DNA of 64,000 bases from Flexithrix dorotheae DSM 6795 (GTDB taxonomy: Bacteria; Bacteroidota; Bacteroidia; Cytophagales; Flammeovirgaceae). The notes beneath the pieces are model-generated. The model made no database searches, was not told the DNA's origin, and saw nothing but the letters and a program-made list of their open reading frames with translations. Positions within the stretch are counted from its first letter, which is position 1, and every line of letters begins with the position of its first letter. Both the position numbers and the translations under genes were made by a program. Of the stretch, positions 1-64,000 are shown in pieces. The stretch covers positions 1 through 64,000 of the forward strand of contig NZ_KB903465.1 of assembly GCF_000379765.1 (NCBI RefSeq), in the 5' to 3' direction.

Positions 1-264
1 CGTTTTATCAAACAAGAACTCAATGTCAGCCACCTAGTATCACTCAATAAAAATGGTATTGAAGTCATCATTTATATGACCCTAATAGTTGCCATGCTCC
101 TGCTTATTTATAAAAAAGCTAATAATATTGGTTATAAAACTGCTAAAAGAAGGTTTAAAACCGAAATAAGAGAACTTGCTATTGCCATTATGATTTATCT
201 AGCTGGAGGTAACCCGGAACGAATCTTTAAAATTAAAAATGGTCGGAATTTCTTCCGACCATGA
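1..264 (+). CDS. IS4-type transposase, C-terminal fragment (5' end outside window)
   Basis: The reading frame is open from base 1 to the TGA at 262-264, so only about the last 87 residues are visible. It begins RFIKQELN, which fits the end of the IS4 YREK motif (the K of RFIKQ), then a hydrophobic helix and KKANNIGYKTAKRR, a pattern I know from Bacteroidota IS4-family transposases. The catalytic DDE core lies outside the window. An internal ATG at 76 is not the real start because the family similarity runs through it. The copy may be intact or truncated upstream; this cannot be judged here. Confidence 0.75.
   Translation, partial: RFIKQELNVSHLVSLNKNGIEVIIYMTLIVAMLLLIYKKANNIGYKTAKRRFKTEIRELAIAIMIYLAGGNPERIFKIKNGRNFFRP
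239..262. terminator. 10-bp perfect inverted repeat at the transposase stop
   Basis: Arms 239-248 and 253-262 are exact reverse complements around a TTTC loop, and the right arm runs into the stop codon. A T-run follows only at about 280, so this is either a weak terminator or a hairpin near the end of the insertion sequence. The IS boundary itself is not identifiable. Confidence 0.45.
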
Positions 265-284
265 CTGCCATTAAGGCCATTTTT

Positions 285-2048
285 TTATTCAACTAAGTCT
301 TTCTGATTTATTTTCTTATCTAATAATTCCTCATTTTCAGACCCACCCAGCTCTTTTGCTTTTTTCCACTGAATCAGGGCTTCATCCTTCTTGTTTATTT
401 TAAAAAGCGCATCACCGTAGTGTTCTACAATTGTTCCGTTATCGGAAGCATTTGCCGCTTTTTCCAGAATTTTAACTGCATTTTTATAGTCCCCACTTAC
501 ATATAAAATCCACCCATAAGTATCCTGATAGGTAGGGCTATTTGGAGCAAGTTTCATCAGTTGTTCTCCTAATTCTTTTGCCCGTTTTAAATTTTCCTTT
601 CTAACAGACAAAAAATAGCCATAATTATTTAAAACATGTTCATTGTTAGGATCCTGCTTTAATACATCTTCAAAGGCATCATCAGATCTATCGTATTCTT
701 CCAAATTGTAATAAACATCACCCAACTGGGCATTAAACTGAATTTTCAAATCAGGATCGGTAGCCAGCATTTTCCCCTGCTCCAGGCTCTCCATGGATTC
801 TTCATATTTCTGTAGCACATAGTTTCCAGTGCCATTATACAAATATAGCTGTGCCTGATTGGGGAAAAATTCCAGGGCAGATTCAGAATGTATCACTACA
901 CTATCAAATTCCTGGAATTCCCAGTCGATATTAATCACCTTTTGCCAAATTTCATAAGAATCGCCATTTGCCTTAAGGGATTTTAAATAATATCCTCTTG
1001 CTTCTTTTTTCTTACCTTCATATAATAAAAAATCACCATAAATTCCATTCGATAAATCAGACTCTGGATGCACCTTTACTACAATTTCAGCAAGTTTTTT
1101 TCCCTTTTCCGTCTTTACCCTGTCGTCTTCTTTCTGCAAGTAATTTCTCAACACTTCCAATTTATTCTCCACTTCAAGATCATTACTCAAAAAAGCGGTT
1201 TCCATCAGTTTATCAGCCTCTTCAGTTCTTCCCTGTTTCTGATAAATTTTAGCCAGCATCAATTGCGCTTCCGGGTCATTTGGCAACTTCTCAAATAGTT
1301 TTGACAACACATTTTCTGCTTCTTCAAATTTATCATTGCTAAACAACATTTGAGCCTGGGCTACTGCATACCCAGAATTACTGGGAAAGGCGTCTACAAG
1401 TTTCTGTCCTTCAGCCAATGCAGCATCTAAATCATTTATATTTAAATAAATCCGCTGTTTTTGCCTCACCACCGCTTCATTCAAACCAAATATACCTTCT
1501 GCTTTATTGTAAGCTTCAATTGCATTTTTATAATCAGAAAGGTGAAGGTATGCAGAAGCCAGATCAAAATAATATTCCTCACTCCCATCTACTATATCCA
1601 ATAAATCCTTGTAAACTTTTACTACCTGCTCATACTCTTTTCTTGCTTTATGAATATCTGCCAGCAGCAGGTAATAATAAATATTGGAATTATCAATTTG
1701 TAGGGCTTTTACTGCATATGGAAGTGCTTCATTGTACTTTTCCATATCGTAATATACCTGGGCAATTTTGAATTTGGTGGTTGGGTTATCAGGATTTAGC
1801 CGTTCGCTCTCTTCAAGTAAAACCAATGCTTTTTTATAATCCTCAAGAATTACATGTTTGATTCCTTCGGCAAAAATATACTCGGCCTGGTCTACACTTC
1901 GCTCCGGACTTATATTTTTGGGAAACTCCTGGATGATTTTATTTTCTTCCTTCTTTTTTTTCTTTTTGGATTTTTGTGCAATTCCGTAATTCACACACCC
2001 TGAAGCTATTAGCAAACCAATAACTATCGCAATTCTTTTTATATTCAT
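285..2048 (-). CDS. TPR-repeat lipoprotein
   Basis: 587 residues. The N-terminus is a short lipoprotein signal ending IASGC, so Cys17 is the likely lipidated residue, followed by a lysine-rich linker. The rest is a long array of tetratricopeptide repeats (for example AEYIFAEGIKHVILEDYKKA, then YNEALPYAVKAL) to the end. TPR arrays are protein-interaction scaffolds; it probably faces the periplasm from a membrane anchor. It lies 34 bp downstream of the nucleotidyltransferase homologue on the same strand. In many Bacteroidota a TPR protein sits at this place next to the same nucleotidyltransferase and a flippase, so a role in surface polysaccharide assembly is inferred, not shown. Confidence 0.85.
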   Translation of the reverse strand: MNIKRIAIVIGLLIASGCVNYGIAQKSKKKKKKEENKIIQEFPKNISPERSVDQAEYIFAEGIKHVILEDYKKALVLLEESERLNPDNPTTKFKIAQVYYDMEKYNEALPYAVKALQIDNSNIYYYLLLADIHKARKEYEQVVKVYKDLLDIVDGSEEYYFDLASAYLHLSDYKNAIEAYNKAEGIFGLNEAVVRQKQRIYLNINDLDAALAEGQKLVDAFPSNSGYAVAQAQMLFSNDKFEEAENVLSKLFEKLPNDPEAQLMLAKIYQKQGRTEEADKLMETAFLSNDLEVENKLEVLRNYLQKEDDRVKTEKGKKLAEIVVKVHPESDLSNGIYGDFLLYEGKKKEARGYYLKSLKANGDSYEIWQKVINIDWEFQEFDSVVIHSESALEFFPNQAQLYLYNGTGNYVLQKYEESMESLEQGKMLATDPDLKIQFNAQLGDVYYNLEEYDRSDDAFEDVLKQDPNNEHVLNNYGYFLSVRKENLKRAKELGEQLMKLAPNSPTYQDTYGWILYVSGDYKNAVKILEKAANASDNGTIVEHYGDALFKINKKDEALIQWKKAKELGGSENEELLDKKINQKDLVE

Positions 2049-2082
2049 CTGATTTCCATCGAGTTTGTATCAAAAAAATACC

Positions 2083-3087
2083 CTATTCTTTAATAATGTC
2101 TTTATCGCTAAGGATTAAATTCCTTTTCTTTCCTGTAAAATCAACATCATTGCCAATTATAGAGTTTAAAAAATTTGTCTGCCTAATGGCAGTATTGTTC
2201 AATATAAGCGAATCCTGAATAACAGCACTTTGGATATTAGCATTTTTCCCTATTGAAACATTTGGCCCAATAACCGAATTTTCTATGTTTACATTTTCTC
2301 CTATGTAAACAGGACTATTGATAATAGAGCCCGTGATCTTAGCTGATGCAGGAATCTTTTGCGAATGCCTGTTATCCATTAGATAACTTTCCATTCCTTT
2401 TAAAAGACCTTCTTTTCCATTAAAGGGTTGCCATTGTGTGAGTATTTCAGCCTCAAACTTTTCTTGTTGCATTTTGCCCTTCTTTATTAAATCGAAAAGG
2501 TGAACATCATCCTTATCATTTAACTTTTTATCCTCTAAATATTGTAATAATTCCTGCAAATATTCCCCTTCCTTAAAGTACACAGGCCCACACACAGCCA
2601 AATCGGAAATATATTCCTTAGGCTTGTTCACCAGTTTTTGAATATTATTATTTACATCCAGTTTAATAATTTCATGTTTTGATGGTTCTTCCACCTTATG
2701 CACCCAGACAGCATTATTTTTGGCTCCATCAATAATAAAATCACCTTTAAACCATGCTATGAATGGAATAACCAGTATTCTTCCTAAAAATGAAGATTGA
2801 GCCGCCTTTAAGTTTCTTAAATAGCCCCTGTCTTTATCTGTAAAGTAAAAAACAACACTATTCCCATAGTTCTCAGCCACCTTTTTTATCTCGTCACAAA
2901 TTCCTTTACTCTTCTCAGGTAGAATAAATGAAATTTCCTTTAGTTCATAGCCGGAGAGTTTTACCACCTCAGTCAACATGATCTCCAGAATAGGCTTTTC
3001 TCCTATCTTCAGAAGTGGTTTGGGATTAGTTTGTGTGATGGGATCCAGGTCTTTTTCTGCAACTCCCAGGTTCACGAGCAATCTCAT
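2083..3087 (-). CDS. Nucleotidyltransferase-like protein with hexapeptide repeats, catalytic motifs degenerate
   Basis: 334 residues. PKPLLKIGEKPI (22-33) and KPKEYISDLAVCGPVYFK in the middle place it in the sugar-phosphate nucleotidyltransferase fold. The C-terminal part (about 245-325) is a left-handed hexapeptide helix with INSPVYIGENVNIENSVIG and similar turns. The usual G-x-G-T-R-L signature is replaced by LGVAEKDLDPIT, the region normally carrying LGTA reads DRGYLRNL, and the metal-binding Asp segment reads IPFIAWFKGDF. The frame is open and full length, so it is probably a non-catalytic homologue or one with changed chemistry. It sits with a flippase and a TPR lipoprotein. Confidence 0.75.
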   Translation of the reverse strand: MRLLVNLGVAEKDLDPITQTNPKPLLKIGEKPILEIMLTEVVKLSGYELKEISFILPEKSKGICDEIKKVAENYGNSVVFYFTDKDRGYLRNLKAAQSSFLGRILVIPFIAWFKGDFIIDGAKNNAVWVHKVEEPSKHEIIKLDVNNNIQKLVNKPKEYISDLAVCGPVYFKEGEYLQELLQYLEDKKLNDKDDVHLFDLIKKGKMQQEKFEAEILTQWQPFNGKEGLLKGMESYLMDNRHSQKIPASAKITGSIINSPVYIGENVNIENSVIGPNVSIGKNANIQSAVIQDSLILNNTAIRQTNFLNSIIGNDVDFTGKKRNLILSDKDIIKE

Positions 3088-3287
3088 TTTCAGTTATTTT
3101 AACTTTTAATTTTGTTTGTTCATTTGTTAATTTAAAAAAGTAGGGTTGGTAAGTTGATTAATTACTATATCAGGAAAATAACAATTCAAAACCATAACCC
3201 ACTAAATCACCACTAAGATAATAACAATTAGAGTAAGTTAGGTTGATCTGGTCTGAAATGAACCCTTACCAGAGGTTTAATCCTGAA

Positions 3288-4781
3288 TTATTTCATCAAT
3301 TTTAATAACTTAGTTTTTTCCTTTAGGGCGACTAATAGCACTAACACAATCAGAATGCCATTTTTCAGTAAAATATTAAGGTAGGTCATTTCCAAATTTA
3401 TCCATGTGATGGCAAAGCCAATTATCCCAAAAACTGAAATATATGCAAAAGCCGATCTCAAATGATAGGAAACAAAAAAATGCTTTTTACCAAAAAAATA
3501 GCAAAACAAGGTCATACTAAAATAACAACACAAAGTGGATACCGCACTCCCCGTATAACCAATTATTGGAATTAATACATAATTAAAAATAATTGTGATT
3601 AAAGCCCCTATTACACTAAAATACAATCCAAAATAAGTCTTGTCCGTCACTTTAAACCAAACCGATAAATTATAATAAATTCCTAAAAACACATTGGCCA
3701 ATAATAAAATGGGCACTACATTTAATCCAGCCCAGTAAACTTCATTTGGGATAAAATACTTTAACCAATCCAGATTTGCACAAACCCCAGCCATTACAAT
3801 CATGCAGACAATGATGAAATATTTCATTACCGTAGCATATACCTCCCTGGAATTCTTATCTTCAGCTCTGGAGAAAAAGAAAGGTTCTGCAGCATAATTA
3901 AAGGCCTGAATCCCAAGGGTGATAAAAATGGAAAGTTTATAGTTAGCTGCATAAACTCCCATTGCCTCCATGCTGTTAAAATTGAAATAGAAGTTTTCAG
4001 GCAACCAATATTTTAAGAAAATCTTATCTGCACTTTCATTAATGGCAAAAGCCAGCCCTGAAAATAAAATGGGAAGACCATAAATTAAAAGTTCCTTTTG
4101 CTTTGCGGAATTAATTTTAAATTTAAATACGGCAAAGGTTTTCCAGAAAACCAACAGCAATAAACCATTCCCAATTAAATTGGCCAAAAACACATACCCA
4201 GAGCCTAGTTTTGGATCGTAAAATGTAGCGATAATCCCCTGAAATCCTTTTAGAAAATTCCCCTCATAAACTTCCCTGCAAAACCAAATAAAAAACACAT
4301 TCAAAAAGAAAACCATTAGGATATTGAAAATTTTAGTCAGGGCAAATTGCCTGGCTTTTCCCATGATTCTAAGCTGAGCGAATGGAATGGCCAAAAGCGC
4401 ATCAATAGCAAATATCAAGGCGAACCAAATTACAAACTTCTGACCAGTGGGATGCCCCATGGCCACCGCTATATCTTTTGAAAAAAAGATAAAACTGCCA
4501 CTGAAAACAAAACTGGTCACCAAAAGCATAGAAAAAATCAAATTGAAATTCTCCTGTTGATCGCCACCTTTTTTGGTGGTAAACCTGAAAAATGCAGTCT
4601 GCATTCCATATGAATAAAGTGCATTGGCCGCAATAGCATAAGCATAAAACTCGGCTATTAGCCCATATCCCTCTGGCTGAAATAATCCTGTATGAAGGGG
4701 AATTAAGGCTACATTAATCAACCTTACCAATATGGTAGTTCCCCCATAAATTGCGGTTTCTGAGGCTAGTTTTCTTAGCAT
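3288..4781 (-). CDS. Polysaccharide/oligosaccharide flippase (MOP superfamily)
   Basis: 497 residues, almost entirely hydrophobic, with about 12-14 membrane segments. The start, with ASETAIYGGTTILVRLINV followed by GLIAEFYAYA, is typical of Wzx/PST-type exporters, which move undecaprenyl-linked sugars across the inner membrane. Start is the ATG at 4781. It is the first gene of the minus-strand group, 200 bp upstream of the nucleotidyltransferase homologue. In other Bacteroidota dut usually lies between these two; here the gap holds no gene. The substrate is unknown. Confidence 0.85.
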   Translation of the reverse strand: MLRKLASETAIYGGTTILVRLINVALIPLHTGLFQPEGYGLIAEFYAYAIAANALYSYGMQTAFFRFTTKKGGDQQENFNLIFSMLLVTSFVFSGSFIFFSKDIAVAMGHPTGQKFVIWFALIFAIDALLAIPFAQLRIMGKARQFALTKIFNILMVFFLNVFFIWFCREVYEGNFLKGFQGIIATFYDPKLGSGYVFLANLIGNGLLLLVFWKTFAVFKFKINSAKQKELLIYGLPILFSGLAFAINESADKIFLKYWLPENFYFNFNSMEAMGVYAANYKLSIFITLGIQAFNYAAEPFFFSRAEDKNSREVYATVMKYFIIVCMIVMAGVCANLDWLKYFIPNEVYWAGLNVVPILLLANVFLGIYYNLSVWFKVTDKTYFGLYFSVIGALITIIFNYVLIPIIGYTGSAVSTLCCYFSMTLFCYFFGKKHFFVSYHLRSAFAYISVFGIIGFAITWINLEMTYLNILLKNGILIVLVLLVALKEKTKLLKLMK

Positions 4782-4905
4782 TACAAACTTTAAAAAGTTT
4801 TGTCTCCAGATTTATCGGCTTCGTTTATTCAAAAAAAATATTAGCCTTAATAAATGATGAGTGTTATCGAAAAAAATATTTATTGATAATAGTCTAAAAA
4901 AGTAA

Positions 4906-4937
4906 AAACGGAGAATGGTGATTTCCATTCTCCGTTT
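4906..4937 (-). terminator. Intrinsic terminator after the enoyl-CoA hydratase gene
   Basis: A 13-bp perfect stem (4906-4918 with 4925-4937) closes a 6-nt loop. Read on the minus strand it is followed by TTTTACTTTTTTA, the U-rich tail expected just past the stop codon of the 4960-5736 gene. Confidence 0.8.
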
Positions 4938-4959
4938 CTAAAAAAATTAATTGTAAAAT

Positions 4960-5736
4960 TTATTTTCCGGTAAAATTTGGTTTTCTTTTTTCTAAAAATG
5001 CTTTAGTTCCTTCTTTAAAATCTTCTGTTTTACAACAGTTCCCAAATGAATTGGCTTCAGTCTGGTAGCCATTTTCGTCTCTATAAACTGCATTTATACA
5101 ATCTATCGCCTGGCCAATGGCTAATTCGGCTTTTGCCATTATTTTATTTATTATTTCTTCCGCTTTCACAATTACCTCTTCTTTGGGTACCACATGGTTT
5201 ACCAGTCCTATTTTTTTAGCATTTTTCCCTGTGATCATCTCTCCGGTTAAAATTAATTCAAAGGCTTTACCCTTTCCCACTAGCATGGTTAACCTTTGAG
5301 TTCCCCCATATCCTGGAATAATTCCCAGCCCTACTTCTGGCAATCCAAATTTAGCATCTTCGGAGGCAATCCTCATGTGGCATGCCATCGCCAGTTCACA
5401 ACCACCTCCCAAGGCAAATCCGTTCACCGCAGCAATTACTGGTTTGGGGCAGTTTTCAATTGAAGCAAATACTTCCTGTCCTTCTTCGGCAAACTTTCTT
5501 CCATTCATATAATTTACATCGGCCAACTCCTTGATATCTGCTCCTGCCACAAATGCTTTATCCCCTGCTCCTGTAATAATTACACCTTTTATTTCCGGTT
5601 CATCATAAACTTTTTGGAATGCCTTTTCTATTTCCTTGATGGTGGCAATATTTAAAGCATTAAGTTTATTTTCTCTGTTTATAGTAATTGTCAGAATTCC
5701 GGATTGAAGCTCTAATTTTAAATTTTCAAATTCCAT
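4960..5736 (-). CDS. Enoyl-CoA hydratase/isomerase (crotonase family)
   Basis: 258 residues, the usual crotonase length. AGADIKELA (about 64-72) and NGFALGGGCELAMACH (about 105-120) form the oxyanion hole, and FGLPEVGLGIIPGYGGTQRL follows. Both catalytic glutamates of true hydratases are present (GGCEL and PEVG). It probably hydrates short-chain enoyl-CoA such as crotonyl-CoA in beta-oxidation or butyrate-type metabolism in the cytosol. It is a single-gene unit ending in its own terminator. The exact substrate cannot be read from sequence. Confidence 0.9.
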   Translation of the reverse strand: MEFENLKLELQSGILTITINRENKLNALNIATIKEIEKAFQKVYDEPEIKGVIITGAGDKAFVAGADIKELADVNYMNGRKFAEEGQEVFASIENCPKPVIAAVNGFALGGGCELAMACHMRIASEDAKFGLPEVGLGIIPGYGGTQRLTMLVGKGKAFELILTGEMITGKNAKKIGLVNHVVPKEEVIVKAEEIINKIMAKAELAIGQAIDCINAVYRDENGYQTEANSFGNCCKTEDFKEGTKAFLEKRKPNFTGK

Positions 5737-5939
5737 TATATATTTTTTTCAATGAAAAATTGGATTAGTCAGGATTCATGAAAAACCTACCTCCAATGTA
5801 AATTGGCGGCAAAATTATAGGGTAATAAGGAAAGTTTACTAAAAAACTGGTGTTTTTTTACTTATGAATTTCCCTTTAAATTAATAATAAGAATTACAAT
5901 TCAATATAGAAAACTTACAATTTTATAGGAAAATCTTAA

Positions 5940-5947
5940 TATCTTTG
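5940..5947 (+). promoter_or_regulatory. Candidate -7 box upstream of the DAHP synthase gene
   Basis: TATCTTTG matches the Bacteroidota -7 consensus TAnnTTTG exactly, 48 bp before the ATG. No clear -33 TTTG stands 19-21 bp upstream, so the call is tentative. Confidence 0.35.
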
Positions 5948-5994
5948 TTGCTCAATTTAATAATTCTAAATTAAAATTTAAATTCTTTACGAAA

Positions 5995-7101
5995 ATGATG
6001 GAAGACATTCAGCCAATCGAAAGTTGGAAAGTTGTTAAGGATGTTCCTTTTGCTATTGCAGGACCTTGTAGCGCTGAAAGTGAAGAACAATTATTTACAA
6101 CCTGTAAAGGAATCAAAGACTTAGACTTAGGGATAAGTATGTTAAGAGCAGGGATCTGGAAACCCAGAACCAGGCCAAATACTTTTGAAGGGGTTGGAGA
6201 AATTGGACTGAAGTGGATGAAGGATGTAAAAACAGAGCTGGGAATGCCTGCTGCAGTTGAAGTAGCTAATGCAAACCATGTTGAACTTGCGCTTAAATAT
6301 GGCATGGATGTGCTATGGGTTGGAGCCAGAAGTACAGTAAATCCATTTACCGTTCAGGAAATTGCAGATGCTTTAAAAGGTGTGGATATCCCGGTAATTA
6401 TTAAAAACCCAATCAATCCTGACCTGGCCCTATGGAAAGGTGGAATTGAAAGGATTTATAATGCAGGTATTAGACAAATAGCTGCCCTTCACAGAGGATT
6501 TTCATCTTTTGAAAAGACAAAATACAGAAATGTACCTATGTGGCAAATCGCCATTGCCTTAAAGAGCGAATTACCAAACATTCCTTTAATCTGTGATCCA
6601 AGCCATATTGGTGGAACAAGAGATTTAATCTTACCTGTATCACAAAAGGCAATTGACCTGGATTACGATGGATTAATGATTGAAACTCATTGCGATCCTG
6701 ATAATGCCCTTAGTGATGCTAAACAGCAGGTTACACCTCAAAGATTAGCTGAAATTCTAAATGCCATCAATATAAGAAAAGAGACTTCTGACAATGAGGA
6801 ATTTAACAGTATTTTAGATACCATGAGAAGGCAGATTGACAATGTGGATAGAGAGATTTTGGAAAACATGGCTGCCAGAAAAACCCTGGTGAATAAACTT
6901 GGTGAATACAAAAAAGAAAACAATGTAACTGTTTTTCAACCAGACAGATGGCTGGAGGTATTCAAAACAAGGGCAGAGTGGGGCAAGCAATTGAATGTAA
7001 ATGAAGAATTTGTGGGTAAACTATTCCAGTTAATTCACGATGAATCAATCAGAATACAAACAAAGAAAGTGAACACTGAATTTCAGGAAGTGAAAAAATA
7101 A
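5995..7101 (+). CDS. aroF: Bifunctional DAHP synthase (KDO8PS-like) / chorismate mutase
   Basis: 368 residues with two domains. Residues about 15-260 are a type I-beta DAHP synthase, recognised by AGPCSAESEEQL, RAGIWKPRTRPNTFEG and CDPSHIGGTRD; it joins phosphoenolpyruvate and erythrose 4-phosphate at the entry to aromatic synthesis. Residues about 275-360 are an AroQ-type chorismate mutase (MRRQIDNVDREILENMAARK) giving prephenate. This domain order is common in Bacteroidota and lets the mutase domain mediate feedback control. Two adjacent ATGs (5995, 5998) are both possible. aroB follows after a terminator. Confidence 0.92.
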   Translation: MMEDIQPIESWKVVKDVPFAIAGPCSAESEEQLFTTCKGIKDLDLGISMLRAGIWKPRTRPNTFEGVGEIGLKWMKDVKTELGMPAAVEVANANHVELALKYGMDVLWVGARSTVNPFTVQEIADALKGVDIPVIIKNPINPDLALWKGGIERIYNAGIRQIAALHRGFSSFEKTKYRNVPMWQIAIALKSELPNIPLICDPSHIGGTRDLILPVSQKAIDLDYDGLMIETHCDPDNALSDAKQQVTPQRLAEILNAINIRKETSDNEEFNSILDTMRRQIDNVDREILENMAARKTLVNKLGEYKKENNVTVFQPDRWLEVFKTRAEWGKQLNVNEEFVGKLFQLIHDESIRIQTKKVNTEFQEVKK

Positions 7102-7133
7102 TTCCTTCGGATTTTAGGTTTTCATTTACTTAA

Positions 7134-7175
7134 AGCCATAAATCATAAATCTTTTCCAGATTATGGTTTATGGCT
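7134..7175 (+). terminator. Intrinsic terminator between aroF and aroB
   Basis: Arms 7134-7148 and 7161-7175 pair over 15 positions (one G-T) around a 12-nt loop, followed by ATTTTTTAG. The right arm contains the ATG at 7163, which argues against that codon as the aroB start. Confidence 0.75.
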
Positions 7176-7228
7176 ATTTTTTAGATATCTATTTAGGCAA
7201 ACAATCTCGGGATCAATTATATTTCAGT

Positions 7229-8278
7229 ATGGAAAGCAGGGAAATTACTTCAGGTGTTTTTATTGTTTCAAAATTCAGCAAAGATGTATTTTCTTTTTTA
7301 GAAAATTTCACCAAAATTGCTGTAATCTTTGATGAAAATTCGAAAAAATATTGCTATCCTCTCATTAAAGAATTTATTCCTGAAAACCATTTAACCATCC
7401 AAATTCAGTCAGGAGAAGAAAATAAAAACCTGGAAACCTGCAAAAGCGTTTGGGATAAACTTACTGAAAATAGTTTTGATAGAAAATCCATTGTACTCAA
7501 CCTGGGTGGAGGAGTAATTGGAGATATGGGAGGTTTTTGTGCCGCCACTTATAAAAGAGGTATTTCCTTTGTACAAATTCCCACTACCCTACTCTCGCAG
7601 GTGGATGCCAGTGTTGGAGGAAAATTAGGAATAGATTTTAATGGATTCAAAAATCATATTGGCGTTTTTCAATTACCAGAGCGGGTATTAGTTCACCCTG
7701 GGTTTATAAAAACTTTGGTAAAGGAAGAATTAAGATCCGGTTATGCAGAAGTAATCAAGCATTTCCTTATTGCGGACAAAGAAAAATGGGATTTGTTAAA
7801 ACAAAAACAACTAAGTGCCCAGAACTTTGACCAACTTATTCCTGAAAATATTTTAATTAAAAATCAGGTAGTTACATCCGACCCAAAAGAAAAGGGATTA
7901 AGAAAAATACTAAATTTTGGCCATACCATTGGACATGCTATCGAAACCCACCTGCTTTTTCAAAAACCCAGGAAATTATTACATGGGGAAGCCATCGCCA
8001 TTGGGATGATTTGTGAAACTTATTTATCACAAAAATTACTGGGTTTAAGCGAATCTGATTTAAAAGAAGTTTCAGATTATATTCTACAGACCTATGGAAA
8101 AGTTGAGTTAAATTTTGATGATATTGATCAAATTTTGCCATTAATGCAGCAGGACAAAAAGAATGAAGGAAATAGATTAAACTTTTCCCTGCTGGAATAC
8201 AATGGAAAGGCTGTTTTTGACCAGGAAATCTCTGAGGATATGGCAAGAGAAAGCCTCCTCTTTTATAATTCACTTTAA
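7229..8278 (+). CDS. aroB: 3-Dehydroquinate synthase
   Basis: 349 residues from the ATG at 7229. The frame is open further up to an ATG at 7163, but that codon lies inside the terminator stem, and the extra 22 residues are not part of the family. NAD-binding and active-site segments are clear: NLGGGVIGDMGGFCAATYKR, PTTLLSQVDASVGGK, and FGHTIGHAIE with the zinc-binding histidines. The enzyme turns DAHP into 3-dehydroquinate, the step after the preceding gene's product. The terminator between the two suggests separate or attenuated transcription. Confidence 0.92.
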   Translation: MESREITSGVFIVSKFSKDVFSFLENFTKIAVIFDENSKKYCYPLIKEFIPENHLTIQIQSGEENKNLETCKSVWDKLTENSFDRKSIVLNLGGGVIGDMGGFCAATYKRGISFVQIPTTLLSQVDASVGGKLGIDFNGFKNHIGVFQLPERVLVHPGFIKTLVKEELRSGYAEVIKHFLIADKEKWDLLKQKQLSAQNFDQLIPENILIKNQVVTSDPKEKGLRKILNFGHTIGHAIETHLLFQKPRKLLHGEAIAIGMICETYLSQKLLGLSESDLKEVSDYILQTYGKVELNFDDIDQILPLMQQDKKNEGNRLNFSLLEYNGKAVFDQEISEDMARESLLFYNSL

Positions 8279-8622
8279 ATTTATTACCGAGGTAATCCCA
8301 CCAGTATTTAGTTCCTCAAGTTTAAGAAAAGTTAATACGTTTGCCTAATGGGGGCTGTAATACAATTTTTCAGTTTTAAGTCGTAATTAAGTTAGTCTAC
8401 TTTATTACATGGGAAGGTGAAAACCTTTTTATGGTAATGTTTTTAACATAAACCAAAGCTAAGGGCTAATACCCATTTAGCAGTACTAACTTCAATTGTT
8501 ACTTATTTAGTAAAGATGCAATACCTAGTTGACTCCCCATTTAATTAGTCAACCTCAATCTGTTTAAGTAATAATAATCTTTACTGAAAAATTTAATTAT
8601 TACCTCTAATAAAATTAGCAAA
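8279..8622. other. 344-bp AT-rich intergenic region, no gene seen
   Basis: No convincing reading frame in either direction. It holds a 7-bp inverted repeat (GTTGACT at 8528-8534 and AGTCAAC at 8546-8552) and an ATTACC/GGTAAT repeat near 8284. None has a terminator-like T-run. The promoter of the LRR gene presumably lies here but I cannot place it. Confidence 0.5.
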
Positions 8623-10071
8623 ATGAATACACGATACTTAAGGGTTAGTTTTTTAATCATTGGTATTTTAATAGCTGGTCCAATCCTAAAGCCTGGTTAC
8701 GCTAAAACTTCACCTAACAAAAATATTTCAATTGACTGGTGGAATGGACTGACTCCTGAATGGAAAAACATTTTCCTAAAGCAAATAAATAAAGAAGACA
8801 GTACTTTAACTGATGAAGATTTAGTCTCAATATCCAACCTGAAGTCTTTAAATTGTGTAAAAGCAAAAATCACCGACCTCTCCCCTATTACCTATCTTGA
8901 TAGCCTGGAAAAATTAAATTTAATGGGGACCCCGCTTACAAAGCTTTCTCAAATAAATGGGTTAAAGAATTTGAAAAAAGTGAATTGTACATATTCCAAA
9001 ATTAGCAGAGAGGAAATAGAGAAATTCAGGAATGAAAACAGCCACCTTACGGTTTATCCGGTTTTATACCCAGAATGGTGGGAAACAATAGATAAAGAAT
9101 GGCAAAAAATATTCAAAAAATCTATTAAAATAGAAAGAGAGCCTAATTTAATGGATTTGAATAAGATTTATGATATGGGCATCCTGATTTGTACGGGAAA
9201 CGGAATTAATGAATTTGCCTTAACCAGCCTGGAACCAATTACCTATCTGAAAAATTTAAAGATATTATTTATTACCAATTCTAATATCACCAGTCTTGAA
9301 CCCATAAAAAACCATACTTCTTTGAGGGTTTTACATTGTGCCAGCACAAAAATTACCAGCCTGGAACCTATAAAGAACCTTACTAATCTGGTGGAGCTTG
9401 ACTGCTCATCTACTCTGGTTGACAACCTTGAGCCTATTAAGCACATGACCAAAATAAAAAAGCTTTCTCTATTAGAAACTAAAGTGACAAGCCTGGAGCC
9501 AATAAAAGAATTTCATGACCTTGAAGAATTATATTTTTCTGATACTGAAATCGATGATATTTCTCTATTGGCAGGAATGCCTAAAATAAGCAAATTACAC
9601 TGTGGAAATACTAAAATAAACACCCTTGCCCCAATTGCAGAATTAACCGAATTAAGAGATCTGAAAGCTTATAATACGGGGGTTTCGGATCTAACTCCCT
9701 TAAAAAAATTGGTTAAGCTGTTTTCATTAAGTATTTCAGGAACCAAAATCAAAAGCATTGATAATATTGCTGGATTAGAAAGAATTAAGGACCTCAATAT
9801 TGCAAGTACAGAAGTAAGCAATATTGCTCCGGTAGGTAGAATGAAATTATTAGAAACTATTGATTTATCTGGCACCCAGGTTACAGATTTAAGTCCTCTT
9901 AAAGAATCGTTCAGATTAAAAACCATCTGGTTTCCCTTTACAGAAATTGAATCCTTATCTAATTTCGAAAGACTTAGAAATTTGGAATATATTGATTGCT
10001 CAGAAACAAATGTGACTGAAGATGAAATTAATAGATTCAGAAGATTAAAACCAAATTGCTCAATAAATTGA
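8623..10071 (+). CDS. Secreted leucine-rich-repeat protein
   Basis: 482 residues. A signal peptide covers about residues 1-27 (hydrophobic core FLIIGILIAGPIL, ending GYAKTS). The mature part has two blocks. Each starts with a short tryptophan-rich module (IDWWNGLTPEWKNIF and PEWWETIDKEWQKIF) followed by SDS22/internalin-like repeats of about 22 residues such as ITSLEPIKNLTNLVELDCS. The second block has about 12 repeats, the first only two or three. Such solenoids bind proteins; the ligand is unknown. There is no cell-wall or type IX sorting signal that I can see. It is a single gene ending at a strong terminator. Confidence 0.8.
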   Translation: MNTRYLRVSFLIIGILIAGPILKPGYAKTSPNKNISIDWWNGLTPEWKNIFLKQINKEDSTLTDEDLVSISNLKSLNCVKAKITDLSPITYLDSLEKLNLMGTPLTKLSQINGLKNLKKVNCTYSKISREEIEKFRNENSHLTVYPVLYPEWWETIDKEWQKIFKKSIKIEREPNLMDLNKIYDMGILICTGNGINEFALTSLEPITYLKNLKILFITNSNITSLEPIKNHTSLRVLHCASTKITSLEPIKNLTNLVELDCSSTLVDNLEPIKHMTKIKKLSLLETKVTSLEPIKEFHDLEELYFSDTEIDDISLLAGMPKISKLHCGNTKINTLAPIAELTELRDLKAYNTGVSDLTPLKKLVKLFSLSISGTKIKSIDNIAGLERIKDLNIASTEVSNIAPVGRMKLLETIDLSGTQVTDLSPLKESFRLKTIWFPFTEIESLSNFERLRNLEYIDCSETNVTEDEINRFRRLKPNCSIN

Positions 10072-10090
10072 GAAAAAAAATCACTAAAAC

Positions 10091-10130
10091 CAAAGCCCCA
10101 CAGAGAATTTAAATTCTCTGTGGGGCTTTG
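10091..10130. terminator. 40-bp perfect palindrome, bidirectional terminator
   Basis: 10091-10110 and 10111-10130 are exact reverse complements, giving a long GC-rich stem between the convergent LRR gene and tamB. On the plus strand TAATTTTAGTT follows; on the minus strand TTTTAGTGA follows. Confidence 0.8.
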
Positions 10131-10149
10131 TAATTTTAGTTAAAATACT

Positions 10150-13100
10150 TTATTCAACTATATTTTTGGCTTCTTCAGGTTCCAGAAATTCTCCGGATGT
10201 TTTTTTATTTTCCGCCTCCGTTTGTTTTTTCTTCTTTTTCTTTTTCTTGCCAAAAAGCGAATCAAAACTGGCCGTATGCATCACACTCATTCCAGCCTTT
10301 GAATTATTCTCAAGTCCGGTATTAAATGAGTTTTCATTACTTTTATGGTACATTTTGGCGCGAAGTCTGCCATCAGGGGTTAATAGATATTCAACAGAAA
10401 TATCACCAAATACACTAGTCAGGTTGGTCTCATTCCTTTGGTTGGTAAATCCACCATCTCTTGTAACCCTTAGCCTTCCATCCAGAAAATTATAAGACAA
10501 CCTTAATTGAAATGCATTCCATGCCTCCGCATCAAGTCCGTTTAAGTCAAAGTCAATTTCCAGGTTTTCATCTACTTGCGACACCCAATAACTAAGCTGA
10601 TTTCCCAATAATTCACTCACACTACTCCCTGCCACATTTTCGATACCACTAAATCGGTTTTCAGCAGATAATTGCCTTAGTACAATTAAACTAAAAACCT
10701 GTCGGTTAAGCTCTTGTTCATTATTTTTAACCTTCTGCTCGAAAGAAGCAACAAAACTTTCCACGGAAACCGGTCCTGAATTAGTGGCTACCATATGTGG
10801 GTAATTATCAATATCTATATCAAAACTTACTATTGGATTTAGTAATTTTCCTTTAAGGTTTAATAGCACATGGACGGGATATCTTTTTCGCAGTTCAGGA
10901 GAATTAAGGGCACTACTATCAGCATCAATTATAGGCAATAGAGAGGCAAACTGAGTGTAGGAAGCATTGACATCCAGGTTGGCTTCATAGGGATCTCCTG
11001 TCCAAATAATTTTGGACTTAGGCATTACATTAAATTTCTTGTCAACCACATTTAGCAGTGTAAAATTATATGCTCCCTTCACAATTTCCACATCTCCATA
11101 CATATTAAACTCCCCTTTTGTATCGATCTCCATTTTTAATTCCCCTTTTCCGTTTCCCCGCATTATGTCTCCTGCTTTTTTATCGAAAATAATCTCACAA
11201 TAGGCATCAGGGGTAATTTCAAGGTCAAGATTAAAGAGAATTCCATTCAGGTTCACCTCTTGTTTAAAATCCAAAGCTTTATCTTCCTTCACCAAATCAC
11301 TGACATAGGTGATGTAACTCTGGTCTTTTACATCCTCACTTCCTTCCAGTGGAATAAATATCTTGGTATTTTTTTCAGTTTTTGCCTGTATTGAAATTTC
11401 AATTTCGGATGGATATCCAAATATTCTGAATCGTCCCGATCCATAGCCAGTTCCATAATAAATAGCCTCTGGTGTTTCGGGAATATTAATTACCTTGTAG
11501 TTTTCCATATTACCACCAATATCAAACATTAATCTGTCCGTATTGTCCCGATAAATCAAACCGGTAATCACGCCTTCCTGATCTGCCTCATCTTTAACTA
11601 CAAAATCCTTAAACATGATCGTATCCTGATGGAATTGAAATTCATCTCCAAACTTATAGGAGGTATTTAGGTAATTGACTTTAAATCCGCCATTTTTAAC
11701 CGCCACACTACCCTCAAACCTAGGGGAAAATAATGACCCGTTAATATTCAAATTTCCGTTCGCTTCTCCTTCTAATTCTGAAATGACTTCAGCCATAAAT
11801 GGCTCAATAATATACAAGGGAGCCTTCTCAAACGAAGCATTCAGGTTGAGCTGATCCTTATTTTTGCCAAAAGGAATATAATCACCATCCAGTTCTATAG
11901 CATAAAGATCTTTCCTGTTTATGGAAGCATCAATATTGAGTTTGTTTTTATAATCATCCCACTGCGTATAGGCTTTAATATTTCCATACAACAATTCATT
12001 AATTTTCAAACTGTCAATAAATACTTCACTTCCCACCTTAGCTCCGGAATATAAATCCGAAATAAATGCATCCACATTTGCCGTTCCTTCCAACTTTTTC
12101 CCTGTATAGGTACTGATGATTCCTACATCAAAATTTTGTAATTCAATATTCAGAACCTCAGAGGAATCTTCAGAAATATTTCCGGTGACATTCACCAGCT
12201 GGTCCCCACTGGAAAAGCTTAGGTTTTTAATCTCTATTTCTTTTCCATTTACAGTAAACCTGTTTACTCCATTCGTTTTCCAGGGCTTATCGAGAACCAG
12301 AAAATTAGTATTTACTAAACTTACCTCAAACCGATCGGAGTAAACTCCAATATCTCCATTCAGATTCATTTTATCATTGGAGTTTTTATGTTTGATGGTA
12401 TTTTCAAACAAAATTCTGTTGCCTAATTTATGCGTATAAAGAATAAGATTTTCAGTTTCCAGGTTGTTCAGATTTTGTGTTTTGGATGAAACGAAACCTT
12501 CAAATTGAAATGAACTACTATCCGGAACAATAGTGGGGTAGCGACCAGAAAACAAAACCAGGCTATCCTCAAAAAACTGGTAATTTTTATAAAAAACAGA
12601 ATCCGATTTGGCCCTGTACATCATTTCACTTTCCTTACCAAATTTCAAATCTCCCTTAAACCAGGAATTTTTGGCCACAAAAATACTGTCTGTAAAAAGA
12701 TTAAGTACTTCTGCGATATCGGTAAGCTGTACTTCAACAGTTAGGTTATAATCTTCATTTTCAATGTTTTCCACAGATTCATTTTTCTTGACAATTTCCC
12801 CAATATCAGTGGAAACTTTATCAAGCTTCACATGATCTGCAAATTCTTCTAAATATTTAAATACATCTACATACAGCTTCACCAAATCAAAATTTCCTTC
12901 AGCATTCAGGTCAAACCAATCAGAACCTATATCCACAGTCCTGATATTGGAAATACTATCCTTATCCGTTTTAATTTTTAATTCATCAAAATCGAGTGTA
13001 TTTTCAAAATGCTGGATTTTAGTATCAAAAATTTCAAGACTGCCTTTTATTTTATCCCACTCAAGACCCTCAAACTTGGCATCTACGATAGTTTTTACAA

Positions 13101-14745
13101 ACAGGCTATCTTGTGTAAAAGACAAATGGTGTAATTGAGCCGTATCTACTTCTGCCCAAAAATTAAAATTTTCATCTTTAAAATTGATTTGCCCGTCTAC
13201 CTGCAATTTTAGATTTTCATCATCTACCTGAAATTTCCCTTTGAATAATTCCTTTTCAAAATGGCCATTGGTTTTTATATTTTTATAATCATAGCCTAAA
13301 AAACCCAACCGGTCAATTCTTCCATTCAAATCAAATTTAGCAGTGGATACCGCAAAGCCTTTTCCCCTTATTGACCCCTGCATATCAACTTTTTGCACTT
13401 CGTCTTCCCGCCCCACAAGCCTCCCAATATTAAAATCCTTTGTCACTAATAGTCCTTCATAGCTATTGGAGGCAATTTGAAGGTTGATATCGGTACTTAA
13501 AAATCCCAGATCAGTGGTGAACTTTCCATCGGTTACAAAATCATTGGCAAATCCATCAAACCGACCATTAAAATCGATTTTCCCAAATTTTTTCAGTACT
13601 TCATAGTGTAATGCGGGAAGATATTGCCTCAAGTCCTCAGAATAAATTCTTGAATCATCAAAAGTGAAGCTCATCAGGGTCTCAAAAAAATCAGGTAATC
13701 CTCTGAATCCCATTTTCCCCCTGAGGTTACTTCCTTCTCCGAAAAGCAAATCCAGGTCATAAATCTTAAAATTTTTCACCTTTCCCCGAAATCTGCCACT
13801 TAATTGATACGTCTCATCCAGAACTTTCATTGAAGGAGCAAAATAGGATAAATCTTCTGCGGTAATTTTGCTGTTTTTAAGGTTGGCCAAAATTTCCACT
13901 CTTGTATTAAAATGGCTGAAATCTGCAGTCGTATCATAAACCATCACCAGGGAATCCCTCAAAATGCTATTTCCAATAATGGCATGCAGTTTCTGGAAAG
14001 TCATATTTCTTTTAGTGAACCTAAAATTAGAGTGCAACTCCTTTACCTCAAGATTGGTGTGGGTTTCAAAACCTTTAACTTCACTGGCATTTAATTCTAC
14101 TGTATCTCTGGACACCCTGAAATTGCTGACATCCCCATAAATCTCCCTAAACCCAAAGTGATTATAATCAAACCTTCCTTCTTCAAATCGTTCTGTATCT
14201 GGATTATTATAGGAAAAATTCATTTTCTCTACACTTCCGTGGGCAATATGAAGGATAGGTTTACGCTTCTTCGATTTGCCTTTTCTTTTTCTTTTCACCA
14301 AATCGGAGATCGCCTTAATAAATCCGGTCATATTTAGCTTTGGATCTTTGATAAGGTCAACCGTTCCATCTCTTAAAATCACTTTATCAAGATAGATATC
14401 TCCTTTTTGCCAAATGTTGGTGATTCGGTAATCTACAATTACTTCATTCACATCTACCATCTGTCTATCGCTGGAATCTTTAATTTGCACACCGGAAAGT
14501 CGGATGACATCAAACCAATCCACATGAACCTTTTCTATATGGGTGGGGTATCCAATAACATCAGAAAGCCAGATAGTAGCCTCGTGAGCCAATTGAGTTT
14601 GAATAAATGGATATTGGAGAACCATAAGAATGGCCATGGCAAAAACCACCACAGTCATCACCATCCGGCTAATGTACATCCTCATTAGTCGGAAAAGCCT
14701 GACTCGCTTAATATTTATTTTTCTATTTTTGCCTGTATGCTCCAA
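10150..14745 (-). CDS. tamB: TamB-like translocation and assembly module protein (DUF490)
   Basis: 1531 residues. One N-terminal membrane helix (about residues 30-45, MVMTVVVFAMAILMVL) is followed by a very long beta-rich region of AsmA/TamB type and a C-terminal DUF490-like part with NLKGKLLNPIVSFDIDI and GNQLSYWVSQVDENLEIDFD. TamB-like proteins bridge inner and outer membrane and help phospholipid transport or outer-membrane protein assembly. The C-terminus carries a run of eight lysines. The first codon at 14745 is TTG; the first ATG is at 14685, just before the helix, so the start is uncertain. It is transcribed divergently from tsaD. Confidence 0.85.
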   Translation of the reverse strand: MEHTGKNRKINIKRVRLFRLMRMYISRMVMTVVVFAMAILMVLQYPFIQTQLAHEATIWLSDVIGYPTHIEKVHVDWFDVIRLSGVQIKDSSDRQMVDVNEVIVDYRITNIWQKGDIYLDKVILRDGTVDLIKDPKLNMTGFIKAISDLVKRKRKGKSKKRKPILHIAHGSVEKMNFSYNNPDTERFEEGRFDYNHFGFREIYGDVSNFRVSRDTVELNASEVKGFETHTNLEVKELHSNFRFTKRNMTFQKLHAIIGNSILRDSLVMVYDTTADFSHFNTRVEILANLKNSKITAEDLSYFAPSMKVLDETYQLSGRFRGKVKNFKIYDLDLLFGEGSNLRGKMGFRGLPDFFETLMSFTFDDSRIYSEDLRQYLPALHYEVLKKFGKIDFNGRFDGFANDFVTDGKFTTDLGFLSTDINLQIASNSYEGLLVTKDFNIGRLVGREDEVQKVDMQGSIRGKGFAVSTAKFDLNGRIDRLGFLGYDYKNIKTNGHFEKELFKGKFQVDDENLKLQVDGQINFKDENFNFWAEVDTAQLHHLSFTQDSLFVKTIVDAKFEGLEWDKIKGSLEIFDTKIQHFENTLDFDELKIKTDKDSISNIRTVDIGSDWFDLNAEGNFDLVKLYVDVFKYLEEFADHVKLDKVSTDIGEIVKKNESVENIENEDYNLTVEVQLTDIAEVLNLFTDSIFVAKNSWFKGDLKFGKESEMMYRAKSDSVFYKNYQFFEDSLVLFSGRYPTIVPDSSSFQFEGFVSSKTQNLNNLETENLILYTHKLGNRILFENTIKHKNSNDKMNLNGDIGVYSDRFEVSLVNTNFLVLDKPWKTNGVNRFTVNGKEIEIKNLSFSSGDQLVNVTGNISEDSSEVLNIELQNFDVGIISTYTGKKLEGTANVDAFISDLYSGAKVGSEVFIDSLKINELLYGNIKAYTQWDDYKNKLNIDASINRKDLYAIELDGDYIPFGKNKDQLNLNASFEKAPLYIIEPFMAEVISELEGEANGNLNINGSLFSPRFEGSVAVKNGGFKVNYLNTSYKFGDEFQFHQDTIMFKDFVVKDEADQEGVITGLIYRDNTDRLMFDIGGNMENYKVINIPETPEAIYYGTGYGSGRFRIFGYPSEIEISIQAKTEKNTKIFIPLEGSEDVKDQSYITYVSDLVKEDKALDFKQEVNLNGILFNLDLEITPDAYCEIIFDKKAGDIMRGNGKGELKMEIDTKGEFNMYGDVEIVKGAYNFTLLNVVDKKFNVMPKSKIIWTGDPYEANLDVNASYTQFASLLPIIDADSSALNSPELRKRYPVHVLLNLKGKLLNPIVSFDIDIDNYPHMVATNSGPVSVESFVASFEQKVKNNEQELNRQVFSLIVLRQLSAENRFSGIENVAGSSVSELLGNQLSYWVSQVDENLEIDFDLNGLDAEAWNAFQLRLSYNFLDGRLRVTRDGGFTNQRNETNLTSVFGDISVEYLLTPDGRLRAKMYHKSNENSFNTGLENNSKAGMSVMHTASFDSLFGKKKKKKKKQTEAENKKTSGEFLEPEEAKNIVE

Positions 14746-14844
14746 ATATTCAATAATTGGATAAAATTAATTCAAAAGGATTTTTCCATAAATACTTGAT
14801 AATGAGAGAAAAACCCTCTATTAAAATTTGTACTGGTACTTAGT

Positions 14845-15846
14845 ATGACTAAAATACTTGCAATCGAATCGTCTTGTGACGATACTTCTGCCTCAATTGT
14901 GATTGGCGGTAAAATCATAAACAATTATATCGCTACCCAGTCTATTCACGAAAAATATGGTGGAGTAGTTCCAGAATTAGCTTCCAGGGCTCACCAAAAA
15001 AATATAGTTCCGGTAGTTGACCAAGCCCTGCGAAATGCGAATATAACCAAAAATGAGCTCGATGCCATCGCTTTTACCAGAGGGCCAGGGTTACTGGGCT
15101 CACTCCTGGTGGGAACCTCATTCGCCAAAGGATTAGCCCTGGCATTAAATATACCGCTTATTGAGGTAAACCATATGAAAGCTCACATATTGTCCCATTT
15201 TATTGACGACCCAAAACCATCATTTCCATTCCTTTGTCTAACAGTTAGTGGTGGACATACCCAACTGGTTATTATTAAAGACCATCTTACCATGGAAGTG
15301 GTTGGAGAAACCCAGGATGATGCTGTAGGTGAGGCTTTTGATAAAACCGCTAAAATTTTAGGCTTGCCCTATCCGGGAGGCCCTTTAATCGATAAGTATG
15401 CGAAAACAGGTAATCAAAAAGCCTATGAATTCCCAAAGCTAAAAGGCAAGGACCTCAATTTTTCTTTCAGTGGAATTAAAACTGCATTTCTGTATTTTTT
15501 AAGAGATGAGGTTAAAAAAGATCCGGATTTTATAGAAAAAAACCTAAATGATATTTGTGCCAGTGTTCAGTCTACCCTGATCAATATTCTTACAGAAAAA
15601 TTAAAATTAGCGGCAAAAAAATATAAAATCAAACAGGTTGGAATAGCCGGAGGAGTTTCTGCCAATTCAGGCTTGAGGTCGAGATTAGAAGAAATTGGCA
15701 AAGAAGAAGGCTGGAAAACCTTCATCCCAAAATTTGAATATTGTACTGATAATGCGGCTATGATTGCCATCACGGCTCACTTTATGTTTCAAAAGGGAGA
15801 ATTTGCCGACTTAAGTGTTTCCCCAAAGCCCAGAATGAAAATTTAA
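14845..15846 (+). CDS. tsaD: tRNA N6-adenosine threonylcarbamoyltransferase
   Basis: 333 residues, full length for the Kae1/TsaD family. The N-terminal AIESSCDDTSASIV, the metal-binding EVNHMKAHILSHF with two histidines, LTVSGGHTQLV and VGIAGGVSANSGLR are all present. It transfers the threonylcarbamoyl group to A37 of ANN-decoding tRNAs in the cytosol, with TsaB and TsaE, which are not in this window. It is the first gene of a plus-strand run into cobS, 36 bp on. Confidence 0.95.
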   Translation: MTKILAIESSCDDTSASIVIGGKIINNYIATQSIHEKYGGVVPELASRAHQKNIVPVVDQALRNANITKNELDAIAFTRGPGLLGSLLVGTSFAKGLALALNIPLIEVNHMKAHILSHFIDDPKPSFPFLCLTVSGGHTQLVIIKDHLTMEVVGETQDDAVGEAFDKTAKILGLPYPGGPLIDKYAKTGNQKAYEFPKLKGKDLNFSFSGIKTAFLYFLRDEVKKDPDFIEKNLNDICASVQSTLINILTEKLKLAAKKYKIKQVGIAGGVSANSGLRSRLEEIGKEEGWKTFIPKFEYCTDNAAMIAITAHFMFQKGEFADLSVSPKPRMKI

Positions 15847-15882
15847 ATTTCCACTTTAAAATAACCCCAGACTGCATTCAAA

Positions 15883-16674
15883 TTGCTAAAATCCGAAATC
15901 CACATTTTTTTCAATGCCCTGGTTTTTTACTCCAGAATTCCCGGACCATCCTGGGTGAAACATTCGGAAGAAAACCTCAATAAAGCCACTCGTTATTTTC
16001 CACTTATTGGCTGGATAGTAGGAGGAATTTCTATTATTATATATTTATTGGCAAACCAAATATTTCCCAAAAACATCGCTTTATTACTTTCTATGGCGGC
16101 TGGAATTTTAACTACAGGAGGTTTCCATGAAGATGGTTTTGCTGATGTATGCGATGGGTTTGGAGGCGGCTGGACGAAGAGTAAAATATTGGAAATTATG
16201 AAAGATTCCAGAGTGGGCACATATGGGGTTTTGGGACTTGTGTTGTTGCTGCTAATAAAATTTTTCAGCCTTTTGGAGATCCCGGAAAATTTGTTGTTGG
16301 TGAGCATTCTTTGCAGTCATACGGTAAGTAGACTTTTAGCATCAAGCTTTATTTTCACTCATCAATATGTAAGAGAAGATGCTTTAAGCAAAGTAAAACC
16401 TGTAGCCAAAAAATTGTCCAGTTCAAATTTTTTAATTGCTTTATTCATAGGTCTGTCACCACTATTTTTATTCCCAGAACTCATTTATTTTCTTGTGCTC
16501 ATCCCGCTTTTAATTACCAAATGGTGGTTAGGCAGATACTTTACCAAATGGATAGGAGGATACACTGGAGATTGTCTTGGAGCCACCCAACAAATTGCAG
16601 AAATAGTTTTTTTGCTTTCGGTGATTGTCATAAATAATACATTAACTACAAACCCATGGAAATTTTACTTGTAA
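15883..16674 (+). CDS. cobS: Adenosylcobinamide-GDP ribazoletransferase
   Basis: 263 residues, an integral membrane protein with about six helices. GGFHEDGFADVCDGFGGGW and MKDSRVGTYG are the conserved acidic CobS motifs. It joins adenosylcobinamide-GDP to alpha-ribazole (phosphate) in the last steps of cobalamin assembly. The first codon is TTG at 15883; KSEIHIFFNALVFYSRIP matches the expected family N-terminus right after it, so this rare start is favoured. Its 3' end overlaps cobC by 19 bp, indicating cotranscription. Confidence 0.9.
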   Translation: MLKSEIHIFFNALVFYSRIPGPSWVKHSEENLNKATRYFPLIGWIVGGISIIIYLLANQIFPKNIALLLSMAAGILTTGGFHEDGFADVCDGFGGGWTKSKILEIMKDSRVGTYGVLGLVLLLLIKFFSLLEIPENLLLVSILCSHTVSRLLASSFIFTHQYVREDALSKVKPVAKKLSSSNFLIALFIGLSPLFLFPELIYFLVLIPLLITKWWLGRYFTKWIGGYTGDCLGATQQIAEIVFLLSVIVINNTLTTNPWKFYL

Positions 16675-17234
16675 GGCATACCACTCCACTTGTCGAGAAA
16701 GGGATTGCTTATGGTCAAACCGACCTTGAAGTGGCAGATTCCTACCCAAAAGAGTTAAACAGGATAATAAAACAATTAATTGATTATCAACCAGAAGCGA
16801 TTTATGCCAGCCCTCTAAAAAGGTGTAAAAGGCTTGCCCTTGATTTAAAATCTGCATTAAATTTCCAAAAAAATATTGAATTTGATGACCGACTCAAAGA
16901 ATTAAACTTCGGGGATTGGGAAATGATAAGGTGGGAAGATATGGAAAAAGAACAACTGGATTATTGGATGGAGGATTTTGTGAACCGCAACAGCCTGAAT
17001 GGAGAAAGTTTCCAACAACTTTCAAAAAGAGTTTTAAATTGCTTTTCTGAAATTAAAACCAAAAGACCGGGTAAAGTGTTGATAATAGCTCATGGGGGGT
17101 CCATCAGATGTATTCTAAACTCAATTTTAGGACTAGACTTAAAAAATACATTTAATCTCCATTTGGATTTTGGAGGAATTAGTAAAATCCAGATAGAAGA
17201 AAACCAGGGAAAAGTAATGTATATTAACCGATAA
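16656..17234 (+). CDS. cobC: Histidine phosphatase, probable alpha-ribazole phosphatase
   Basis: 192 residues of the phosphoglycerate-mutase/histidine-phosphatase superfamily. LVRHTTP holds the catalytic RH at residues 7-8, and AHGGSIRC near 147-154 holds the second histidine. YGQTDLEV and the overlap with cobS point to alpha-ribazole-5'-phosphate phosphatase in nucleotide-loop assembly. The family assignment is firm; the substrate rests mainly on context. Confidence 0.82.
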   Translation: MEILLVRHTTPLVEKGIAYGQTDLEVADSYPKELNRIIKQLIDYQPEAIYASPLKRCKRLALDLKSALNFQKNIEFDDRLKELNFGDWEMIRWEDMEKEQLDYWMEDFVNRNSLNGESFQQLSKRVLNCFSEIKTKRPGKVLIIAHGGSIRCILNSILGLDLKNTFNLHLDFGGISKIQIEENQGKVMYINR

Positions 17235-17244
17235 AAAACTGAGC

Positions 17245-17264
17245 TTCCGGGAATTGATCCGGAA
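17245..17264. terminator. Weak hairpin after cobC
   Basis: TTCCGG (17245-17250) pairs with CCGGAA (17259-17264) around an 8-nt loop. No good T-run follows on the plus strand. It lies between the 3' ends of cobC and a possible minus-strand small gene. Confidence 0.3.
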
Positions 17265-17272
17265 AACTAAAT

Positions 17273-17422
17273 TTATAAAAAATAATTGATAGCGTTTATG
17301 GTATTTACCAATACAATAAAAACCAATGCTCCAATCAATATTTTATTAGTTAATTTTGATTTTTTTCTTTCAGTTTCAATTTTTTTGTTGTCAATAAACA
17401 TAGCTAGTTTCAGTAAAGTCAT
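17273..17422 (-). CDS. Small single-helix membrane protein (hypothetical)
   Basis: A 49-codon frame from the ATG at 17420-17422 to a TAA at 17273-17275. The N-terminal half is charged (FIDNKKIETERKKSK) and the C-terminal half is one membrane helix (ILIGALVFIVLVNTINAINY). This is a plausible small inner-membrane protein; a second ATG at codon 8 is also possible. I recognise no family. It is the best candidate in the 364-bp gap between cobC and moaD, where a longer minus-strand frame at 17419-17652 looks spurious because it overlaps the moaD start. Confidence 0.4.
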   Translation of the reverse strand: MTLLKLAMFIDNKKIETERKKSKLTNKILIGALVFIVLVNTINAINYFL

Positions 17423-17598
17423 TTAAAAATATCTTCTATTTGATTCCTGTTTGTCAGGTAAGGTTTAGAACAAATGTAAACTTTTTTATTTATCAAATAG
17501 GCGCTCTGATAAAAATAAGACTGAAAATTTGATTTTATTAACCAAACAAAAGGAGTAATAAAAGAAAGGCTGGAAAACAAAAACAGCCACCTAAACTT

Positions 17599-17841
17599 AT
17601 GGAGGTAAATATTTTGGCCTTTGGCATCGCCAGAGAAATTATGGGAAAACAAAATCTGGTTTTAGAAATTCCCAATCAAAGCACTGTAAAAGAATTATTG
17701 GAGATTATTGAGATGCAATTTCCCAAATTAAAAGATCTTGCCTCTATGACCATCGCAATAAATGAAGAATATGTAAAAGAGGAAAGGGAAATTAAAGCAA
17801 TGGATGAAATCGCCATTATTCCACCAGTAAGTGGTGGTTAA
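17599..17841 (+). CDS. moaD: Molybdopterin synthase sulfur-carrier subunit
   Basis: 80 residues with the ubiquitin-like fold pattern (EVNILAFGIAREIMGK) and the required C-terminal PPVSGG tail, whose last glycine is thiocarboxylated. Partner of MoaE, encoded 68 bp downstream; together they insert the dithiolene sulfurs into precursor Z. The presence of only moaD and moaE here means the other Moa genes lie elsewhere. Confidence 0.9.
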   Translation: MEVNILAFGIAREIMGKQNLVLEIPNQSTVKELLEIIEMQFPKLKDLASMTIAINEEYVKEEREIKAMDEIAIIPPVSGG

Positions 17842-17909
17842 TTTTACTTTTCATTTTCAATTATAAAAGCAATTGTAAATCCCTGAATAACTAATTCTCT
17901 GTACTAAAA

Positions 17910-18320
17910 ATGATAAAAATTACAGATCAACCCATAAACATAACTGAGGTAATTGAGCTGGTAAATGCAAGCGGGGCCGGAGCAATTGATGTATTCATTG
18001 GGACTGTCAGAAACAAAACTCAGGAAAAACAGGTTACACGTCTAGAGTTTGAAGCCTATGATGGCATGGCTGTGAAGGAAATGCAAAAAATTGCAGAATC
18101 CGCAAAATCAAAATGGCCGGTTCAAAAAATCGCCATTTACCACCGAAAGGGAGTTTTAGAGATTGGAGAAGTAGCGGTAGTAATAGCGGTTTCAACTCCC
18201 CACAGAAAGGATGCTTTTGAAGCCTGCCAGTTCGCCATTGATACCTTAAAACAGACTGTTCCCATATGGAAAAAAGAAGTTTTTGAGGGAGGAGAAGAAT
18301 GGGTTTCAGCTCATCCGTAA
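17910..18320 (+). CDS. moaE: Molybdopterin synthase catalytic subunit
   Basis: 136 residues. DVFIGTVRN near the start, then YHRKGVLEIGEVAVVIAVST, PHRKDAF and the active-site PIWKKE lysine pair are all in place. It forms the heterotetramer with MoaD that makes molybdopterin. The adenosyltransferase gene follows 33 bp later on the same strand. Confidence 0.93.
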   Translation: MIKITDQPINITEVIELVNASGAGAIDVFIGTVRNKTQEKQVTRLEFEAYDGMAVKEMQKIAESAKSKWPVQKIAIYHRKGVLEIGEVAVVIAVSTPHRKDAFEACQFAIDTLKQTVPIWKKEVFEGGEEWVSAHP

Positions 18321-18353
18321 ATCAGCTAAGAAATATAATTTAGAACAAGTACC

Positions 18354-18905
18354 ATGAAAATCTATACAAAGACTGGAGACAAGGGACAAACATCCTTGCT
18401 GGGAGGTAACAGGGTTTCAAAAACACATGCAAGAATTGAAGCCTATGGAACGATAGATGAACTCAATGTTCAGGTAGGACATTTAAGAGACTTTGAAGTC
18501 AATAAACAAAGGCAGGAAAATATTATACAAATTCAAAATACTCTTTTTACCACCGGTTCGATTTTGGCTGCTGGAGCTGAGGCTTCCAAATTTAAATTGC
18601 CAGAATTATCAGAATCAGATATCATCTTTTTAGAAAAGGAAATGGACCATATGGATGATCTGCTACCGCCTATGAAAAATTTTGTACTTCCCGGTGGGCA
18701 TTTGGCTGTTTCAGCGGCTCACCAGGCAAGAGTAGTTTGCCGAAGGGCTGAAAGACTTTGCATACATCTATCTGAAAAAGAGGAAGTTCCAGAATTAATT
18801 ATTAAGTATTTAAACCGCCTTTCAGATTACTTTTTCGTATTGTCCAGAATGATTACCAAAGAGCTTAAAGTGGAGGAAATTCCCTGGAAACCTGATAAAA
18901 AATAG
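18354..18905 (+). CDS. ATP:cob(I)alamin adenosyltransferase, PduO type
   Basis: 183 residues. MKIYTKTGDKGQTSLLGG is the PduO-type ATP-binding N-terminus, IEAYGTIDELN follows, and VCRRAER near residue 128 is the conserved active-site segment. It adds the 5'-deoxyadenosyl group to reduced cobalamin. It closes the run that starts with tsaD and links functionally to cobS and cobC. Confidence 0.92.
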   Translation: MKIYTKTGDKGQTSLLGGNRVSKTHARIEAYGTIDELNVQVGHLRDFEVNKQRQENIIQIQNTLFTTGSILAAGAEASKFKLPELSESDIIFLEKEMDHMDDLLPPMKNFVLPGGHLAVSAAHQARVVCRRAERLCIHLSEKEEVPELIIKYLNRLSDYFFVLSRMITKELKVEEIPWKPDKK

Positions 18906-19019
18906 TGAAATTAAATCTCTTTAATTAAGGAAAACTAGAATTAATCCAAATAAAAATATTATCAAAATTGTAAAAATTTACATTTATTTTGAATTTTCAA
19001 TTAGGAATTACCATTTCAC

Positions 19020-19177
19020 CTCGCTATAATTGCAATAAATAAAATGAGGCACAAATGACAAAAGTAAGATTAAATAGCGCAGAACATTCCGCCAGTCACT
19101 GGCTTGGGAAAGCACATATTTAGTCCGAAATTTCATCAAAATATTTGTAACCCGAGCCTCAAATCTCGGGTTTTTTT
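19020..19177 (+). ncRNA. Candidate structured RNA ending in an intrinsic terminator
   Basis: No reading frame. CGCTAT (19022-19027) is complementary to ATAGCG (19074-19079), GCCAG and CTGGC form a hairpin near 19090-19102 enclosed by TTCC/GGAA, and ATATTT/AAATAT pairs further on. It ends in a terminator stem (19149-19156 with 19165-19172) and T7. It could be a small RNA, or just the long 3' UTR of the adenosyltransferase mRNA. Confidence 0.35.
19149..19177 (+). terminator. Intrinsic terminator
   Basis: AACCCGAG pairs with CTCGGGTT around an 8-nt loop, followed by five further T residues. It stands 244 bp past the adenosyltransferase stop. Confidence 0.85.
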
Positions 19178-19244
19178 ATATCCAAAAATTAAGGACAGAT
19201 AATTTAAAAACCGATTTGAAAAGTTTTAAAACATATGAAATTAA

Positions 19245-19370
19245 AAATGGATCAAGAGAGTCACTTTGTGATCGCGAAAACTTTTGTCCGGGCAGGTTAC
19301 GTACCTGAAATATCCCCTGAATTTATTTCAGGAGAAAAAAGCCCGGTCAAACTATTGTCCGGGCTTTTTT
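19245..19370 (+). ncRNA. Candidate attenuator or small RNA with mutually exclusive stems
   Basis: CCGGGC occurs at 19288-19293 and 19359-19364, and GCCCGG at 19341-19346 can pair with either. Pairing with the first copy encloses two hairpins, CAGGT/ACCTG (19293-19307) and CCTGAA/TTCAGG (19316-19332), as in a three-way junction. Pairing with the second makes a terminator. This is the layout of a terminator/antiterminator switch. No known riboswitch class was recognised. Confidence 0.4.
19335..19370 (+). terminator. Strong intrinsic terminator with 12-bp stem
   Basis: 19335-19346 and 19359-19370 are exact reverse complements around a 12-nt loop; the stem ends in T6 followed by CTTTT. It lies about 190 bp before the next gene. 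Confidence 0.85.
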
Positions 19371-19563
19371 CTTTTAAAGCAAACACTAAACCCCACTTTT
19401 AGACTTCATCAGGGTTTGGCAAAAATCTAAGAGGAACCCCGGACAGTGCCACCAGGTATTGCTAAGGGTACTTCCACTTAGGAAGGTTTACTCCACATTT
19501 ACATTTTTTGAAGGACATTTTTCTTCAAAAAGAATTTCGGTAAACTTTAAAACAGCCAAAACC

Positions 19564-19998
19564 ATGAAACTGCTGAATATACTTTTCTTGGTGACCCTGA
19601 CGGGACAAACGGTTTTTGCTGAAGCACAAACTGCGGCTAAGGAGTCTGGATTGCTTTCTCCTTTCCAAACAGTGCTGACGCTTATGGCCCTGTTTGTAAT
19701 CACCAGGCTGTTTGGAGTAAAACCGAAGAAAAAGGTTCAACCCGAAAAGCCACAAAAAACGGTTGATCAACTGGTGTTGGAAAATGTAGGGGAACTTCAA
19801 TTGCTGGACAACAAAACTCTGGTAGGAAGCAAACTTTTCAAAACTGAAAAAGATGTGGAAACGCTGGTTTTTGTAGCAAAAGTTGATAAAAGAGCTGAAG
19901 TAGCTGAACTTAAAAAGAAAAACAAAAAGACCAAGGTTCAATTCCTTACAGTTATTTTCGTGCTTTTAGTAACCCTTGTTTGGACCATCATAAACTAA
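19564..19998 (+). CDS. Small two- or three-helix membrane protein, function unknown
   Basis: 144 residues from the ATG at 19564. The frame runs up to a TTG at 19459, but the signal-like segment KLLNILFLVTLTGQTVFA begins at 19564, so that start is chosen. A cleavable signal or first helix (about 3-19) is followed by a helix at about 33-47 (VLTLMALFVITRLFGV), a charged domain with many lysines, and a C-terminal helix (VQFLTVIFVLLVTLVWTII). I recognise no family. It is a single gene behind the structured non-coding region and ends at a terminator shared with ahcY. Confidence 0.6.
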   Translation: MKLLNILFLVTLTGQTVFAEAQTAAKESGLLSPFQTVLTLMALFVITRLFGVKPKKKVQPEKPQKTVDQLVLENVGELQLLDNKTLVGSKLFKTEKDVETLVFVAKVDKRAEVAELKKKNKKTKVQFLTVIFVLLVTLVWTIIN

Positions 19999-20024
19999 AA
20001 AAGCCCTGAAAATTCAGGGCTTTT
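19999..20024. terminator. Bidirectional terminator between the 19564 gene and ahcY
   Basis: AAAAGCCCTGAA (19999-20010) and TTCAGGGCTTTT (20013-20024) pair perfectly, with A- and T-rich flanks suited to both directions of the convergent genes. Confidence 0.8.
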
Positions 20025-20048
20025 ATTATTTCCAAAAAATGGTCTTTT

Positions 20049-21356
20049 TTAGTATCTGTAATGCTCAGGCTTGAATGGACCAGCAACCTCTACTCCAATA
20101 TAATCTGCCTGATCTTTAGTTAATTCTTCCAATTCTACACCAATTTTCTCAAGGTGTAAAGCAGCCACTTTTTCATCCAAATGCTTTGGTAAAGTATACA
20201 CTTTATTCTCATAGCTATCGCCATTGGTCCAAAGTTCTATCTGGGCAAGTGTCTGGTTGGTAAAACTGTTTGACATCACAAAAGAAGGGTGACCTGTGGC
20301 ACAACCTAAGTTCACTAATCTTCCTTCTGCCAAAACAATGATTTCATTACCATCCACATCGTAAACATCTACCTGTGGTTTCACATTATATTTTTTGTCA
20401 CCATAGGTTTTGTTTAACCAGGCCATGTCTATTTCATTATCAAAATGGCCGATATTACAAACTATAGTTTTATCTTTCATGGCTTTAAAATGCTTGTCAG
20501 TGATAATATCTTTATTACCAGTAGCAGTAATAATAATATTAGCTTCTTTCACCGCATTTTCCATTTTCTTCACTTCATAACCATCCATCGCAGCCTGAAG
20601 CGCACAAATTGGGTCAATCTCAGTAACAATTACCCTTGCTCCTGCTCCACTTAAAGATTGCGCACTACCTTTTCCAACATCACCATAACCAGCCACAACC
20701 GCAACTTTTCCGGCCATCATTACATCTGTAGCTCTTCTTATTGCATCTACTGCCGATTCTCTACATCCGTATTTATTATCGAATTTTGATTTGGTTACAG
20801 AATCATTGATATTGATCGCTGGTAATGGAAGCGTGCCTTTTTTCACCCTGTCGTATAATCTCAAAACACCAGTGGTAGTTTCTTCAGAAATTCCACCAAT
20901 TCCTTTGACCAACTCAGGATATTGATCTAAAACCATATTAGTCAGATCACCACCATCATCAAGAATCATGTTTAAAGGCTTTCTATCCTCTCCAAAAAAG
21001 AGCGTTTGCTCAATACACCAGTTAAATTCCTCCTCATTCATTCCTTTCCATGCATAAACCGGTATACCAGCAGCAGCAATAGCCGCAGCCGCATGATCCT
21101 GTGTAGAAAAGATGTTACAAGAAGACCAGGTCACCTCAGCCCCAAGTTCTACAAGGGTTTCAATTAAAACTGCTGTTTGAATGGTCATGTGCAGGCAACC
21201 AGCAATTCTGGCACCTTTCAAAGGCTTGGAAGCACCAAATTCAGTTCTTAGAGACATCAATCCTGGCATCTCTGCTTCTGCCAATTTAATTTCTTTTCTT
21301 CCCCAGTCAGCAAGGGAAATGTCTTTAACTTTGTATTTCAATTGTTCTTCAACCAT
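20049..21356 (-). CDS. ahcY: Adenosylhomocysteinase
   Basis: 435 residues, the normal length. The start [20 protein letters not shown], the motif [12 protein letters not shown] for NAD and the C-terminal end FKPEHYRY are typical. It splits S-adenosylhomocysteine into adenosine and homocysteine, relieving product inhibition of methyltransferases. Single-gene unit. No SAH or SAM riboswitch was recognised in its 100-bp leader. Confidence 0.96.
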
Positions 21357-21488
21357 TGTGAGATATTTAAAAAAATTTACGCAATAATATTAAATTGGTA
21401 AGGGACTACCAATTAAGTTTAAAAAGTAGTAACTGGTTAACAGTATATTTGGCAAATATTGTTCGAATATTACAATTTTCTCCTAATA

Positions 21489-21890
21489 ATGTTAAAAAAA
21501 TTACATTCTGTTTCAATTCGGGAAATTACAATTTTTCTGGTAATTAGTGGCTTCTTGCTCCCTTTTATTTTCCTGAGGGATTTTTATCCCTTCTACAGAT
21601 TTGGAATGTTTGCAGAACCAGTACAATACAAGGCGCAAAAAGAACTCTTTATTATACAATTTAAGGATAAAAATAACCAAACCAGAACATTTAATGCTGA
21701 AAATTATGGATGGAATAAGGATACTTTTACCTACCTCACCAGAAACTATTTTTATCGAAAAGAATCAAAAAAATTACTTGGGATAATAAAAGAAAAAATT
21801 GGCAGAAAAAACACAAAAAACTGGCAATTGCTCCAGCTTCAACCGAATATTAACGGGAATATCGATACCCTGAAAATTATTGATCTATAA
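21489..21890 (+). CDS. Membrane-anchored protein of the HTTM gene pair, function unknown
   Basis: 133 residues from the ATG at 21489 (a TTG at 21459 is in frame but less likely). One helix (about 12-30, ITIFLVISGFLLPFIFL) anchors a soluble domain with FGMFAEPVQYKAQKELFII. Its stop codon overlaps the start of the next gene (TAATG), so the two are translationally coupled and probably act together. No family recognised; the pattern of a short partner before an HTTM-like membrane protein is known in Bacteroidota. Confidence 0.6.
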   Translation: MLKKLHSVSIREITIFLVISGFLLPFIFLRDFYPFYRFGMFAEPVQYKAQKELFIIQFKDKNNQTRTFNAENYGWNKDTFTYLTRNYFYRKESKKLLGIIKEKIGRKNTKNWQLLQLQPNINGNIDTLKIIDL

Positions 21891-23035
21891 TGGATAAAAT
21901 GCGAAGAATTTTATTTTTTTTATGCATTTCCCTGGTAATTATAATAATAGCCAACCTGTTCTTTTTTTTAGTGCTAAAACCAGAAATTCAACTTTTATTC
22001 AAAAATCAGTCCTCCCCCTGGTTTGCTCAATTTATTGACTGGTTTTACCCCAGATTTAAAACAGAAAGTCATCGTTTTCATCCGGAGTTCTTTTTCGAAA
22101 AAGCATTTCAGGTAATCCTGAGATTTGATATGGTCTCCTTGTCGGCATTAGCCTCTATATACATTTTTTCAAAATCAAAAAAACTTGAAAGTAGGAGGAA
22201 AGTTTTCTGGAATGGACAAATGAGTCCTGATTCTACCGGTATCCTCACCCGTATTTTCTATTTGGGGATGATTGGCTACACACTCGATTGGTTCCAATAC
22301 CTCAATGATTATTACCAGTTAAAAGAATTCTATAACCCTGTTTTTTTATATCAAATATTTAATATTCCCTTCCCAAATCCAATAGCCATAACTTTTATGA
22401 TTATCCTATTTTGGGGATCATGCATTTTTGCAATTTTGCAAATCAAACCCTTTGTCAGTTCTGCCGTGGCAAGCCTGTTGTTTATTCTAATCTTAGGCTT
22501 TCTGCAAAGCTTCGAAAAAATTAACCATGGCTATGCCACATTTGGATTTGCAAGCTTAATAATGCCATTTCTGGTGCTGGAAAAAGAAAGAGTCAGAATA
22601 ATAGGGGAAAAACTTCAAAAAAACTGGCCGTTAAAACTGATCCAGATGACTATTGGTTTGGCTTATTTATTCAGCGGTCTGGAAAAAATACTGATATCAG
22701 GATTTAGCTGGACTTCAGGAGATACATTTTCCGGTTACCTATCCATTGGCACAGAAGGAATTTTAAGACAATTCCTTCTAAATCATCCTTTATTGGTCAT
22801 CATATTTGCAAATGGTGTCCTGATTTTTCAATTAACCTTCTGGATAATCATATTCAATAGCCGACTGAGGTGGTTTTATTTGTTACTGGGGATCATTTTT
22901 CACTGGGGAACAATCCTGGCTCTGGAGGTAGGTACATGGAACTCTCCTTGGATTTTTGTTTACATTTTCTTCCTGCCGTTTGATGAAATGATCAATAAAG
23001 ACTGGGTAATATTCAAAAAACTCAAAAGAATTTGA
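21890..23035 (+). CDS. Multi-spanning membrane protein, HTTM / gamma-carboxylase-like
   Basis: 381 residues with about 8-10 membrane helices. LIQMTIGLAYLFSGLEKILI followed by SWTSGDTF, and FHWGTILALEVGTWNSPWIF near the end, resemble the HTTM (vitamin K-dependent gamma-carboxylase-like) fold. The ATG overlaps the stop of the 21489 gene by one base. Enzymatic activity is not implied: the family is mostly uncharacterised in bacteria. Confidence 0.65.
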   Translation: MDKMRRILFFLCISLVIIIIANLFFFLVLKPEIQLLFKNQSSPWFAQFIDWFYPRFKTESHRFHPEFFFEKAFQVILRFDMVSLSALASIYIFSKSKKLESRRKVFWNGQMSPDSTGILTRIFYLGMIGYTLDWFQYLNDYYQLKEFYNPVFLYQIFNIPFPNPIAITFMIILFWGSCIFAILQIKPFVSSAVASLLFILILGFLQSFEKINHGYATFGFASLIMPFLVLEKERVRIIGEKLQKNWPLKLIQMTIGLAYLFSGLEKILISGFSWTSGDTFSGYLSIGTEGILRQFLLNHPLLVIIFANGVLIFQLTFWIIIFNSRLRWFYLLLGIIFHWGTILALEVGTWNSPWIFVYIFFLPFDEMINKDWVIFKKLKRI

Positions 23036-23188
23036 CCATTTACTTTTCTATTTAAAAATAAGAAGGCATTTTTACCGCGCAAAATTGAGTTTACGCTGAT
23101 TTTTCTAAAAATCGATAATAGTTTCCTTTACAAGTGAAGTGGGGAAACTCGTGGTTATTTAGAATAAATCTAAACAAATATAATAAGT

Positions 23189-23218
23189 TTTGCAGTATCG
23201 CTTAATTTAATATTTTCG
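23189..23218 (+). promoter_or_regulatory. Candidate Bacteroidota promoter for nqrABCDE
   Basis: TTTG at 23189-23192, an 18-nt spacer, then TATTTTCG at 23211-23218, one mismatch from TAnnTTTG. It lies 41 bp before the nqrA ATG, leaving a short leader. Confidence 0.45.
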
Positions 23219-23259
23219 CACTTAAATTTAGAAAACTGAATAAGCTTTAGGTTTAAAAG

Positions 23260-24636
23260 ATGTCGCAAACCATAAAATTAAAAAAAGGGTTTAACATAAA
23301 CCTTGCAGGAAAGGCGGAAAAGAAAATTGGACAGGTCGAAACTCCGGAGACCTTTGCCATTAAGCCGTCAGATTTCCCCGGAATGATAAGACCAAAAGTT
23401 ACTGTTAAAGTTGGTGACAAGGTGAATGCCGGGGATACAATCATGTTCGATAAAAAACTTGATGCTGTTTTATATACGGCTCCCGTTAGTGGTGAAGTAA
23501 TTGAGATAAACAGAGGAGAGAAAAGAAAACTTATCAACATAAAAATTCTTGCCGATAAGGAGATTTCCTATAAAGAATTTAAAAAACATACCGTTTCTGA
23601 GATTAGTACTCTGAGTAGAGAAGAGGCTCAGCAACAATTGCTGGAAAGTGGTGTTTGGCCAAACCTGGTCCAAAGGCCATATGCTGTTGTAGCCAATCCT
23701 GAGGATACTCCAAAAGCAATATTTATTTCGGCTTTTGATTCTAATCCATTAGCGCCAAGTTACGATTTTCTTTTAAAGGATCAGGACAAATATTTTCAGG
23801 CCGGAGTGGACGTTTTGAAAAAGTTCACTAAAGGAAGCATACATGTGAATATTGACGGAAATGCAGAAGTTTCCCAATTGTTTACACATACTAAAAATGT
23901 TCAGATTAATAAATTTTTAGGCAAACATCCTTATGGAAATGTTGGCGTTCAAATACATCATTTGGACCCGATAAATAAAGGAGATATCGTATGGACATCC
24001 AACCCATATGGTGTGGTGCAAATTGGAAAATTATTCCTTGAAGGTAAATATGATGCTTCCAAAGTAATCGCAGTGGCAGGTTCTGAAATTAAGAATCCGC
24101 AATACTATTCCACCTACATGGGAGCATGTGTAGACAAATTCCTTCATAATAATATTACAGGAGAAAATGTAAGGGTGATTTCCGGGAATGTGTTGACAGG
24201 AGCTAAAATTGAACAAAATGGCTATCTTGGTTTTTATGATCATCTGGTAACAGTTATTCCTGAAGGCAATAGATCAAGATTTGTGCTTACAGAAGGCTGG
24301 CTTGCCCCAACTTTCAACAGATTAAGTTTCCACAGAGCATTCAACCTTTTCTCTTTCCTTAATCCTCCAACCAAAGAATATGTGCTCGATACCAGTACAA
24401 ATGGGGAAGACAGACCATTTGTAGTGAGTGGAGCATTTGAAAAGGTACTTCCTATGGATATTTATCCAACCTACTTATTAAAAGCCATAATGGCTGAGGA
24501 TTATGATGAAATGGAAGCCTTGGGAATTTATGAAATTGCTGAGGAAGATTTGGCAATTTGTGAATTTATTGATGTATCCAAACATGATATTCAGGATTTG
24601 GTAAGAACAGGATTAAACCTCATGAGAGAAGGGTAG
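23260..24636 (+). CDS. nqrA: Na+-translocating NADH:quinone reductase subunit A
   Basis: 458 residues, full length. KLKKGFNINLAGKAE, the lipoyl/biotinyl-like fold around VGDKVNAGDTIMFDKKLD, and ILRQFLL-free C-terminal DIQDLVRTGLNLMREG match NqrA, the soluble quinone-site subunit on the cytoplasmic side. First gene of the nqr operon; nqrB begins 52 bp downstream. Confidence 0.95.
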   Translation: MSQTIKLKKGFNINLAGKAEKKIGQVETPETFAIKPSDFPGMIRPKVTVKVGDKVNAGDTIMFDKKLDAVLYTAPVSGEVIEINRGEKRKLINIKILADKEISYKEFKKHTVSEISTLSREEAQQQLLESGVWPNLVQRPYAVVANPEDTPKAIFISAFDSNPLAPSYDFLLKDQDKYFQAGVDVLKKFTKGSIHVNIDGNAEVSQLFTHTKNVQINKFLGKHPYGNVGVQIHHLDPINKGDIVWTSNPYGVVQIGKLFLEGKYDASKVIAVAGSEIKNPQYYSTYMGACVDKFLHNNITGENVRVISGNVLTGAKIEQNGYLGFYDHLVTVIPEGNRSRFVLTEGWLAPTFNRLSFHRAFNLFSFLNPPTKEYVLDTSTNGEDRPFVVSGAFEKVLPMDIYPTYLLKAIMAEDYDEMEALGIYEIAEEDLAICEFIDVSKHDIQDLVRTGLNLMREG

Positions 24637-24688
24637 TTTACAGTTTGTTCTTAAAATTATTATCGCAGATCAAGTTAAATTAACATAA

Positions 24689-25885
24689 ATGAAATTTCTT
24701 CACGATCTTTTTGAAAAACAAAGACCACTTTTTGAAAAAGGTGGAAAATTTGAAAAGTACTACTATCTGTTTGAAGCACAGGAAACATTTGTTTTCACTC
24801 CCCCATCGGTTACAAAACCGAAAGGGGCTCAAATTAAAGATGCTGTTGACCTTAAAAGGTTAATGATCACAGTACTTATTGCCATGATTCCATGTTTGAT
24901 ATTTGGATTATGGAATGCCGGACATCAACATTTTTTGGCCATTGGAGAAGCCGAGGCTTCCTTTATGGACAAAATGCTTTTAGGATTAAGATATGGCTTA
25001 CCAATTATTATTGTCTCTTATTTGTCTGGAGGTTTGGTTGAAATGCTTTTTACAGTACTTAGAAAGCACCCATTAACGGAAGGGTTTCTGGTAACAGGAA
25101 TGTTGATTCCTTTGGTGTTACCTATTACCATTCCATTATGGCAGGTCGCTTTTGCAACCATTTTCGCAGTAGTAATTGCTAAGGAGGTATTTGGTGGTGT
25201 AGGAATGAATATCTTAAATGTAGCCTTAACAGCCAGAGCATTTTTATATTTCGCATATCCAGCTGAAATTTCAGGAGATACCGTTTGGACTTTCATAGGA
25301 GAAGGACAACAAATGGTAGATGGTTTCACAGGAGCCACATTTTTAGGTCTTGCTGCCGGAGCTTCCACAGAAGGCGTAAATGTACTTGATGCTGTAGCAT
25401 CCTGGAACGGTGGAATGTACGAATTTAACAGCTTGTTTTTAGGTACTATTCCAGGTTCAATTGGAGAAACATCAGCTTTGATGTGCCTTATTGGAGCATT
25501 AGTACTTATTTTAACCAGAGTAGGTAGCTGGAAAATTATTTTTAGTGTTTTTGTTGGCGCATATGTTGGAGGGTTAATTTTCAATGCTTTTGGTGCTAAT
25601 ACTTTTATGCAGCTTCCTGCACATTACCATCTGGTAATTGGAGGGCTGGCATTTGGAGCCGTATTTATGGCTACCGATCCGGTAACTGCCTCTCAAACAG
25701 AAAAAGGAAAATGGATTTATGGTTTCCTAATAGGAATTCTTACAGTTATAATTAGGGTGTTTAACCCGGCATATCCTGAAGGAATTATGCTGGCCATTCT
25801 TTTAATGAATGTATTCGCACCTTTGATTGATTTTTATGTAATTAAAGCAAACAAAACAAGGAGGTTACAACGTGCAACAGTCTAA
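24689..25885 (+). CDS. nqrB: Na+-translocating NADH:quinone reductase subunit B
   Basis: 398 residues, about ten membrane helices. VDGFTGATFLG carries the threonine that binds FMN covalently; ATDPVTASQTEKGKWIYG is another family motif. NqrB holds FMN and riboflavin and forms much of the sodium path. The 3' end overlaps nqrC by 14 bp. Confidence 0.95.
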   Translation: MKFLHDLFEKQRPLFEKGGKFEKYYYLFEAQETFVFTPPSVTKPKGAQIKDAVDLKRLMITVLIAMIPCLIFGLWNAGHQHFLAIGEAEASFMDKMLLGLRYGLPIIIVSYLSGGLVEMLFTVLRKHPLTEGFLVTGMLIPLVLPITIPLWQVAFATIFAVVIAKEVFGGVGMNILNVALTARAFLYFAYPAEISGDTVWTFIGEGQQMVDGFTGATFLGLAAGASTEGVNVLDAVASWNGGMYEFNSLFLGTIPGSIGETSALMCLIGALVLILTRVGSWKIIFSVFVGAYVGGLIFNAFGANTFMQLPAHYHLVIGGLAFGAVFMATDPVTASQTEKGKWIYGFLIGILTVIIRVFNPAYPEGIMLAILLMNVFAPLIDFYVIKANKTRRLQRATV

Positions 25886-26621
25886 CGGATATATAATTGG
25901 CTTCGCAGCTGCCATGACGATAATTCTCGGAGGATTATTATCAGTAACCGCTGTAGGATTGAAAGAAAGACAAAAGGAACAAATAGTGCTTGAAACAAAA
26001 AAACAAATTTTAAGCGCTGTAATGTCTACAGAGGGAATTCCAAAACCAAAATTGTCTGATATCTACGGAGAGAGAATAAAATCAACAGTAGTAGATTTTG
26101 ACGGTAATGAAATTGAAGGAGTAGTACCTGAAAATGTAAAAGTAGATAAGGAATACAAAAAAAGTCCTGAAAACAGACAGTATCCTGTTTTTAAATATAT
26201 GAGTGAATCAAATCCTGATCAGGTAGAAGCTTATATTCTTCCCCTGTATGGATTTGGATTATGGAATTATATCTGGGGTTATGCTGCTATTTCATCTGAT
26301 TTAAATACTATTTACGGTATCTCATTTGACCACGTAGGGGAAACTCCTGGTCTGGGAGCCAGAATCACTGAAAAAGGAGTTCAGGACCGATATAAAGGCA
26401 AGAAAATTAAAGATGAAAGTGGTGAAATTGTTTCTGTAGACATGATTAAGGGTGAAGGCAATCCTAATATGGATTCTAAACCTCATCAGGTGGATGGAAT
26501 GTCAGGAGCTACCATTACCGGAAAAGGTGTGAATAGTATGCTAAAAAGTTATTTAGAAAACTATGAGGCCTATTTAAGTAAAGTAGCTAAGAGTGGTGGA
26601 ACAATAAGTGCCAGTTTATAA
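25872..26621 (+). CDS. nqrC: Na+-translocating NADH:quinone reductase subunit C
   Basis: 249 residues. The start codon is GTG at 25872, inside the end of nqrB, and leads straight into QQSNGYIIGFAAAMTIILGG, the single membrane anchor. DGMSGATITGKGVN near the C-terminus is the FMN-threonine motif. The overlap suggests coupled translation with nqrB. Confidence 0.94.
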   Translation: MQQSNGYIIGFAAAMTIILGGLLSVTAVGLKERQKEQIVLETKKQILSAVMSTEGIPKPKLSDIYGERIKSTVVDFDGNEIEGVVPENVKVDKEYKKSPENRQYPVFKYMSESNPDQVEAYILPLYGFGLWNYIWGYAAISSDLNTIYGISFDHVGETPGLGARITEKGVQDRYKGKKIKDESGEIVSVDMIKGEGNPNMDSKPHQVDGMSGATITGKGVNSMLKSYLENYEAYLSKVAKSGGTISASL

Positions 26622-26659
26622 TTACCTAACCTTTTTTTTGATTCTAATTTACTAATAAT

Positions 26660-27334
26660 ATGAGTACAGAAACAGCAGAACAACCAGTAGCAAAAGTTGC
26701 CAAAGCTGAAGGATTATTCTCCAAAAGAAGAAGGAAAATTGTTTCCGATCCTTTAAGTGATGATAACCCCATTACCGTACAGGTACTTGGTATTTGTTCG
26801 GCACTTGCGGTTACTGCAAAGTTAGAGCCTACACTTGTAATGTCTATCGCAGTAATGTTTGTGGTGGTATTCTCCAACCTGATTGTATCAGTAATCAGAA
26901 ATTTAATTCCTTCCCGAATCAGGATTATCGTTCAGCTGGGTATTGTGGCCTCTCTGGTGGTAATTGTGGATTTAGTACTTAGAGCTTATCTATACGAAGT
27001 TTCTAAGGTTGTTGGGGTTTATGTGGGGTTAATTATTACTAACTGTATCATCATGGGACGACTTGAGGCCTTTGCCATGGGCAATAAACCTTACGATTCT
27101 ATCCTGGATGGTTTTGGAAGTGCTTTTGGATATGCCTGGGTTATTCTGGTTGTAGCATTTTTCAGAGAATTACTGGGTTCAGGTTCATTATTCAACTTCA
27201 AAGTTTTCGAAGCTATTGGCATCGATAACTTCCCAACTGTTGGTTTAATGACTTCTCCTGTAGGTGCATTTATCCTGATCGGTATTGTGATCTGGGTACA
27301 AAGATGGAGAAACGGATATGTTGAACACCAATAG
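26660..27334 (+). CDS. nqrD: Na+-translocating NADH:quinone reductase subunit D
   Basis: 224 residues with six membrane helices. NPITVQVLGICSALAVTAKL and IITNCIIMGRLEAFAM carry the conserved half-membrane motifs and cysteines of the RnfA/NqrD-type fold. With NqrE it forms the iron-bearing electron path between the faces of the membrane. Follows nqrC by 38 bp. Confidence 0.95.
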   Translation: MSTETAEQPVAKVAKAEGLFSKRRRKIVSDPLSDDNPITVQVLGICSALAVTAKLEPTLVMSIAVMFVVVFSNLIVSVIRNLIPSRIRIIVQLGIVASLVVIVDLVLRAYLYEVSKVVGVYVGLIITNCIIMGRLEAFAMGNKPYDSILDGFGSAFGYAWVILVVAFFRELLGSGSLFNFKVFEAIGIDNFPTVGLMTSPVGAFILIGIVIWVQRWRNGYVEHQ

Positions 27335-27418
27335 AACCTTCTGATTTAGCAAAAACATTATTAATGAGATTAGTCCCTTTAATTTTTATAAGGGCTTAAA
27401 TATTGAGAAAAAAATAAA

Positions 27419-28033
27419 ATGGAACATTTAATTAATCTCGGAATAAAATCAATTTTTATAGAAAATATGGTATTTGCCTATTTTCTTGGAATGTGTTCTT
27501 ATCTGGCTGTTTCTAAAAAAGTTTCAACTGCCACAGGTTTAGGGGCAGCGGTAATTTTCGTTTTAGGGATTACAGTACCAGCCAACTGGTTAATCTATGA
27601 GCTTATTTTAAAAGAGGGTGCTTTAACCTGGATCAGCGATGATTTTGCAACAATTGATCTAAGCTTTTTACAATACATCATGTTTATTGCAATAATTGCT
27701 TCAATTGTTCAACTTGTTGAAATGTTAATTGAGAAATTTTTTCCAGCTCTTTACGGATCACTGGGAATATTTCTACCTCTTATCGCTGTAAACTGTGCTA
27801 TTTTAGGTTCTGCCCTTTTCATGGTACCAAGGGGTTATTCACTAGGTGAAGCTACTGTATTTGGGATAACTTCAGGAATTGGGTGGTTCTTAGCAATTAT
27901 TGCCCTTGCAGCCATCAGAGAAAAATTAAAATATTCAAATGTACCTGCACCTTTACGAGGGCTGGGAATTACATTTATCATTACTGGATTAATGGGATTG
28001 GCATTTATGTCATTCATGGGAATTTCAATCTAA
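27419..28033 (+). CDS. nqrE: Na+-translocating NADH:quinone reductase subunit E
   Basis: 204 residues, six helices. [20 protein letters not shown] and [15 protein letters not shown] contain the two conserved cysteines. The start agrees with the family N-terminus ([11 protein letters not shown]). The operon ends here with a terminator; nqrF, which normally follows and supplies the FAD and 2Fe-2S domain that accepts NADH electrons, is not present in the window. Confidence 0.95.
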
Positions 28034-28050
28034 TCTCCCCGTTAAACCAC

Positions 28051-28086
28051 AAAAAAAGGCGTTTGGAAATCCAAACGCCTTTTTTT
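28051..28086. terminator. Terminator closing the nqr operon
   Basis: A 16-bp perfect stem (28051-28066 with 28071-28086) with AAAT loop and T7 on the plus side, A7 on the other. It serves nqrE and probably the convergent gene at 28105. Confidence 0.85.
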
Positions 28087-28104
28087 ATTCCCTATTCCCT
28101 CCTT

Positions 28105-29142
28105 CTATTTCGTCCCTATGCAGGAATTATCAAAATTCTCAATGAGTCTATTCGGATTATTGGCCACTTCAATGAAAAACTCATCCAGATAATTCACCAT
28201 TTCAGTTTTATCGCCCTCATTCAAATATTCAAATTCATGAATTAACGCATAGATTTCTTCCTTTTTATCCTCCAACATTTTCAAAGCTTCCATAAACTCG
28301 GCATTTTCTCTACAGATTCCTCTAAAAACACGCTCTCGTACAGAGGAAATTCCCAGCACAGGATCAGGTTCAGCATAACTGGCATTGACTATCCCTGAAT
28401 AATCGAAGTCATAAGGAACTGCTACAGGATAAATTGCTCCTGGCTTTGTAGGCGTTAAAAGTTTAATGTTGTGTAATTCAGGTACGTACCAGTCGGTATT
28501 GCCAACCATATAATGAAATACTGACATAAAAGTCATCTCTTTTCGGGAAGTCTGGGCAGTGGCAATATTTTCCCTTTCAAAAATAGTCGTACCATTCCTT
28601 TGCGCCATGGCATCTGCATGTTCTATGATAAAACTTAATTTTGTGGTGGGTTTATGTTTCCCGCTGGTATCCTTATAGGTTACCTCTATAAGCCTTACGC
28701 GAAAGCTTTGTTCTGTGAATAAATTAAATATCTTATACACGAGATATTCCTTGAGGATATAATTTTGGTAAGCATCCTGGTTTTGGCAATGTGTAACCAG
28801 CTTTAAAGTTTTCAATTGTTGTAGTCCCGGATCTTCAAACTCAGTGTGTTTAAAATTGAGCTTAATTGGAGGGAACTTACAATGTTTTTTCCGAAATGCC
28901 CCTCTGGCTTTTAGCCGGATTTCCTTTTCCCGTATTACTCCATCATTATTGGCAATGATTTTTGCCGGTTGATATTCGTCTTTAAACTTATTTTTGATTA
29001 AAGCTTTTATATCTGTTTCGATAGTTAATTTCACCAATCCTTCCTTTTGAAAGACTGTGCTTTCCTCCTGGGAAAAAGCAAGTGAATGAGTAATGAGAAA
29101 GGCAATAAACAACAGCCCTGTTTTTGAGGGAAATAAGCTCAT
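28105..29142 (-). CDS. Secreted CotH-like kinase-fold protein
   Basis: 345 residues with a signal peptide (about 1-24, LLFIAFLITHSLAFSQ). ARGAFRKKHCKFPPIKLNF, YQNYILKEYLVYKIFN, MVGNTDWY with HNIKLL, and VPYDFDYSGIVN correspond in order to segments of the CotH protein-kinase-like fold: the HN and DFD positions would hold metal and catalytic residues. CotH of Bacillus phosphorylates coat proteins; here the protein is exported, so any substrate would be extracytoplasmic. Function inferred from fold only. Ends at the terminator shared with nqrE. Confidence 0.6.
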   Translation of the reverse strand: MSLFPSKTGLLFIAFLITHSLAFSQEESTVFQKEGLVKLTIETDIKALIKNKFKDEYQPAKIIANNDGVIREKEIRLKARGAFRKKHCKFPPIKLNFKHTEFEDPGLQQLKTLKLVTHCQNQDAYQNYILKEYLVYKIFNLFTEQSFRVRLIEVTYKDTSGKHKPTTKLSFIIEHADAMAQRNGTTIFERENIATAQTSRKEMTFMSVFHYMVGNTDWYVPELHNIKLLTPTKPGAIYPVAVPYDFDYSGIVNASYAEPDPVLGISSVRERVFRGICRENAEFMEALKMLEDKKEEIYALIHEFEYLNEGDKTEMVNYLDEFFIEVANNPNRLIENFDNSCIGTK

Positions 29143-29200
29143 AATTTTCAGGTAGTTTAGGTTTATAAGAATAAAAAAATTACTACCTAAAAATAAGCAT

Positions 29201-29887
29201 TCATTTTATTTTGTAAGCCAGACTAAATAAAATTTGAGAAATTCTGGAATTTATATCGAAAGATTCCCCATCCATTGAAAATTCATCATCAAGTCCTCCA
29301 ATGTTTTCATATTTTAAATCAAATTGGACTTTTTCCTTGTCTACCCCAATCCCAATCTGAAAACCTACACTGCCATTTTTGAAAGTACGGGTAAAATTGT
29401 CATAATTATCCCAATCTGACTCGCTACTCAGAATGGAAGAAAAAACCGGCCCGGCTCCTACTCTTATGCCTATTATTTTATACCCTAACAAAATGGGAAT
29501 ATCCAACCGGTTAAACTTTTCCTGAATATTAATTTTTTGTTCTTGTTGGTTTTCATCCTGGGTTAATAATCGCATAGTCCCACCAGCATTGAGGGTAAAA
29601 TAAACTTCAGGCCGGACAAATAAATAATCCAATCCACCCAATTCGTGGGTCCAATTGCCAAAGCCTCCTATGTGTGTACTAATTTGGGCAAAATTGGTAT
29701 TTCTGGTTAATGAAACTAATTCGGTCTCATCATTTAATTTTTGATCATCTATTAAAATGCTGGAACTTCCCAGGCCTCCTTTCAATCCAAAGGAAAAAGT
29801 AGTCTGGCAAACTCCATTGGACGAGTAAACTGTTAAAAAAAGTATATTTAGTCCAAGCAACAAAAGTGTATTTTTAACTTTTTGCAT
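29201..29887 (-). CDS. Outer-membrane beta-barrel protein (PorT-like family)
   Basis: 228 residues from the ATG at 29887; a TTG nine bases upstream is in frame but less likely. A signal peptide ends near VCQTTF. The rest has alternating polar/apolar strands: FGLKGGLGSSS at the start, GYKIIGIRVGAGPVFSS in the middle and ISQILFSLAYKIK with a hydrophobic C-terminal strand. This is the small porin-like family common in Bacteroidota. Role unknown. Confidence 0.75.
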   Translation of the reverse strand: MQKVKNTLLLLGLNILFLTVYSSNGVCQTTFSFGLKGGLGSSSILIDDQKLNDETELVSLTRNTNFAQISTHIGGFGNWTHELGGLDYLFVRPEVYFTLNAGGTMRLLTQDENQQEQKINIQEKFNRLDIPILLGYKIIGIRVGAGPVFSSILSSESDWDNYDNFTRTFKNGSVGFQIGIGVDKEKVQFDLKYENIGGLDDEFSMDGESFDINSRISQILFSLAYKIK

Positions 29888-30026
29888 TATTTTCAATTAA
29901 ATTCTCTCAAAAATAAACCTGTGTAATTATCTTTTTTATTCTGGTTTTTATCAAATTTACACCAATAAATTTTAATAGAACAAATATTAAAATAATCATA
30001 TTTTTCAACTGAAACTTTAAATTTTT

Positions 30027-30512
30027 ATGAAAAAATTAATTCTATTGGTATTCTCTGCCTTTTTTGCTCTACAGGGCTTTTCCCAGGCTGAGGAAGAAAT
30101 TGAACTATTAAAATATTTGCTCAACCAGGAAAGAAAAATTGTGCTTGCAGAAAATATGTACCTTTCTGAAGCGGAAGAACAGGTATTCTGGCCAATTTAT
30201 GAGCAGTATGCCAGTGAAAGAGAGGGATTAAGTCAAAAAAGATTTGATCTGCTTAAAAATTACGCAGAAAAATTTGATACGATGACTGATGAGGATGCCA
30301 ACAATATAATGAAAGAAATTTTCACACTACAGGGTGTTGATCTTAAATTGAGGAAAAAATACTATAAGCAAATGAATAAGCAACTACCTGCCAAGGTTGC
30401 TGCGCGTTTTTTACAAATTGACGATTATTTGAACTCAGTGGTAAAACTATCGGTAATAGACGAATTGCCTATGATTGGCGATGATAAAGTGCCTATTATT
30501 AAACTGCAGTAA
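30027..30512 (+). CDS. Exported helical protein (Spy/CpxP-like)
   Basis: 161 residues with a signal peptide (1-19, ending ALQGFSQ). The mature part is helical and charged, with LAENMYLSEAEEQVFWPIYE followed by repeated heptad-like segments and KLRKKYYKQMNKQLPAKVAA. The layout resembles Bacteroidota proteins related to LTxxQ/Spy periplasmic chaperones, but the LTxxQ signature itself is not clear. Transcribed divergently from the beta-barrel gene. Confidence 0.5.
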   Translation: MKKLILLVFSAFFALQGFSQAEEEIELLKYLLNQERKIVLAENMYLSEAEEQVFWPIYEQYASEREGLSQKRFDLLKNYAEKFDTMTDEDANNIMKEIFTLQGVDLKLRKKYYKQMNKQLPAKVAARFLQIDDYLNSVVKLSVIDELPMIGDDKVPIIKLQ

Positions 30513-30531
30513 TGTTGTGTTTATAAAATTG

Positions 30532-30577
30532 ATAAAAAAAGAGAGCAGTGATTTTTAAGCACTGCCCTCTTTTTTTA
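30532..30577. terminator. Bidirectional terminator with one mismatch
   Basis: AAAAAAGAG-A-GCAGTG pairs with CACTGC-C-CTCTTTTTT (one A-C mismatch) around a 7-8-nt loop. The right side overlaps the stop codon of the YtxH gene, and both convergent genes can use it. Confidence 0.75.
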
Positions 30578-30829
30578 TTTTCCAATTATCCGTTTACCTT
30601 TTCTGGCCAGGTCATTTACGTTGGATTCTACATCTTCAGCTATATGTTGGAAGGAATCTTTTCCTTTTTCCACCAGATCGTCTACAGTATGATTTAAATC
30701 CTGAATTTTTCTATTCAATTTCTTTCTGGTTCTTTTTCCCTTATCCGGGGCCATAAGTAATGCGGTTACAGCTCCTACCGCAGCACCCAAAATTACTCCT
30801 GCAAAAAATGATTCTGCTTTGTTGCTCAT
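30575..30829 (-). CDS. YtxH-domain protein
   Basis: 84 residues. One N-terminal glycine/alanine-rich helix (FFAGVILGAAVGAVTALLMA) followed directly by PDKGKRTRKKL and a basic amphipathic tail is the YtxH pattern. These are small membrane-anchored proteins often linked to stress or stationary phase. Start is the ATG at 30829. Confidence 0.85.
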   Translation of the reverse strand: MSNKAESFFAGVILGAAVGAVTALLMAPDKGKRTRKKLNRKIQDLNHTVDDLVEKGKDSFQHIAEDVESNVNDLARKGKRIIGK

Positions 30830-31027
30830 GATTAATTAGTTTAGATTTGATTTGAAAATGATTTAATTATTAAACCTAAAGCTTTTTGTACTTGTTAATA
30901 TGAATTACTGTATTTAGAGGCAAAAGGTTTCTTTTCAACTTAGTGTTTTTTATTACAATAACAAATTTCCAATAATAATTTTCAGAAAATACTGCCTGGA
31001 AGTTTATAATAAACCTTAATTACAACT

Positions 31028-32281
31028 ATGAAGCTTGTTTTAGCTGAGATTATAACCATTGGTGATGAAATACTTTATGGACAGATTACTGATACCAATT
31101 CCCAGTGGATAAGTGCCGAACTGGATAAGGCAGGAATTAAAACGATTAGAAAAGTATCTATTGGTGACCAGAAATCAGAAATTTTATCCGCAATTGAAGA
31201 GGCACAAACCAGAGCAGATATCATTTTAATTACCGGAGGACTGGGGCCTACCAAGGATGATATCACCAAAAAAACCTTTGCAGAATACTTTGGCGTAGAA
31301 ATGTTTCAGGATAAAAGTGTGCTTGAAAATATAGAAGGCCTGTTTAAAGCAAGAGGAAGAGAAATTAATGAATTGAACCAGCAACAAGCCTTTGTTCCCA
31401 AAAATGCCAGGGTAATTATGAACCTGGTGGGAACTGCCCCGGGAATGTGGTTTGAGCAAAATGGAAAAGTGATGGTTTCCATGCCGGGAGTTCCCAGTGA
31501 GATGAAAAAGATGATGAGTGAACAAATCATTCCCTCCTTACAGGAAAAGTTTGAGACTCCATTCATCCTTCATAAAATGATCAAAACAATTGGAATTGGA
31601 GAATCGAAGCTGGCTCCAATGATTGAGCACTGGGAGGATAATTTACCTGACCACATCAAACTGGCCTATTTGCCGAGAATGGGTCAGGTAAGGCTGAGAT
31701 TGACTGCTTTTGGAACTGACAAACAAAAGTTAGATATTGAAATAGGTGAGCAGATAAAAAAGGTTGTTCCTATTATCGGCAAATACATTTATGGATTCGA
31801 TGAGGAGGAAGTGGAACATACCATTGGCAGACTTTTGCTTCAAAAAAAACAGACCTTAGCCACTGCAGAAAGTTGTACAGGAGGATTACTTGCTGATAAA
31901 ATTACTGATATACCAGGTTGTTCCGCTTATTTTAAGGGCGGAATTGTGGCTTATAGCAATGAGGTAAAAATGTCTCAACTGGGCGTTTTGGAGGAGACTT
32001 TAAAAGCCCATGGTGCGGTGAGTGAACAAACGGCTATGGAAATGGCTAAAAATGTTAGGGAAAAATACAATGCCGATTATGGCATTTCTACCACCGGAAT
32101 TGCGGGCCCTGATGGCGGAGTACCCGGAAAGCCTGTGGGAACAATTTACATTGGTTATTCCGATCAAAAGGAAACCTTTGCCAAATTACTCAATCTTACC
32201 CAGGATAGGCATATCAACATTAATTTCACTTATAATGCTATCTTAAATCTGCTAAGAAAAAAACTGATGGAAATTGATTAG
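31028..32281 (+). CDS. cinA: CinA-family protein (NMN deamidase / ADP-ribose pyrophosphatase)
   Basis: 417 residues with both usual domains. The N-terminal MoCF-like domain (about 1-170) has ITGGLGPTKDDITKKTFAE; the C-terminal CinA/PncC domain (about 255-415) has ATAESCTGGLLADKIT and GISTTGIAGPDGG. PncC removes the amide of nicotinamide mononucleotide in NAD salvage. Older naming as competence-damage protein does not imply competence here. The next gene starts 77 bp later. Confidence 0.92.
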   Translation: MKLVLAEIITIGDEILYGQITDTNSQWISAELDKAGIKTIRKVSIGDQKSEILSAIEEAQTRADIILITGGLGPTKDDITKKTFAEYFGVEMFQDKSVLENIEGLFKARGREINELNQQQAFVPKNARVIMNLVGTAPGMWFEQNGKVMVSMPGVPSEMKKMMSEQIIPSLQEKFETPFILHKMIKTIGIGESKLAPMIEHWEDNLPDHIKLAYLPRMGQVRLRLTAFGTDKQKLDIEIGEQIKKVVPIIGKYIYGFDEEEVEHTIGRLLLQKKQTLATAESCTGGLLADKITDIPGCSAYFKGGIVAYSNEVKMSQLGVLEETLKAHGAVSEQTAMEMAKNVREKYNADYGISTTGIAGPDGGVPGKPVGTIYIGYSDQKETFAKLLNLTQDRHININFTYNAILNLLRKKLMEID

Positions 32282-32358
32282 ATGGAAGAACGTAAATTTT
32301 CCTACCTGTAGAATATCATTAACTTTGAATTATTAAGACAACTAATCAATTTATCCAA

Positions 32359-33348
32359 ATGAAAATATTATTTATAGGAGGAACAGGAAATATTTCGGCA
32401 TCCTGTACCCGCCTTGCCATTGCCAAAGGACATGAAGTTTATTTGCTTATCAGAGGTTCTGGAAACAGGGAAATTCCCGAAGGAGCCAAAGTAATAAAAG
32501 GGGATATCAAAGACATTCCCGGGACAAAAGCAGCGATTAAAGACCATCATTTTGATGCTGTGGCTAATTTTATCGCTTTTACCCCTGAGGATATTGAAAA
32601 TGATATTGAAATTTTTAATGGGAAAACCGACCAGTATATATTTATCAGTTCGGCATCCTGTTATCAGAAGCCGCTCTCCCATCCCATCGTTACAGAATCT
32701 ACCCCATTGAAAAACCCTTTCTGGCAGTATTCCAGAGATAAAATTTCCTGCGAAGATTTGCTGAATAAAGTTTATAGAGAAGACGATTTCCCAATGACTA
32801 TCGTCCGTCCTTCGCTTACTTATGGCACCGTAATTCCCGTGGCCATAGGCAGTTGGGAAGATTATACCATCATAGACAGAATGAAAAAGGGCAAGAAAGT
32901 AATTGTACACGGGGATGGCACTTCACTTTGGACAATTACTCATGCCGATGACTTTGCCATAGGGTTTACCGGACTTTTAGGACATCAGCAGGCCATAGGT
33001 CAGGCATTTCACATTACTTCAGATGAAATTCTCACCTGGAATCAAATTTATGAAGCTGTAGCTGCAGCTGCCGGGGTGAAACCAAATTTTGTCCATATCC
33101 CTTCTACCTTTATTGCCAAATTTGATGAATTTCAGGTAGGAAATCTTATAGGTGATAAAGCCGTGAGTGTGGTGTTTGACAATACTAAAATTAAGACCTT
33201 TGTTCCTGAATTTAATGCTACAATTACTTTTAAAAAAGGGATAAAAAGAACCGTTGACTGGTTTGAAGCCAAAGCGGAGCGAATGAAAATCGTGGAGGAA
33301 AATAATGTATTAATGGATAAAATAATTGCAGCATACGAAGCCTTGTAA
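32359..33348 (+). CDS. NAD-dependent epimerase/dehydratase-like protein (extended SDR)
   Basis: 329 residues. FIGGTGNISASCTRLA is a Rossmann nucleotide loop, YSRDKISCEDLL provides the YxxxK pair, and IVRPSLTYG is typical of extended short-chain dehydrogenases. The glycine loop is GGTGNIS, as in atypical/CSP41-like members, some of which have lost catalysis. The sugar or other substrate cannot be named. Ends in its own terminator. Confidence 0.8.
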   Translation: MKILFIGGTGNISASCTRLAIAKGHEVYLLIRGSGNREIPEGAKVIKGDIKDIPGTKAAIKDHHFDAVANFIAFTPEDIENDIEIFNGKTDQYIFISSASCYQKPLSHPIVTESTPLKNPFWQYSRDKISCEDLLNKVYREDDFPMTIVRPSLTYGTVIPVAIGSWEDYTIIDRMKKGKKVIVHGDGTSLWTITHADDFAIGFTGLLGHQQAIGQAFHITSDEILTWNQIYEAVAAAAGVKPNFVHIPSTFIAKFDEFQVGNLIGDKAVSVVFDNTKIKTFVPEFNATITFKKGIKRTVDWFEAKAERMKIVEENNVLMDKIIAAYEAL

Positions 33349-33351
33349 TAC

Positions 33352-33387
33352 AAAAAAGAGCCTGAAGTACATTTCAGGCTCTTTTTT
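33352..33387 (+). terminator. Intrinsic terminator, 15-bp stem
   Basis: 33352-33366 and 33373-33387 are exact reverse complements around GTACAT, ending in T6 just after the epimerase-like gene. Confidence 0.85.
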
Positions 33388-33398
33388 AATTCGGAATT

Positions 33399-33530
33399 AA
33401 GTAGTAATTCAAAATTAATCTTCTATTATTTTGCAATAAAAGACTAATAGAGAGATTACTATTTCTCGAAAACAATAGTTCCCAGTGTGGAGCCCCGGTG
33501 TGGAGCACCCGGAGAGGACCACTAATGCTT
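33399..33530. repeat. Intergenic repeat, copy 1
   Basis: About 130 bp clearly related to 43676-43810. Shared blocks include AAGTAGTAA at the left, TATTATTTTGC, GAGATTACT/AAGATTACT and a GC-rich right end with about three imperfect 14-bp units around CCCGGTGTGGAGC (33480-33518). It fills the gap between the epimerase terminator and the 3' end of doxX. Confidence 0.7.
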
Positions 33531-33538
33531 ATCTGAAA

Positions 33539-33919
33539 TTATTTAGCGGCAATAACTCCCTGAAATTTTTCCTTGTGGAAAAGGAATAAGAAACCAGTTG
33601 CCACTAATAAGAAAATCCCCATTGGAAGTCCTTCTGGCCCCAGAAAGGCATGGAATAAAACGATATTCACTACAATAGGAGCTATAATTACCAAACCAAG
33701 CGCCACATACCTGTTAATAATAAACAGCAACCCGGCTACTATTTCTACCAATCCAATTAATGGCATGAGATATTTACTTGCCATAAATCCCTGGAAAACA
33801 GCCAACTCTGCTGGAGGAGGCTCTGGCATGGGAATAAAATTTAAAAATTTGTTTGCACCAAAAACCAGAAAAATTACTCCAGTTAACCACCTTGCCCCGA
33901 TTTCAATTTTTGATTTCAT
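33539..33919 (-). CDS. DoxX-family membrane protein
   Basis: 126 residues from the ATG at 33919, with four membrane helices (GARWLTGVIFLVFGANKFL, LMPLIGLVEIVAGLLFII and two more). DoxX-like proteins are small inner-membrane proteins linked to redox or thiol stress. A frame extension to an ATG at 33979 is rejected because that codon lies within a palindrome matching the marR operator. Likely repressed by the neighbouring MarR protein. Confidence 0.82.
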   Translation of the reverse strand: MKSKIEIGARWLTGVIFLVFGANKFLNFIPMPEPPPAELAVFQGFMASKYLMPLIGLVEIVAGLLFIINRYVALGLVIIAPIVVNIVLFHAFLGPEGLPMGIFLLVATGFLFLFHKEKFQGVIAAK

Positions 33920-33967
33920 GATTTTAATATAATTTGATTGTAAATGTTTGATTTTGATTTCCATGGT

Positions 33968-33989
33968 ATTATATCCCATGGAATATTTT
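33968..33989. promoter_or_regulatory. Probable MarR operator upstream of doxX
   Basis: ATTATATCCCATGGAATATT and two further bases match the palindrome in front of marR at 19 of 22 positions. It lies 49-70 bp before the doxX ATG at 33919. An extra CCATGG half-site stands at 33961-33966. Confidence 0.65.
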
Positions 33990-34100
33990 TGAGTAAAATT
34001 TTTTAAACTTATATAATTCTTTTTAAGAAGCCATTGCCCTGCTTATTTAACAAATTATTTCCACAACATGGTAAGTACATATTTTTATCAAAGTAATTCA

Positions 34101-34550
34101 TTACCCTCTTAATTTATTCAAAATACGATTTAATTCTTCCGCTTCCTTTTCTGTGATATTATCCACCATCTGGTTGGATTGAGGAAAAATCTCATCTAAT
34201 TTGCTCAATAACTTTAATCCTTCGGGCATAATTTCGATAAACACTACCCTCCTGTCATGTTCACATCTCACTCTGCCAATCAGCTCCTTCTCCAGCAATT
34301 TGTCCATCAGCCTGGTAATATTTGGAGCACGCTCAACCATCCTTTCTTTTATGGTCTGCACACTTAAAGGCGTTCCTTTCGAGCCTCTTAATATCCTAAG
34401 GATATTGAATTGCTGGATTGAAATTCCAAATGGCCTCAAAATATTATTGCTTTCCGAATTGATCCAGTTGGCAGTAAATACGACATTGATTACAGCTTTA
34501 TGCTTGATACTAATGAACTTACTTTTGATTTCTTCCTCAATATTAGCCAT
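34101..34550 (-). CDS. MarR-family transcriptional regulator
   Basis: 149 residues from the ATG at 34550. The frame reaches a TTG at 34574, but that TTG is part of the predicted -7 box TAATTTTG, so it cannot be the start. The winged-helix core is visible: QFNILRILRGSKGTPLSVQT, then NITRLMDKLLEKELIGRVRC and EHDRRVVFIEIMPEG for the wing. It probably represses itself and doxX through the CCATGG-centred palindromes and responds to an unknown small molecule or oxidant. Confidence 0.85.
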   Translation of the reverse strand: MANIEEEIKSKFISIKHKAVINVVFTANWINSESNNILRPFGISIQQFNILRILRGSKGTPLSVQTIKERMVERAPNITRLMDKLLEKELIGRVRCEHDRRVVFIEIMPEGLKLLSKLDEIFPQSNQMVDNITEKEAEELNRILNKLRG

Positions 34551-34571
34551 TCCTGAAGTTAATTGATGAGA

Positions 34572-34602
34572 CAAAATTATATTCCATGGAATATAATTCC
34601 AA
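34572..34602 (-). promoter_or_regulatory. marR promoter with an operator in its spacer
   Basis: On the minus strand TTGG (34599-34602) stands 19 nt before TAATTTTG (34572-34579), an exact TAnnTTTG -7 box. A perfect 24-bp palindrome centred on CCATGG (34575-34598) fills the spacer, so bound repressor would block RNA polymerase. The predicted leader is about 15 nt. Confidence 0.7.
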
Positions 34603-34640
34603 GGAAAATTTTATTTATTTTTTAAATTTACACAAAAAAA

Positions 34641-34662
34641 GCCCTGAAAGTGCTTTCAGGGC
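34641..34662 (-). terminator. Terminator after the GIN-domain gene
   Basis: GCCCTGAAAG (34641-34650) pairs with CTTTCAGGGC (34653-34662). Read on the minus strand it is followed by TTTTTTTGTG, and it lies 25 bp past the stop of the 34687-35412 gene. Confidence 0.75.
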
Positions 34663-34686
34663 CATAATAATAAAATCTAAAATTTT

Positions 34687-35412
34687 TTAATTTACATTTT
34701 CAATTTTACCTGAGCCGGAAATATTACTATCTACAGTAGGATTCCCTTTGTAAAAAACATCTCCACTTCCTGCAATGCTCACATCCAGGGTTTCGGAAAC
34801 TGTAACCCTTGCACTTCCCGAACCGGAAATAGAAATATCAGCTTTGGAAGAAGATAAATCAAAAGCATCCACATCACCAGAGCCTGATATTACAATCCTT
34901 TGTTTTTCAATTTCCCCTGCTACTTTGATATCGCCTGAGCCGGAAATTGAGCTTAATAATTCATTCCCGGAAACTTTGGCATCCATATTTCCAGAACCTG
35001 AAATAATCAGATCGAAATTATCACCTGAAAATTCATCCTGAAAAAACACATCCCCTGAACCACTGATGGCAGCCTTTTCCAAATCGGGAATAGTGATATA
35101 AATATCCAGATCTTCATAACTTTTCATGCAATTCCTAAACTCGATTTGCCACTCTCCATTTTTGACTTCATCCTCAATCTGATTAATCACATTTTCCTGA
35201 CCTTCAATTTCTACCAATTGGGTTTCCCCTTTTTTAAGAAAAACTCGTCCGGATACCTGAAGGTTAAAACTATGGAAATCATTCAATTCTATAGTTTTAG
35301 TTATGATACTGCCACTACCTTTATCACAGTCATTTAATTCATCACAACTGGAAAATAAAAAGGGCACAGCTAATAAAAATGACACTAGTTGAAATTTCAG
35401 AACTTTTCTCAT
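34687..35412 (-). CDS. Lipoprotein with head GIN domain (DUF2807)
   Basis: 241 residues from the ATG at 35412 (an upstream GTG at 35439 is in frame but the signal starts here). Lipobox FLFSSC gives a lipidated cysteine near residue 20. The rest is a beta-helix of repeated ISGSGDV/ISGSGN turns, the hallmark of the head GIN domain abundant in Bacteroidota. Likely anchored in the outer membrane; function unknown. Confidence 0.88.
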   Translation of the reverse strand: MRKVLKFQLVSFLLAVPFLFSSCDELNDCDKGSGSIITKTIELNDFHSFNLQVSGRVFLKKGETQLVEIEGQENVINQIEDEVKNGEWQIEFRNCMKSYEDLDIYITIPDLEKAAISGSGDVFFQDEFSGDNFDLIISGSGNMDAKVSGNELLSSISGSGDIKVAGEIEKQRIVISGSGDVDAFDLSSSKADISISGSGSARVTVSETLDVSIAGSGDVFYKGNPTVDSNISGSGKIENVN

Positions 35413-35597
35413 TAATATAATTATTTGATTAACAAACACTATAGTCGGAAAACAAGCCTGAAAGGTTGCATTTTGGCTTTTTTTTATCTGGCTTTAGCTA
35501 ATTTTTTTTAGTCAGAGGTGGCAATTGGCTGTAATATTAAATGGAGGAATACTATATTTAAAGATTCAAAAATTATAAACCAATTACCATATTTTTA

Positions 35598-37505
35598 ATG
35601 ATGTTGAAAATGAACCGAATTTCGTGTTTTTTAATAACCGGACTTGTCAGTATAATAATGGCTTGTTCCAACAATCCACCACAAACAGCTTCAAAAGAAG
35701 TTAAGAAGGAAATTATTCCTGATTTTTTACCATTTAAAAAGATGCCTTTAAATGATTTGTCAGAATTTAAAGCGGTAGCGGGAAACTGGCAAATTGCAGG
35801 GGATGTTTATGCCGACAGGAATACTGAAAAAGCATTGGAAGTTTCCGAAGGTATAGGTGTATTAGCCAATATTCCTACCGATGAAGCCAAAGACAATATT
35901 TTCACAAATTTTGAGCATGGCGATATTGAATTGGAACTGGATGTAATGATGCCTAAAGGTTCTAATTCCGGGATTTATCTTCAAAGCAGATATGAAGTCC
36001 AGTTATTTGATAGCTGGGGGCAAAAAGAACCTCATCACAGTGATATAGGGGGAATCTATCAGCGATGGGATGACAGCAGAGGAAAAGGAAATGAAGGTTA
36101 TGAAGGTCATGCCCCAAGGGTAAATGCATCCAAAACTCCCGGACTCTGGCAACATTTTAAAATCATTTTCATCGCTCCAAAATTTGATGGAAACGGAAAC
36201 AAAACTGAAAATGCCAAATTTGAAAAAGTTTGGTTAAATGGAGTTTTAATTCAGGAAAATGTGGAAGTACTGGGTACTACAAGAGCAGCAGCCTTCACTG
36301 ATGAAGTGGCCAAAGCTCCCTTAATGCTTCAGGGCGACCATGGACCAGTAGCTTTCCGAAATATACAATATAAATTGTACGAGGGAAAACAGGTAACCTT
36401 CAGTGAATTGGATCTTAAAGAATATGAAAGCTCAGACGACTCTATTGCTGATTTTGCTCAGCTAAAACCAATAAAAGAACTTAAGGTAGATTCGATTACC
36501 TATGCACATGGTTCTTCAGATGCCAAATATGCACTAGTTTATAAGGGTGAATTAAATATCCCTAATGATGGAGAATATTTATTCAAAATCCATTTTGGGG
36601 CTGCAGGAGGCCAGTTAATCATTGGAGATAAAATGGTTTTGGACATGCAGGGAGGTTTCTATTTCGATCAGCCCGGAATTGGGAAAACGACTTTATCAAA
36701 AGGGAGTATTCCTTTCACCCTGATCTATAACAAACCAAGCAGACAATGGAGAAAAGGCTTTGCTCTTTATGTGGAAGGACCTGGCGTAAAACAACATGCT
36801 TTACATGCCCCAAGTTCTACTAATCCCAATAAAGAGCCCGATCCCATAATGGTAGCAACAACAGAGGAACCCATAATGCAAAGGTGCTTTATGATGATAG
36901 GGGATGAAAAAAGAACCCATGTTATTGCAGTGGCCACTCCGGAGGGTATCCATTATGCATACGATCTGCAAATAGGTGCCTTATTACAAATTTGGGATGG
37001 TGAATTTTTGGATGTAACCCAAATGTGGCATGCCAGGGGTGAACCTCAATTGGGCGTACCGGCTGGAGCCAGTGTGCCCATGCACGGTGACCCTGATTTT
37101 GCTTTTCTGGAAGGAGATGCAGGGGTATGGCCGGATTCCACCCAGAATAATATAACATTCAAACAAAAAGGGTATGAATTAAATAATATTGGATTGCCTG
37201 TTTTTTCTTACCAGATTGGTGAACTTCAGGTCACCAATGAATTTATTCCCTGGGACTCAGAAAAAAGACTTACCCGAAAAATGATTCTCTCTGGTAATGC
37301 AGATGCATTTTTTAAGGTAGCAGAGGGGAAACTGATTAGTAAATTACCCGATGGGGCTTATGCCATTGATGACAAAAGTTTTTACATTGATTTCCCAACC
37401 GGAAACGGGCTGGAGCCTCAAATCAGAAAATCTGAGGGAAAAGATGAGTTGATTGTAAAAATTCCATCAGGAACAAAAGAAATCTCCTACGATATCATCT
37501 GGTAA
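35598..37505 (+). CDS. DUF1080 lipoprotein with a PA14-like middle domain
   Basis: 635 residues. Lipobox IIMACS near residue 23 after the inner ATG at 35610. A DUF1080 (3-keto-disaccharide hydrolase-like, concanavalin fold) domain covers about 60-265, with NSGIYLQSRYEVQLFDSWG and GDHGPVAFRNIQYKLYEG. A PA14-like beta-sandwich follows (about 295-405, GEYLFKIHFGAAGGQLIIG). The C-terminal part (HVIAVATPEGIHYAYDLQIG, DVTQMWHARG) occurs in large secreted proteins of Bacteroidota and Planctomycetes. The next gene, 21 bp on, encodes a secreted propeller, so both probably act on the same extracellular carbohydrate. Confidence 0.75.
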   Translation: MMLKMNRISCFLITGLVSIIMACSNNPPQTASKEVKKEIIPDFLPFKKMPLNDLSEFKAVAGNWQIAGDVYADRNTEKALEVSEGIGVLANIPTDEAKDNIFTNFEHGDIELELDVMMPKGSNSGIYLQSRYEVQLFDSWGQKEPHHSDIGGIYQRWDDSRGKGNEGYEGHAPRVNASKTPGLWQHFKIIFIAPKFDGNGNKTENAKFEKVWLNGVLIQENVEVLGTTRAAAFTDEVAKAPLMLQGDHGPVAFRNIQYKLYEGKQVTFSELDLKEYESSDDSIADFAQLKPIKELKVDSITYAHGSSDAKYALVYKGELNIPNDGEYLFKIHFGAAGGQLIIGDKMVLDMQGGFYFDQPGIGKTTLSKGSIPFTLIYNKPSRQWRKGFALYVEGPGVKQHALHAPSSTNPNKEPDPIMVATTEEPIMQRCFMMIGDEKRTHVIAVATPEGIHYAYDLQIGALLQIWDGEFLDVTQMWHARGEPQLGVPAGASVPMHGDPDFAFLEGDAGVWPDSTQNNITFKQKGYELNNIGLPVFSYQIGELQVTNEFIPWDSEKRLTRKMILSGNADAFFKVAEGKLISKLPDGAYAIDDKSFYIDFPTGNGLEPQIRKSEGKDELIVKIPSGTKEISYDIIW

Positions 37506-37574
37506 GTCATCATATTTTAGTCCATAATGAAATTACCCACATTTTTCAATCGTAATTTCACAACTTTTAGAGAA

Positions 37575-39557
37575 ATGAAAAAAAATAATTTTATATATAA
37601 AATCTTATTGATGGAAATAGCTCTTGCGTTTTCCTGTCAGCTCACCCAGGCTTCTTCCAGCAGCTTTTTCGCTTTTGGAGATACTACTGAAGAGGCCAAA
37701 TATTACCAAATCATTACCGTACCCATTCCTAAAAATGTAGTCCTGGAAGTCGGTGGATTAGCTTTTACAGATAAAGATCAGTTGGGTGTCTCTACCAGAC
37801 GTGGAGAAGTATGGCTTTTGGATAACCCCTACAGCCGAAAACCCTCCTATAAAAGATATGCACACGGCTTACACGAAGCTTTGGGGTTGGCCTGGAAAGA
37901 CAAGGGGTTTTACCTGACTCAAAGAGGAGAATTAACCAGACTGGAAGATAAAAACGGAGATGGCAAAGCTGATGTGTATAAAACCATTTATTCCTGGCCG
38001 CTTTCCGGAAATTATCACGATTATTCCTACGGACCAAAATTCACTAAGGATGGTGACATGTTGGTAACCCTGAATCTATCCTGGATTGGATATGGAGAAA
38101 GCCTTTCCAAATGGAGAGGATGGTTATTAAAAATCACACCTGAAGGGGAAATGACTCCGATTGCCACCGGATTAAGATCTCCTTCCGGATTTAACCTGAA
38201 TGCTGATGGAGATGTTTTTTACACAGAAAACCAGGGGGACTGGGTTGGTTCTGGAAGGATGACTCACCTGGAGGCCGGTGATTTTGCAGGTAACCCGGGT
38301 GGACTAAGATGGTCGGGAGATCCGGAATCGCCATTAAAGTTAAAACACAGTGAAGTGGCCAGAGAGTCGGGCATGACCATGTATGAATATGCCAAAATAG
38401 TTCCTGAATTAAAACCTCCGGCAGTCTGGTTTCCCCATACTATTTTAGGAATTTCCACATCTGATATCTTAATTGATGACAGAGGGGGAAAATTCGGTCC
38501 TTTTGAAGGACAAATGCTGGTAGGAGATCAGGGACATAGCAAGATTATGCGGGTGTATATGGAAAAAGTGAACGGAGTATACCAGGGTGCTGCTTTTCCA
38601 TTTAGAGAAGGTTTTTCTTCAGGTATTTTGAGAATGATCTGGGGAAGTGATAACAGCATGTTTGTAGGCATGACCAGTAGAGGCTGGGCATCTACAGGAG
38701 GAGGAATGTACGGTTTACAGCGGTTGAAATGGACCGGAAAAATGCCATTCGAGATGAAAACCATTAAAGCTGAAGATGACGGATTTATAGTAGAGTTTAC
38801 CAAACCTGTAGATAAAGTTACCGCTGCTAATCCTGCTTCTTATAAAATGACCTCCTTTACTTACAAATATCATTACCGGTATGGCAGCCCCATAATTGAT
38901 AATCAAAAGTGTATGATTCATAAAATTGATGTGGCTGAAGATGGCCTGTCTGCCAAACTTACTGTTCACGGCATGAGATTGGGCTTTATCCACCAGCTGG
39001 AAGCACCAGGTGTTAAAGCTAAAGATGGCAGTTCATTATTGCATGACACAGGCTATTACACCCTGAATCAGGTGCCTGGAGGAGAGCTTAAATCACCGCA
39101 AATGGCAGGACAAATGAAATCTTCAGGAAAGGAAATTGTACAAGCCAAAAGAGTGAATAAAATACCTGAATCCTGGGTAGATGGACCCGAAACTACCCTG
39201 ACTGTTGGAACACTTCCAGGTTTAAAGTTTGATATAGCAGAATTGGAAGTTAAAGCAGGTAGTAAAGTACAGTTGGTTTTCGAAAACAATGATGACATGC
39301 TGCACAACTTCGTGATCACCAAGCCAGGAGATGCCATTGACAAGGTTTCGAAAATGGCAGAAGGTTTAGGCCTTGATGGAGCAGATTTAAATTATGTTCC
39401 CGATACAGATTTGGTTTTATTCCACACAGGAATTATCCAACCAGAATCCACAGAAAGTATTTTCTTCGAGGCTCCAACTGAGCCGGGTGAATACCGATTC
39501 GTTTGTACTTTCCCGGGACACTCTTATGTGATGAGAGGTAAGTTTATCGTGAAATAA
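37575..39557 (+). CDS. Secreted beta-propeller protein with a C-terminal blue-copper domain
   Basis: 660 residues from the ATG at 37575, where a signal peptide begins; an ATG at 37527 is in frame. The main part is a beta-propeller like PQQ-type sugar dehydrogenases, with GLHEALGLAWKDKGFYLTQR, ATGLRSPSGFNLNADGDVFY and ENQGDWVGSGR. The last 110 residues are a cupredoxin with all type 1 copper ligands: His in MLHNFVI, then Cys, His and Met in FVCTFPGHSYVM. Such fusions suggest an oxidoreductase with its own electron carrier. No heme-binding CxxCH was seen. Confidence 0.8.
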   Translation: MKKNNFIYKILLMEIALAFSCQLTQASSSSFFAFGDTTEEAKYYQIITVPIPKNVVLEVGGLAFTDKDQLGVSTRRGEVWLLDNPYSRKPSYKRYAHGLHEALGLAWKDKGFYLTQRGELTRLEDKNGDGKADVYKTIYSWPLSGNYHDYSYGPKFTKDGDMLVTLNLSWIGYGESLSKWRGWLLKITPEGEMTPIATGLRSPSGFNLNADGDVFYTENQGDWVGSGRMTHLEAGDFAGNPGGLRWSGDPESPLKLKHSEVARESGMTMYEYAKIVPELKPPAVWFPHTILGISTSDILIDDRGGKFGPFEGQMLVGDQGHSKIMRVYMEKVNGVYQGAAFPFREGFSSGILRMIWGSDNSMFVGMTSRGWASTGGGMYGLQRLKWTGKMPFEMKTIKAEDDGFIVEFTKPVDKVTAANPASYKMTSFTYKYHYRYGSPIIDNQKCMIHKIDVAEDGLSAKLTVHGMRLGFIHQLEAPGVKAKDGSSLLHDTGYYTLNQVPGGELKSPQMAGQMKSSGKEIVQAKRVNKIPESWVDGPETTLTVGTLPGLKFDIAELEVKAGSKVQLVFENNDDMLHNFVITKPGDAIDKVSKMAEGLGLDGADLNYVPDTDLVLFHTGIIQPESTESIFFEAPTEPGEYRFVCTFPGHSYVMRGKFIVK

Positions 39558-39574
39558 ACCTCACTTTTAAGTAT

Positions 39575-39615
39575 AAAAAAACTCCCAATCAAAATTTTTG
39601 GTGGGGAGTTTTTTT
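39575..39615. terminator. Bidirectional terminator
   Basis: A7CTCCC (39575-39586) pairs with GGGAGT7 (39604-39615). It lies between the copper protein gene and the convergent GldM-like gene. Confidence 0.75.
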
Positions 39616-39626
39616 GTTTTGAATTA

Positions 39627-40463
39627 TTATTCTAATTCTTTCATCAATTCTAAAATTGCCTTTTGCTCGATCATAAGAATTTGAACTTCAATTTGGCTCA
39701 AAACAGATAAACCAGCTACAACTGACCTACCTTCAAAATTTAGATGAACAAAGTCTTTTTTATTATAGCTAGGATCATTTTTAAAAATGGCATTTTCATT
39801 ACCATCTAAGGTGAATTTTTCCAGTTTAGCTGAAGGAAACATTTTATTTAATTCCTCTAAATACTTTTCGATCATAAATTGAAGAATATAGCCCTTTCCA
39901 TCCTTCATCCCTTTTTCTCCAATCATAAAATATGTTTGTCTTTGGATATTATTCTCATTCATTATGCTACCATCTTCCTTAAGTCCTCCTGCATCAAATA
40001 TCAATTCTTCTCTAACAGTATTCACGTAACCCAAAGTACTTTCAGTAAGGGTCTTTATATTTCTAAATTTCTCGAAGAAGGCGCTATTATTTTCCTCTGC
40101 ATTTTCCTCTAAACTTTTATACAATTGTACATTTGATACTTCTAGATTTGTTGAAATCGAACGGTTATTAATATCATTTATAATAAAATTATCCGAAAAA
40201 TCATAAGGTTTCATACTGAAAACAATTGGGCCGGCAATAGCCAAAAGAAAAGGCATAAATAAAAACAGCATCCCAAATGTAAATCCTTTATTTCTCTCCT
40301 TATACACATAAATACCCACAAATAGCAAATAAAGTGTACAGAATAAAAGTGTACCCATTACAATCATTTCCCCACTACCCGGCCATCTGAAAAATTTAAA
40401 GAGCAGGCCTATGCCCAACATATTACTTACCAAAATGGCAAAAATAAAAGCAACAACTCTCAT
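39627..40463 (-). CDS. Membrane protein with GldL-like helices and a GldM-like periplasmic domain
   Basis: 278 residues. Three N-terminal helices (about 3-22, 34-54, 61-83); the first loop FKFFRWPGSGEM resembles the F-K-x-x-x-x-P-G-A loop of GldL. The rest resembles the first periplasmic domain of GldM: VNTVREELIFDAGG, QRQTYFMIGEKGMKDGKG and NFEGRSVVAGLSVLSQIEVQ, with a C-terminal amphipathic helix. GldL and GldM form the proton-driven motor of gliding and type IX secretion. This protein is much shorter than GldM (about 500 residues) and TM2 lacks the motor glutamate. It is not in a gldKLMN operon. Assignment rests on recalled motifs. Confidence 0.6.
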   Translation of the reverse strand: MRVVAFIFAILVSNMLGIGLLFKFFRWPGSGEMIVMGTLLFCTLYLLFVGIYVYKERNKGFTFGMLFLFMPFLLAIAGPIVFSMKPYDFSDNFIINDINNRSISTNLEVSNVQLYKSLEENAEENNSAFFEKFRNIKTLTESTLGYVNTVREELIFDAGGLKEDGSIMNENNIQRQTYFMIGEKGMKDGKGYILQFMIEKYLEELNKMFPSAKLEKFTLDGNENAIFKNDPSYNKKDFVHLNFEGRSVVAGLSVLSQIEVQILMIEQKAILELMKELE

Positions 40464-40561
40464 ATAATATTAAGATGATTTTCTAAAAAAACTATTGAAT
40501 TCCAAAGAACGCCACACCTACATGAAAGTTGTTTAATCTTTTATTTTGATTGATTTCTAAT

Positions 40562-41302
40562 TCACCCACCTTTCTTAATTTCCCCATACAACCGGACAAT
40601 ATCTCTGTTAACCGCTCTATTTTGCCTTTTCTCCCTGGCTTCCATATGGTCATATTCGTCCATCAATTCTTCCAGTTTGCTTAAGGCTTCTTCCCTTTTT
40701 CCGGCTTCATTTAGGAACTTGGCAAACTCCATTCTATGGGGATAATTGGTAAAAGTAGAGTCCATTTCTGAAAAGACTTTTTCCGCCTTTTCCTCTTCAT
40801 TTTCATAAAACAAAGACCAGGCATAAGCTATTTTTTCCTTCGATTTCGAGAATGTTTTATTCCCATTTACCTGATGGCCATAAGCCACCGATTTGCCATA
40901 ATTTTCCAGCAGGTAATGTACTTTTACCAGGCGCCTCAATAAATCAGCGTTATCCGCATTAAATCCTTCCAGGCAGGACTCATAAAGGTCAGCCGCCTCC
41001 TGATACCGCCCCAATTCCAGGTATTTATCAGCCAGATTGGTTTTATTGGTGATTGTATCCGAAAACTTCACTTCTTTCTCCAGCTTCTGAACGGAATAAT
41101 TGGTATTCACCACTTCCTTAAATCCTTCGGAAACTTTGGTGATATTGTGTCGATTGTAAAAATGATGATACAAATACAATCCACTTCCAATGAGAGGGAG
41201 AAAAATGATGATAAAAAACCATTTCTGGTCTGCTTTATTGGTATAGGCATGGTAAATACAAAACGCCTGGAGTATTATTGAAAGAGGGAAAAAGCCAAAC
41301 AT
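40562..41302 (-). CDS. Membrane-anchored TPR protein
   Basis: 246 residues. Two helices at the N-terminus (about 4-20 and 27-45) with a short loop NKADQKWF are followed by a cytoplasmic or periplasmic helical region with TPR-type units (ADKYLELGRYQEAADLYESC, MEFAKFLNEAGKREEALSKL). Likely a scaffold protein. It lies 98 bp upstream of the GldM-like gene on the same strand, which suggests but does not prove cotranscription. Confidence 0.7.
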   Translation of the reverse strand: MFGFFPLSIILQAFCIYHAYTNKADQKWFFIIIFLPLIGSGLYLYHHFYNRHNITKVSEGFKEVVNTNYSVQKLEKEVKFSDTITNKTNLADKYLELGRYQEAADLYESCLEGFNADNADLLRRLVKVHYLLENYGKSVAYGHQVNGNKTFSKSKEKIAYAWSLFYENEEEKAEKVFSEMDSTFTNYPHRMEFAKFLNEAGKREEALSKLEELMDEYDHMEAREKRQNRAVNRDIVRLYGEIKKGG

Positions 41303-41438
41303 ACTGCGAATTCTTTTTTAATTTCAACAATCAAATAGAAGATACCGTAAAGGTAAACCGCTGTTATTAAATAAAAAAAAACGTTTTTTTGATGGTTGGC
41401 TTTATTAATCAGGCAGAATGTATTTGAAACCAGGTTCC

Positions 41439-42077
41439 CTACATACTCAATTCCGTATAATAATAGATTTCCAAAAACTTTTGTGGGGAATCATTATCTT
41501 TTTTCTCTTTGTCCTGCTGAAGTTCCTTAATCACCCCGCCAAACCGCATGGTCTTTTCGGGAAATTTAAATGAGGATCTGTCATGTGCAATAAAAAACTC
41601 CTCATCGGTGGCCTTGTCCCTAAGTTTGTAAATATTGTACTGATCCATTATCGGCACCATGATAAAGGACATTGACTTTCCAGTGCTGATCGGCACCATC
41701 ACAAAACCAGCAAAATCAGTTTTAGATTCAACAAATTCCGGAATACCAGTAATCACTGCATTTGAACCGGTTAAGGCTTTTTCCTTAGCCTCGGAAGGCA
41801 CGAAATGCTGAGGAATATATTTTTCAAGTGATGATTTTAATTGATCAGAGAGCCTGGCGTAAACTTCTTGTCTTGCCTTTTCCTCTAAATTAATGATAGA
41901 CATTTCCAGATATAAAATCATCTTTTGCCTGTCACCCAATACTCCGGCTACTTTGGCCAGTTCGGCAGCGGAAATATTTCCATCATTAGCTTTGGTAAAA
42001 ATATTATAAAACCTTCCTCCATTATCCAATGCTAATAAAGCATTGCGGCTGGTTTTATAAGGCATAATCTTTCTCAT
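41439..42077 (-). CDS. Hypothetical cytosolic protein
   Basis: 212 residues, no signal peptide or membrane helix. Start is the ATG at 42077 or, four codons on, at 42065. The N-terminal third is helical with LDNGGRFYNIFTKANDGNIS, and the C-terminal part looks mixed alpha/beta (FAGFVMVPISTGKSMSFIMV). I do not recognise a family. Same strand as the TPR gene after it and the nucleoside hydrolase before it. Confidence 0.55.
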   Translation of the reverse strand: MRKIMPYKTSRNALLALDNGGRFYNIFTKANDGNISAAELAKVAGVLGDRQKMILYLEMSIINLEEKARQEVYARLSDQLKSSLEKYIPQHFVPSEAKEKALTGSNAVITGIPEFVESKTDFAGFVMVPISTGKSMSFIMVPIMDQYNIYKLRDKATDEEFFIAHDRSSFKFPEKTMRFGGVIKELQQDKEKKDNDSPQKFLEIYYYTELSM

Positions 42078-42182
42078 TTTTTGGTTTTTAGTTCAGGTTA
42101 TTGGTAGGACCTCAGTTAAAATTCTTACATAAAAGCTCAAAAATTTTATCCCGAATAATTCCCATTTATCAAAAATAAAAGG

Positions 42183-43103
42183 TTAATTCTTCTCAAAAAA
42201 AGCCAATAACTTCTCAAAAAAATCAGTCCTCATTTTATCTGCCTGTACGGATTTATAATAAAAAACCTTTCTGTTTCCATTATCCTTTGAAGTAGTGATT
42301 TCCACTTCCTCTACCCACTCCGGATTTAACACCGCACCAATAATACCCAAATCCCAGATAGTCCTCTCCTTTCTGGAACCATCGAGATGTTGCTCCCATC
42401 TTTCCACTAAATAATTTCCTAAAGGATGCTTATCCATTAATTTCGATTTGGTCTCCTCAAAATTGAATGTCATGGCACTGGCTACATTCACGGGAATCAC
42501 ATGCATTTCTACCTTAGACATCAGCATAATTTCCAAAGCCTGTACATCCATCACACAATTGAAATCATTTTTCTTTAAAATACCCTTTTCAAAATCATAG
42601 CTTGAACCCAACCAGTACAAAGCAATTTTTGACTCTATTTCAGGATCAATATATATGGCAGAAGCTACATTGGTTAATGCGCCAAGCGCAATTACAGTCA
42701 ATTTTTCTCCTTCTGGGGTATTTTTTGCTTGCTTGATGATTTCATATGCCGCAGCAGAGTGGCGGGCCATATCTCCCCAGTCGAACATCCGGGCAGCTCC
42801 GCCCCTGCATCTTTTCACCTGCATCCCTAAATGTCCCAGAATCACACCATTTAACCGGTGGCTATTTTCCATGGACTCAGGAACTGTCCAGTGACTGGTT
42901 TGCCACTGGGTAGCATTGAGGGCAAGAATATCCCATGATGGCTCAATCAGTGCCCGGGAAATCGCATATAAATCATCCACCTCATTCCCGGTATCTGCAT
43001 CGAGAATTATTCTTTTTTTCTGCTGGGCTGTAGCCTTATTAGTGTTAAAAGCTACTGTGAATAGGCAAATTATGGTAATAAGTAAGGCATTAAGGGTTTG
43101 CAT
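42183..43103 (-). CDS. Secreted nucleoside hydrolase
   Basis: 306 residues with a signal peptide ending about residue 26 (KATAQQ). RIILDADTGNEVDDLYAI is the calcium-binding aspartate cluster in the longer D-x-D-x-x-N-E-x-D-D form used by one branch of the inosine-uridine hydrolase family. VIALGALTNVASAI and MHVIPVNVASAMTFN are later active-site segments. It would cleave the N-glycosidic bond of ribonucleosides outside the cytosol, feeding scavenging. Substrate preference is unknown. Confidence 0.85.
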   Translation of the reverse strand: MQTLNALLITIICLFTVAFNTNKATAQQKKRIILDADTGNEVDDLYAISRALIEPSWDILALNATQWQTSHWTVPESMENSHRLNGVILGHLGMQVKRCRGGAARMFDWGDMARHSAAAYEIIKQAKNTPEGEKLTVIALGALTNVASAIYIDPEIESKIALYWLGSSYDFEKGILKKNDFNCVMDVQALEIMLMSKVEMHVIPVNVASAMTFNFEETKSKLMDKHPLGNYLVERWEQHLDGSRKERTIWDLGIIGAVLNPEWVEEVEITTSKDNGNRKVFYYKSVQADKMRTDFFEKLLAFFEKN

Positions 43104-43265
43104 AAGTTTAAGTATTCAAAATTTTAATATTACACCAAAGCCCCTCATAGATTGAAAAGCAAATTGGATATTTCCCAAATCTAAAAATATCTCTGTCAAA
43201 TCACTTCAGACCCGGCAATTAAATCTTTGAATACTTCAATTCTCAGCTATTCCAGAAATTTTGGC

Positions 43266-43601
43266 TTACTTTTTCTTTTTCCCTGCCCTCTCCGCCACCT
43301 CAAAAGATTTGGCCACCCATTTCGCCAACTCCTCTTTATTTTCAATCACATCAGCAGGCACTTCCCAATAAGGCATTCCTTTCTTTTTTGTTTCAGAATA
43401 AAAGGGTTTCATTCCTCTTGCTTCATAATCAGCCTGATTGGTTTCATCCACTTTTAGTCTAAATACATCGTCACCGATTTTGCCGAACATTAATCCTCCA
43501 TGGAATAGTCCGACTCCACCAAACATTCTTTTGATCTCCACCTCCCCAACTCCCTCCAACTGATCTTTGATATAATTTAAATAATCTTCACTTACAGGCA
43601 T
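43266..43601 (-). CDS. TfoX N-terminal domain protein
   Basis: 111 residues from the ATG at 43601 (a TTG at 43628 is in frame). VEIKRMFGGVGLFHGGLMFG and DVFRLKVDETNQADYEARGM are the TfoX-N core, and the C-terminus is lysine-rich. In gammaproteobacteria TfoX controls competence; in Bacteroidota stand-alone TfoX-N proteins have no assigned role. Directly next to the second intergenic repeat. Confidence 0.85.
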   Translation of the reverse strand: MPVSEDYLNYIKDQLEGVGEVEIKRMFGGVGLFHGGLMFGKIGDDVFRLKVDETNQADYEARGMKPFYSETKKKGMPYWEVPADVIENKEELAKWVAKSFEVAERAGKKKK

Positions 43602-43675
43602 AGCACTTTTCTTTTGTTCCAAAATCAAATTACAAATTTTTGATTCAAAAACTAAAAAGGGGAAATGGTAATTTT

Positions 43676-43810
43676 AAGTAGTAACTTAAAATTAATCGTG
43701 TATTATTTTGCCCTAAAATACTGACAGAAAGATTACTTTGTCTCAGAAATAATAGTACCCGGTGTGGAGTACCCGGTATGGAGTACCCGGTGTGGAGCAC
43801 TGGTGCTTAG
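43676..43810. repeat. Intergenic repeat, copy 2, with three tandem 14-mers
   Basis: Related to 33399-33530 along its length. The right end holds three nearly identical units: ACCCGGTGTGGAGT (43757-43770), ACCCGGTATGGAGT (43771-43784) and ACCCGGTGTGGAGC (43785-43798). It abuts the stop codon of the DinB gene, just as copy 1 abuts doxX. Confidence 0.75.
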
Positions 43811-44334
43811 TTATCCGCTTTTTTCAAACCAAAATCATATCTGCCATTGATCATTCGCTTTAATATTCCGATTTGCCCACAATGCCACATGGTGTGTTTG
43901 ATGTTCCAGTCTAGTGCTTCAAATTTGGTATTGGCAATGGGATGAGGCACTTCTGTGTGATGTAAGCTGGATTTCAAATCAGTTTCTGAAAGGCTATTTA
44001 TTTCCTCTAATGATCTTTTTTGCATGAACAAAAACTGGCTTTTTAAGACATCAGGTTTTACCTTTCCCACAATATTTTGGGGATATCCTCTGGTAAAATA
44101 CAGATCGTACTCTTTTAAAGGAATCTGTTTGATAATATCCATTTGATGTCCGGAAATCACCATAATAGCATGAAAATAAAAGCTCATTAATAAATGTCCC
44201 GTTTGCCAGGTCAGGTTTGTTTCCAGGCCTTCTGGTGTAAAATTCCATTTCTCTTCGGGAATAGTTTCAATTAATTTATTGGCCCACTGATATGCATCTT
44301 CTGTTTGACTGGCTAAAAGTTTTACCGTATTCAT
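43807..44334 (-). CDS. DinB-family metal-dependent protein
   Basis: 175 residues from the ATG at 44334 (TTG at 44364 in frame). A four-helix bundle with the metal-binding histidine triad: TGHLL near residue 46 and KHTMWHCGQIG with H-x-x-x-H near 150. DinB/YfiT proteins often act as thiol-dependent transferases or hydrolases in detoxification; the real substrate here is unknown. The gene is downstream of and on the same strand as the Crp/Fnr gene. Confidence 0.85.
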   Translation of the reverse strand: MNTVKLLASQTEDAYQWANKLIETIPEEKWNFTPEGLETNLTWQTGHLLMSFYFHAIMVISGHQMDIIKQIPLKEYDLYFTRGYPQNIVGKVKPDVLKSQFLFMQKRSLEEINSLSETDLKSSLHHTEVPHPIANTKFEALDWNIKHTMWHCGQIGILKRMINGRYDFGLKKADN

Positions 44335-44409
44335 AGTTTTGGATTTTAGTTGAACAAAATTCAAAACTAGAATTTCCTCAAGCCAAATTTCTTGACCTAA
44401 ATCAATAAA

Positions 44410-44982
44410 CTAATCCCGGCTGATTTTCTTTCTGATCCGGCTGATGGTTTCTGGTTTTACCCGAAGATAGGAAGCGGCACAATACTGGGGAATTCGTTGC
44501 ATTAAATCTTTCCTTTCCCCAATCAATTTCAGATACCTTTCCTGAGCATTGTCCAACAGAAATGATTTAACTCTTTCATGTCCATTTAAAAACAAATTTT
44601 CGTTAATGAGTCGGGCCATACTTTCTACAAAAGGATATTCCATTCCGATTTTTTCCAATCCTTCCCGGTGCGCCACATAAACAACAGTATCTTCAATACA
44701 TCTGATTTCTTTTTCTGAGGGAGATTGGGTAAGAAAGCTAAAATAATTAGTGACAAATCCGGGCTCATAGGCAAATTCATCAATAATATCCTCCCCATCT
44801 TTTTGATAGGCACAAATCATCAAACCCTGCTCAATCAGACCAACCTTATTGCAAACCTTCCCCAATGACACAAAAACTTCATTCTTTTTCAGCTCCATCC
44901 GGGTAAAAACAGACAGGAAAATATCAGCTTCTTTTTCCTCCAGCAGAAATGTGGAAATGAGGTAATTTTTAATTTTATTCAA
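44410..44982 (-). CDS. Crp/Fnr-family transcriptional regulator
   Basis: 190 residues. A cyclic-nucleotide-binding-like beta-roll (about 5-115, with VFVSLGKVCNKVGLIEQGLM) and a C-terminal helix-turn-helix ASYLRVKPETISRIRKK. The start is TTG at 44982, supported because the helix NKIKNYLISTFLLEEKEADI is part of the family and no ATG precedes it before a stop. The cAMP-binding arginine is not evident, so the ligand is unknown. It lies 18 bp from the macro-domain gene. Confidence 0.82.
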   Translation of the reverse strand: MNKIKNYLISTFLLEEKEADIFLSVFTRMELKKNEVFVSLGKVCNKVGLIEQGLMICAYQKDGEDIIDEFAYEPGFVTNYFSFLTQSPSEKEIRCIEDTVVYVAHREGLEKIGMEYPFVESMARLINENLFLNGHERVKSFLLDNAQERYLKLIGERKDLMQRIPQYCAASYLRVKPETISRIRKKISRD

Positions 44983-45000
44983 TTTTTGGGAGTAATTTTT

Positions 45001-45678
45001 TTAATCAATAATGCTTTGTTTCCTTAAAGCATAAGGAGCCATTGCAGGATGTTTAATTTCCATCCATCCACTAAGCATAATATTTTTATATGCAGTTAGC
45101 ATTTGTTCTGCAGCTTCCTTATACGGTACTCTTCCCACACCGGTACATAGACTGGGAACTACGATATTTCTAATATTTTCATTTCCCTTTTTATTTAACC
45201 GGATCAATTCAACCAAAATAGCCCGCATAGCTAAATAAGCATTGAGTGTACCCTTTACATTTCCGGGAATTCTCATTGTTGGAGCAACAATAATATTTGG
45301 AAATTGGAGACTATCCATTTTTAAGGTAATAGCCTGACCAACTGGAAGTTCTCCTAGATAGTCTTCGTTGATCTTAGTTTGTAATTGCTTTTGAGCTTTG
45401 CCTTTATAAAAATCATCAATTATTTTATCTAACCCTCCACTCATATCACCAAAACTATTTGCCGGACTAACAATTGCATCAGCCCATATATTCAATATAT
45501 TACCCTGCATCACTTCAACTTCTTCAATTTCAGAAAAAGCTTCAGCCAATGTTTCCGCAATTTCTAAATTTTGATCACACAAAGTAATTCTAAAGTCATT
45601 TGCCCTTAGAGAATCGCCAAAGGCTTTAAGCTTTTTATTCTTCATTTTAGATATTTTACCAATAAAGCGAGTAAACAT
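45001..45678 (-). CDS. Macro-domain protein
   Basis: 225 residues. ADAIVSPANSFGDMSGGLDK is the ADP-ribose-binding loop of macro domains, NIVVPSLCTGVGRVP the second, phosphate-contacting loop. The N-terminal 45 residues are extra. Macro domains bind or remove ADP-ribose from proteins or DNA ends. Two ATGs (45678, 45645) are possible; the first is used. It lies next to a Crp/Fnr regulator and a sulfotransferase on the same strand. Confidence 0.85.
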   Translation of the reverse strand: MFTRFIGKISKMKNKKLKAFGDSLRANDFRITLCDQNLEIAETLAEAFSEIEEVEVMQGNILNIWADAIVSPANSFGDMSGGLDKIIDDFYKGKAQKQLQTKINEDYLGELPVGQAITLKMDSLQFPNIIVAPTMRIPGNVKGTLNAYLAMRAILVELIRLNKKGNENIRNIVVPSLCTGVGRVPYKEAAEQMLTAYKNIMLSGWMEIKHPAMAPYALRKQSIID

Positions 45679-45708
45679 CTCTAATTAATATTTTTTAATA
45701 ATCCTCTA

Positions 45709-46449
45709 CTAAAATGAAATACCATACCCAAAAATCCCTGCCCCTTCGGCTATTATTGGCTTAATTTGCTGCACTTCCTGGGTGGTCAGATTTTCTTTCC
45801 AGCGCGAAATTCTTACGTTATGGTCCTTTCTGGAATATGCTCTGGAAGTTTTAGCTTCAATAAATTTTTCATTATTGGTGTTCTGGACACGATTCGCCCA
45901 ATCAGCTAAGGCCTTCTCATTTGCCTTCGAATCCAAACCTATATCCCTGGCGATGGATTGAGCAAACTTTAAGGGTTCATTTAGCATATCCTCAAAATGG
46001 ACCACTTTAACCATATCTTTTACCTGACTATAACCTACTGTGTTGAGGTAATTCCAATGATGAGCACATTGCTCCAGTACAGGTCGGGAAAGCCAGTTTT
46101 GCCAGTCCGCAGGCCTTGGGTGGTGTCCCCAGTTTTTGGATATACCAATTCTCAAAGAGCAAATCGCATCTAACGGATGCCTGACAATCCAATACAACTG
46201 TCTCGGTGCTGGAAAGGCATTCTTAAAATCATCTAGTGGAAAAGACAGGCCAGGAGTGGAAATAAATCCGGGACTTTCATTGGGTACCTTTATGGCAATG
46301 GGCTGGCTGTAATCAAAGTTTTTTAAATCCTGGTAAGGTGGTTCACTGTAGTAAGTAAATTGGGGGATATGTTCAAACAGTTCTCCAAATATTGAGGTAC
46401 CACTTCTTCCGCATCCCAGTACCATTACATTGCTTATCTTTTCTAACAT
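45709..46449 (-). CDS. Sulfotransferase-family protein
   Basis: 246 residues. GCGRSGTSIFGELFE is the 5'-phosphosulfate-binding loop, and VRHPLDAICSLRIGIS carries the arginine and serine of the 3'-phosphate site, so PAPS is the likely donor. Acceptors may be a glycan, lipid or protein. It follows the secreted-protein gene by 15 bp and may be cotranscribed with it. Confidence 0.85.
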   Translation of the reverse strand: MLEKISNVMVLGCGRSGTSIFGELFEHIPQFTYYSEPPYQDLKNFDYSQPIAIKVPNESPGFISTPGLSFPLDDFKNAFPAPRQLYWIVRHPLDAICSLRIGISKNWGHHPRPADWQNWLSRPVLEQCAHHWNYLNTVGYSQVKDMVKVVHFEDMLNEPLKFAQSIARDIGLDSKANEKALADWANRVQNTNNEKFIEAKTSRAYSRKDHNVRISRWKENLTTQEVQQIKPIIAEGAGIFGYGISF

Positions 46450-46464
46450 AACATTTTTATTGGT

Positions 46465-48621
46465 CTAAAATCTTCTTCTTCCTCCACCGGAAGGCCTGCT
46501 TCTCGGTACTGTACGCTGACGCTGGTAGTTATTATAATTATTAGTGCCTCTGTATCTATTATTATAATCCCTATTCATATTGGAAGGAGGATTTGAAGGC
46601 CTGGTGGAAGGGCTGGTCTGAGGTTTTGTTCTATTTTGATTTCCCTGATTGGGTCGGGTGGATGGCTGGGTACTTTTTCGATTATAATTTGATTTCGGTT
46701 GCCAGTTTCCCTTATTATCCCTTTGGTAAACATTTCCATTCCTATCGGAATATACATTATTCGGCCTTTGAGAAGGACGGGCCTTTAAAGCATTTCCTGA
46801 GGCGGTATGATTTACTCTTCCGGTCGATTTCACACCATTATTTCTGTTTCTGTAAACATTACGGTAAGCCTGTCTCTGCCCTGCCCTATATCCTGCTCTG
46901 TATCCATGATGATACCCATGCCTGTATCCGTGGTGATAGCCATGATAATAACCATGTCGGTAACCATATCTATAACCGCATGGTCCCCACCATCCGTAAT
47001 AAGGTCGGTGCCATCCTGCGCTAAACCACCCATAGCTGAATCCAAAAGAAAATCCCCAGCCAGTCCAGGGGTTATAGTGTACACTAAAACCATAAGTAAC
47101 TGGTCTTGGGTAATAATAGGTACTGTACCATGGCGGATAATAATAACCCGTTCCGTATACCACCACTCCCCCATACATATAAGACCAGGTATATCCGGGT
47201 AAATAGCCCACATAAACCACACTTGGGGTATAATCATATACATAAACATACTTCACATTATAAGCAGGGGAGCTTGGCGGGATATCATCCACTTCATCTG
47301 GCCGGATAACACTTACTTCCCAGGGGCCAGTAGCCTTGTCGGATACAAACCAAATTCCATCATCCACTACATAGTATTTCTTTTCAATTAACAACACCGT
47401 TTTATCTGCATTTACTGCAGAGGAAACTTTTGTGCCATCTATTTTCTTAAACTCAGGGTTCCCATCATACTGCACTTCTACTGTGGCTGTTTTCCGGTCA
47501 ACTGTTGCGGTTTGTGGAATACTTTGGCCCAGCATGGCATCTTTAGCTTCTTCTGTTCCTGGCACACTGGTACGGACATCGGCAATATCGGACTCAACCG
47601 GAATTTTTTGAAATTCCTCCGGCAAATCGGTGGGTTCTTTAAACTTCCAATCACCATCCTGCAACGTTTTGGAGCTGTACCACCTCCCGGCTAACAAAAT
47701 GTAATGTTCCTGGGAATCGATATGCATAATAATATCACTCTCAGAATTGGTAACATATAGTAGAGACGTTCCCTGAATGGGTGCATAGGAGGGGTCTCCA
47801 TCTGAAAGGATTAATTCTGCAGGAACTGTTGAAACAATAATTTCCGGAGCTTCTTTCAGTTCCAGCATGGCCGAGTCCACCACATTATCATCTTCGGGAA
47901 TGGCATCTTTCGCCAATTTTTCCAAATCCCTGGAAACTTGGCCTGTTTCCTTCCAGCCTTTCGTAATTTCCTTTGATGTCCACCAGAATTTACCTCCTTT
48001 TAGGTAGTAATCATCTTTTTTGTCCTTTACCAGAAAAAATGGGGTATTTACCACATAATCAAATTCCGAATTTTCTACATTTTTTAATATAGGTTCACCA
48101 TCAATATAAATCAAAACAGTTGCATTTGTCCGGAAATAAATTTCTGGCGGGTCATTCTGGAAACTATCGGCAAACTGTTTATCCTGGGCCACACTTTCCA
48201 GACTTGCCGTAATTCTATCAAGTGACATTTCAAGTTCTGCACTTTCAAACTTTTTTTTCAGGAATTCACTTAATCGCTGCACTTCCTCTTCATCAAGATC
48301 AGCAAACTTGGTTTGGTCCACTGTAAATTCCTCCAATCGGGCTGTTCTGGTTTCGATATCGGTGGCTAACCTGGCTTTAAACCAAAAAGCGCCAAACATC
48401 ATCTCTTCTTCGGGAGGCTTTATGGATAAGGCCATTCTGCCACTCAGAATATTCTTTTCAAATGTCTCCAGCTGAGGCTGATATAGTGTTATGGTGCCCA
48501 CTTTGGTAGATATCTCCCGGGGCCAGGTTAGTTCTTTTTCATTTTCCTGCCCGGAAGCAAAATGGCCAAACAAAACCAAAGCGGGTAAAATGATATAATA
48601 ATAAAAAATATATTTTTTCAT
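46465..48621 (-). CDS. Secreted protein with Tyr/Gly/His-rich and basic C-terminus
   Basis: 718 residues with a signal peptide (about 1-24, ending HFASGQ). Residues 25-430 are beta-rich and contain repeated short units such as PEIYFRTNATVLIYIDGEP, PAELILSDGDPSYAPIQGT and VQYDGNPEFKKIDGTKV, each followed by YYLKGGKFWW or HYILLAGRWYSS type strands. Residues 450-560 are a glycine/tyrosine/tryptophan stretch ending in alternating YRHGY/YHHGY repeats, and the last 150 are Asn/Pro/Arg-rich and strongly basic. Similar proteins have been named carbohydrate-binding family V/XII. A surface or matrix role is inferred. Confidence 0.65.
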   Translation of the reverse strand: MKKYIFYYYIILPALVLFGHFASGQENEKELTWPREISTKVGTITLYQPQLETFEKNILSGRMALSIKPPEEEMMFGAFWFKARLATDIETRTARLEEFTVDQTKFADLDEEEVQRLSEFLKKKFESAELEMSLDRITASLESVAQDKQFADSFQNDPPEIYFRTNATVLIYIDGEPILKNVENSEFDYVVNTPFFLVKDKKDDYYLKGGKFWWTSKEITKGWKETGQVSRDLEKLAKDAIPEDDNVVDSAMLELKEAPEIIVSTVPAELILSDGDPSYAPIQGTSLLYVTNSESDIIMHIDSQEHYILLAGRWYSSKTLQDGDWKFKEPTDLPEEFQKIPVESDIADVRTSVPGTEEAKDAMLGQSIPQTATVDRKTATVEVQYDGNPEFKKIDGTKVSSAVNADKTVLLIEKKYYVVDDGIWFVSDKATGPWEVSVIRPDEVDDIPPSSPAYNVKYVYVYDYTPSVVYVGYLPGYTWSYMYGGVVVYGTGYYYPPWYSTYYYPRPVTYGFSVHYNPWTGWGFSFGFSYGWFSAGWHRPYYGWWGPCGYRYGYRHGYYHGYHHGYRHGYHHGYRAGYRAGQRQAYRNVYRNRNNGVKSTGRVNHTASGNALKARPSQRPNNVYSDRNGNVYQRDNKGNWQPKSNYNRKSTQPSTRPNQGNQNRTKPQTSPSTRPSNPPSNMNRDYNNRYRGTNNYNNYQRQRTVPRSRPSGGGRRRF

Positions 48622-48834
48622 CTAATTAAATTCAGATTATTAATCTTCTGGTTTTGAAATTAAACCAAGATATATTGTTTACAAAAGAATCTGTGAAGTT
48701 TCATTCATATTTATAAATATTCCCTTTCACGCCCATAAAATTCCCTTCTACTTCTTTGCATTATTTTCCTGGTACCTATCCCATCATCTTTGGATCATAC
48801 AAAAACAAAAAACAAAACCTAAATTATAAAAATC

Positions 48835-49356
48835 ATGAAAGCATTGAAATTATCCATATTATTTGCACTTCTTTTAGGATTCACCGACATTTTCGCACAA
48901 GAGCAAAAAATAGCGTATGTGGATATAGATCAGGTTTTACAAGCAATGCCTGATTTGGAGGCACAAAAAGCCAGACTTGAAACATTCTCTAAACAATACG
49001 AAAGCATTTTAAAGGAAAAAGAGCAGGAACTTGAAGTGATGGTTCAGGAATTTGAACAAAATGCAGAAAACTGGACAAGTGCCCAGATTGATAAAAAAAG
49101 ACAAGAAATTATAGATTATGGCACTCTGCTTCAGGAATATGAGCAAAAGGCAAAAATGGATCTTATAGTGAAGCTGGAGGAATTGGAGCAGGCCTATTTA
49201 ATAAAAATTCAACAGGCTGTAAATGAAATATCAATAGCCGAAGGATATTCCATGGTGATTCCAAAAGGTGCTGTACTGTACAGCAATGGGGAAAATGACA
49301 TTACACCTATGGTAATTGGCAGAATTCAACAACAGAATGGCTTGTCCATGCAGTAA
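48835..49356 (+). CDS. OmpH/Skp-family periplasmic chaperone
   Basis: 173 residues. Signal peptide ends near TDIFAQ. KIAYVDIDQVLQAMPDLEA starts the family core, followed by a long coiled coil (about 45-120, LKEKEQELEVMVQEFEQ), the tentacles of Skp that hold unfolded outer-membrane proteins, and a C-terminal strand. Single gene, convergent with ftsZ. Confidence 0.88.
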   Translation: MKALKLSILFALLLGFTDIFAQEQKIAYVDIDQVLQAMPDLEAQKARLETFSKQYESILKEKEQELEVMVQEFEQNAENWTSAQIDKKRQEIIDYGTLLQEYEQKAKMDLIVKLEELEQAYLIKIQQAVNEISIAEGYSMVIPKGAVLYSNGENDITPMVIGRIQQQNGLSMQ

Positions 49357-49403
49357 AATATTTTTCAGGCGTACATGTTAACTAATATCAGTTTAACAAA
49401 AAA

Positions 49404-49430
49404 TAGCCCGTAACTAATAGCTACGGGCTA
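49404..49430 (-). terminator. Terminator downstream of ftsZ
   Basis: TAGCCCGTA (49404-49412) pairs with TACGGGCTA (49422-49430). On the minus strand TTTTTTGTTAAAC follows. Two weaker hairpins lie between it and the ftsZ stop: an imperfect one at 49463-49500 and GTTGG/CCAAC at about 49524-49540. Confidence 0.75.
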
Positions 49431-49547
49431 AATCACTTGGTTCAAAAATAAATCAAATCTTAAGTGGGAGGGGAATTTGTAAGGAAAATCCCTCACCCAT
49501 GAAATGCAGATACAAATGGGGGGTTGGTTCTAGCCAACTCTTCCCGC

Positions 49548-50978
49548 TTAATCTACATTATCGTGTAAAAATTTGTTATCTCCCAGAATCTCATTGTTTT
49601 CATCCAATCTGAATCTGGAAACATTCGATTCCGAAGAATGAGGTAAAATATTCAGTTGAACACCTTTTCTCATATAAGCCGGAGTTTCCTGTTTGTTTTT
49701 CAATTCATCGTTTGACATTTCACCAACCGACTTCAATTTTTCCAGTCTCTCTCTTCTAGCTTGATATTGAGCTTCTAACCTTTTTTTTTTCTCCTCTTCG
49801 GTCTCTTCATGCACTATTTCATAATTTCCTTCCAGCTCAAAAACAATTTTATCCTGCTGAGCTTTTTTCTTGAGTAACATTTCTAAATCATCATCCTCCT
49901 CTTCGTCCTGCTTATCAAAAAAATCCTCTTTACTGTTTCTCACCTGCATCTTTAGTTTATTAGATTCCAGGTCAAAAACTTTTTTGGTATCTTTTTGCTC
50001 ATCTTCATCAAAACCCGTAGCAATTATGGTCACGTTAATCGATTTTCCAAGTGACTCATCATTTGCCTGACCGAAAATGATTTCAGCATCTTCCCCAGCC
50101 TGCTCCTGCACATATTCTGTGATTTCTTCCAATTCATCCATTTGGAAATCGTCCTCATCCCCTACTACAATACTTAGCAGGATATACTTCGCTCCATAAA
50201 TATTGGTGTTATTCAACAATGGACTGGTAATGGCTCCTTCAGCAGCTCTTCTGGCCCTGTTTTCTCCTTCAGTAGTAGCTGATCCCATTACGGCTGCACC
50301 AGAATCTTTCATTACTGTTCTTACGTCCTCAAAATCCACGTTAATATTACCGGCAACAGTGATGATTTCGGCAATAGATTTAGAACCTCTGCTCAATACA
50401 TTATCTGCCTGAGAGAAAGCTTCTTTCATGGTTGATTTTCCATAAACTTCCCTCAGTTTATCATTCAGAATTACCAATACAGTATCACAATGCTGTTTCA
50501 ATTCCTCAATTCCGGTATCTGCCCTTCTGGCTTTAGGTTTTCCTTCAAAACCAAATGGCCGGGTAACGATGGCTACCGTTAGGATTCCAAGATCTTTTGC
50601 CACTTCGGCAATTACGGGAGCAGCACCAGTACCGGTTCCACCACCCATACCAGCAGTAATGAACACCATTTTGGTACCATCCTCCAACATTTTCCTGATT
50701 TCCTCTTTGCTTTCCACAGCAGCATTCTTCCCTACGTCCGGATTGGCTCCTGCACCAAGTCCTTCAGTAAGTTTAGAACCGATCTGCATTTTATTATTTA
50801 CAGGGCTGCACTCCAGTGCCTGCTTATCGGTGTTGCATACATAAAAATCAACACCTTGAATCCCCTGCTTGTACATATGGTTTACGGCATTGCTTCCGCC
50901 ACCACCTACTCCAATTACTTTTATAATATTGCCTTCTGCTGAAGGACTGATCGAAAATTCGTAACTTGTATCTGACAT
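49548..50978 (-). CDS. ftsZ: Cell division protein FtsZ
   Basis: 476 residues. The tubulin signature GGGTGTGAAPVIAEVAKDLG and the N-terminal VIGVGGGGSNAVNHM define the GTPase (about 1-320). The long acidic and lysine-rich linker (about 325-430) is followed by PAYMRKGVQL, the conserved tail peptide for FtsA binding, and by a further 30 residues with LPHSSESNVSRFRLDENNEI, a Bacteroidota extension. Forms the Z-ring. Last gene of the dcw cluster; ftsA lies 74 bp upstream. Confidence 0.97.
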   Translation of the reverse strand: MSDTSYEFSISPSAEGNIIKVIGVGGGGSNAVNHMYKQGIQGVDFYVCNTDKQALECSPVNNKMQIGSKLTEGLGAGANPDVGKNAAVESKEEIRKMLEDGTKMVFITAGMGGGTGTGAAPVIAEVAKDLGILTVAIVTRPFGFEGKPKARRADTGIEELKQHCDTVLVILNDKLREVYGKSTMKEAFSQADNVLSRGSKSIAEIITVAGNINVDFEDVRTVMKDSGAAVMGSATTEGENRARRAAEGAITSPLLNNTNIYGAKYILLSIVVGDEDDFQMDELEEITEYVQEQAGEDAEIIFGQANDESLGKSINVTIIATGFDEDEQKDTKKVFDLESNKLKMQVRNSKEDFFDKQDEEEDDDLEMLLKKKAQQDKIVFELEGNYEIVHEETEEEKKKRLEAQYQARRERLEKLKSVGEMSNDELKNKQETPAYMRKGVQLNILPHSSESNVSRFRLDENNEILGDNKFLHDNVD

Positions 50979-51052
50979 TTTTAAATATTTTATTGATTAA
51001 TAATAAGATCTCTTTTAATAGTTGGTCATTTATTTAGTGTTAGGGGAAATCA

Positions 51053-52351
51053 TTAATAAGCTGATTTATCATCAAAATCATCTATTAACAATTCCTTGGT
51101 CTTTTTGAGAATGTTTCCAAAGAAGTCACCTCCACCACCTGATGAAGCTTTAGCACTGTGTTTCAACCCACCTACTAATCCTCTGTCTTTCTCTGTTTCG
51201 TCATTTCTTAAACCAGCCAGCACTAAACCAATAGCTGTAGAATATAGTGGATTTTTAATTTCCTCAATAAAGCTCTTTCCAAGGTGCTCATTCGGATAAC
51301 CCACTCTGGCATCCAGGCCAGTTTTGTATTCAAACAGCTGTTTCAAATTCTTGAGCATGGAACCACCACCAGTGATTACAATTCCACCTGCCAGTTTATT
51401 CTGGTATCCCGATCGCTCAATTTCCAACATGATCAGATCAATAATCTCTTCCATTCTGGCTTCGATTATATAAGCCAGGTTTTTAATGGAAATCTCTTTT
51501 GGAGGCCGGTTTCTTAAGCCGGGAATGGATACAACCTCATTCTCATTGGCTTCTTCAGCCAGTGCCTTTCCAAATTTTACTTTAAGCTGTTCTGCCTGAT
51601 TTTGCATTACCGAACATCCTTGTTTGATGTCGCTTGTAATAATATTTCCTCCGAAAGGAATGACAGCAGTATGTCTTATGGTTCCGTCATAGAAAATGGC
51701 CACATCTGTTGTACCACCTCCAATATCCACCAGAACAATTCCTGCTTCTTTTTCTTCTTCACTCAAGACTGAAATACTCGATGCCAACGGTTCAAGTATC
51801 ATATTGTCAATATCAAGTGATGCTTTTTCCACACACTTTTTGATATTTCGGATCGCATTGGTGTGGGCGGTAATGATATGAAAATCTGCTTCCAGTTTCA
51901 CACCCGACATCCCAACAGGATCTTTTATATTTTCTTCAAAATCTACAGTGTACTGTTGAGGCATTACATGGATAATTTCTGCACCGGGTTCTGTTACAAT
52001 TCGGTACATATCATTGGTTAGCCTGTTTACATCGTCCTGGGTAATTTCATCATCATTCGACTTTCTGGTAATGCTGCCATGGTGTTCAGTGCTTTTGATA
52101 TGCTTTCCGGCAATACCCACATTCACTACATTGATATTAATTTTGGAAGATTCAGCAGCATCTTTAATGGCCTGGTTGATCCCTGCAACTGTCTTCCCGA
52201 TATTCCTGACAGTTCCCTCTTTCACCCCGTCCGAGATCGCTTTGCCCAAACCTAAAATTTCCAATTTGCCGAATTCATTCAGCCTGCCTACAATGGCACA
52301 AATTTTCGTTGTTCCGATATCAACCCCAACAACTATTTTTTCTTCTTGCAT
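51053..52351 (-). CDS. ftsA: Cell division protein FtsA
   Basis: 432 residues of the actin-like ATPase fold. VVGVDIGTTKICAIVG is the phosphate-1 loop and VLVDIGGGTTDVAIFYDGT the phosphate-2 loop; VITGGGSMLKNLKQLFEY follows. It tethers FtsZ to the membrane. The C-terminal segment after residue 395 is basic and glycine-rich with FFGNILKKTKELLID, which would be the amphipathic membrane-targeting helix. Lies between ftsQ and ftsZ. Confidence 0.96.
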   Translation of the reverse strand: MQEEKIVVGVDIGTTKICAIVGRLNEFGKLEILGLGKAISDGVKEGTVRNIGKTVAGINQAIKDAAESSKININVVNVGIAGKHIKSTEHHGSITRKSNDDEITQDDVNRLTNDMYRIVTEPGAEIIHVMPQQYTVDFEENIKDPVGMSGVKLEADFHIITAHTNAIRNIKKCVEKASLDIDNMILEPLASSISVLSEEEKEAGIVLVDIGGGTTDVAIFYDGTIRHTAVIPFGGNIITSDIKQGCSVMQNQAEQLKVKFGKALAEEANENEVVSIPGLRNRPPKEISIKNLAYIIEARMEEIIDLIMLEIERSGYQNKLAGGIVITGGGSMLKNLKQLFEYKTGLDARVGYPNEHLGKSFIEEIKNPLYSTAIGLVLAGLRNDETEKDRGLVGGLKHSAKASSGGGGDFFGNILKKTKELLIDDFDDKSAY

Positions 52352-52442
52352 GACATTAACTATTAAAAATGATTTGTTTTTGTAACCAAGCCGTACACTT
52401 GATTTGTTAATTAGTTGATTGTTTGTTTACAGTCATATCACC

Positions 52443-53204
52443 TTACCGACAGACTATTTGCCCGTTATATTGTAACTTAACCAATTTATATTCTCCCCAA
52501 CCTTTTTTGGGAACAATTTCATTGTAAAATATTTCCATCTTATTCAGTTTGGCTTCATAATTTTCAGCCGATCCAAACTCAAAAACCTGTATTCCTACCT
52601 GAGGATAAAGTTTAATTTCCAGCTCCTCATCAAAATCCAACTGCGCCACCTGAGCCTTCCAGAATTCATCGTAATTCAGATGTTTGATAAATTTGCAAAT
52701 CTTCTTCCCGTAATAGGAATTCAAAAATTCATTACTCATCAAACTATCCGCTCCACTTCCCGTCACCAACATCACTCTTGCCGCATAATTATCTGAAAGG
52801 TCAAGCAATTGATTCGATTCATTGATATAAGCGCCTTCCCCATTATCGGTCATAATCCGGGCAATCGGTTTATGCTGTTCTATATCAATAATGATGTTTC
52901 CTTTCAAATCTCTGGAAACCTGAGCATCCAATACAAAATCAATTGACTTTAATGCATTTTCAATGGTTTTCAGGTCAATACTTTTCAATCTGTTGGAGGT
53001 GGGATGTTTTACTTTCAAGTCTTCAATAATCTTTTCCACATCCTCCGTACTCACAAAATAATTCCCATTTTTATCGTCAATATTGATGACGATATTTTCA
53101 TTGGAAAAAGAATAGAATTTCACCCCAATGAAACTTACCAATACCAGCAGTAATACTACTCCCAGCATTATATTTAAGGTTGAGTTAAGTTTGAATTTCT
53201 TCAT
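52443..53204 (-). CDS. ftsQ: Cell division protein FtsQ/DivIB
   Basis: 253 residues, one N-terminal membrane helix (about 10-30, LNIMLGVVLLLVLVSFIGV), then the POTRA-like and beta domains with NALKSIDFVLDAQVSRDLKG and LVKLQYNGQIVCR at the end. Low sequence conservation is usual; position between murC and ftsA settles the identity. The ATG overlaps the murC stop codon (ATGA), so translation is coupled. Confidence 0.9.
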   Translation of the reverse strand: MKKFKLNSTLNIMLGVVLLLVLVSFIGVKFYSFSNENIVINIDDKNGNYFVSTEDVEKIIEDLKVKHPTSNRLKSIDLKTIENALKSIDFVLDAQVSRDLKGNIIIDIEQHKPIARIMTDNGEGAYINESNQLLDLSDNYAARVMLVTGSGADSLMSNEFLNSYYGKKICKFIKHLNYDEFWKAQVAQLDFDEELEIKLYPQVGIQVFEFGSAENYEAKLNKMEIFYNEIVPKKGWGEYKLVKLQYNGQIVCR

Positions 53205-54607
53205 TCCAATATCTTTTTAAAAGGTCCAACAAACCTGTCAATATCTCCTGCACCGATGGTCAGTAAAACCTCCGGATTAAGGGCTTTAATTTTATCCTCT
53301 AAATCCTCCTCTTTCACAAGCCACTTATCTTTTACTTTTATTTTATCCAAAATAATCTGAGAAGTTACTCCTTCAATAGGCAGCTCTCTGGCCGGGTATA
53401 TATCCATCAACACTACCTGATCTGCCAGAGAAAGTTTTTCACCAAAATCTGTGGCAAAATCCCGGGTTCTGGAAAAAAGATGCGGTTGAAAAACAGCTGT
53501 AATTTTTCTTTTTGGATACAGTGATTTCACCGATCTCAGCAAAGCCTCCACCTCAGTTGGATGGTGGGCATAATCATCTATAAATATTTTATTCTTTTCA
53601 TTAATGATGTACTCAAACCTTCTTTTTACTCCGGAATAAGTGGCCACTGCTGCTTTAATCTCATCTGGCTTTAGGCCAACACTTAAACAAGTAGAAATTG
53701 CGGCAGCCATATTTTCCACATTATGATATCCCGGAATATTCAGTTTGATATCATAAATAGTATCCATAGAATCGCTTTCCGAAGTAGAACTAAGGTCAAA
53801 AACAAAACTGGAACCCTCTATCCTGATATTTTCTGCACAATAATCACCTGTTTCTATGCCATAAGTTTTAATACTTATCTTATCTTCCAGCCCTTTCAAT
53901 AGTTTTTTACCCACTCCCATATTGATGAACAATTGCCCCTCTTCCTTCAATTGCCCAAGAAACTGCACGAAAGATTCTTTTAGATTCTCCTCATCGCCAT
54001 AAATATCCAAATGGTCTGGTTCTATGGCAGTCACGATAGCAATATCCGGATTTAAAGTCAGGAATGACCTGTCGTATTCATCCGCCTCCACCACCAGAAT
54101 ATTATTTTCTTCATCCGACTCATTCAGTAATAAATTGGAATCAAAATTTTTGGCAATTCCTCCTAAAAATGCAGAACAAGTCTGCCCGGTTTCCTTAAGA
54201 ATATGTGCCAGCATGGAAGAAGTTGTTGTTTTCCCATGTGTTCCGGCTACAGCAATGCAAAAATTCTCTTTGGAAATTAATCCTAACACTGCTGACCTTT
54301 TCATCACCCAATACCCATTATCCATAAAGTAATTCAGTTCTTTATGATCCTTGGGAACTGCTGGAGTATATATGACTAAAGTTTCATCTTTTGCACTTTT
54401 TATATCATCCGTAATCAGATCAGGATCATCTTTGTAATGAATCTGAATTCCTTCTGTCCCTAAAGTATTTGTTAGAGGGGTTTCAGTTTTATCATAACCA
54501 CTTACCAGCTTACCATGAGCAGCAAACCAGCGGGCAAGAGCACTCATCCCGATGCCACCGACACCGACAAGAAATACATGTGTTATGTTGTGAAGTTCTT
54601 TTTCCAT
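53201..54607 (-). CDS. murC: UDP-N-acetylmuramate--L-alanine ligase
   Basis: 468 residues from the ATG at 54607; a TTG at 54613 is also in frame. HVFLVGVGGIGMSALARW binds UDP, AVAGTHGKTTTSSMLAHIL is the ATP loop, and DDYAHHPTEVEALL is the C-terminal motif. It adds L-alanine to UDP-MurNAc, the first amino-acid step of the peptide stem. Located between murG and ftsQ. Confidence 0.96.
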   Translation of the reverse strand: MEKELHNITHVFLVGVGGIGMSALARWFAAHGKLVSGYDKTETPLTNTLGTEGIQIHYKDDPDLITDDIKSAKDETLVIYTPAVPKDHKELNYFMDNGYWVMKRSAVLGLISKENFCIAVAGTHGKTTTSSMLAHILKETGQTCSAFLGGIAKNFDSNLLLNESDEENNILVVEADEYDRSFLTLNPDIAIVTAIEPDHLDIYGDEENLKESFVQFLGQLKEEGQLFINMGVGKKLLKGLEDKISIKTYGIETGDYCAENIRIEGSSFVFDLSSTSESDSMDTIYDIKLNIPGYHNVENMAAAISTCLSVGLKPDEIKAAVATYSGVKRRFEYIINEKNKIFIDDYAHHPTEVEALLRSVKSLYPKRKITAVFQPHLFSRTRDFATDFGEKLSLADQVVLMDIYPARELPIEGVTSQIILDKIKVKDKWLVKEEDLEDKIKALNPEVLLTIGAGDIDRFVGPFKKILE

Positions 54608-54712
54608 CGCCAAATGGATTTTCTGTTTAATTTTTACAATTCCTCTTTTTATGTTAGTTAGGGTATTTTACAGTCTATCGACAATCGGATAAAACCAATT
54701 TCCCATCTCCTG

Positions 54713-55825
54713 CTATCCTGCCAGTTTTATCACTTCTTCTGCAATTTTTTTTGCAGCTTCCGGTTTACCCAAAAGCTTAATATTTTTGGCCAGTTCCTCC
54801 TGCTTTTCACCATTTCCCAACAACAGAATGGCTTCATCAATTAACTTTTCCCTGGCTTCATTATCCTTTATCATGATGGCTGCATCCTCCTTTACCAATG
54901 CCATGGCATTTTTAGTCTGATGATCCTCAGCCACATTTGGAGAAGGAACTAATATCACAGGTTTTCCTACCAGGCAAATTTCAGAAATACTCAGTGCTCC
55001 AGCCCTTGAAATCACCACATCCGCACAGGCATACGCCAGATCCATTCTATTGATAAAAGCATTAAACCAAAGGCCTTCCCTTTTCTCTTCCCCTAATCGC
55101 GATTTCATACTTTCATAATAATATTTCCCTGTTTGCCAGATAATCTGAAAACCTTCTTCCAGCAGTTTATCTATCCCTCCAATTACACTTTCATTGAGGG
55201 TTAAAGCCCCAAGACTTCCTCCTACAACCAAAAGTGTTTTTTTCCCCGCATCCAAACCGAAATGGAGGTAAGCTTCTGCCTTCACATCTTCCAGTTTGGA
55301 AATATCTTTTCTCACCGGATTTCCGGTAAAGATGATTTTATCCTTGGGGAAATATTTCTCCATCCCGTTATAAGCCACACAAATCTTATCCGCCTTTCCT
55401 GCCAGCCATTTGTTTGTCAATCCGGCATAGCCATTTTGCTCCTGAATTAAGGCAGGTACTTTTTTCCTTTCTGCACTTTTCAGTAAAGGACCACTGGCAT
55501 AACCACCTACTCCCACCACTACATCAGGCTGAAATTCTTTTATAATTTTCGAAGCCTTAGCTAAACTTTTTAAAAGTTTTATAGGAAACATCAGGTTACT
55601 CAAAGTAAGCCTTCTTTGGATGCCCGTAATCCCCAAGCCAATAATTTCATATCCAGCCTGTGGTACTTTTTCCATCTCCATTTTCCCTTCGGCCCCCACA
55701 AATAGGATTTCTGTTTTGTCATCTATTTCCTTTAAGGCATCTGCTATGGCAATAGCTGGGTAGATATGGCCTCCAGTGCCTCCACCACTAATAATTACCC
55801 TGATATGATCCTTTTTAGATGACAT
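54713..55825 (-). CDS. murG: UDP-GlcNAc:lipid I N-acetylglucosaminyltransferase
   Basis: 370 residues. ISGGGTGGHIYPAIAIADAL is the N-terminal membrane-proximal G loop, and VVGGSLGALTLNESV and ISRAGALSISEICLVG are the GT-B donor site. It makes lipid II on the inner leaflet. 106 bp separate it from murC and 21 bp from ftsW upstream. Confidence 0.96.
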   Translation of the reverse strand: MSSKKDHIRVIISGGGTGGHIYPAIAIADALKEIDDKTEILFVGAEGKMEMEKVPQAGYEIIGLGITGIQRRLTLSNLMFPIKLLKSLAKASKIIKEFQPDVVVGVGGYASGPLLKSAERKKVPALIQEQNGYAGLTNKWLAGKADKICVAYNGMEKYFPKDKIIFTGNPVRKDISKLEDVKAEAYLHFGLDAGKKTLLVVGGSLGALTLNESVIGGIDKLLEEGFQIIWQTGKYYYESMKSRLGEEKREGLWFNAFINRMDLAYACADVVISRAGALSISEICLVGKPVILVPSPNVAEDHQTKNAMALVKEDAAIMIKDNEAREKLIDEAILLLGNGEKQEELAKNIKLLGKPEAAKKIAEEVIKLAG

Positions 55826-55846
55826 TTATTTTCTTTACTTTATTTT

Positions 55847-57052
55847 TTATCCTACAGCATTAGAAGCAAACACAGGCTTCTTTTCTCTTTTCCTTGAATT
55901 TCCTCTTTTTACCAAATCTCCTCCTTCCTCATCCATCTCCACCGCCCGGCTCACACTTAATATCATTCCCATGGTTACTCCGGTAAATACCAGAGAAGTT
56001 CCCCCCATACTTAAAAGTGGAAGGGGTAAACCTGTGATGGGGAAAACTCCAACCACCACACCCATGTGCACAAAAGCCTGAACAATAAGACTAAAAGTAA
56101 GTCCTGCAACCAGCAAGCCTCCAAACGCCCGACTGGACTTCCCTACCACCAACATGCCCCGATAGAGCAAGGTCAGGTAGGCTCCGATAATTGCGAGTGC
56201 CCCTAAAAGGCCATATTCCTCCACAATAATTGCAAAAATAAAATCAGAATAAGGGTGTGGTAAAAAATTCCTTTGTGTACTTTTCCCCGGTCCTTTTCCG
56301 GCAATTCCTCCTGAGTTAATGGCAATTATTGACTGCTCAGCCTGAAAAGATTTTGCTCCGTCATTCATATAGGAGGTCAACCTGCTAGCTCCTGTACTTC
56401 CCCTTTGTCCGAAAGTAAAAGCAAAAGCGCCTGCCATCGCCCCAACAATCATCATCATTCCCAAATATTTCACAGGTACTCTTCCTATGAAAAGTAGAAG
56501 AGAACAGGTCATAAAAAGTAAGGCAGCACTCGATAAATCTGACAAACCGATTAGCCCACAAACAATCCCTACCCAGATTAATAATGGACTAATTGCTTTT
56601 TGATATTCTTTAATACTCAATTGCCTTTTGGAAAGCATACTGGCCACATTGGAAATTAAGGCCAGCTTGGCAAAATCCGAAGGCTGAAAAGAATAATCGA
56701 TAAAGGGAATAGTTACCCATCTGGTAGCTCCATTGATGGTATCACCAAACTGCCATGCAAAAATTAATAAAGGCACAGAAGCCAATAGTGCATATCTGGA
56801 AAGCCTTGAATAATACCGGTAATCGATCCGGTGGCAGATGAACATTGCGCCAAAAGCCAAAAGAATGAGTACAGTATGCTTCATTAAAAAATGCTCTGTA
56901 TTTCCATCAGCAAGTCTGTAGGCCAGATTCCCAGTGGCACTGTACACCACCAAAATACTCACCAGAGACAAAATAATGGTTACCATCCATATGATTTTGT
57001 CTCCCTCCAAATGTTGCAGTATGTATCCGCTTTGAGTTTGATTATTCTCCAT
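55847..57052 (-). CDS. ftsW: Cell division SEDS protein FtsW
   Basis: 401 residues, about ten membrane helices. FQPSDFAKLALISNVASML and AFVHMGVVVGVFPITGLPLP are SEDS-family motifs; FSLIVQAFVHM carries the region next to the catalytic aspartate loop. It polymerises glycan strands with FtsI at the septum. Sits between murD and murG. Confidence 0.93.
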   Translation of the reverse strand: MENNQTQSGYILQHLEGDKIIWMVTIILSLVSILVVYSATGNLAYRLADGNTEHFLMKHTVLILLAFGAMFICHRIDYRYYSRLSRYALLASVPLLIFAWQFGDTINGATRWVTIPFIDYSFQPSDFAKLALISNVASMLSKRQLSIKEYQKAISPLLIWVGIVCGLIGLSDLSSAALLFMTCSLLLFIGRVPVKYLGMMMIVGAMAGAFAFTFGQRGSTGASRLTSYMNDGAKSFQAEQSIIAINSGGIAGKGPGKSTQRNFLPHPYSDFIFAIIVEEYGLLGALAIIGAYLTLLYRGMLVVGKSSRAFGGLLVAGLTFSLIVQAFVHMGVVVGVFPITGLPLPLLSMGGTSLVFTGVTMGMILSVSRAVEMDEEGGDLVKRGNSRKREKKPVFASNAVG

Positions 57053-57057
57053 TATTT

Positions 57058-58443
57058 TTAACTTTTTCCGAATGCTACATTCATTCGTAATCCACTAATA
57101 TTTTTCCTGACAGCTTCCTTAAACTGGTTTCCCCTGTCTTCGTAATTTTTAAACAAATCGAAACTTGCACAGGCAGGAGAAAGCAAAACTAAATCTCCTT
57201 TCTCCGCAAAATGATAGGCTTTCATGACCGCATCATTCACATCCTGGGTTTCATAAAAGAAGCTGGTTGTTTCTCCAAATTCCCTGTTCAGTTTTTCATT
57301 ATCCACCCCAAGGCAGATAATTCCTTTTACCTTCTGCTCAACCAGCTCCTTAATTGGTCCGTAGTCGTTTCCCTTATCGGTTCCTCCGACTATCCAAATA
57401 ATTGGGTTTTCATAGGCATCGAGTGCATAAATTGTAGAATCAACATTTGTCGCTTTAGAATCATTTATAAAAATTACATTATTAATTACAGCTACTTCCT
57501 CCAACCTGTGTGGAGCATTTTTAAAGGTTTTTAATCCTTCTTTAATTTTATCCTGTTCCAGCCCTACCCGCATGGCGGCAATTATCGCAGCAGACATATT
57601 CAGGGCATTGTGCTTTCCTTTCAAGGGCAATTCACGATAAATCACCTGCTTTTCCCTGGCTTCTGGTTCATCAAATAATGGTGAAAAGAAAGCCGGAATA
57701 TTCAGTTCTCCATTCACCAGAAAGGCTCCGGAAAAAGTCTCAGTCCAGAAACTTCCAGTGTCCCTCCTGTTTATTTCCCTGGCGATATTCTCATCATCCG
57801 CATTGTAGATAAAAGTATCCCCTTCTGCCATGTTTTCAATTATCCTGAATTTGGCAGCTGCATAGTTTTCTATTTTGTCCTCATATCGGTCCAGATGATC
57901 CGGAGTGATATTCAACAGCATGGCGATATTTGGCCTGAAACCATGGATATCATCCAGTTGAAAACTACTTATTTCCAACACAAAATAATCGTAATCCTTT
58001 TCTGCCAGCTTTCTGGCAAAACTCTCCCCTATATTACCACCAATAGCCACATCCAAACCCGCATTTTTTAATAAATGATAAGTTAATAATGTGGTAGTAG
58101 TTTTTCCATTAGTCCCGGTAATGGCAATCACTTTCCCTTTGGTAAAGCGACTTGCAAAGTCAATCTCAGAACTTATTTTAATGCCCTTTTTCCTAAGCTT
58201 TTGAATAATTTCCGCTTTTTCAGGAATTCCAGGACTTTTTATCACTTCATCCGCACTGAGAATTATCTCCTCACTATGTTTTCCTTCTTCAAACTTAATC
58301 TTGTTGTCCACCAATTCCTGCTGAAATTTTGAGGCAATCTTCCCACCATCAGACACGAATACTTCGTAGCCTTTTTTGAGGGCAAGTATGGCTGCTCCAA
58401 CCCCACTTTCTCCTGCACCCAATATGATTACCTTTTCTTTCAT
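57058..58443 (-). CDS. murD: UDP-N-acetylmuramoyl-L-alanine--D-glutamate ligase
   Basis: 461 residues. VIILGAGESGVGAAILALKK binds the UDP moiety, AITGTNGKTTTTLLTYHLL is the ATP loop, and VFINDSKATNVDSTIYAL belongs to the C-terminal domain. Adds D-glutamate to UDP-MurNAc-L-Ala. 260 bp from mraY upstream, the widest gap within this part of the cluster. Confidence 0.96.
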   Translation of the reverse strand: MKEKVIILGAGESGVGAAILALKKGYEVFVSDGGKIASKFQQELVDNKIKFEEGKHSEEIILSADEVIKSPGIPEKAEIIQKLRKKGIKISSEIDFASRFTKGKVIAITGTNGKTTTTLLTYHLLKNAGLDVAIGGNIGESFARKLAEKDYDYFVLEISSFQLDDIHGFRPNIAMLLNITPDHLDRYEDKIENYAAAKFRIIENMAEGDTFIYNADDENIAREINRRDTGSFWTETFSGAFLVNGELNIPAFFSPLFDEPEAREKQVIYRELPLKGKHNALNMSAAIIAAMRVGLEQDKIKEGLKTFKNAPHRLEEVAVINNVIFINDSKATNVDSTIYALDAYENPIIWIVGGTDKGNDYGPIKELVEQKVKGIICLGVDNEKLNREFGETTSFFYETQDVNDAVMKAYHFAEKGDLVLLSPACASFDLFKNYEDRGNQFKEAVRKNISGLRMNVAFGKS

Positions 58444-58665
58444 TGCAGAAATGAATCAGTTTAATGGACTAATTGTGTTTTTTAATAAATTGGTTCAATC
58501 ATTAAAGCCTGAATTTGGTAGTTTAAAAAGAAGTCATCCAACTTGTTTGAATTGAGCATTATTTCACCTGCAAACAAGAAGTTGTGACAAACAATTTTTA
58601 GTTATTTCTGATTAAAATTTTTATTTGGTCAATTGTTAAAGCAAATCGGTCTAATTGTAAAGCTT

Positions 58666-58680
58666 GAGGGAAACTCCCTC
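58666..58680. repeat. Short perfect hairpin in the mraY-murD gap
   Basis: GAGGGA and TCCCTC pair around AAC, 24 bp past the mraY stop. There is no strong T-run on the minus strand. It could be an mRNA processing or partial termination site. Confidence 0.3.
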
Positions 58681-58703
58681 GGAAAATATTTTGGTTTAAA
58701 TTT

Positions 58704-59915
58704 TTATCTTACCTTTAATGTAGCCAGTGTGGCAATGGCGAGTAACAAACCCATTATCCAAAACCTGGTTACAATTTTTGCTTCGTGTATATTTTTCTTT
58801 TGGTAATGGTGATGAAGCGGAGACATTAAAAATATCCTTCTTCCTTCACCATACTTTTTCCTGGTATATTTGAAATACCCCACCTGCAACATTACAGAAA
58901 GGTTTTCCACTAAAAACACTCCGCATAGCAACGGAATTAATAATTCTTTTCTAATGACAAGGGCCAAAACTGCAATTACTGCCCCAAGCACCAGACTTCC
59001 GGTATCTCCCATAAAAACCTGGGCCGGGTAAGAATTGTACCACATAAACCCGATGCAGGCTCCGACAAATGCCATACAAAAAATCACCACCTCTCCCATG
59101 TTTGGGATGAACATAATATTGAGGTAATTGGCAAAAATGGCATTACCAGAAACATAAGCCAACACCGCCAAAGTTGCCCCAATAATGGCTGAAATTCCAG
59201 CTGCCAGCCCATCAATTCCATCAGTAATATTCGCTCCATTCGACACTGCAGTGATAATAAAAATCACAATCAGAATGTAAAGCACTGGCGTTAAAAAATC
59301 GAAAGGAACAAAATTGGCATAATCCAACTCATTGTTCTTTACAAAAGGAATGGTGGTTTGTGTAGATTTTACATCTTCATAATTGGAAGGCTCCAAAGCC
59401 TGCTCAATAGTTTGTCTATTTACATCCACTTTAAAATCCCGGACCACAACTTCACTGTGGTAGTATAAAGTGACACCCACAATGATTCCCAATCCAATCT
59501 GACCGGCAATTTTAAACCTGCCTTTCAGTCCCTCTTTATTCTTTTTAAAGATTTTTATATAATCATCAATAAACCCGATCAGTCCCATCCAGACTGTGGC
59601 AATAATTAGCAGCACGATATACACATTCAGTAAATCGGCAAACAGGAATACTGGGATCAGAATAGTGGCTATAATGATCAATCCACCCATTGTTGGCGTT
59701 CCCCTTTTCTCCATTTGCCCTTCCAGACCCAAATCTCTTATAGTCTCTCCAACTTGTTTCTTTTGCAGAAATCTGATAATTCTTTTACCGAAAATGGCTG
59801 CAAAAAGCAGGGAAAATCCGGCTGTCATCAATGCCCTGAAGGATATGTATTGGAACAATCCTGATCCGGCAAAGTCGAAGTGTTCGTCTAAAAATTCAAA
59901 AAGGTAATAAAGCAC
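58704..59915 (-). CDS. mraY: Phospho-N-acetylmuramoyl-pentapeptide-transferase
   Basis: 403 residues with about ten helices. [30 protein letters not shown] with the catalytic [16 protein letters not shown] and [10 protein letters not shown] are all present. An extra loop around 155-205 makes it longer than the about 360 residues of E. coli MraY, as is common in Bacteroidota. It transfers phospho-MurNAc-pentapeptide to undecaprenyl phosphate to form lipid I. Confidence 0.96.
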
Positions 59916-60048
59916 TTTGTCTTAAATAATTAAGTTAAAAAACCTGTTTTTGTCAGTCAGTAAAAAATTGTTAGTTTCATTCATTTCAAAAAATCAAGAA
60001 AACAGGTTTATTAAACACTACTTTCTCCTTCCATCCACTATTTATTAT

Positions 60049-61443
60049 TTAAGCTCCAATTAATATTTCTTCCAATATTTTTTTATCGTCAAAAGGATGT
60101 CTTACTCCTTTAATTTCCTGGTAATCCTCATGACCTTTTCCAGCGACCAAAACAATATCACCCGGCCCGGCCAGCATACAGGCCGTTCTTATAGCCTCTC
60201 TTCGGTCCGTAATACTCAGGCATTTCCTTGCATTGCTGATATCGATTCCCTTCTTCATATCCTCAATAATTTTTTCAGGATCTTCACTTCTCGGATTATC
60301 CGATGTCAACACCACTTTATCACTCAGTTTGGCAGCTATAGCCGCCATTTTTGGCCTTTTTTCCGCATCTCTGTCCCCGCCACAGCCTACCAGGGTAATG
60401 ATATTTTCCCCGGGAACCCTGATCTCACGAATGGTTTCCAGTACGTTTTTCAAAGCATCGGGCGTATGCGCATAATCCACAATTGCTCTGATATTATCTT
60501 TTGAAACAATTTGTTCGAAGCGGCCCTTAGCCGGCTGAATCATCGACAAATATTTTAGTACCTCTTCTTCATTTTCCCCAAGTAACACCGATGTGGCATA
60601 AATAGCCAAAAGATTATAGGCATTAAAAGCTCCGGTTAGCCTAAACCAAACTTCCTTATTATCAATCTCCAAAAGCAATCCTTCAAAAGAATTATCCACC
60701 AGCCTGGCCCTGAAATCTGCCATGGTATTTAAGGCATATGTGTTCTTATTTGCCAAACAGTTTTGCAACATCACCATACCCCGCTTGTCATCCTTATTGG
60801 TAAGGGCAAAAGAGGTCTTGGGCAAATTGTCGAACAACTTCTTTTTTGCCCTGATGTAATTATCAAAAGTCTTGTGATAATCCAGATGATCATGAGTGAT
60901 ATTGGAAAAAACAGCCCCTTCAAAATGCAACCCTGAAACTCTTCCCTGCTCAATGGCGTGAGAACTCACTTCCATGAAACAGAAATCGCATCCCTCTTCT
61001 ACCATTTCATCCAAAAGACGGTTAATTGTTAAAGCATCTGGTGTAGTAAATTTGGTATCTAATATTTTGTGGTTGATCTTATTTTCTATGGTAGATAAAA
61101 GCCCTACCTGGTAACCTAAATGCTGAAAAAGCTCATGCAAAATAGTTGCAGTGGTGGTTTTCCCATTTGTGCCGGTGATCCCTACCAGTTTTAATTTTTT
61201 GGAAGGTTCATCGAAAAAGTTATTGGCATAAACCCCCAAAGCCTCTGCAGAATTATCAACAATCAGATAAGTAATTTCATCGGAGACCACTTCCGGAAGA
61301 ACTTCACAAACAATCACTTTTGCCCCGCTGGCAATAGCCTGATCAATAAACCTGTGTCCATCTACGGTAACCCCGACCACCGCTACAAACATATCTCCAT
61401 GCTCAACCGCCCTGGAATCAAACTGAATTTGGTTGATTTCCAT
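60049..61443 (-). CDS. murE: UDP-MurNAc-tripeptide synthetase, meso-DAP type
   Basis: 464 residues from the ATG at 61443. GITGTNGKTTTATILHELF is the ATP loop, VDYAHTPDALKNVLETIR and TSDNPRSEDPEKII follow; the DNPR motif marks the meso-diaminopimelate-adding enzyme. Family similarity continues upstream of the ATG (RLKSILGTYPSISTKG, then QLDMEINQIQFDSR), and the frame stays open to a TAA at 61516-61518 without ATG, GTG or TTG. A rare ATT (61506) or ATC (61509, 61515) start is possible. Otherwise the N-terminal domain is about 20 residues short. Confidence 0.93.
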   Translation of the reverse strand: MEINQIQFDSRAVEHGDMFVAVVGVTVDGHRFIDQAIASGAKVIVCEVLPEVVSDEITYLIVDNSAEALGVYANNFFDEPSKKLKLVGITGTNGKTTTATILHELFQHLGYQVGLLSTIENKINHKILDTKFTTPDALTINRLLDEMVEEGCDFCFMEVSSHAIEQGRVSGLHFEGAVFSNITHDHLDYHKTFDNYIRAKKKLFDNLPKTSFALTNKDDKRGMVMLQNCLANKNTYALNTMADFRARLVDNSFEGLLLEIDNKEVWFRLTGAFNAYNLLAIYATSVLLGENEEEVLKYLSMIQPAKGRFEQIVSKDNIRAIVDYAHTPDALKNVLETIREIRVPGENIITLVGCGGDRDAEKRPKMAAIAAKLSDKVVLTSDNPRSEDPEKIIEDMKKGIDISNARKCLSITDRREAIRTACMLAGPGDIVLVAGKGHEDYQEIKGVRHPFDDKKILEEILIGA

Positions 61444-61684
61444 GTCCAGCTGTCCCTTTGTGGATATACTTGGGTAAGTCCCTAATATGGATTTTAGTCT
61501 TTTAATGATCTTGATTTATTTTTGAAATTCCAGTACTAATTCATGAGAATTTTCATCTCATTTACAGTCAGTTGTGGCAAAAATCAAAACTTTTCATTTT
61601 GCCTTTTTTTATCAACCTTAAAGTAATACTTTAAGTGATTTCACTATTCTCCCCTCCTACCCTATTGTTGTAAATTAAAAAATT

Positions 61685-63784
61685 CTAACCTAAACTAATA
61701 TAAATCACCCCACCTTTCCTGGCTTTTCCTCCGGGTTTAAGAGATTGCCTCTGCACCCTGCCAGTTCCCCTCGATTTTACTTTCAATCCCTGGTTTTCCA
61801 ACAAATACAAAGCATCTTTCAAAGTCATGCCTACTACATTGGGCACCTGTCCCTGATCTACCGGATTACTATGCCACTGTATGGTATCGCCAGAAGTTCC
61901 TGATTTTACCCAGCTGGTGGTATTATAAGAAACACTTTTTAAGTTAAACTGCTCCGTTAACAGCTCCAAATCCTCATATTTACCAGCCCTGATTAATGGG
62001 AAAACGCCATCTGCAATTAAGGTATCTGGCAATGTTTGCTCCACTCCCTGAATAAAAAGCAAATCTGCAATTTCCCTAAATATCGGAGCAGCTACTTCAC
62101 CTCCATAATGAGCTCCATTTTTAGGATCATCAATGGCTACCAAAATGCTGTACTTCGGATTATCAGCCGGGAAATAACCAGCAAATGAAGTATAATAACT
62201 ATCTACATACTGCCCATTTTTCAACTTATGGGTAGTCCCTGTTTTCCCAGCAATAGTATATTCCGGAGTCTTTATTTCTTTGGCTGTTCCTCTTTTTACC
62301 ACACCTTCCAAAAGCTCCCTTACAATCTTTAAAGTATTATCAGAGCAAATTTTTTCATTTAAAACTTCCGACTGATATTCTTCAATAACTTTATTCCCAC
62401 TATATACCTTCCTGACAATAATAGGAGAAATCAGTTTACCATTATTGGCCACTGCATTGTAAAAACTCAACAATTGAAGTGGAGATAATTTCACCTCATA
62501 TCCAATGGATAACCAAGGCAAAGAACAACCACTCCATCCCTGTTCCCCTGGCTTATTCACATAGGGCACTCCTTCTCCCACCATCTGGAAATTCATGTTA
62601 CTGGTCAGTCCAAATTTATCCAGATAATTCAGATACTTGTTTGGTTTATCATTAAAATGCAGAAAAACCAATCTGGAAGTACCTATATTGGATGATTTCT
62701 CAAATACAGTTCTAATCGGAATTTTGCCATATCCATAATAAACAGCATCTTTCATCACACAATCCTCATAAAACTCAAACTTTCCATCGTGAGCGTTTAC
62801 CGTATCATCAATGGAAATATTGGTTTCTTCCAAAAGCGCCATAAAGGAAGCCAGTTTAAAGGTGGAACCCGGCTCGGTAGTTCCCTGAGGTCCAATGGCA
62901 TAATTATAATCTTCAATATAATTTCTTCCATGTTTACTCAGGTTTACCATGGCTTTAATTTCCCCCGTCTCTACTTCCATCACAATGGCTGATCCATATT
63001 TTGCATTGTGCCGCTTTAAAGCCTTTTCCATAATCCTGGTGGTATGTTCCTGAAAACCAATATTTAAGGTAGTTTCAATATCAAGACCATTCTCCGTTTT
63101 CACTTCCCAGTCATTATTTACAGGCTTCCAGTCCCCACCGGGTATTTTCTGGTATAAAGCTTCTCCGCTAATTCCGGCCAGTTTACTATTGAAACTTTTT
63201 TCCAGACCAACACCTTTCACTTCATTAGCCGAATCCAGTCGGATGTGGCCTATCGTTCTTCTTCCAAGAGAACCAAATGGCAAAAATCTTTTATCTACTT
63301 TTTCGAAGATCACCCCACCATACCATTTTCCCTCTCTGAATAAAGGCCATTCTTCCATCATTTTTTTATGATGGTATTTCACATGTTTTTTACTTAATAA
63401 TTTATACCTTTTTCCACTTTCCCTGGCCGATTTCAATTCTTCTGCATATTCTTCAGCAGTTTTGTCTTCAAAATATTCTGCCAGTAAAAATGAAAGTGTA
63501 TCTACTGTGCTGTTAAATAGTTCATCAGTGGGAATAGATGGATCAAGTGCCACCCTGAAAAATGGCAATGAAGTAGCAAGCAGACTACCATCATCGGAAA
63601 CAATATTTCCCCTGGAAGCCTCTACTTTCATGAACTTCAAACCATATTCAGTTGCTGCTTTTTGCCATTTCTCATCTTCCACTACTTGGATATCAAATAT
63701 TTTTACCAGAATAATGGCCGCAAGAAGCACAACCGATAAAAAGGCCAGCCTGACTCTTACTAATATGGATTTCCTGATTCCCAT
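61685..63784 (-). CDS. ftsI: Peptidoglycan transpeptidase FtsI (PBP3) with a PASTA domain
   Basis: 699 residues. N-terminal helix (about 10-30), dimerisation region, then the transpeptidase with the catalytic PGSTFKLAS (SxxK), SSNIGTS (SxN) and IAGKTGTTHK (KTG). The last 55 residues (PNVVGMTLKDALYLLENQGL) are a PASTA domain, usual for Bacteroidota FtsI and not for E. coli. Crosslinks septal peptidoglycan together with FtsW. It starts 11 bp after the ftsL stop. Confidence 0.95.
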   Translation of the reverse strand: MGIRKSILVRVRLAFLSVVLLAAIILVKIFDIQVVEDEKWQKAATEYGLKFMKVEASRGNIVSDDGSLLATSLPFFRVALDPSIPTDELFNSTVDTLSFLLAEYFEDKTAEEYAEELKSARESGKRYKLLSKKHVKYHHKKMMEEWPLFREGKWYGGVIFEKVDKRFLPFGSLGRRTIGHIRLDSANEVKGVGLEKSFNSKLAGISGEALYQKIPGGDWKPVNNDWEVKTENGLDIETTLNIGFQEHTTRIMEKALKRHNAKYGSAIVMEVETGEIKAMVNLSKHGRNYIEDYNYAIGPQGTTEPGSTFKLASFMALLEETNISIDDTVNAHDGKFEFYEDCVMKDAVYYGYGKIPIRTVFEKSSNIGTSRLVFLHFNDKPNKYLNYLDKFGLTSNMNFQMVGEGVPYVNKPGEQGWSGCSLPWLSIGYEVKLSPLQLLSFYNAVANNGKLISPIIVRKVYSGNKVIEEYQSEVLNEKICSDNTLKIVRELLEGVVKRGTAKEIKTPEYTIAGKTGTTHKLKNGQYVDSYYTSFAGYFPADNPKYSILVAIDDPKNGAHYGGEVAAPIFREIADLLFIQGVEQTLPDTLIADGVFPLIRAGKYEDLELLTEQFNLKSVSYNTTSWVKSGTSGDTIQWHSNPVDQGQVPNVVGMTLKDALYLLENQGLKVKSRGTGRVQRQSLKPGGKARKGGVIYISLG

Positions 63785-63795
63785 TGGTCTTCTTC

Positions 63796-64000
63796 CTATT
63801 CTTTTATTTCAATTTTAATTACAGGTTTATCATTTTCAATTAAACCAAGTCCTTTTACTTGGTTTACAATTTCATCTCTTTTACTCATATTAATATACTC
63901 ATACTTTCTGGAGCCATAATTTACCCTGAGTTTTTCAACATCTTTTTCCAGTAAATTTATTTCTCTCACCACTCTATCTGCATAATAAGTATTCGCAATA
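63796..64000 (-). CDS. ftsL: FtsL-like divisome protein, C-terminal part (start outside window)
   Basis: About 67 residues are visible, ending at a TAG whose complement is at 63796-63798. IANTYYADRVVREINLLEKD, a coiled coil with KLRVNYGSRKYEYINMSKR, and VNQVKGLGLIENDKP fit the periplasmic coiled coil of FtsL-like proteins, in the expected position before ftsI. The membrane helix lies beyond the window edge. Confidence 0.8.
   Translation of the reverse strand, partial: IANTYYADRVVREINLLEKDVEKLRVNYGSRKYEYINMSKRDEIVNQVKGLGLIENDKPVIKIEIKE

Follow-up and report, generated by a model that had tools for sequence, protein, structure and literature searches.

The window analysed here, the whole stretch of 64,000 nucleotides (64 kb) of Flexithrix dorotheae DSM 6795, was found to contain on its minus strand an open reading frame (ORF), P0001, which starts with ATG and encodes a protein of 278 amino acids (Table 1). 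The ORF is a real coding sequence. With the 23 other genes of the window as reference, codon usage in its own frame scored 0.236, within the range of its neighbours, compared with -0.28 to -0.69 in the remaining five frames, and a chance ORF was thus ruled out by gene-like codon usage in that frame alone. The G+C content of the gene is 31%, against 34–43% in the 23 other genes. The inverted repeat between P0001 and the convergent gene was not flagged in the scan; a similar repeat is present in the sibling genome G012. The upstream TPR protein has hydrophobic stretches at its N terminus (by eye) and is retained in G012 (91% over residues 29–246), where it borders the variable slot described below. 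Further upstream on the same strand, an ORF of 212 amino acids (41439–42077) has no Pfam family above cut-off and is kept in G012 (84%).

Table 1. Coordinates of P0001, its predicted parts and its surroundings in the window.
Feature	Position	Strand	Evidence or remark
P0001 CDS, single-chain GldL/GldM-like protein	39627..40463	-	ORF, PF12081, codon usage
Putative GldL-type TM hairpin, residues 1-56 (model helices 2-24 and 31-55)	40296..40463	-	
Hairpin loop FKFFRWPGSGEM, residues 22-33	40365..40400	-	8/12 identities with own GldL FKIMHWPGAGEM
Phe41 codon, position of GldL TM2 glutamate	40341..40343	-	
Predicted third TM helix, residues 59-83, aligned to GldM TM helix	40215..40289	-	
Predicted GldM D1 periplasmic domain, residues 85-278, no D2-D4 after it	39630..40211	-	
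Inverted repeat containing runs of A and of T, located between convergent genes	39575..39616	.	candidate terminator, by eye
TPR protein, upstream same-strand neighbour of P0001	40562..41302	-	

Assignment of residues 85–278 to the first periplasmic domain (D1) of GldM, which had been proposed in the first-pass annotation, is firmly supported by sequence comparison and by a predicted structure. Pfam PF12081 (GldM_1st) matched residues 103–275 with 79.4 bits (cut-off 25, E = 4.6e-22), the solved GldM 7saz was matched by sequence at E = 3.5e-8, and the D1 core motif KDFxxLNFE is preserved. An AlphaFold2 model built from a 38-row alignment had a mean pLDDT of 81.7, with ten-residue blocks at 90–97 from residue 131 onward and poor values at residues 25–28 and 79–92. 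The structure search that the annotation had suggested for this part came out in favour of GldM, rows 1–18 of the Foldseek result for the model all being GldM/PorM chains. VIA-align matched the model to 7sax chain B with a Z of 21.2 (2.2 Å rmsd, 179 residues), well above the level of about 13 below which Z may mean little in helical bundles; the best unrelated fold gave a Z of 7.7. The 79.4-bit profile match together with this fold score ruled out a chance match to D1. P0001 was also rejected as a true GldM, since its gene lies outside gldKLMN, domains D2–D4 are absent and the NCBIfam equivalog model TIGR03517 missed its cut-off (67.6/180 bits, only residues 104–276). The chain ends after D1, and no Pfam match to D2, D3 or D4 was found in it, whereas the organism's own GldM has all four domains.

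The third predicted TM helix of P0001 aligns with the TM helix of GldM (KERNKGFTFGMLFL against KETPRQKMIGMMYL). One alignment sets Lys59 and Phe67 at the positions of the conserved TM arginine, which we take to be R9, and tyrosine of GldM. Tyrosine Y17 of this helix is named in PMC9127263. As Lys59 is positive near the GldM arginine, packing of TM3 against GldL could still occur.

Residues 1–56 appear to form a GldL-type hairpin, with a sequence match that is weak and above background. The Pfam model GldL_N gave 14.0 bits (E 0.06, 25 residues), below its cut-off of 24. In Smith–Waterman comparisons residues 1–60 scored 83 against the organism's own GldL and 68 against its own PadR-linked protein of 199 amino acids, neither score being reached by any of 500 shuffles; the score with a hairpin-like protein of 206 amino acids on contig C1 was weak and was reached by 26 of 500. 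An HMM of GldL hairpins placed P0001 (15.1 bits, E 0.0035 in 3,906 ORFs) below the GldLs and also below non-GldL hairpin proteins, which scored up to 57.8 bits; the next ORFs ranked lower than P0001 (E of at least 0.18, at most 9.6 bits). For a second model, of residues 1–85, the top five structural rows were GldL or PorL, with GldL rows included in the alignment behind it. The structure search that had been proposed for the helices by themselves yielded nothing significant (best E 1.4).

The glutamate of TM2 was found in all 65 distinct GldL segments, which had been selected without demanding it (eight lack Ala or Ser after it), and in P0001 its place is taken by Phe41; the annotation was therefore right that the motor glutamate is missing. 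The cytoplasmic C-terminal domain of GldL is also absent, TM2 being followed by a short linker and then TM3. P0001 was rejected as a true GldL on the loss of these two features and on the GldL_N score. Hairpins of FKxxHWPG type without the glutamate occur in non-GldL proteins, many of which adjoin PadR genes, and five of the seven scanned (L136, L221, L230, L233 and L257) passed the GldL_N cut-off, which L223 and L232 missed. The hairpin is thus not motor-specific, and the GldL-like helices of the annotation stood as to hairpin type, without being specific to GldL. Since such hairpins occur in non-motor proteins, the likeness is no proof of descent from GldL. In a tree of 65 columns the P0001 hairpin was placed on the non-GldL side of a branch with a support of 93 (unstarred); the rows nearest to it by path are GldLs, and placement on the GldL side was not rejected (p-AU 0.42). 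Two of the non-GldL proteins that scored above the cut-off, L136:1604–2203 (PadR-linked) and L257:1507–2145 (not PadR-linked), illustrate how misleading it would be to annotate a protein as GldL on no more than that domain.

The genome comprises 9.5 Mb in 101 contigs. P0001 is located on contig C36, and gldK, gldL, gldM and gldN are consecutive on contig C1 (Pfam identified GldL and GldM; the other two were assigned by eye). The suggested survey for a true operon thus located it, and P0001 does lie outside the gliding operon, as annotated. A GldL_N match of full strength turned up just once in the genome (100.1 bits; next 30.1). Further GldM-type genes are a lone full-length GldM on contig C25 and a D1-only protein of 215 amino acids on contig C6, lipoprotein-like by eye. 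Beside the C25 gene (L009:4142–5737), a second GldM paralogue of full length, none of gldL, gldK and gldN was seen; the sibling has a close copy of this gene.

Two pieces of a single G012 contig aligned with the window (81 and 85% DNA identity), ending at positions 39620 and 40564. Between them G012 has an ORF of 425 amino acids with a PRiA4_ORF3 domain (L138:5058–6335), which is unrelated to P0001. The slot is thus variable, and with an unrelated gene in it in the sibling the P0001 gene looks accessory, the G012 assembly being 84% complete so that a copy elsewhere in that genome is possible.

No orthologue of P0001 was found among the sampled genomes, and the protein is known from one genome only (the family, order and phylum samples overlap, and their counts are not additive). 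A search with the whole protein matched 16 of 18 family genomes, with P0001's own as the only full-length match, and 249 of 291 order genomes. Among the matches listed for the order, the own gene excluded, stop-free ones begin at residue 48 or later and are mostly full-length GldMs, while those beginning before residue 48 cross stop codons. Residues 1–106 matched one of 395 phylum genomes at 1e-5, namely the own genome. At 5e-4 they matched 26 genomes of the order out of 390, the own genome included; the nine loci read from these matches encode four GldLs and five other hairpin proteins. A search of genome contigs with P0001 as single query gave 58 pattern stretches and no relatives. A strict DNA pattern for FKxxxWPG had 12 sites in 10 of the 291 order genomes, compared with four sites for the reversed control pattern, and two of the 12 are the GldL and P0001 genes of the own genome; absence elsewhere carries little weight. 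No single-chain GldL/GldM protein was found in the literature surveyed by title and abstract opening, with most subscription journals outside the scope.

PF12081 is present in 273 of the 291 order genomes. Twenty of these were chosen by eye, mainly ones with several matches, and 17 stretches were taken, in which a seed HMM identified 20 D1 ORFs at 14 of 17 loci (none in L097, L098 and L101). Inspection by eye showed a lipoprotein-type cysteine in 15 of the 20 and an N-terminal hydrophobic helix in the other five; by hydropathy and eye none has a GldL-type hairpin. The short, D1-only forms appear at several places among the GldMs in a first D1 tree (55 rows, L099 omitted as a near copy). A single origin for them was unsupported, as this tree needs six changes, at least four of them forced by starred branches. 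A second tree (53 rows; four long rows taken out and two fusion rows added) needs five, at least two forced. D1-only truncation of GldM is recurrent in several lineages of the order. The P0001 D1 falls in the second tree in a nine-row group of own-family GldMs and short forms (92/86, unstarred), at a point where long branches meet; its own branch measures 1.57 in the first tree and 1.69 in the second.

Other arrangements were also seen. At L099:3039–4910 and L100:1996–4110 a GldM D1 stands ahead of a VWA/YfbK protein in one chain (by Pfam in L100 only). In the stretch L090:2947–11953 (G113, contig C60) there are five lipoprotein-like genes of the D1-only kind, set in cassettes that are repeated and share partner ORFs, and four ORFs of the cluster have no Pfam match at 0.01. 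At L085:4367–5251 and in its neighbourhood, tandem one-helix proteins (by eye) adjoin a D1 protein, and one has a GldM_2nd match just short of the cut-off (22.7/24.4 bits). Contig C9 of G016 (L016, L026) carries two GldM genes, with frames of 544 and 559 amino acids, approximately 3 kb apart.

Four of the hairpin proteins found with the N-terminal search (L221, L230, L232 and L233) possess two GldL-type hairpins, a fifth TM helix and a periplasmic domain. All four loci contain a PadR gene, two genes upstream in the case of L233; of the 27 loci found with L221 in 257 genomes, 26 contain one. In L233 (426 amino acids) one chain exceeds two Pfam cut-offs, GldM_1st at 43.8 (cut-off 25) and GldL_N at 29.4 (cut-off 24), and its C-terminal part was the top scorer for all three D1 profiles used, in a set of 1,008 sequences that included decoys. 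On the strength of these profile matches, the hybrid architecture of GldL-type hairpin and GldM D1 is one that recurs beyond P0001. The annotation had also suggested a survey for the same fusion, which was successful as regards this architecture and returned no orthologue of P0001 itself. BLASTP of P0001 against L233 matched the hairpins (E 5e-6 and 2e-5) and not D1.

Homology to D1 is suggested for the C-terminal domains of L221, L230 and L232 as well. A profile of all four C-terminal parts matched D1 with a probability of 93.3, and of 15.9 when L233 was left out, with 0.7 as the top value for 40 column-shuffled versions of the latter profile; L230 and L221 alone gave 0.7 and 0.8. Singly the three proteins were at about decoy level, with the exception of L230, to which two of the three profiles gave second place among the 1,008. 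Pfam GldM_1st gave 14.4 bits for L230, below cut-off, and no match for L221 and L232. In the second D1 tree L233 and L230 lie outside the GldMs, on long branches and with weak support (45/68). A clade of P0001, L233 and L230 received no support but was not rejected either (p-AU 0.262); one of P0001 and L233 alone had a p-AU of 0.156. With two PadR proteins as queries, tblastn gave no match at 1e-3 in the 64-kb window around P0001 and none for the hairpin proteins L137, L222, L223, L224 and L257. The HAAS N-terminal domain is absent from P0001, the hairpin of which begins at residue 2; the PadR-linked proteins are called HAAS-like because of the PadR neighbour and a DHxCC-type motif rather than any profile match.

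The reading favoured here, with somewhat better than even confidence, is that P0001 is a non-motor, single-chain inner-membrane protein, in which a GldL-type hairpin and a GldM-type TM helix carry D1, and that it serves as a static adaptor or sensor. Most likely it would keep D1, as a static binding module, near the inner membrane, which agrees with the lipoprotein-like relatives that have D1 only and with the PadR-linked L233; with no PadR match in the window and no HAAS-like domain in P0001, a sensor role is argued by analogy with relatives. In the available excerpts of PMC8986121, GldL TM1 and the GldM TM helix run in-to-out and GldL TM2 out-to-in, so that a single chain could run through hairpin and TM3 into a D1 on the outer side. 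By analogy, the N terminus of P0001 would be inside, the FKFFRWPGSGEM loop outside and D1 periplasmic.

The same excerpts describe GldL E49 of F. johnsoniae as strictly conserved and required for secretion (PMC8986121). With the proton carrier missing, P0001 would be expected to deliver no torque, and one hairpin per D1 would misfit a 5:2 wheel and axle. In PorM a D2–D3 piece oligomerises and D4 binds PorN, according to excerpts of PMC5790014. For a protein with neither D2–D4 nor the glutamate, a rotor role is very unlikely on this analogy. The annotation had offered a regulator, a non-rotating relative or a new transducer; its observation was confirmed and its interpretation is partly supported, the non-rotating relative being the most economical reading. 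As the D1 groups with own-family GldMs (unstarred), P0001 likely originated as a gldM duplicate that lost D2–D4 and gained a hairpin. The source of the hairpin could be gldL, the gene immediately upstream of gldM, or else one of the non-GldL hairpin proteins. Against the adaptor or sensor reading, the long D1 branch and the low G+C content of 31% are also what one would expect of a gene that is decaying or foreign.

Second after a static, D1-presenting adaptor or sensor ranks a modulator of the organism's own type IX motor, which we regard as possible though unlikely: its GldM-like helix and D1 would pair with GldM, or its hairpin would enter the GldL ring, and the Glu-less subunit would stall or tune the motor. 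The place of its D1 in the tree beside own-family GldMs, the positive residue of TM3 at the GldM arginine position and a genome with a complete gldKLMN plus another GldM that stands alone and has no GldL to itself are consistent with this, as is the packing of GldM D1s through helix alpha1 in a crystal described in the excerpts of PMC5790014. However, the same excerpts report no two-hybrid self-interaction of isolated PorM D1, the gene and the operon are on different contigs, and both D1 and hairpin sequences of P0001 are strongly diverged. We consider it less likely again, and rather improbable, that P0001 is a decaying or functionless gldM duplicate in the variable slot of one genome. Its restriction to a single sampled genome, the other gene in the sibling's slot and the long D1 branch would be expected of such a remnant, whereas the intact frame of 278 codons with gene-like codon usage, the preserved KDFxxLNFE motif with a confidently predicted D1 fold, and the recurrence of D1-only truncation in several lineages argue against it. 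That the hairpin likeness is mere hydrophobic convergence, P0001 being simply a three-helix membrane protein with a D1, which would be compatible with the other readings, is hardly probable: the sub-threshold GldL_N score and the non-significant helix structure match would agree with it, but the own-GldL score reached by no shuffle, the HMM rank just below true hairpin families and above the next ORFs, and the GldL/PorL rows at the top of the structure search, though helped by GldL rows in the alignment, do not.

A single chain of hairpin and D1 with no proton carrier suggests roles for both blocks outside the motor, and shows that the GldL_N and GldM_1st labels by themselves do not prove a motor. 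Recurrence of the hybrid architecture also bears on the origin of the type IX secretion system (T9SS) motor. Excerpts of PMC11237479, on envelope stress, propose that HAAS-PadR pairs, in which HAAS is joined to multi-TM sensors, offer an alternative to two-component systems. It is conceivable, though quite doubtful, that single chains of hairpin and D1 make up a class of their own, related to the T9SS motor but non-motor, with a role in envelope sensing; the class would then comprise L233 with its PadR-linked kin, and P0001 as a stand-alone form. As the D1s of L233 and L230 lie outside GldM (weakly, and on long branches), the two-subunit motor may even descend from such a one-chain membrane sensor.

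Compared with known systems, P0001 has in common with GldM/PorM, the axle of the T9SS motor (PF12081 with PF21601, PF21602 and PF12080), the sequence and predicted fold of D1 and the TM helix immediately before it; unlike them, it is without D2, D3 and D4, has an additional N-terminal hairpin and is not encoded in gldKLMN. With GldL/PorL, the motor ring (PF22827), it shares the two-helix hairpin, the FKxxxWPGxGEM loop and the probable topology, but it has phenylalanine for the TM2 glutamate and no cytoplasmic C-terminal domain, and GldM parts are fused on. The D1-only GldM offshoots (L010, L085–L096, L099 and L100) resemble P0001 in having D1, no D4 and a position outside gldKLMN, and differ in being mostly lipoprotein-like by eye, or in having one N-terminal helix, and in the absence of a hairpin. 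The PadR-linked hairpin proteins (L136, L221, L230, L232, L233 and shorter kin) have a cytoplasmic HAAS-like N-terminal domain, two hairpins and PadR in the locus, in contrast to the one hairpin and the 64 kb without a PadR match in the case of P0001. Like P0001 they carry GldL-type hairpins without the glutamate (by eye), and L233 also shares with it a GldM_1st domain after the final TM helix.
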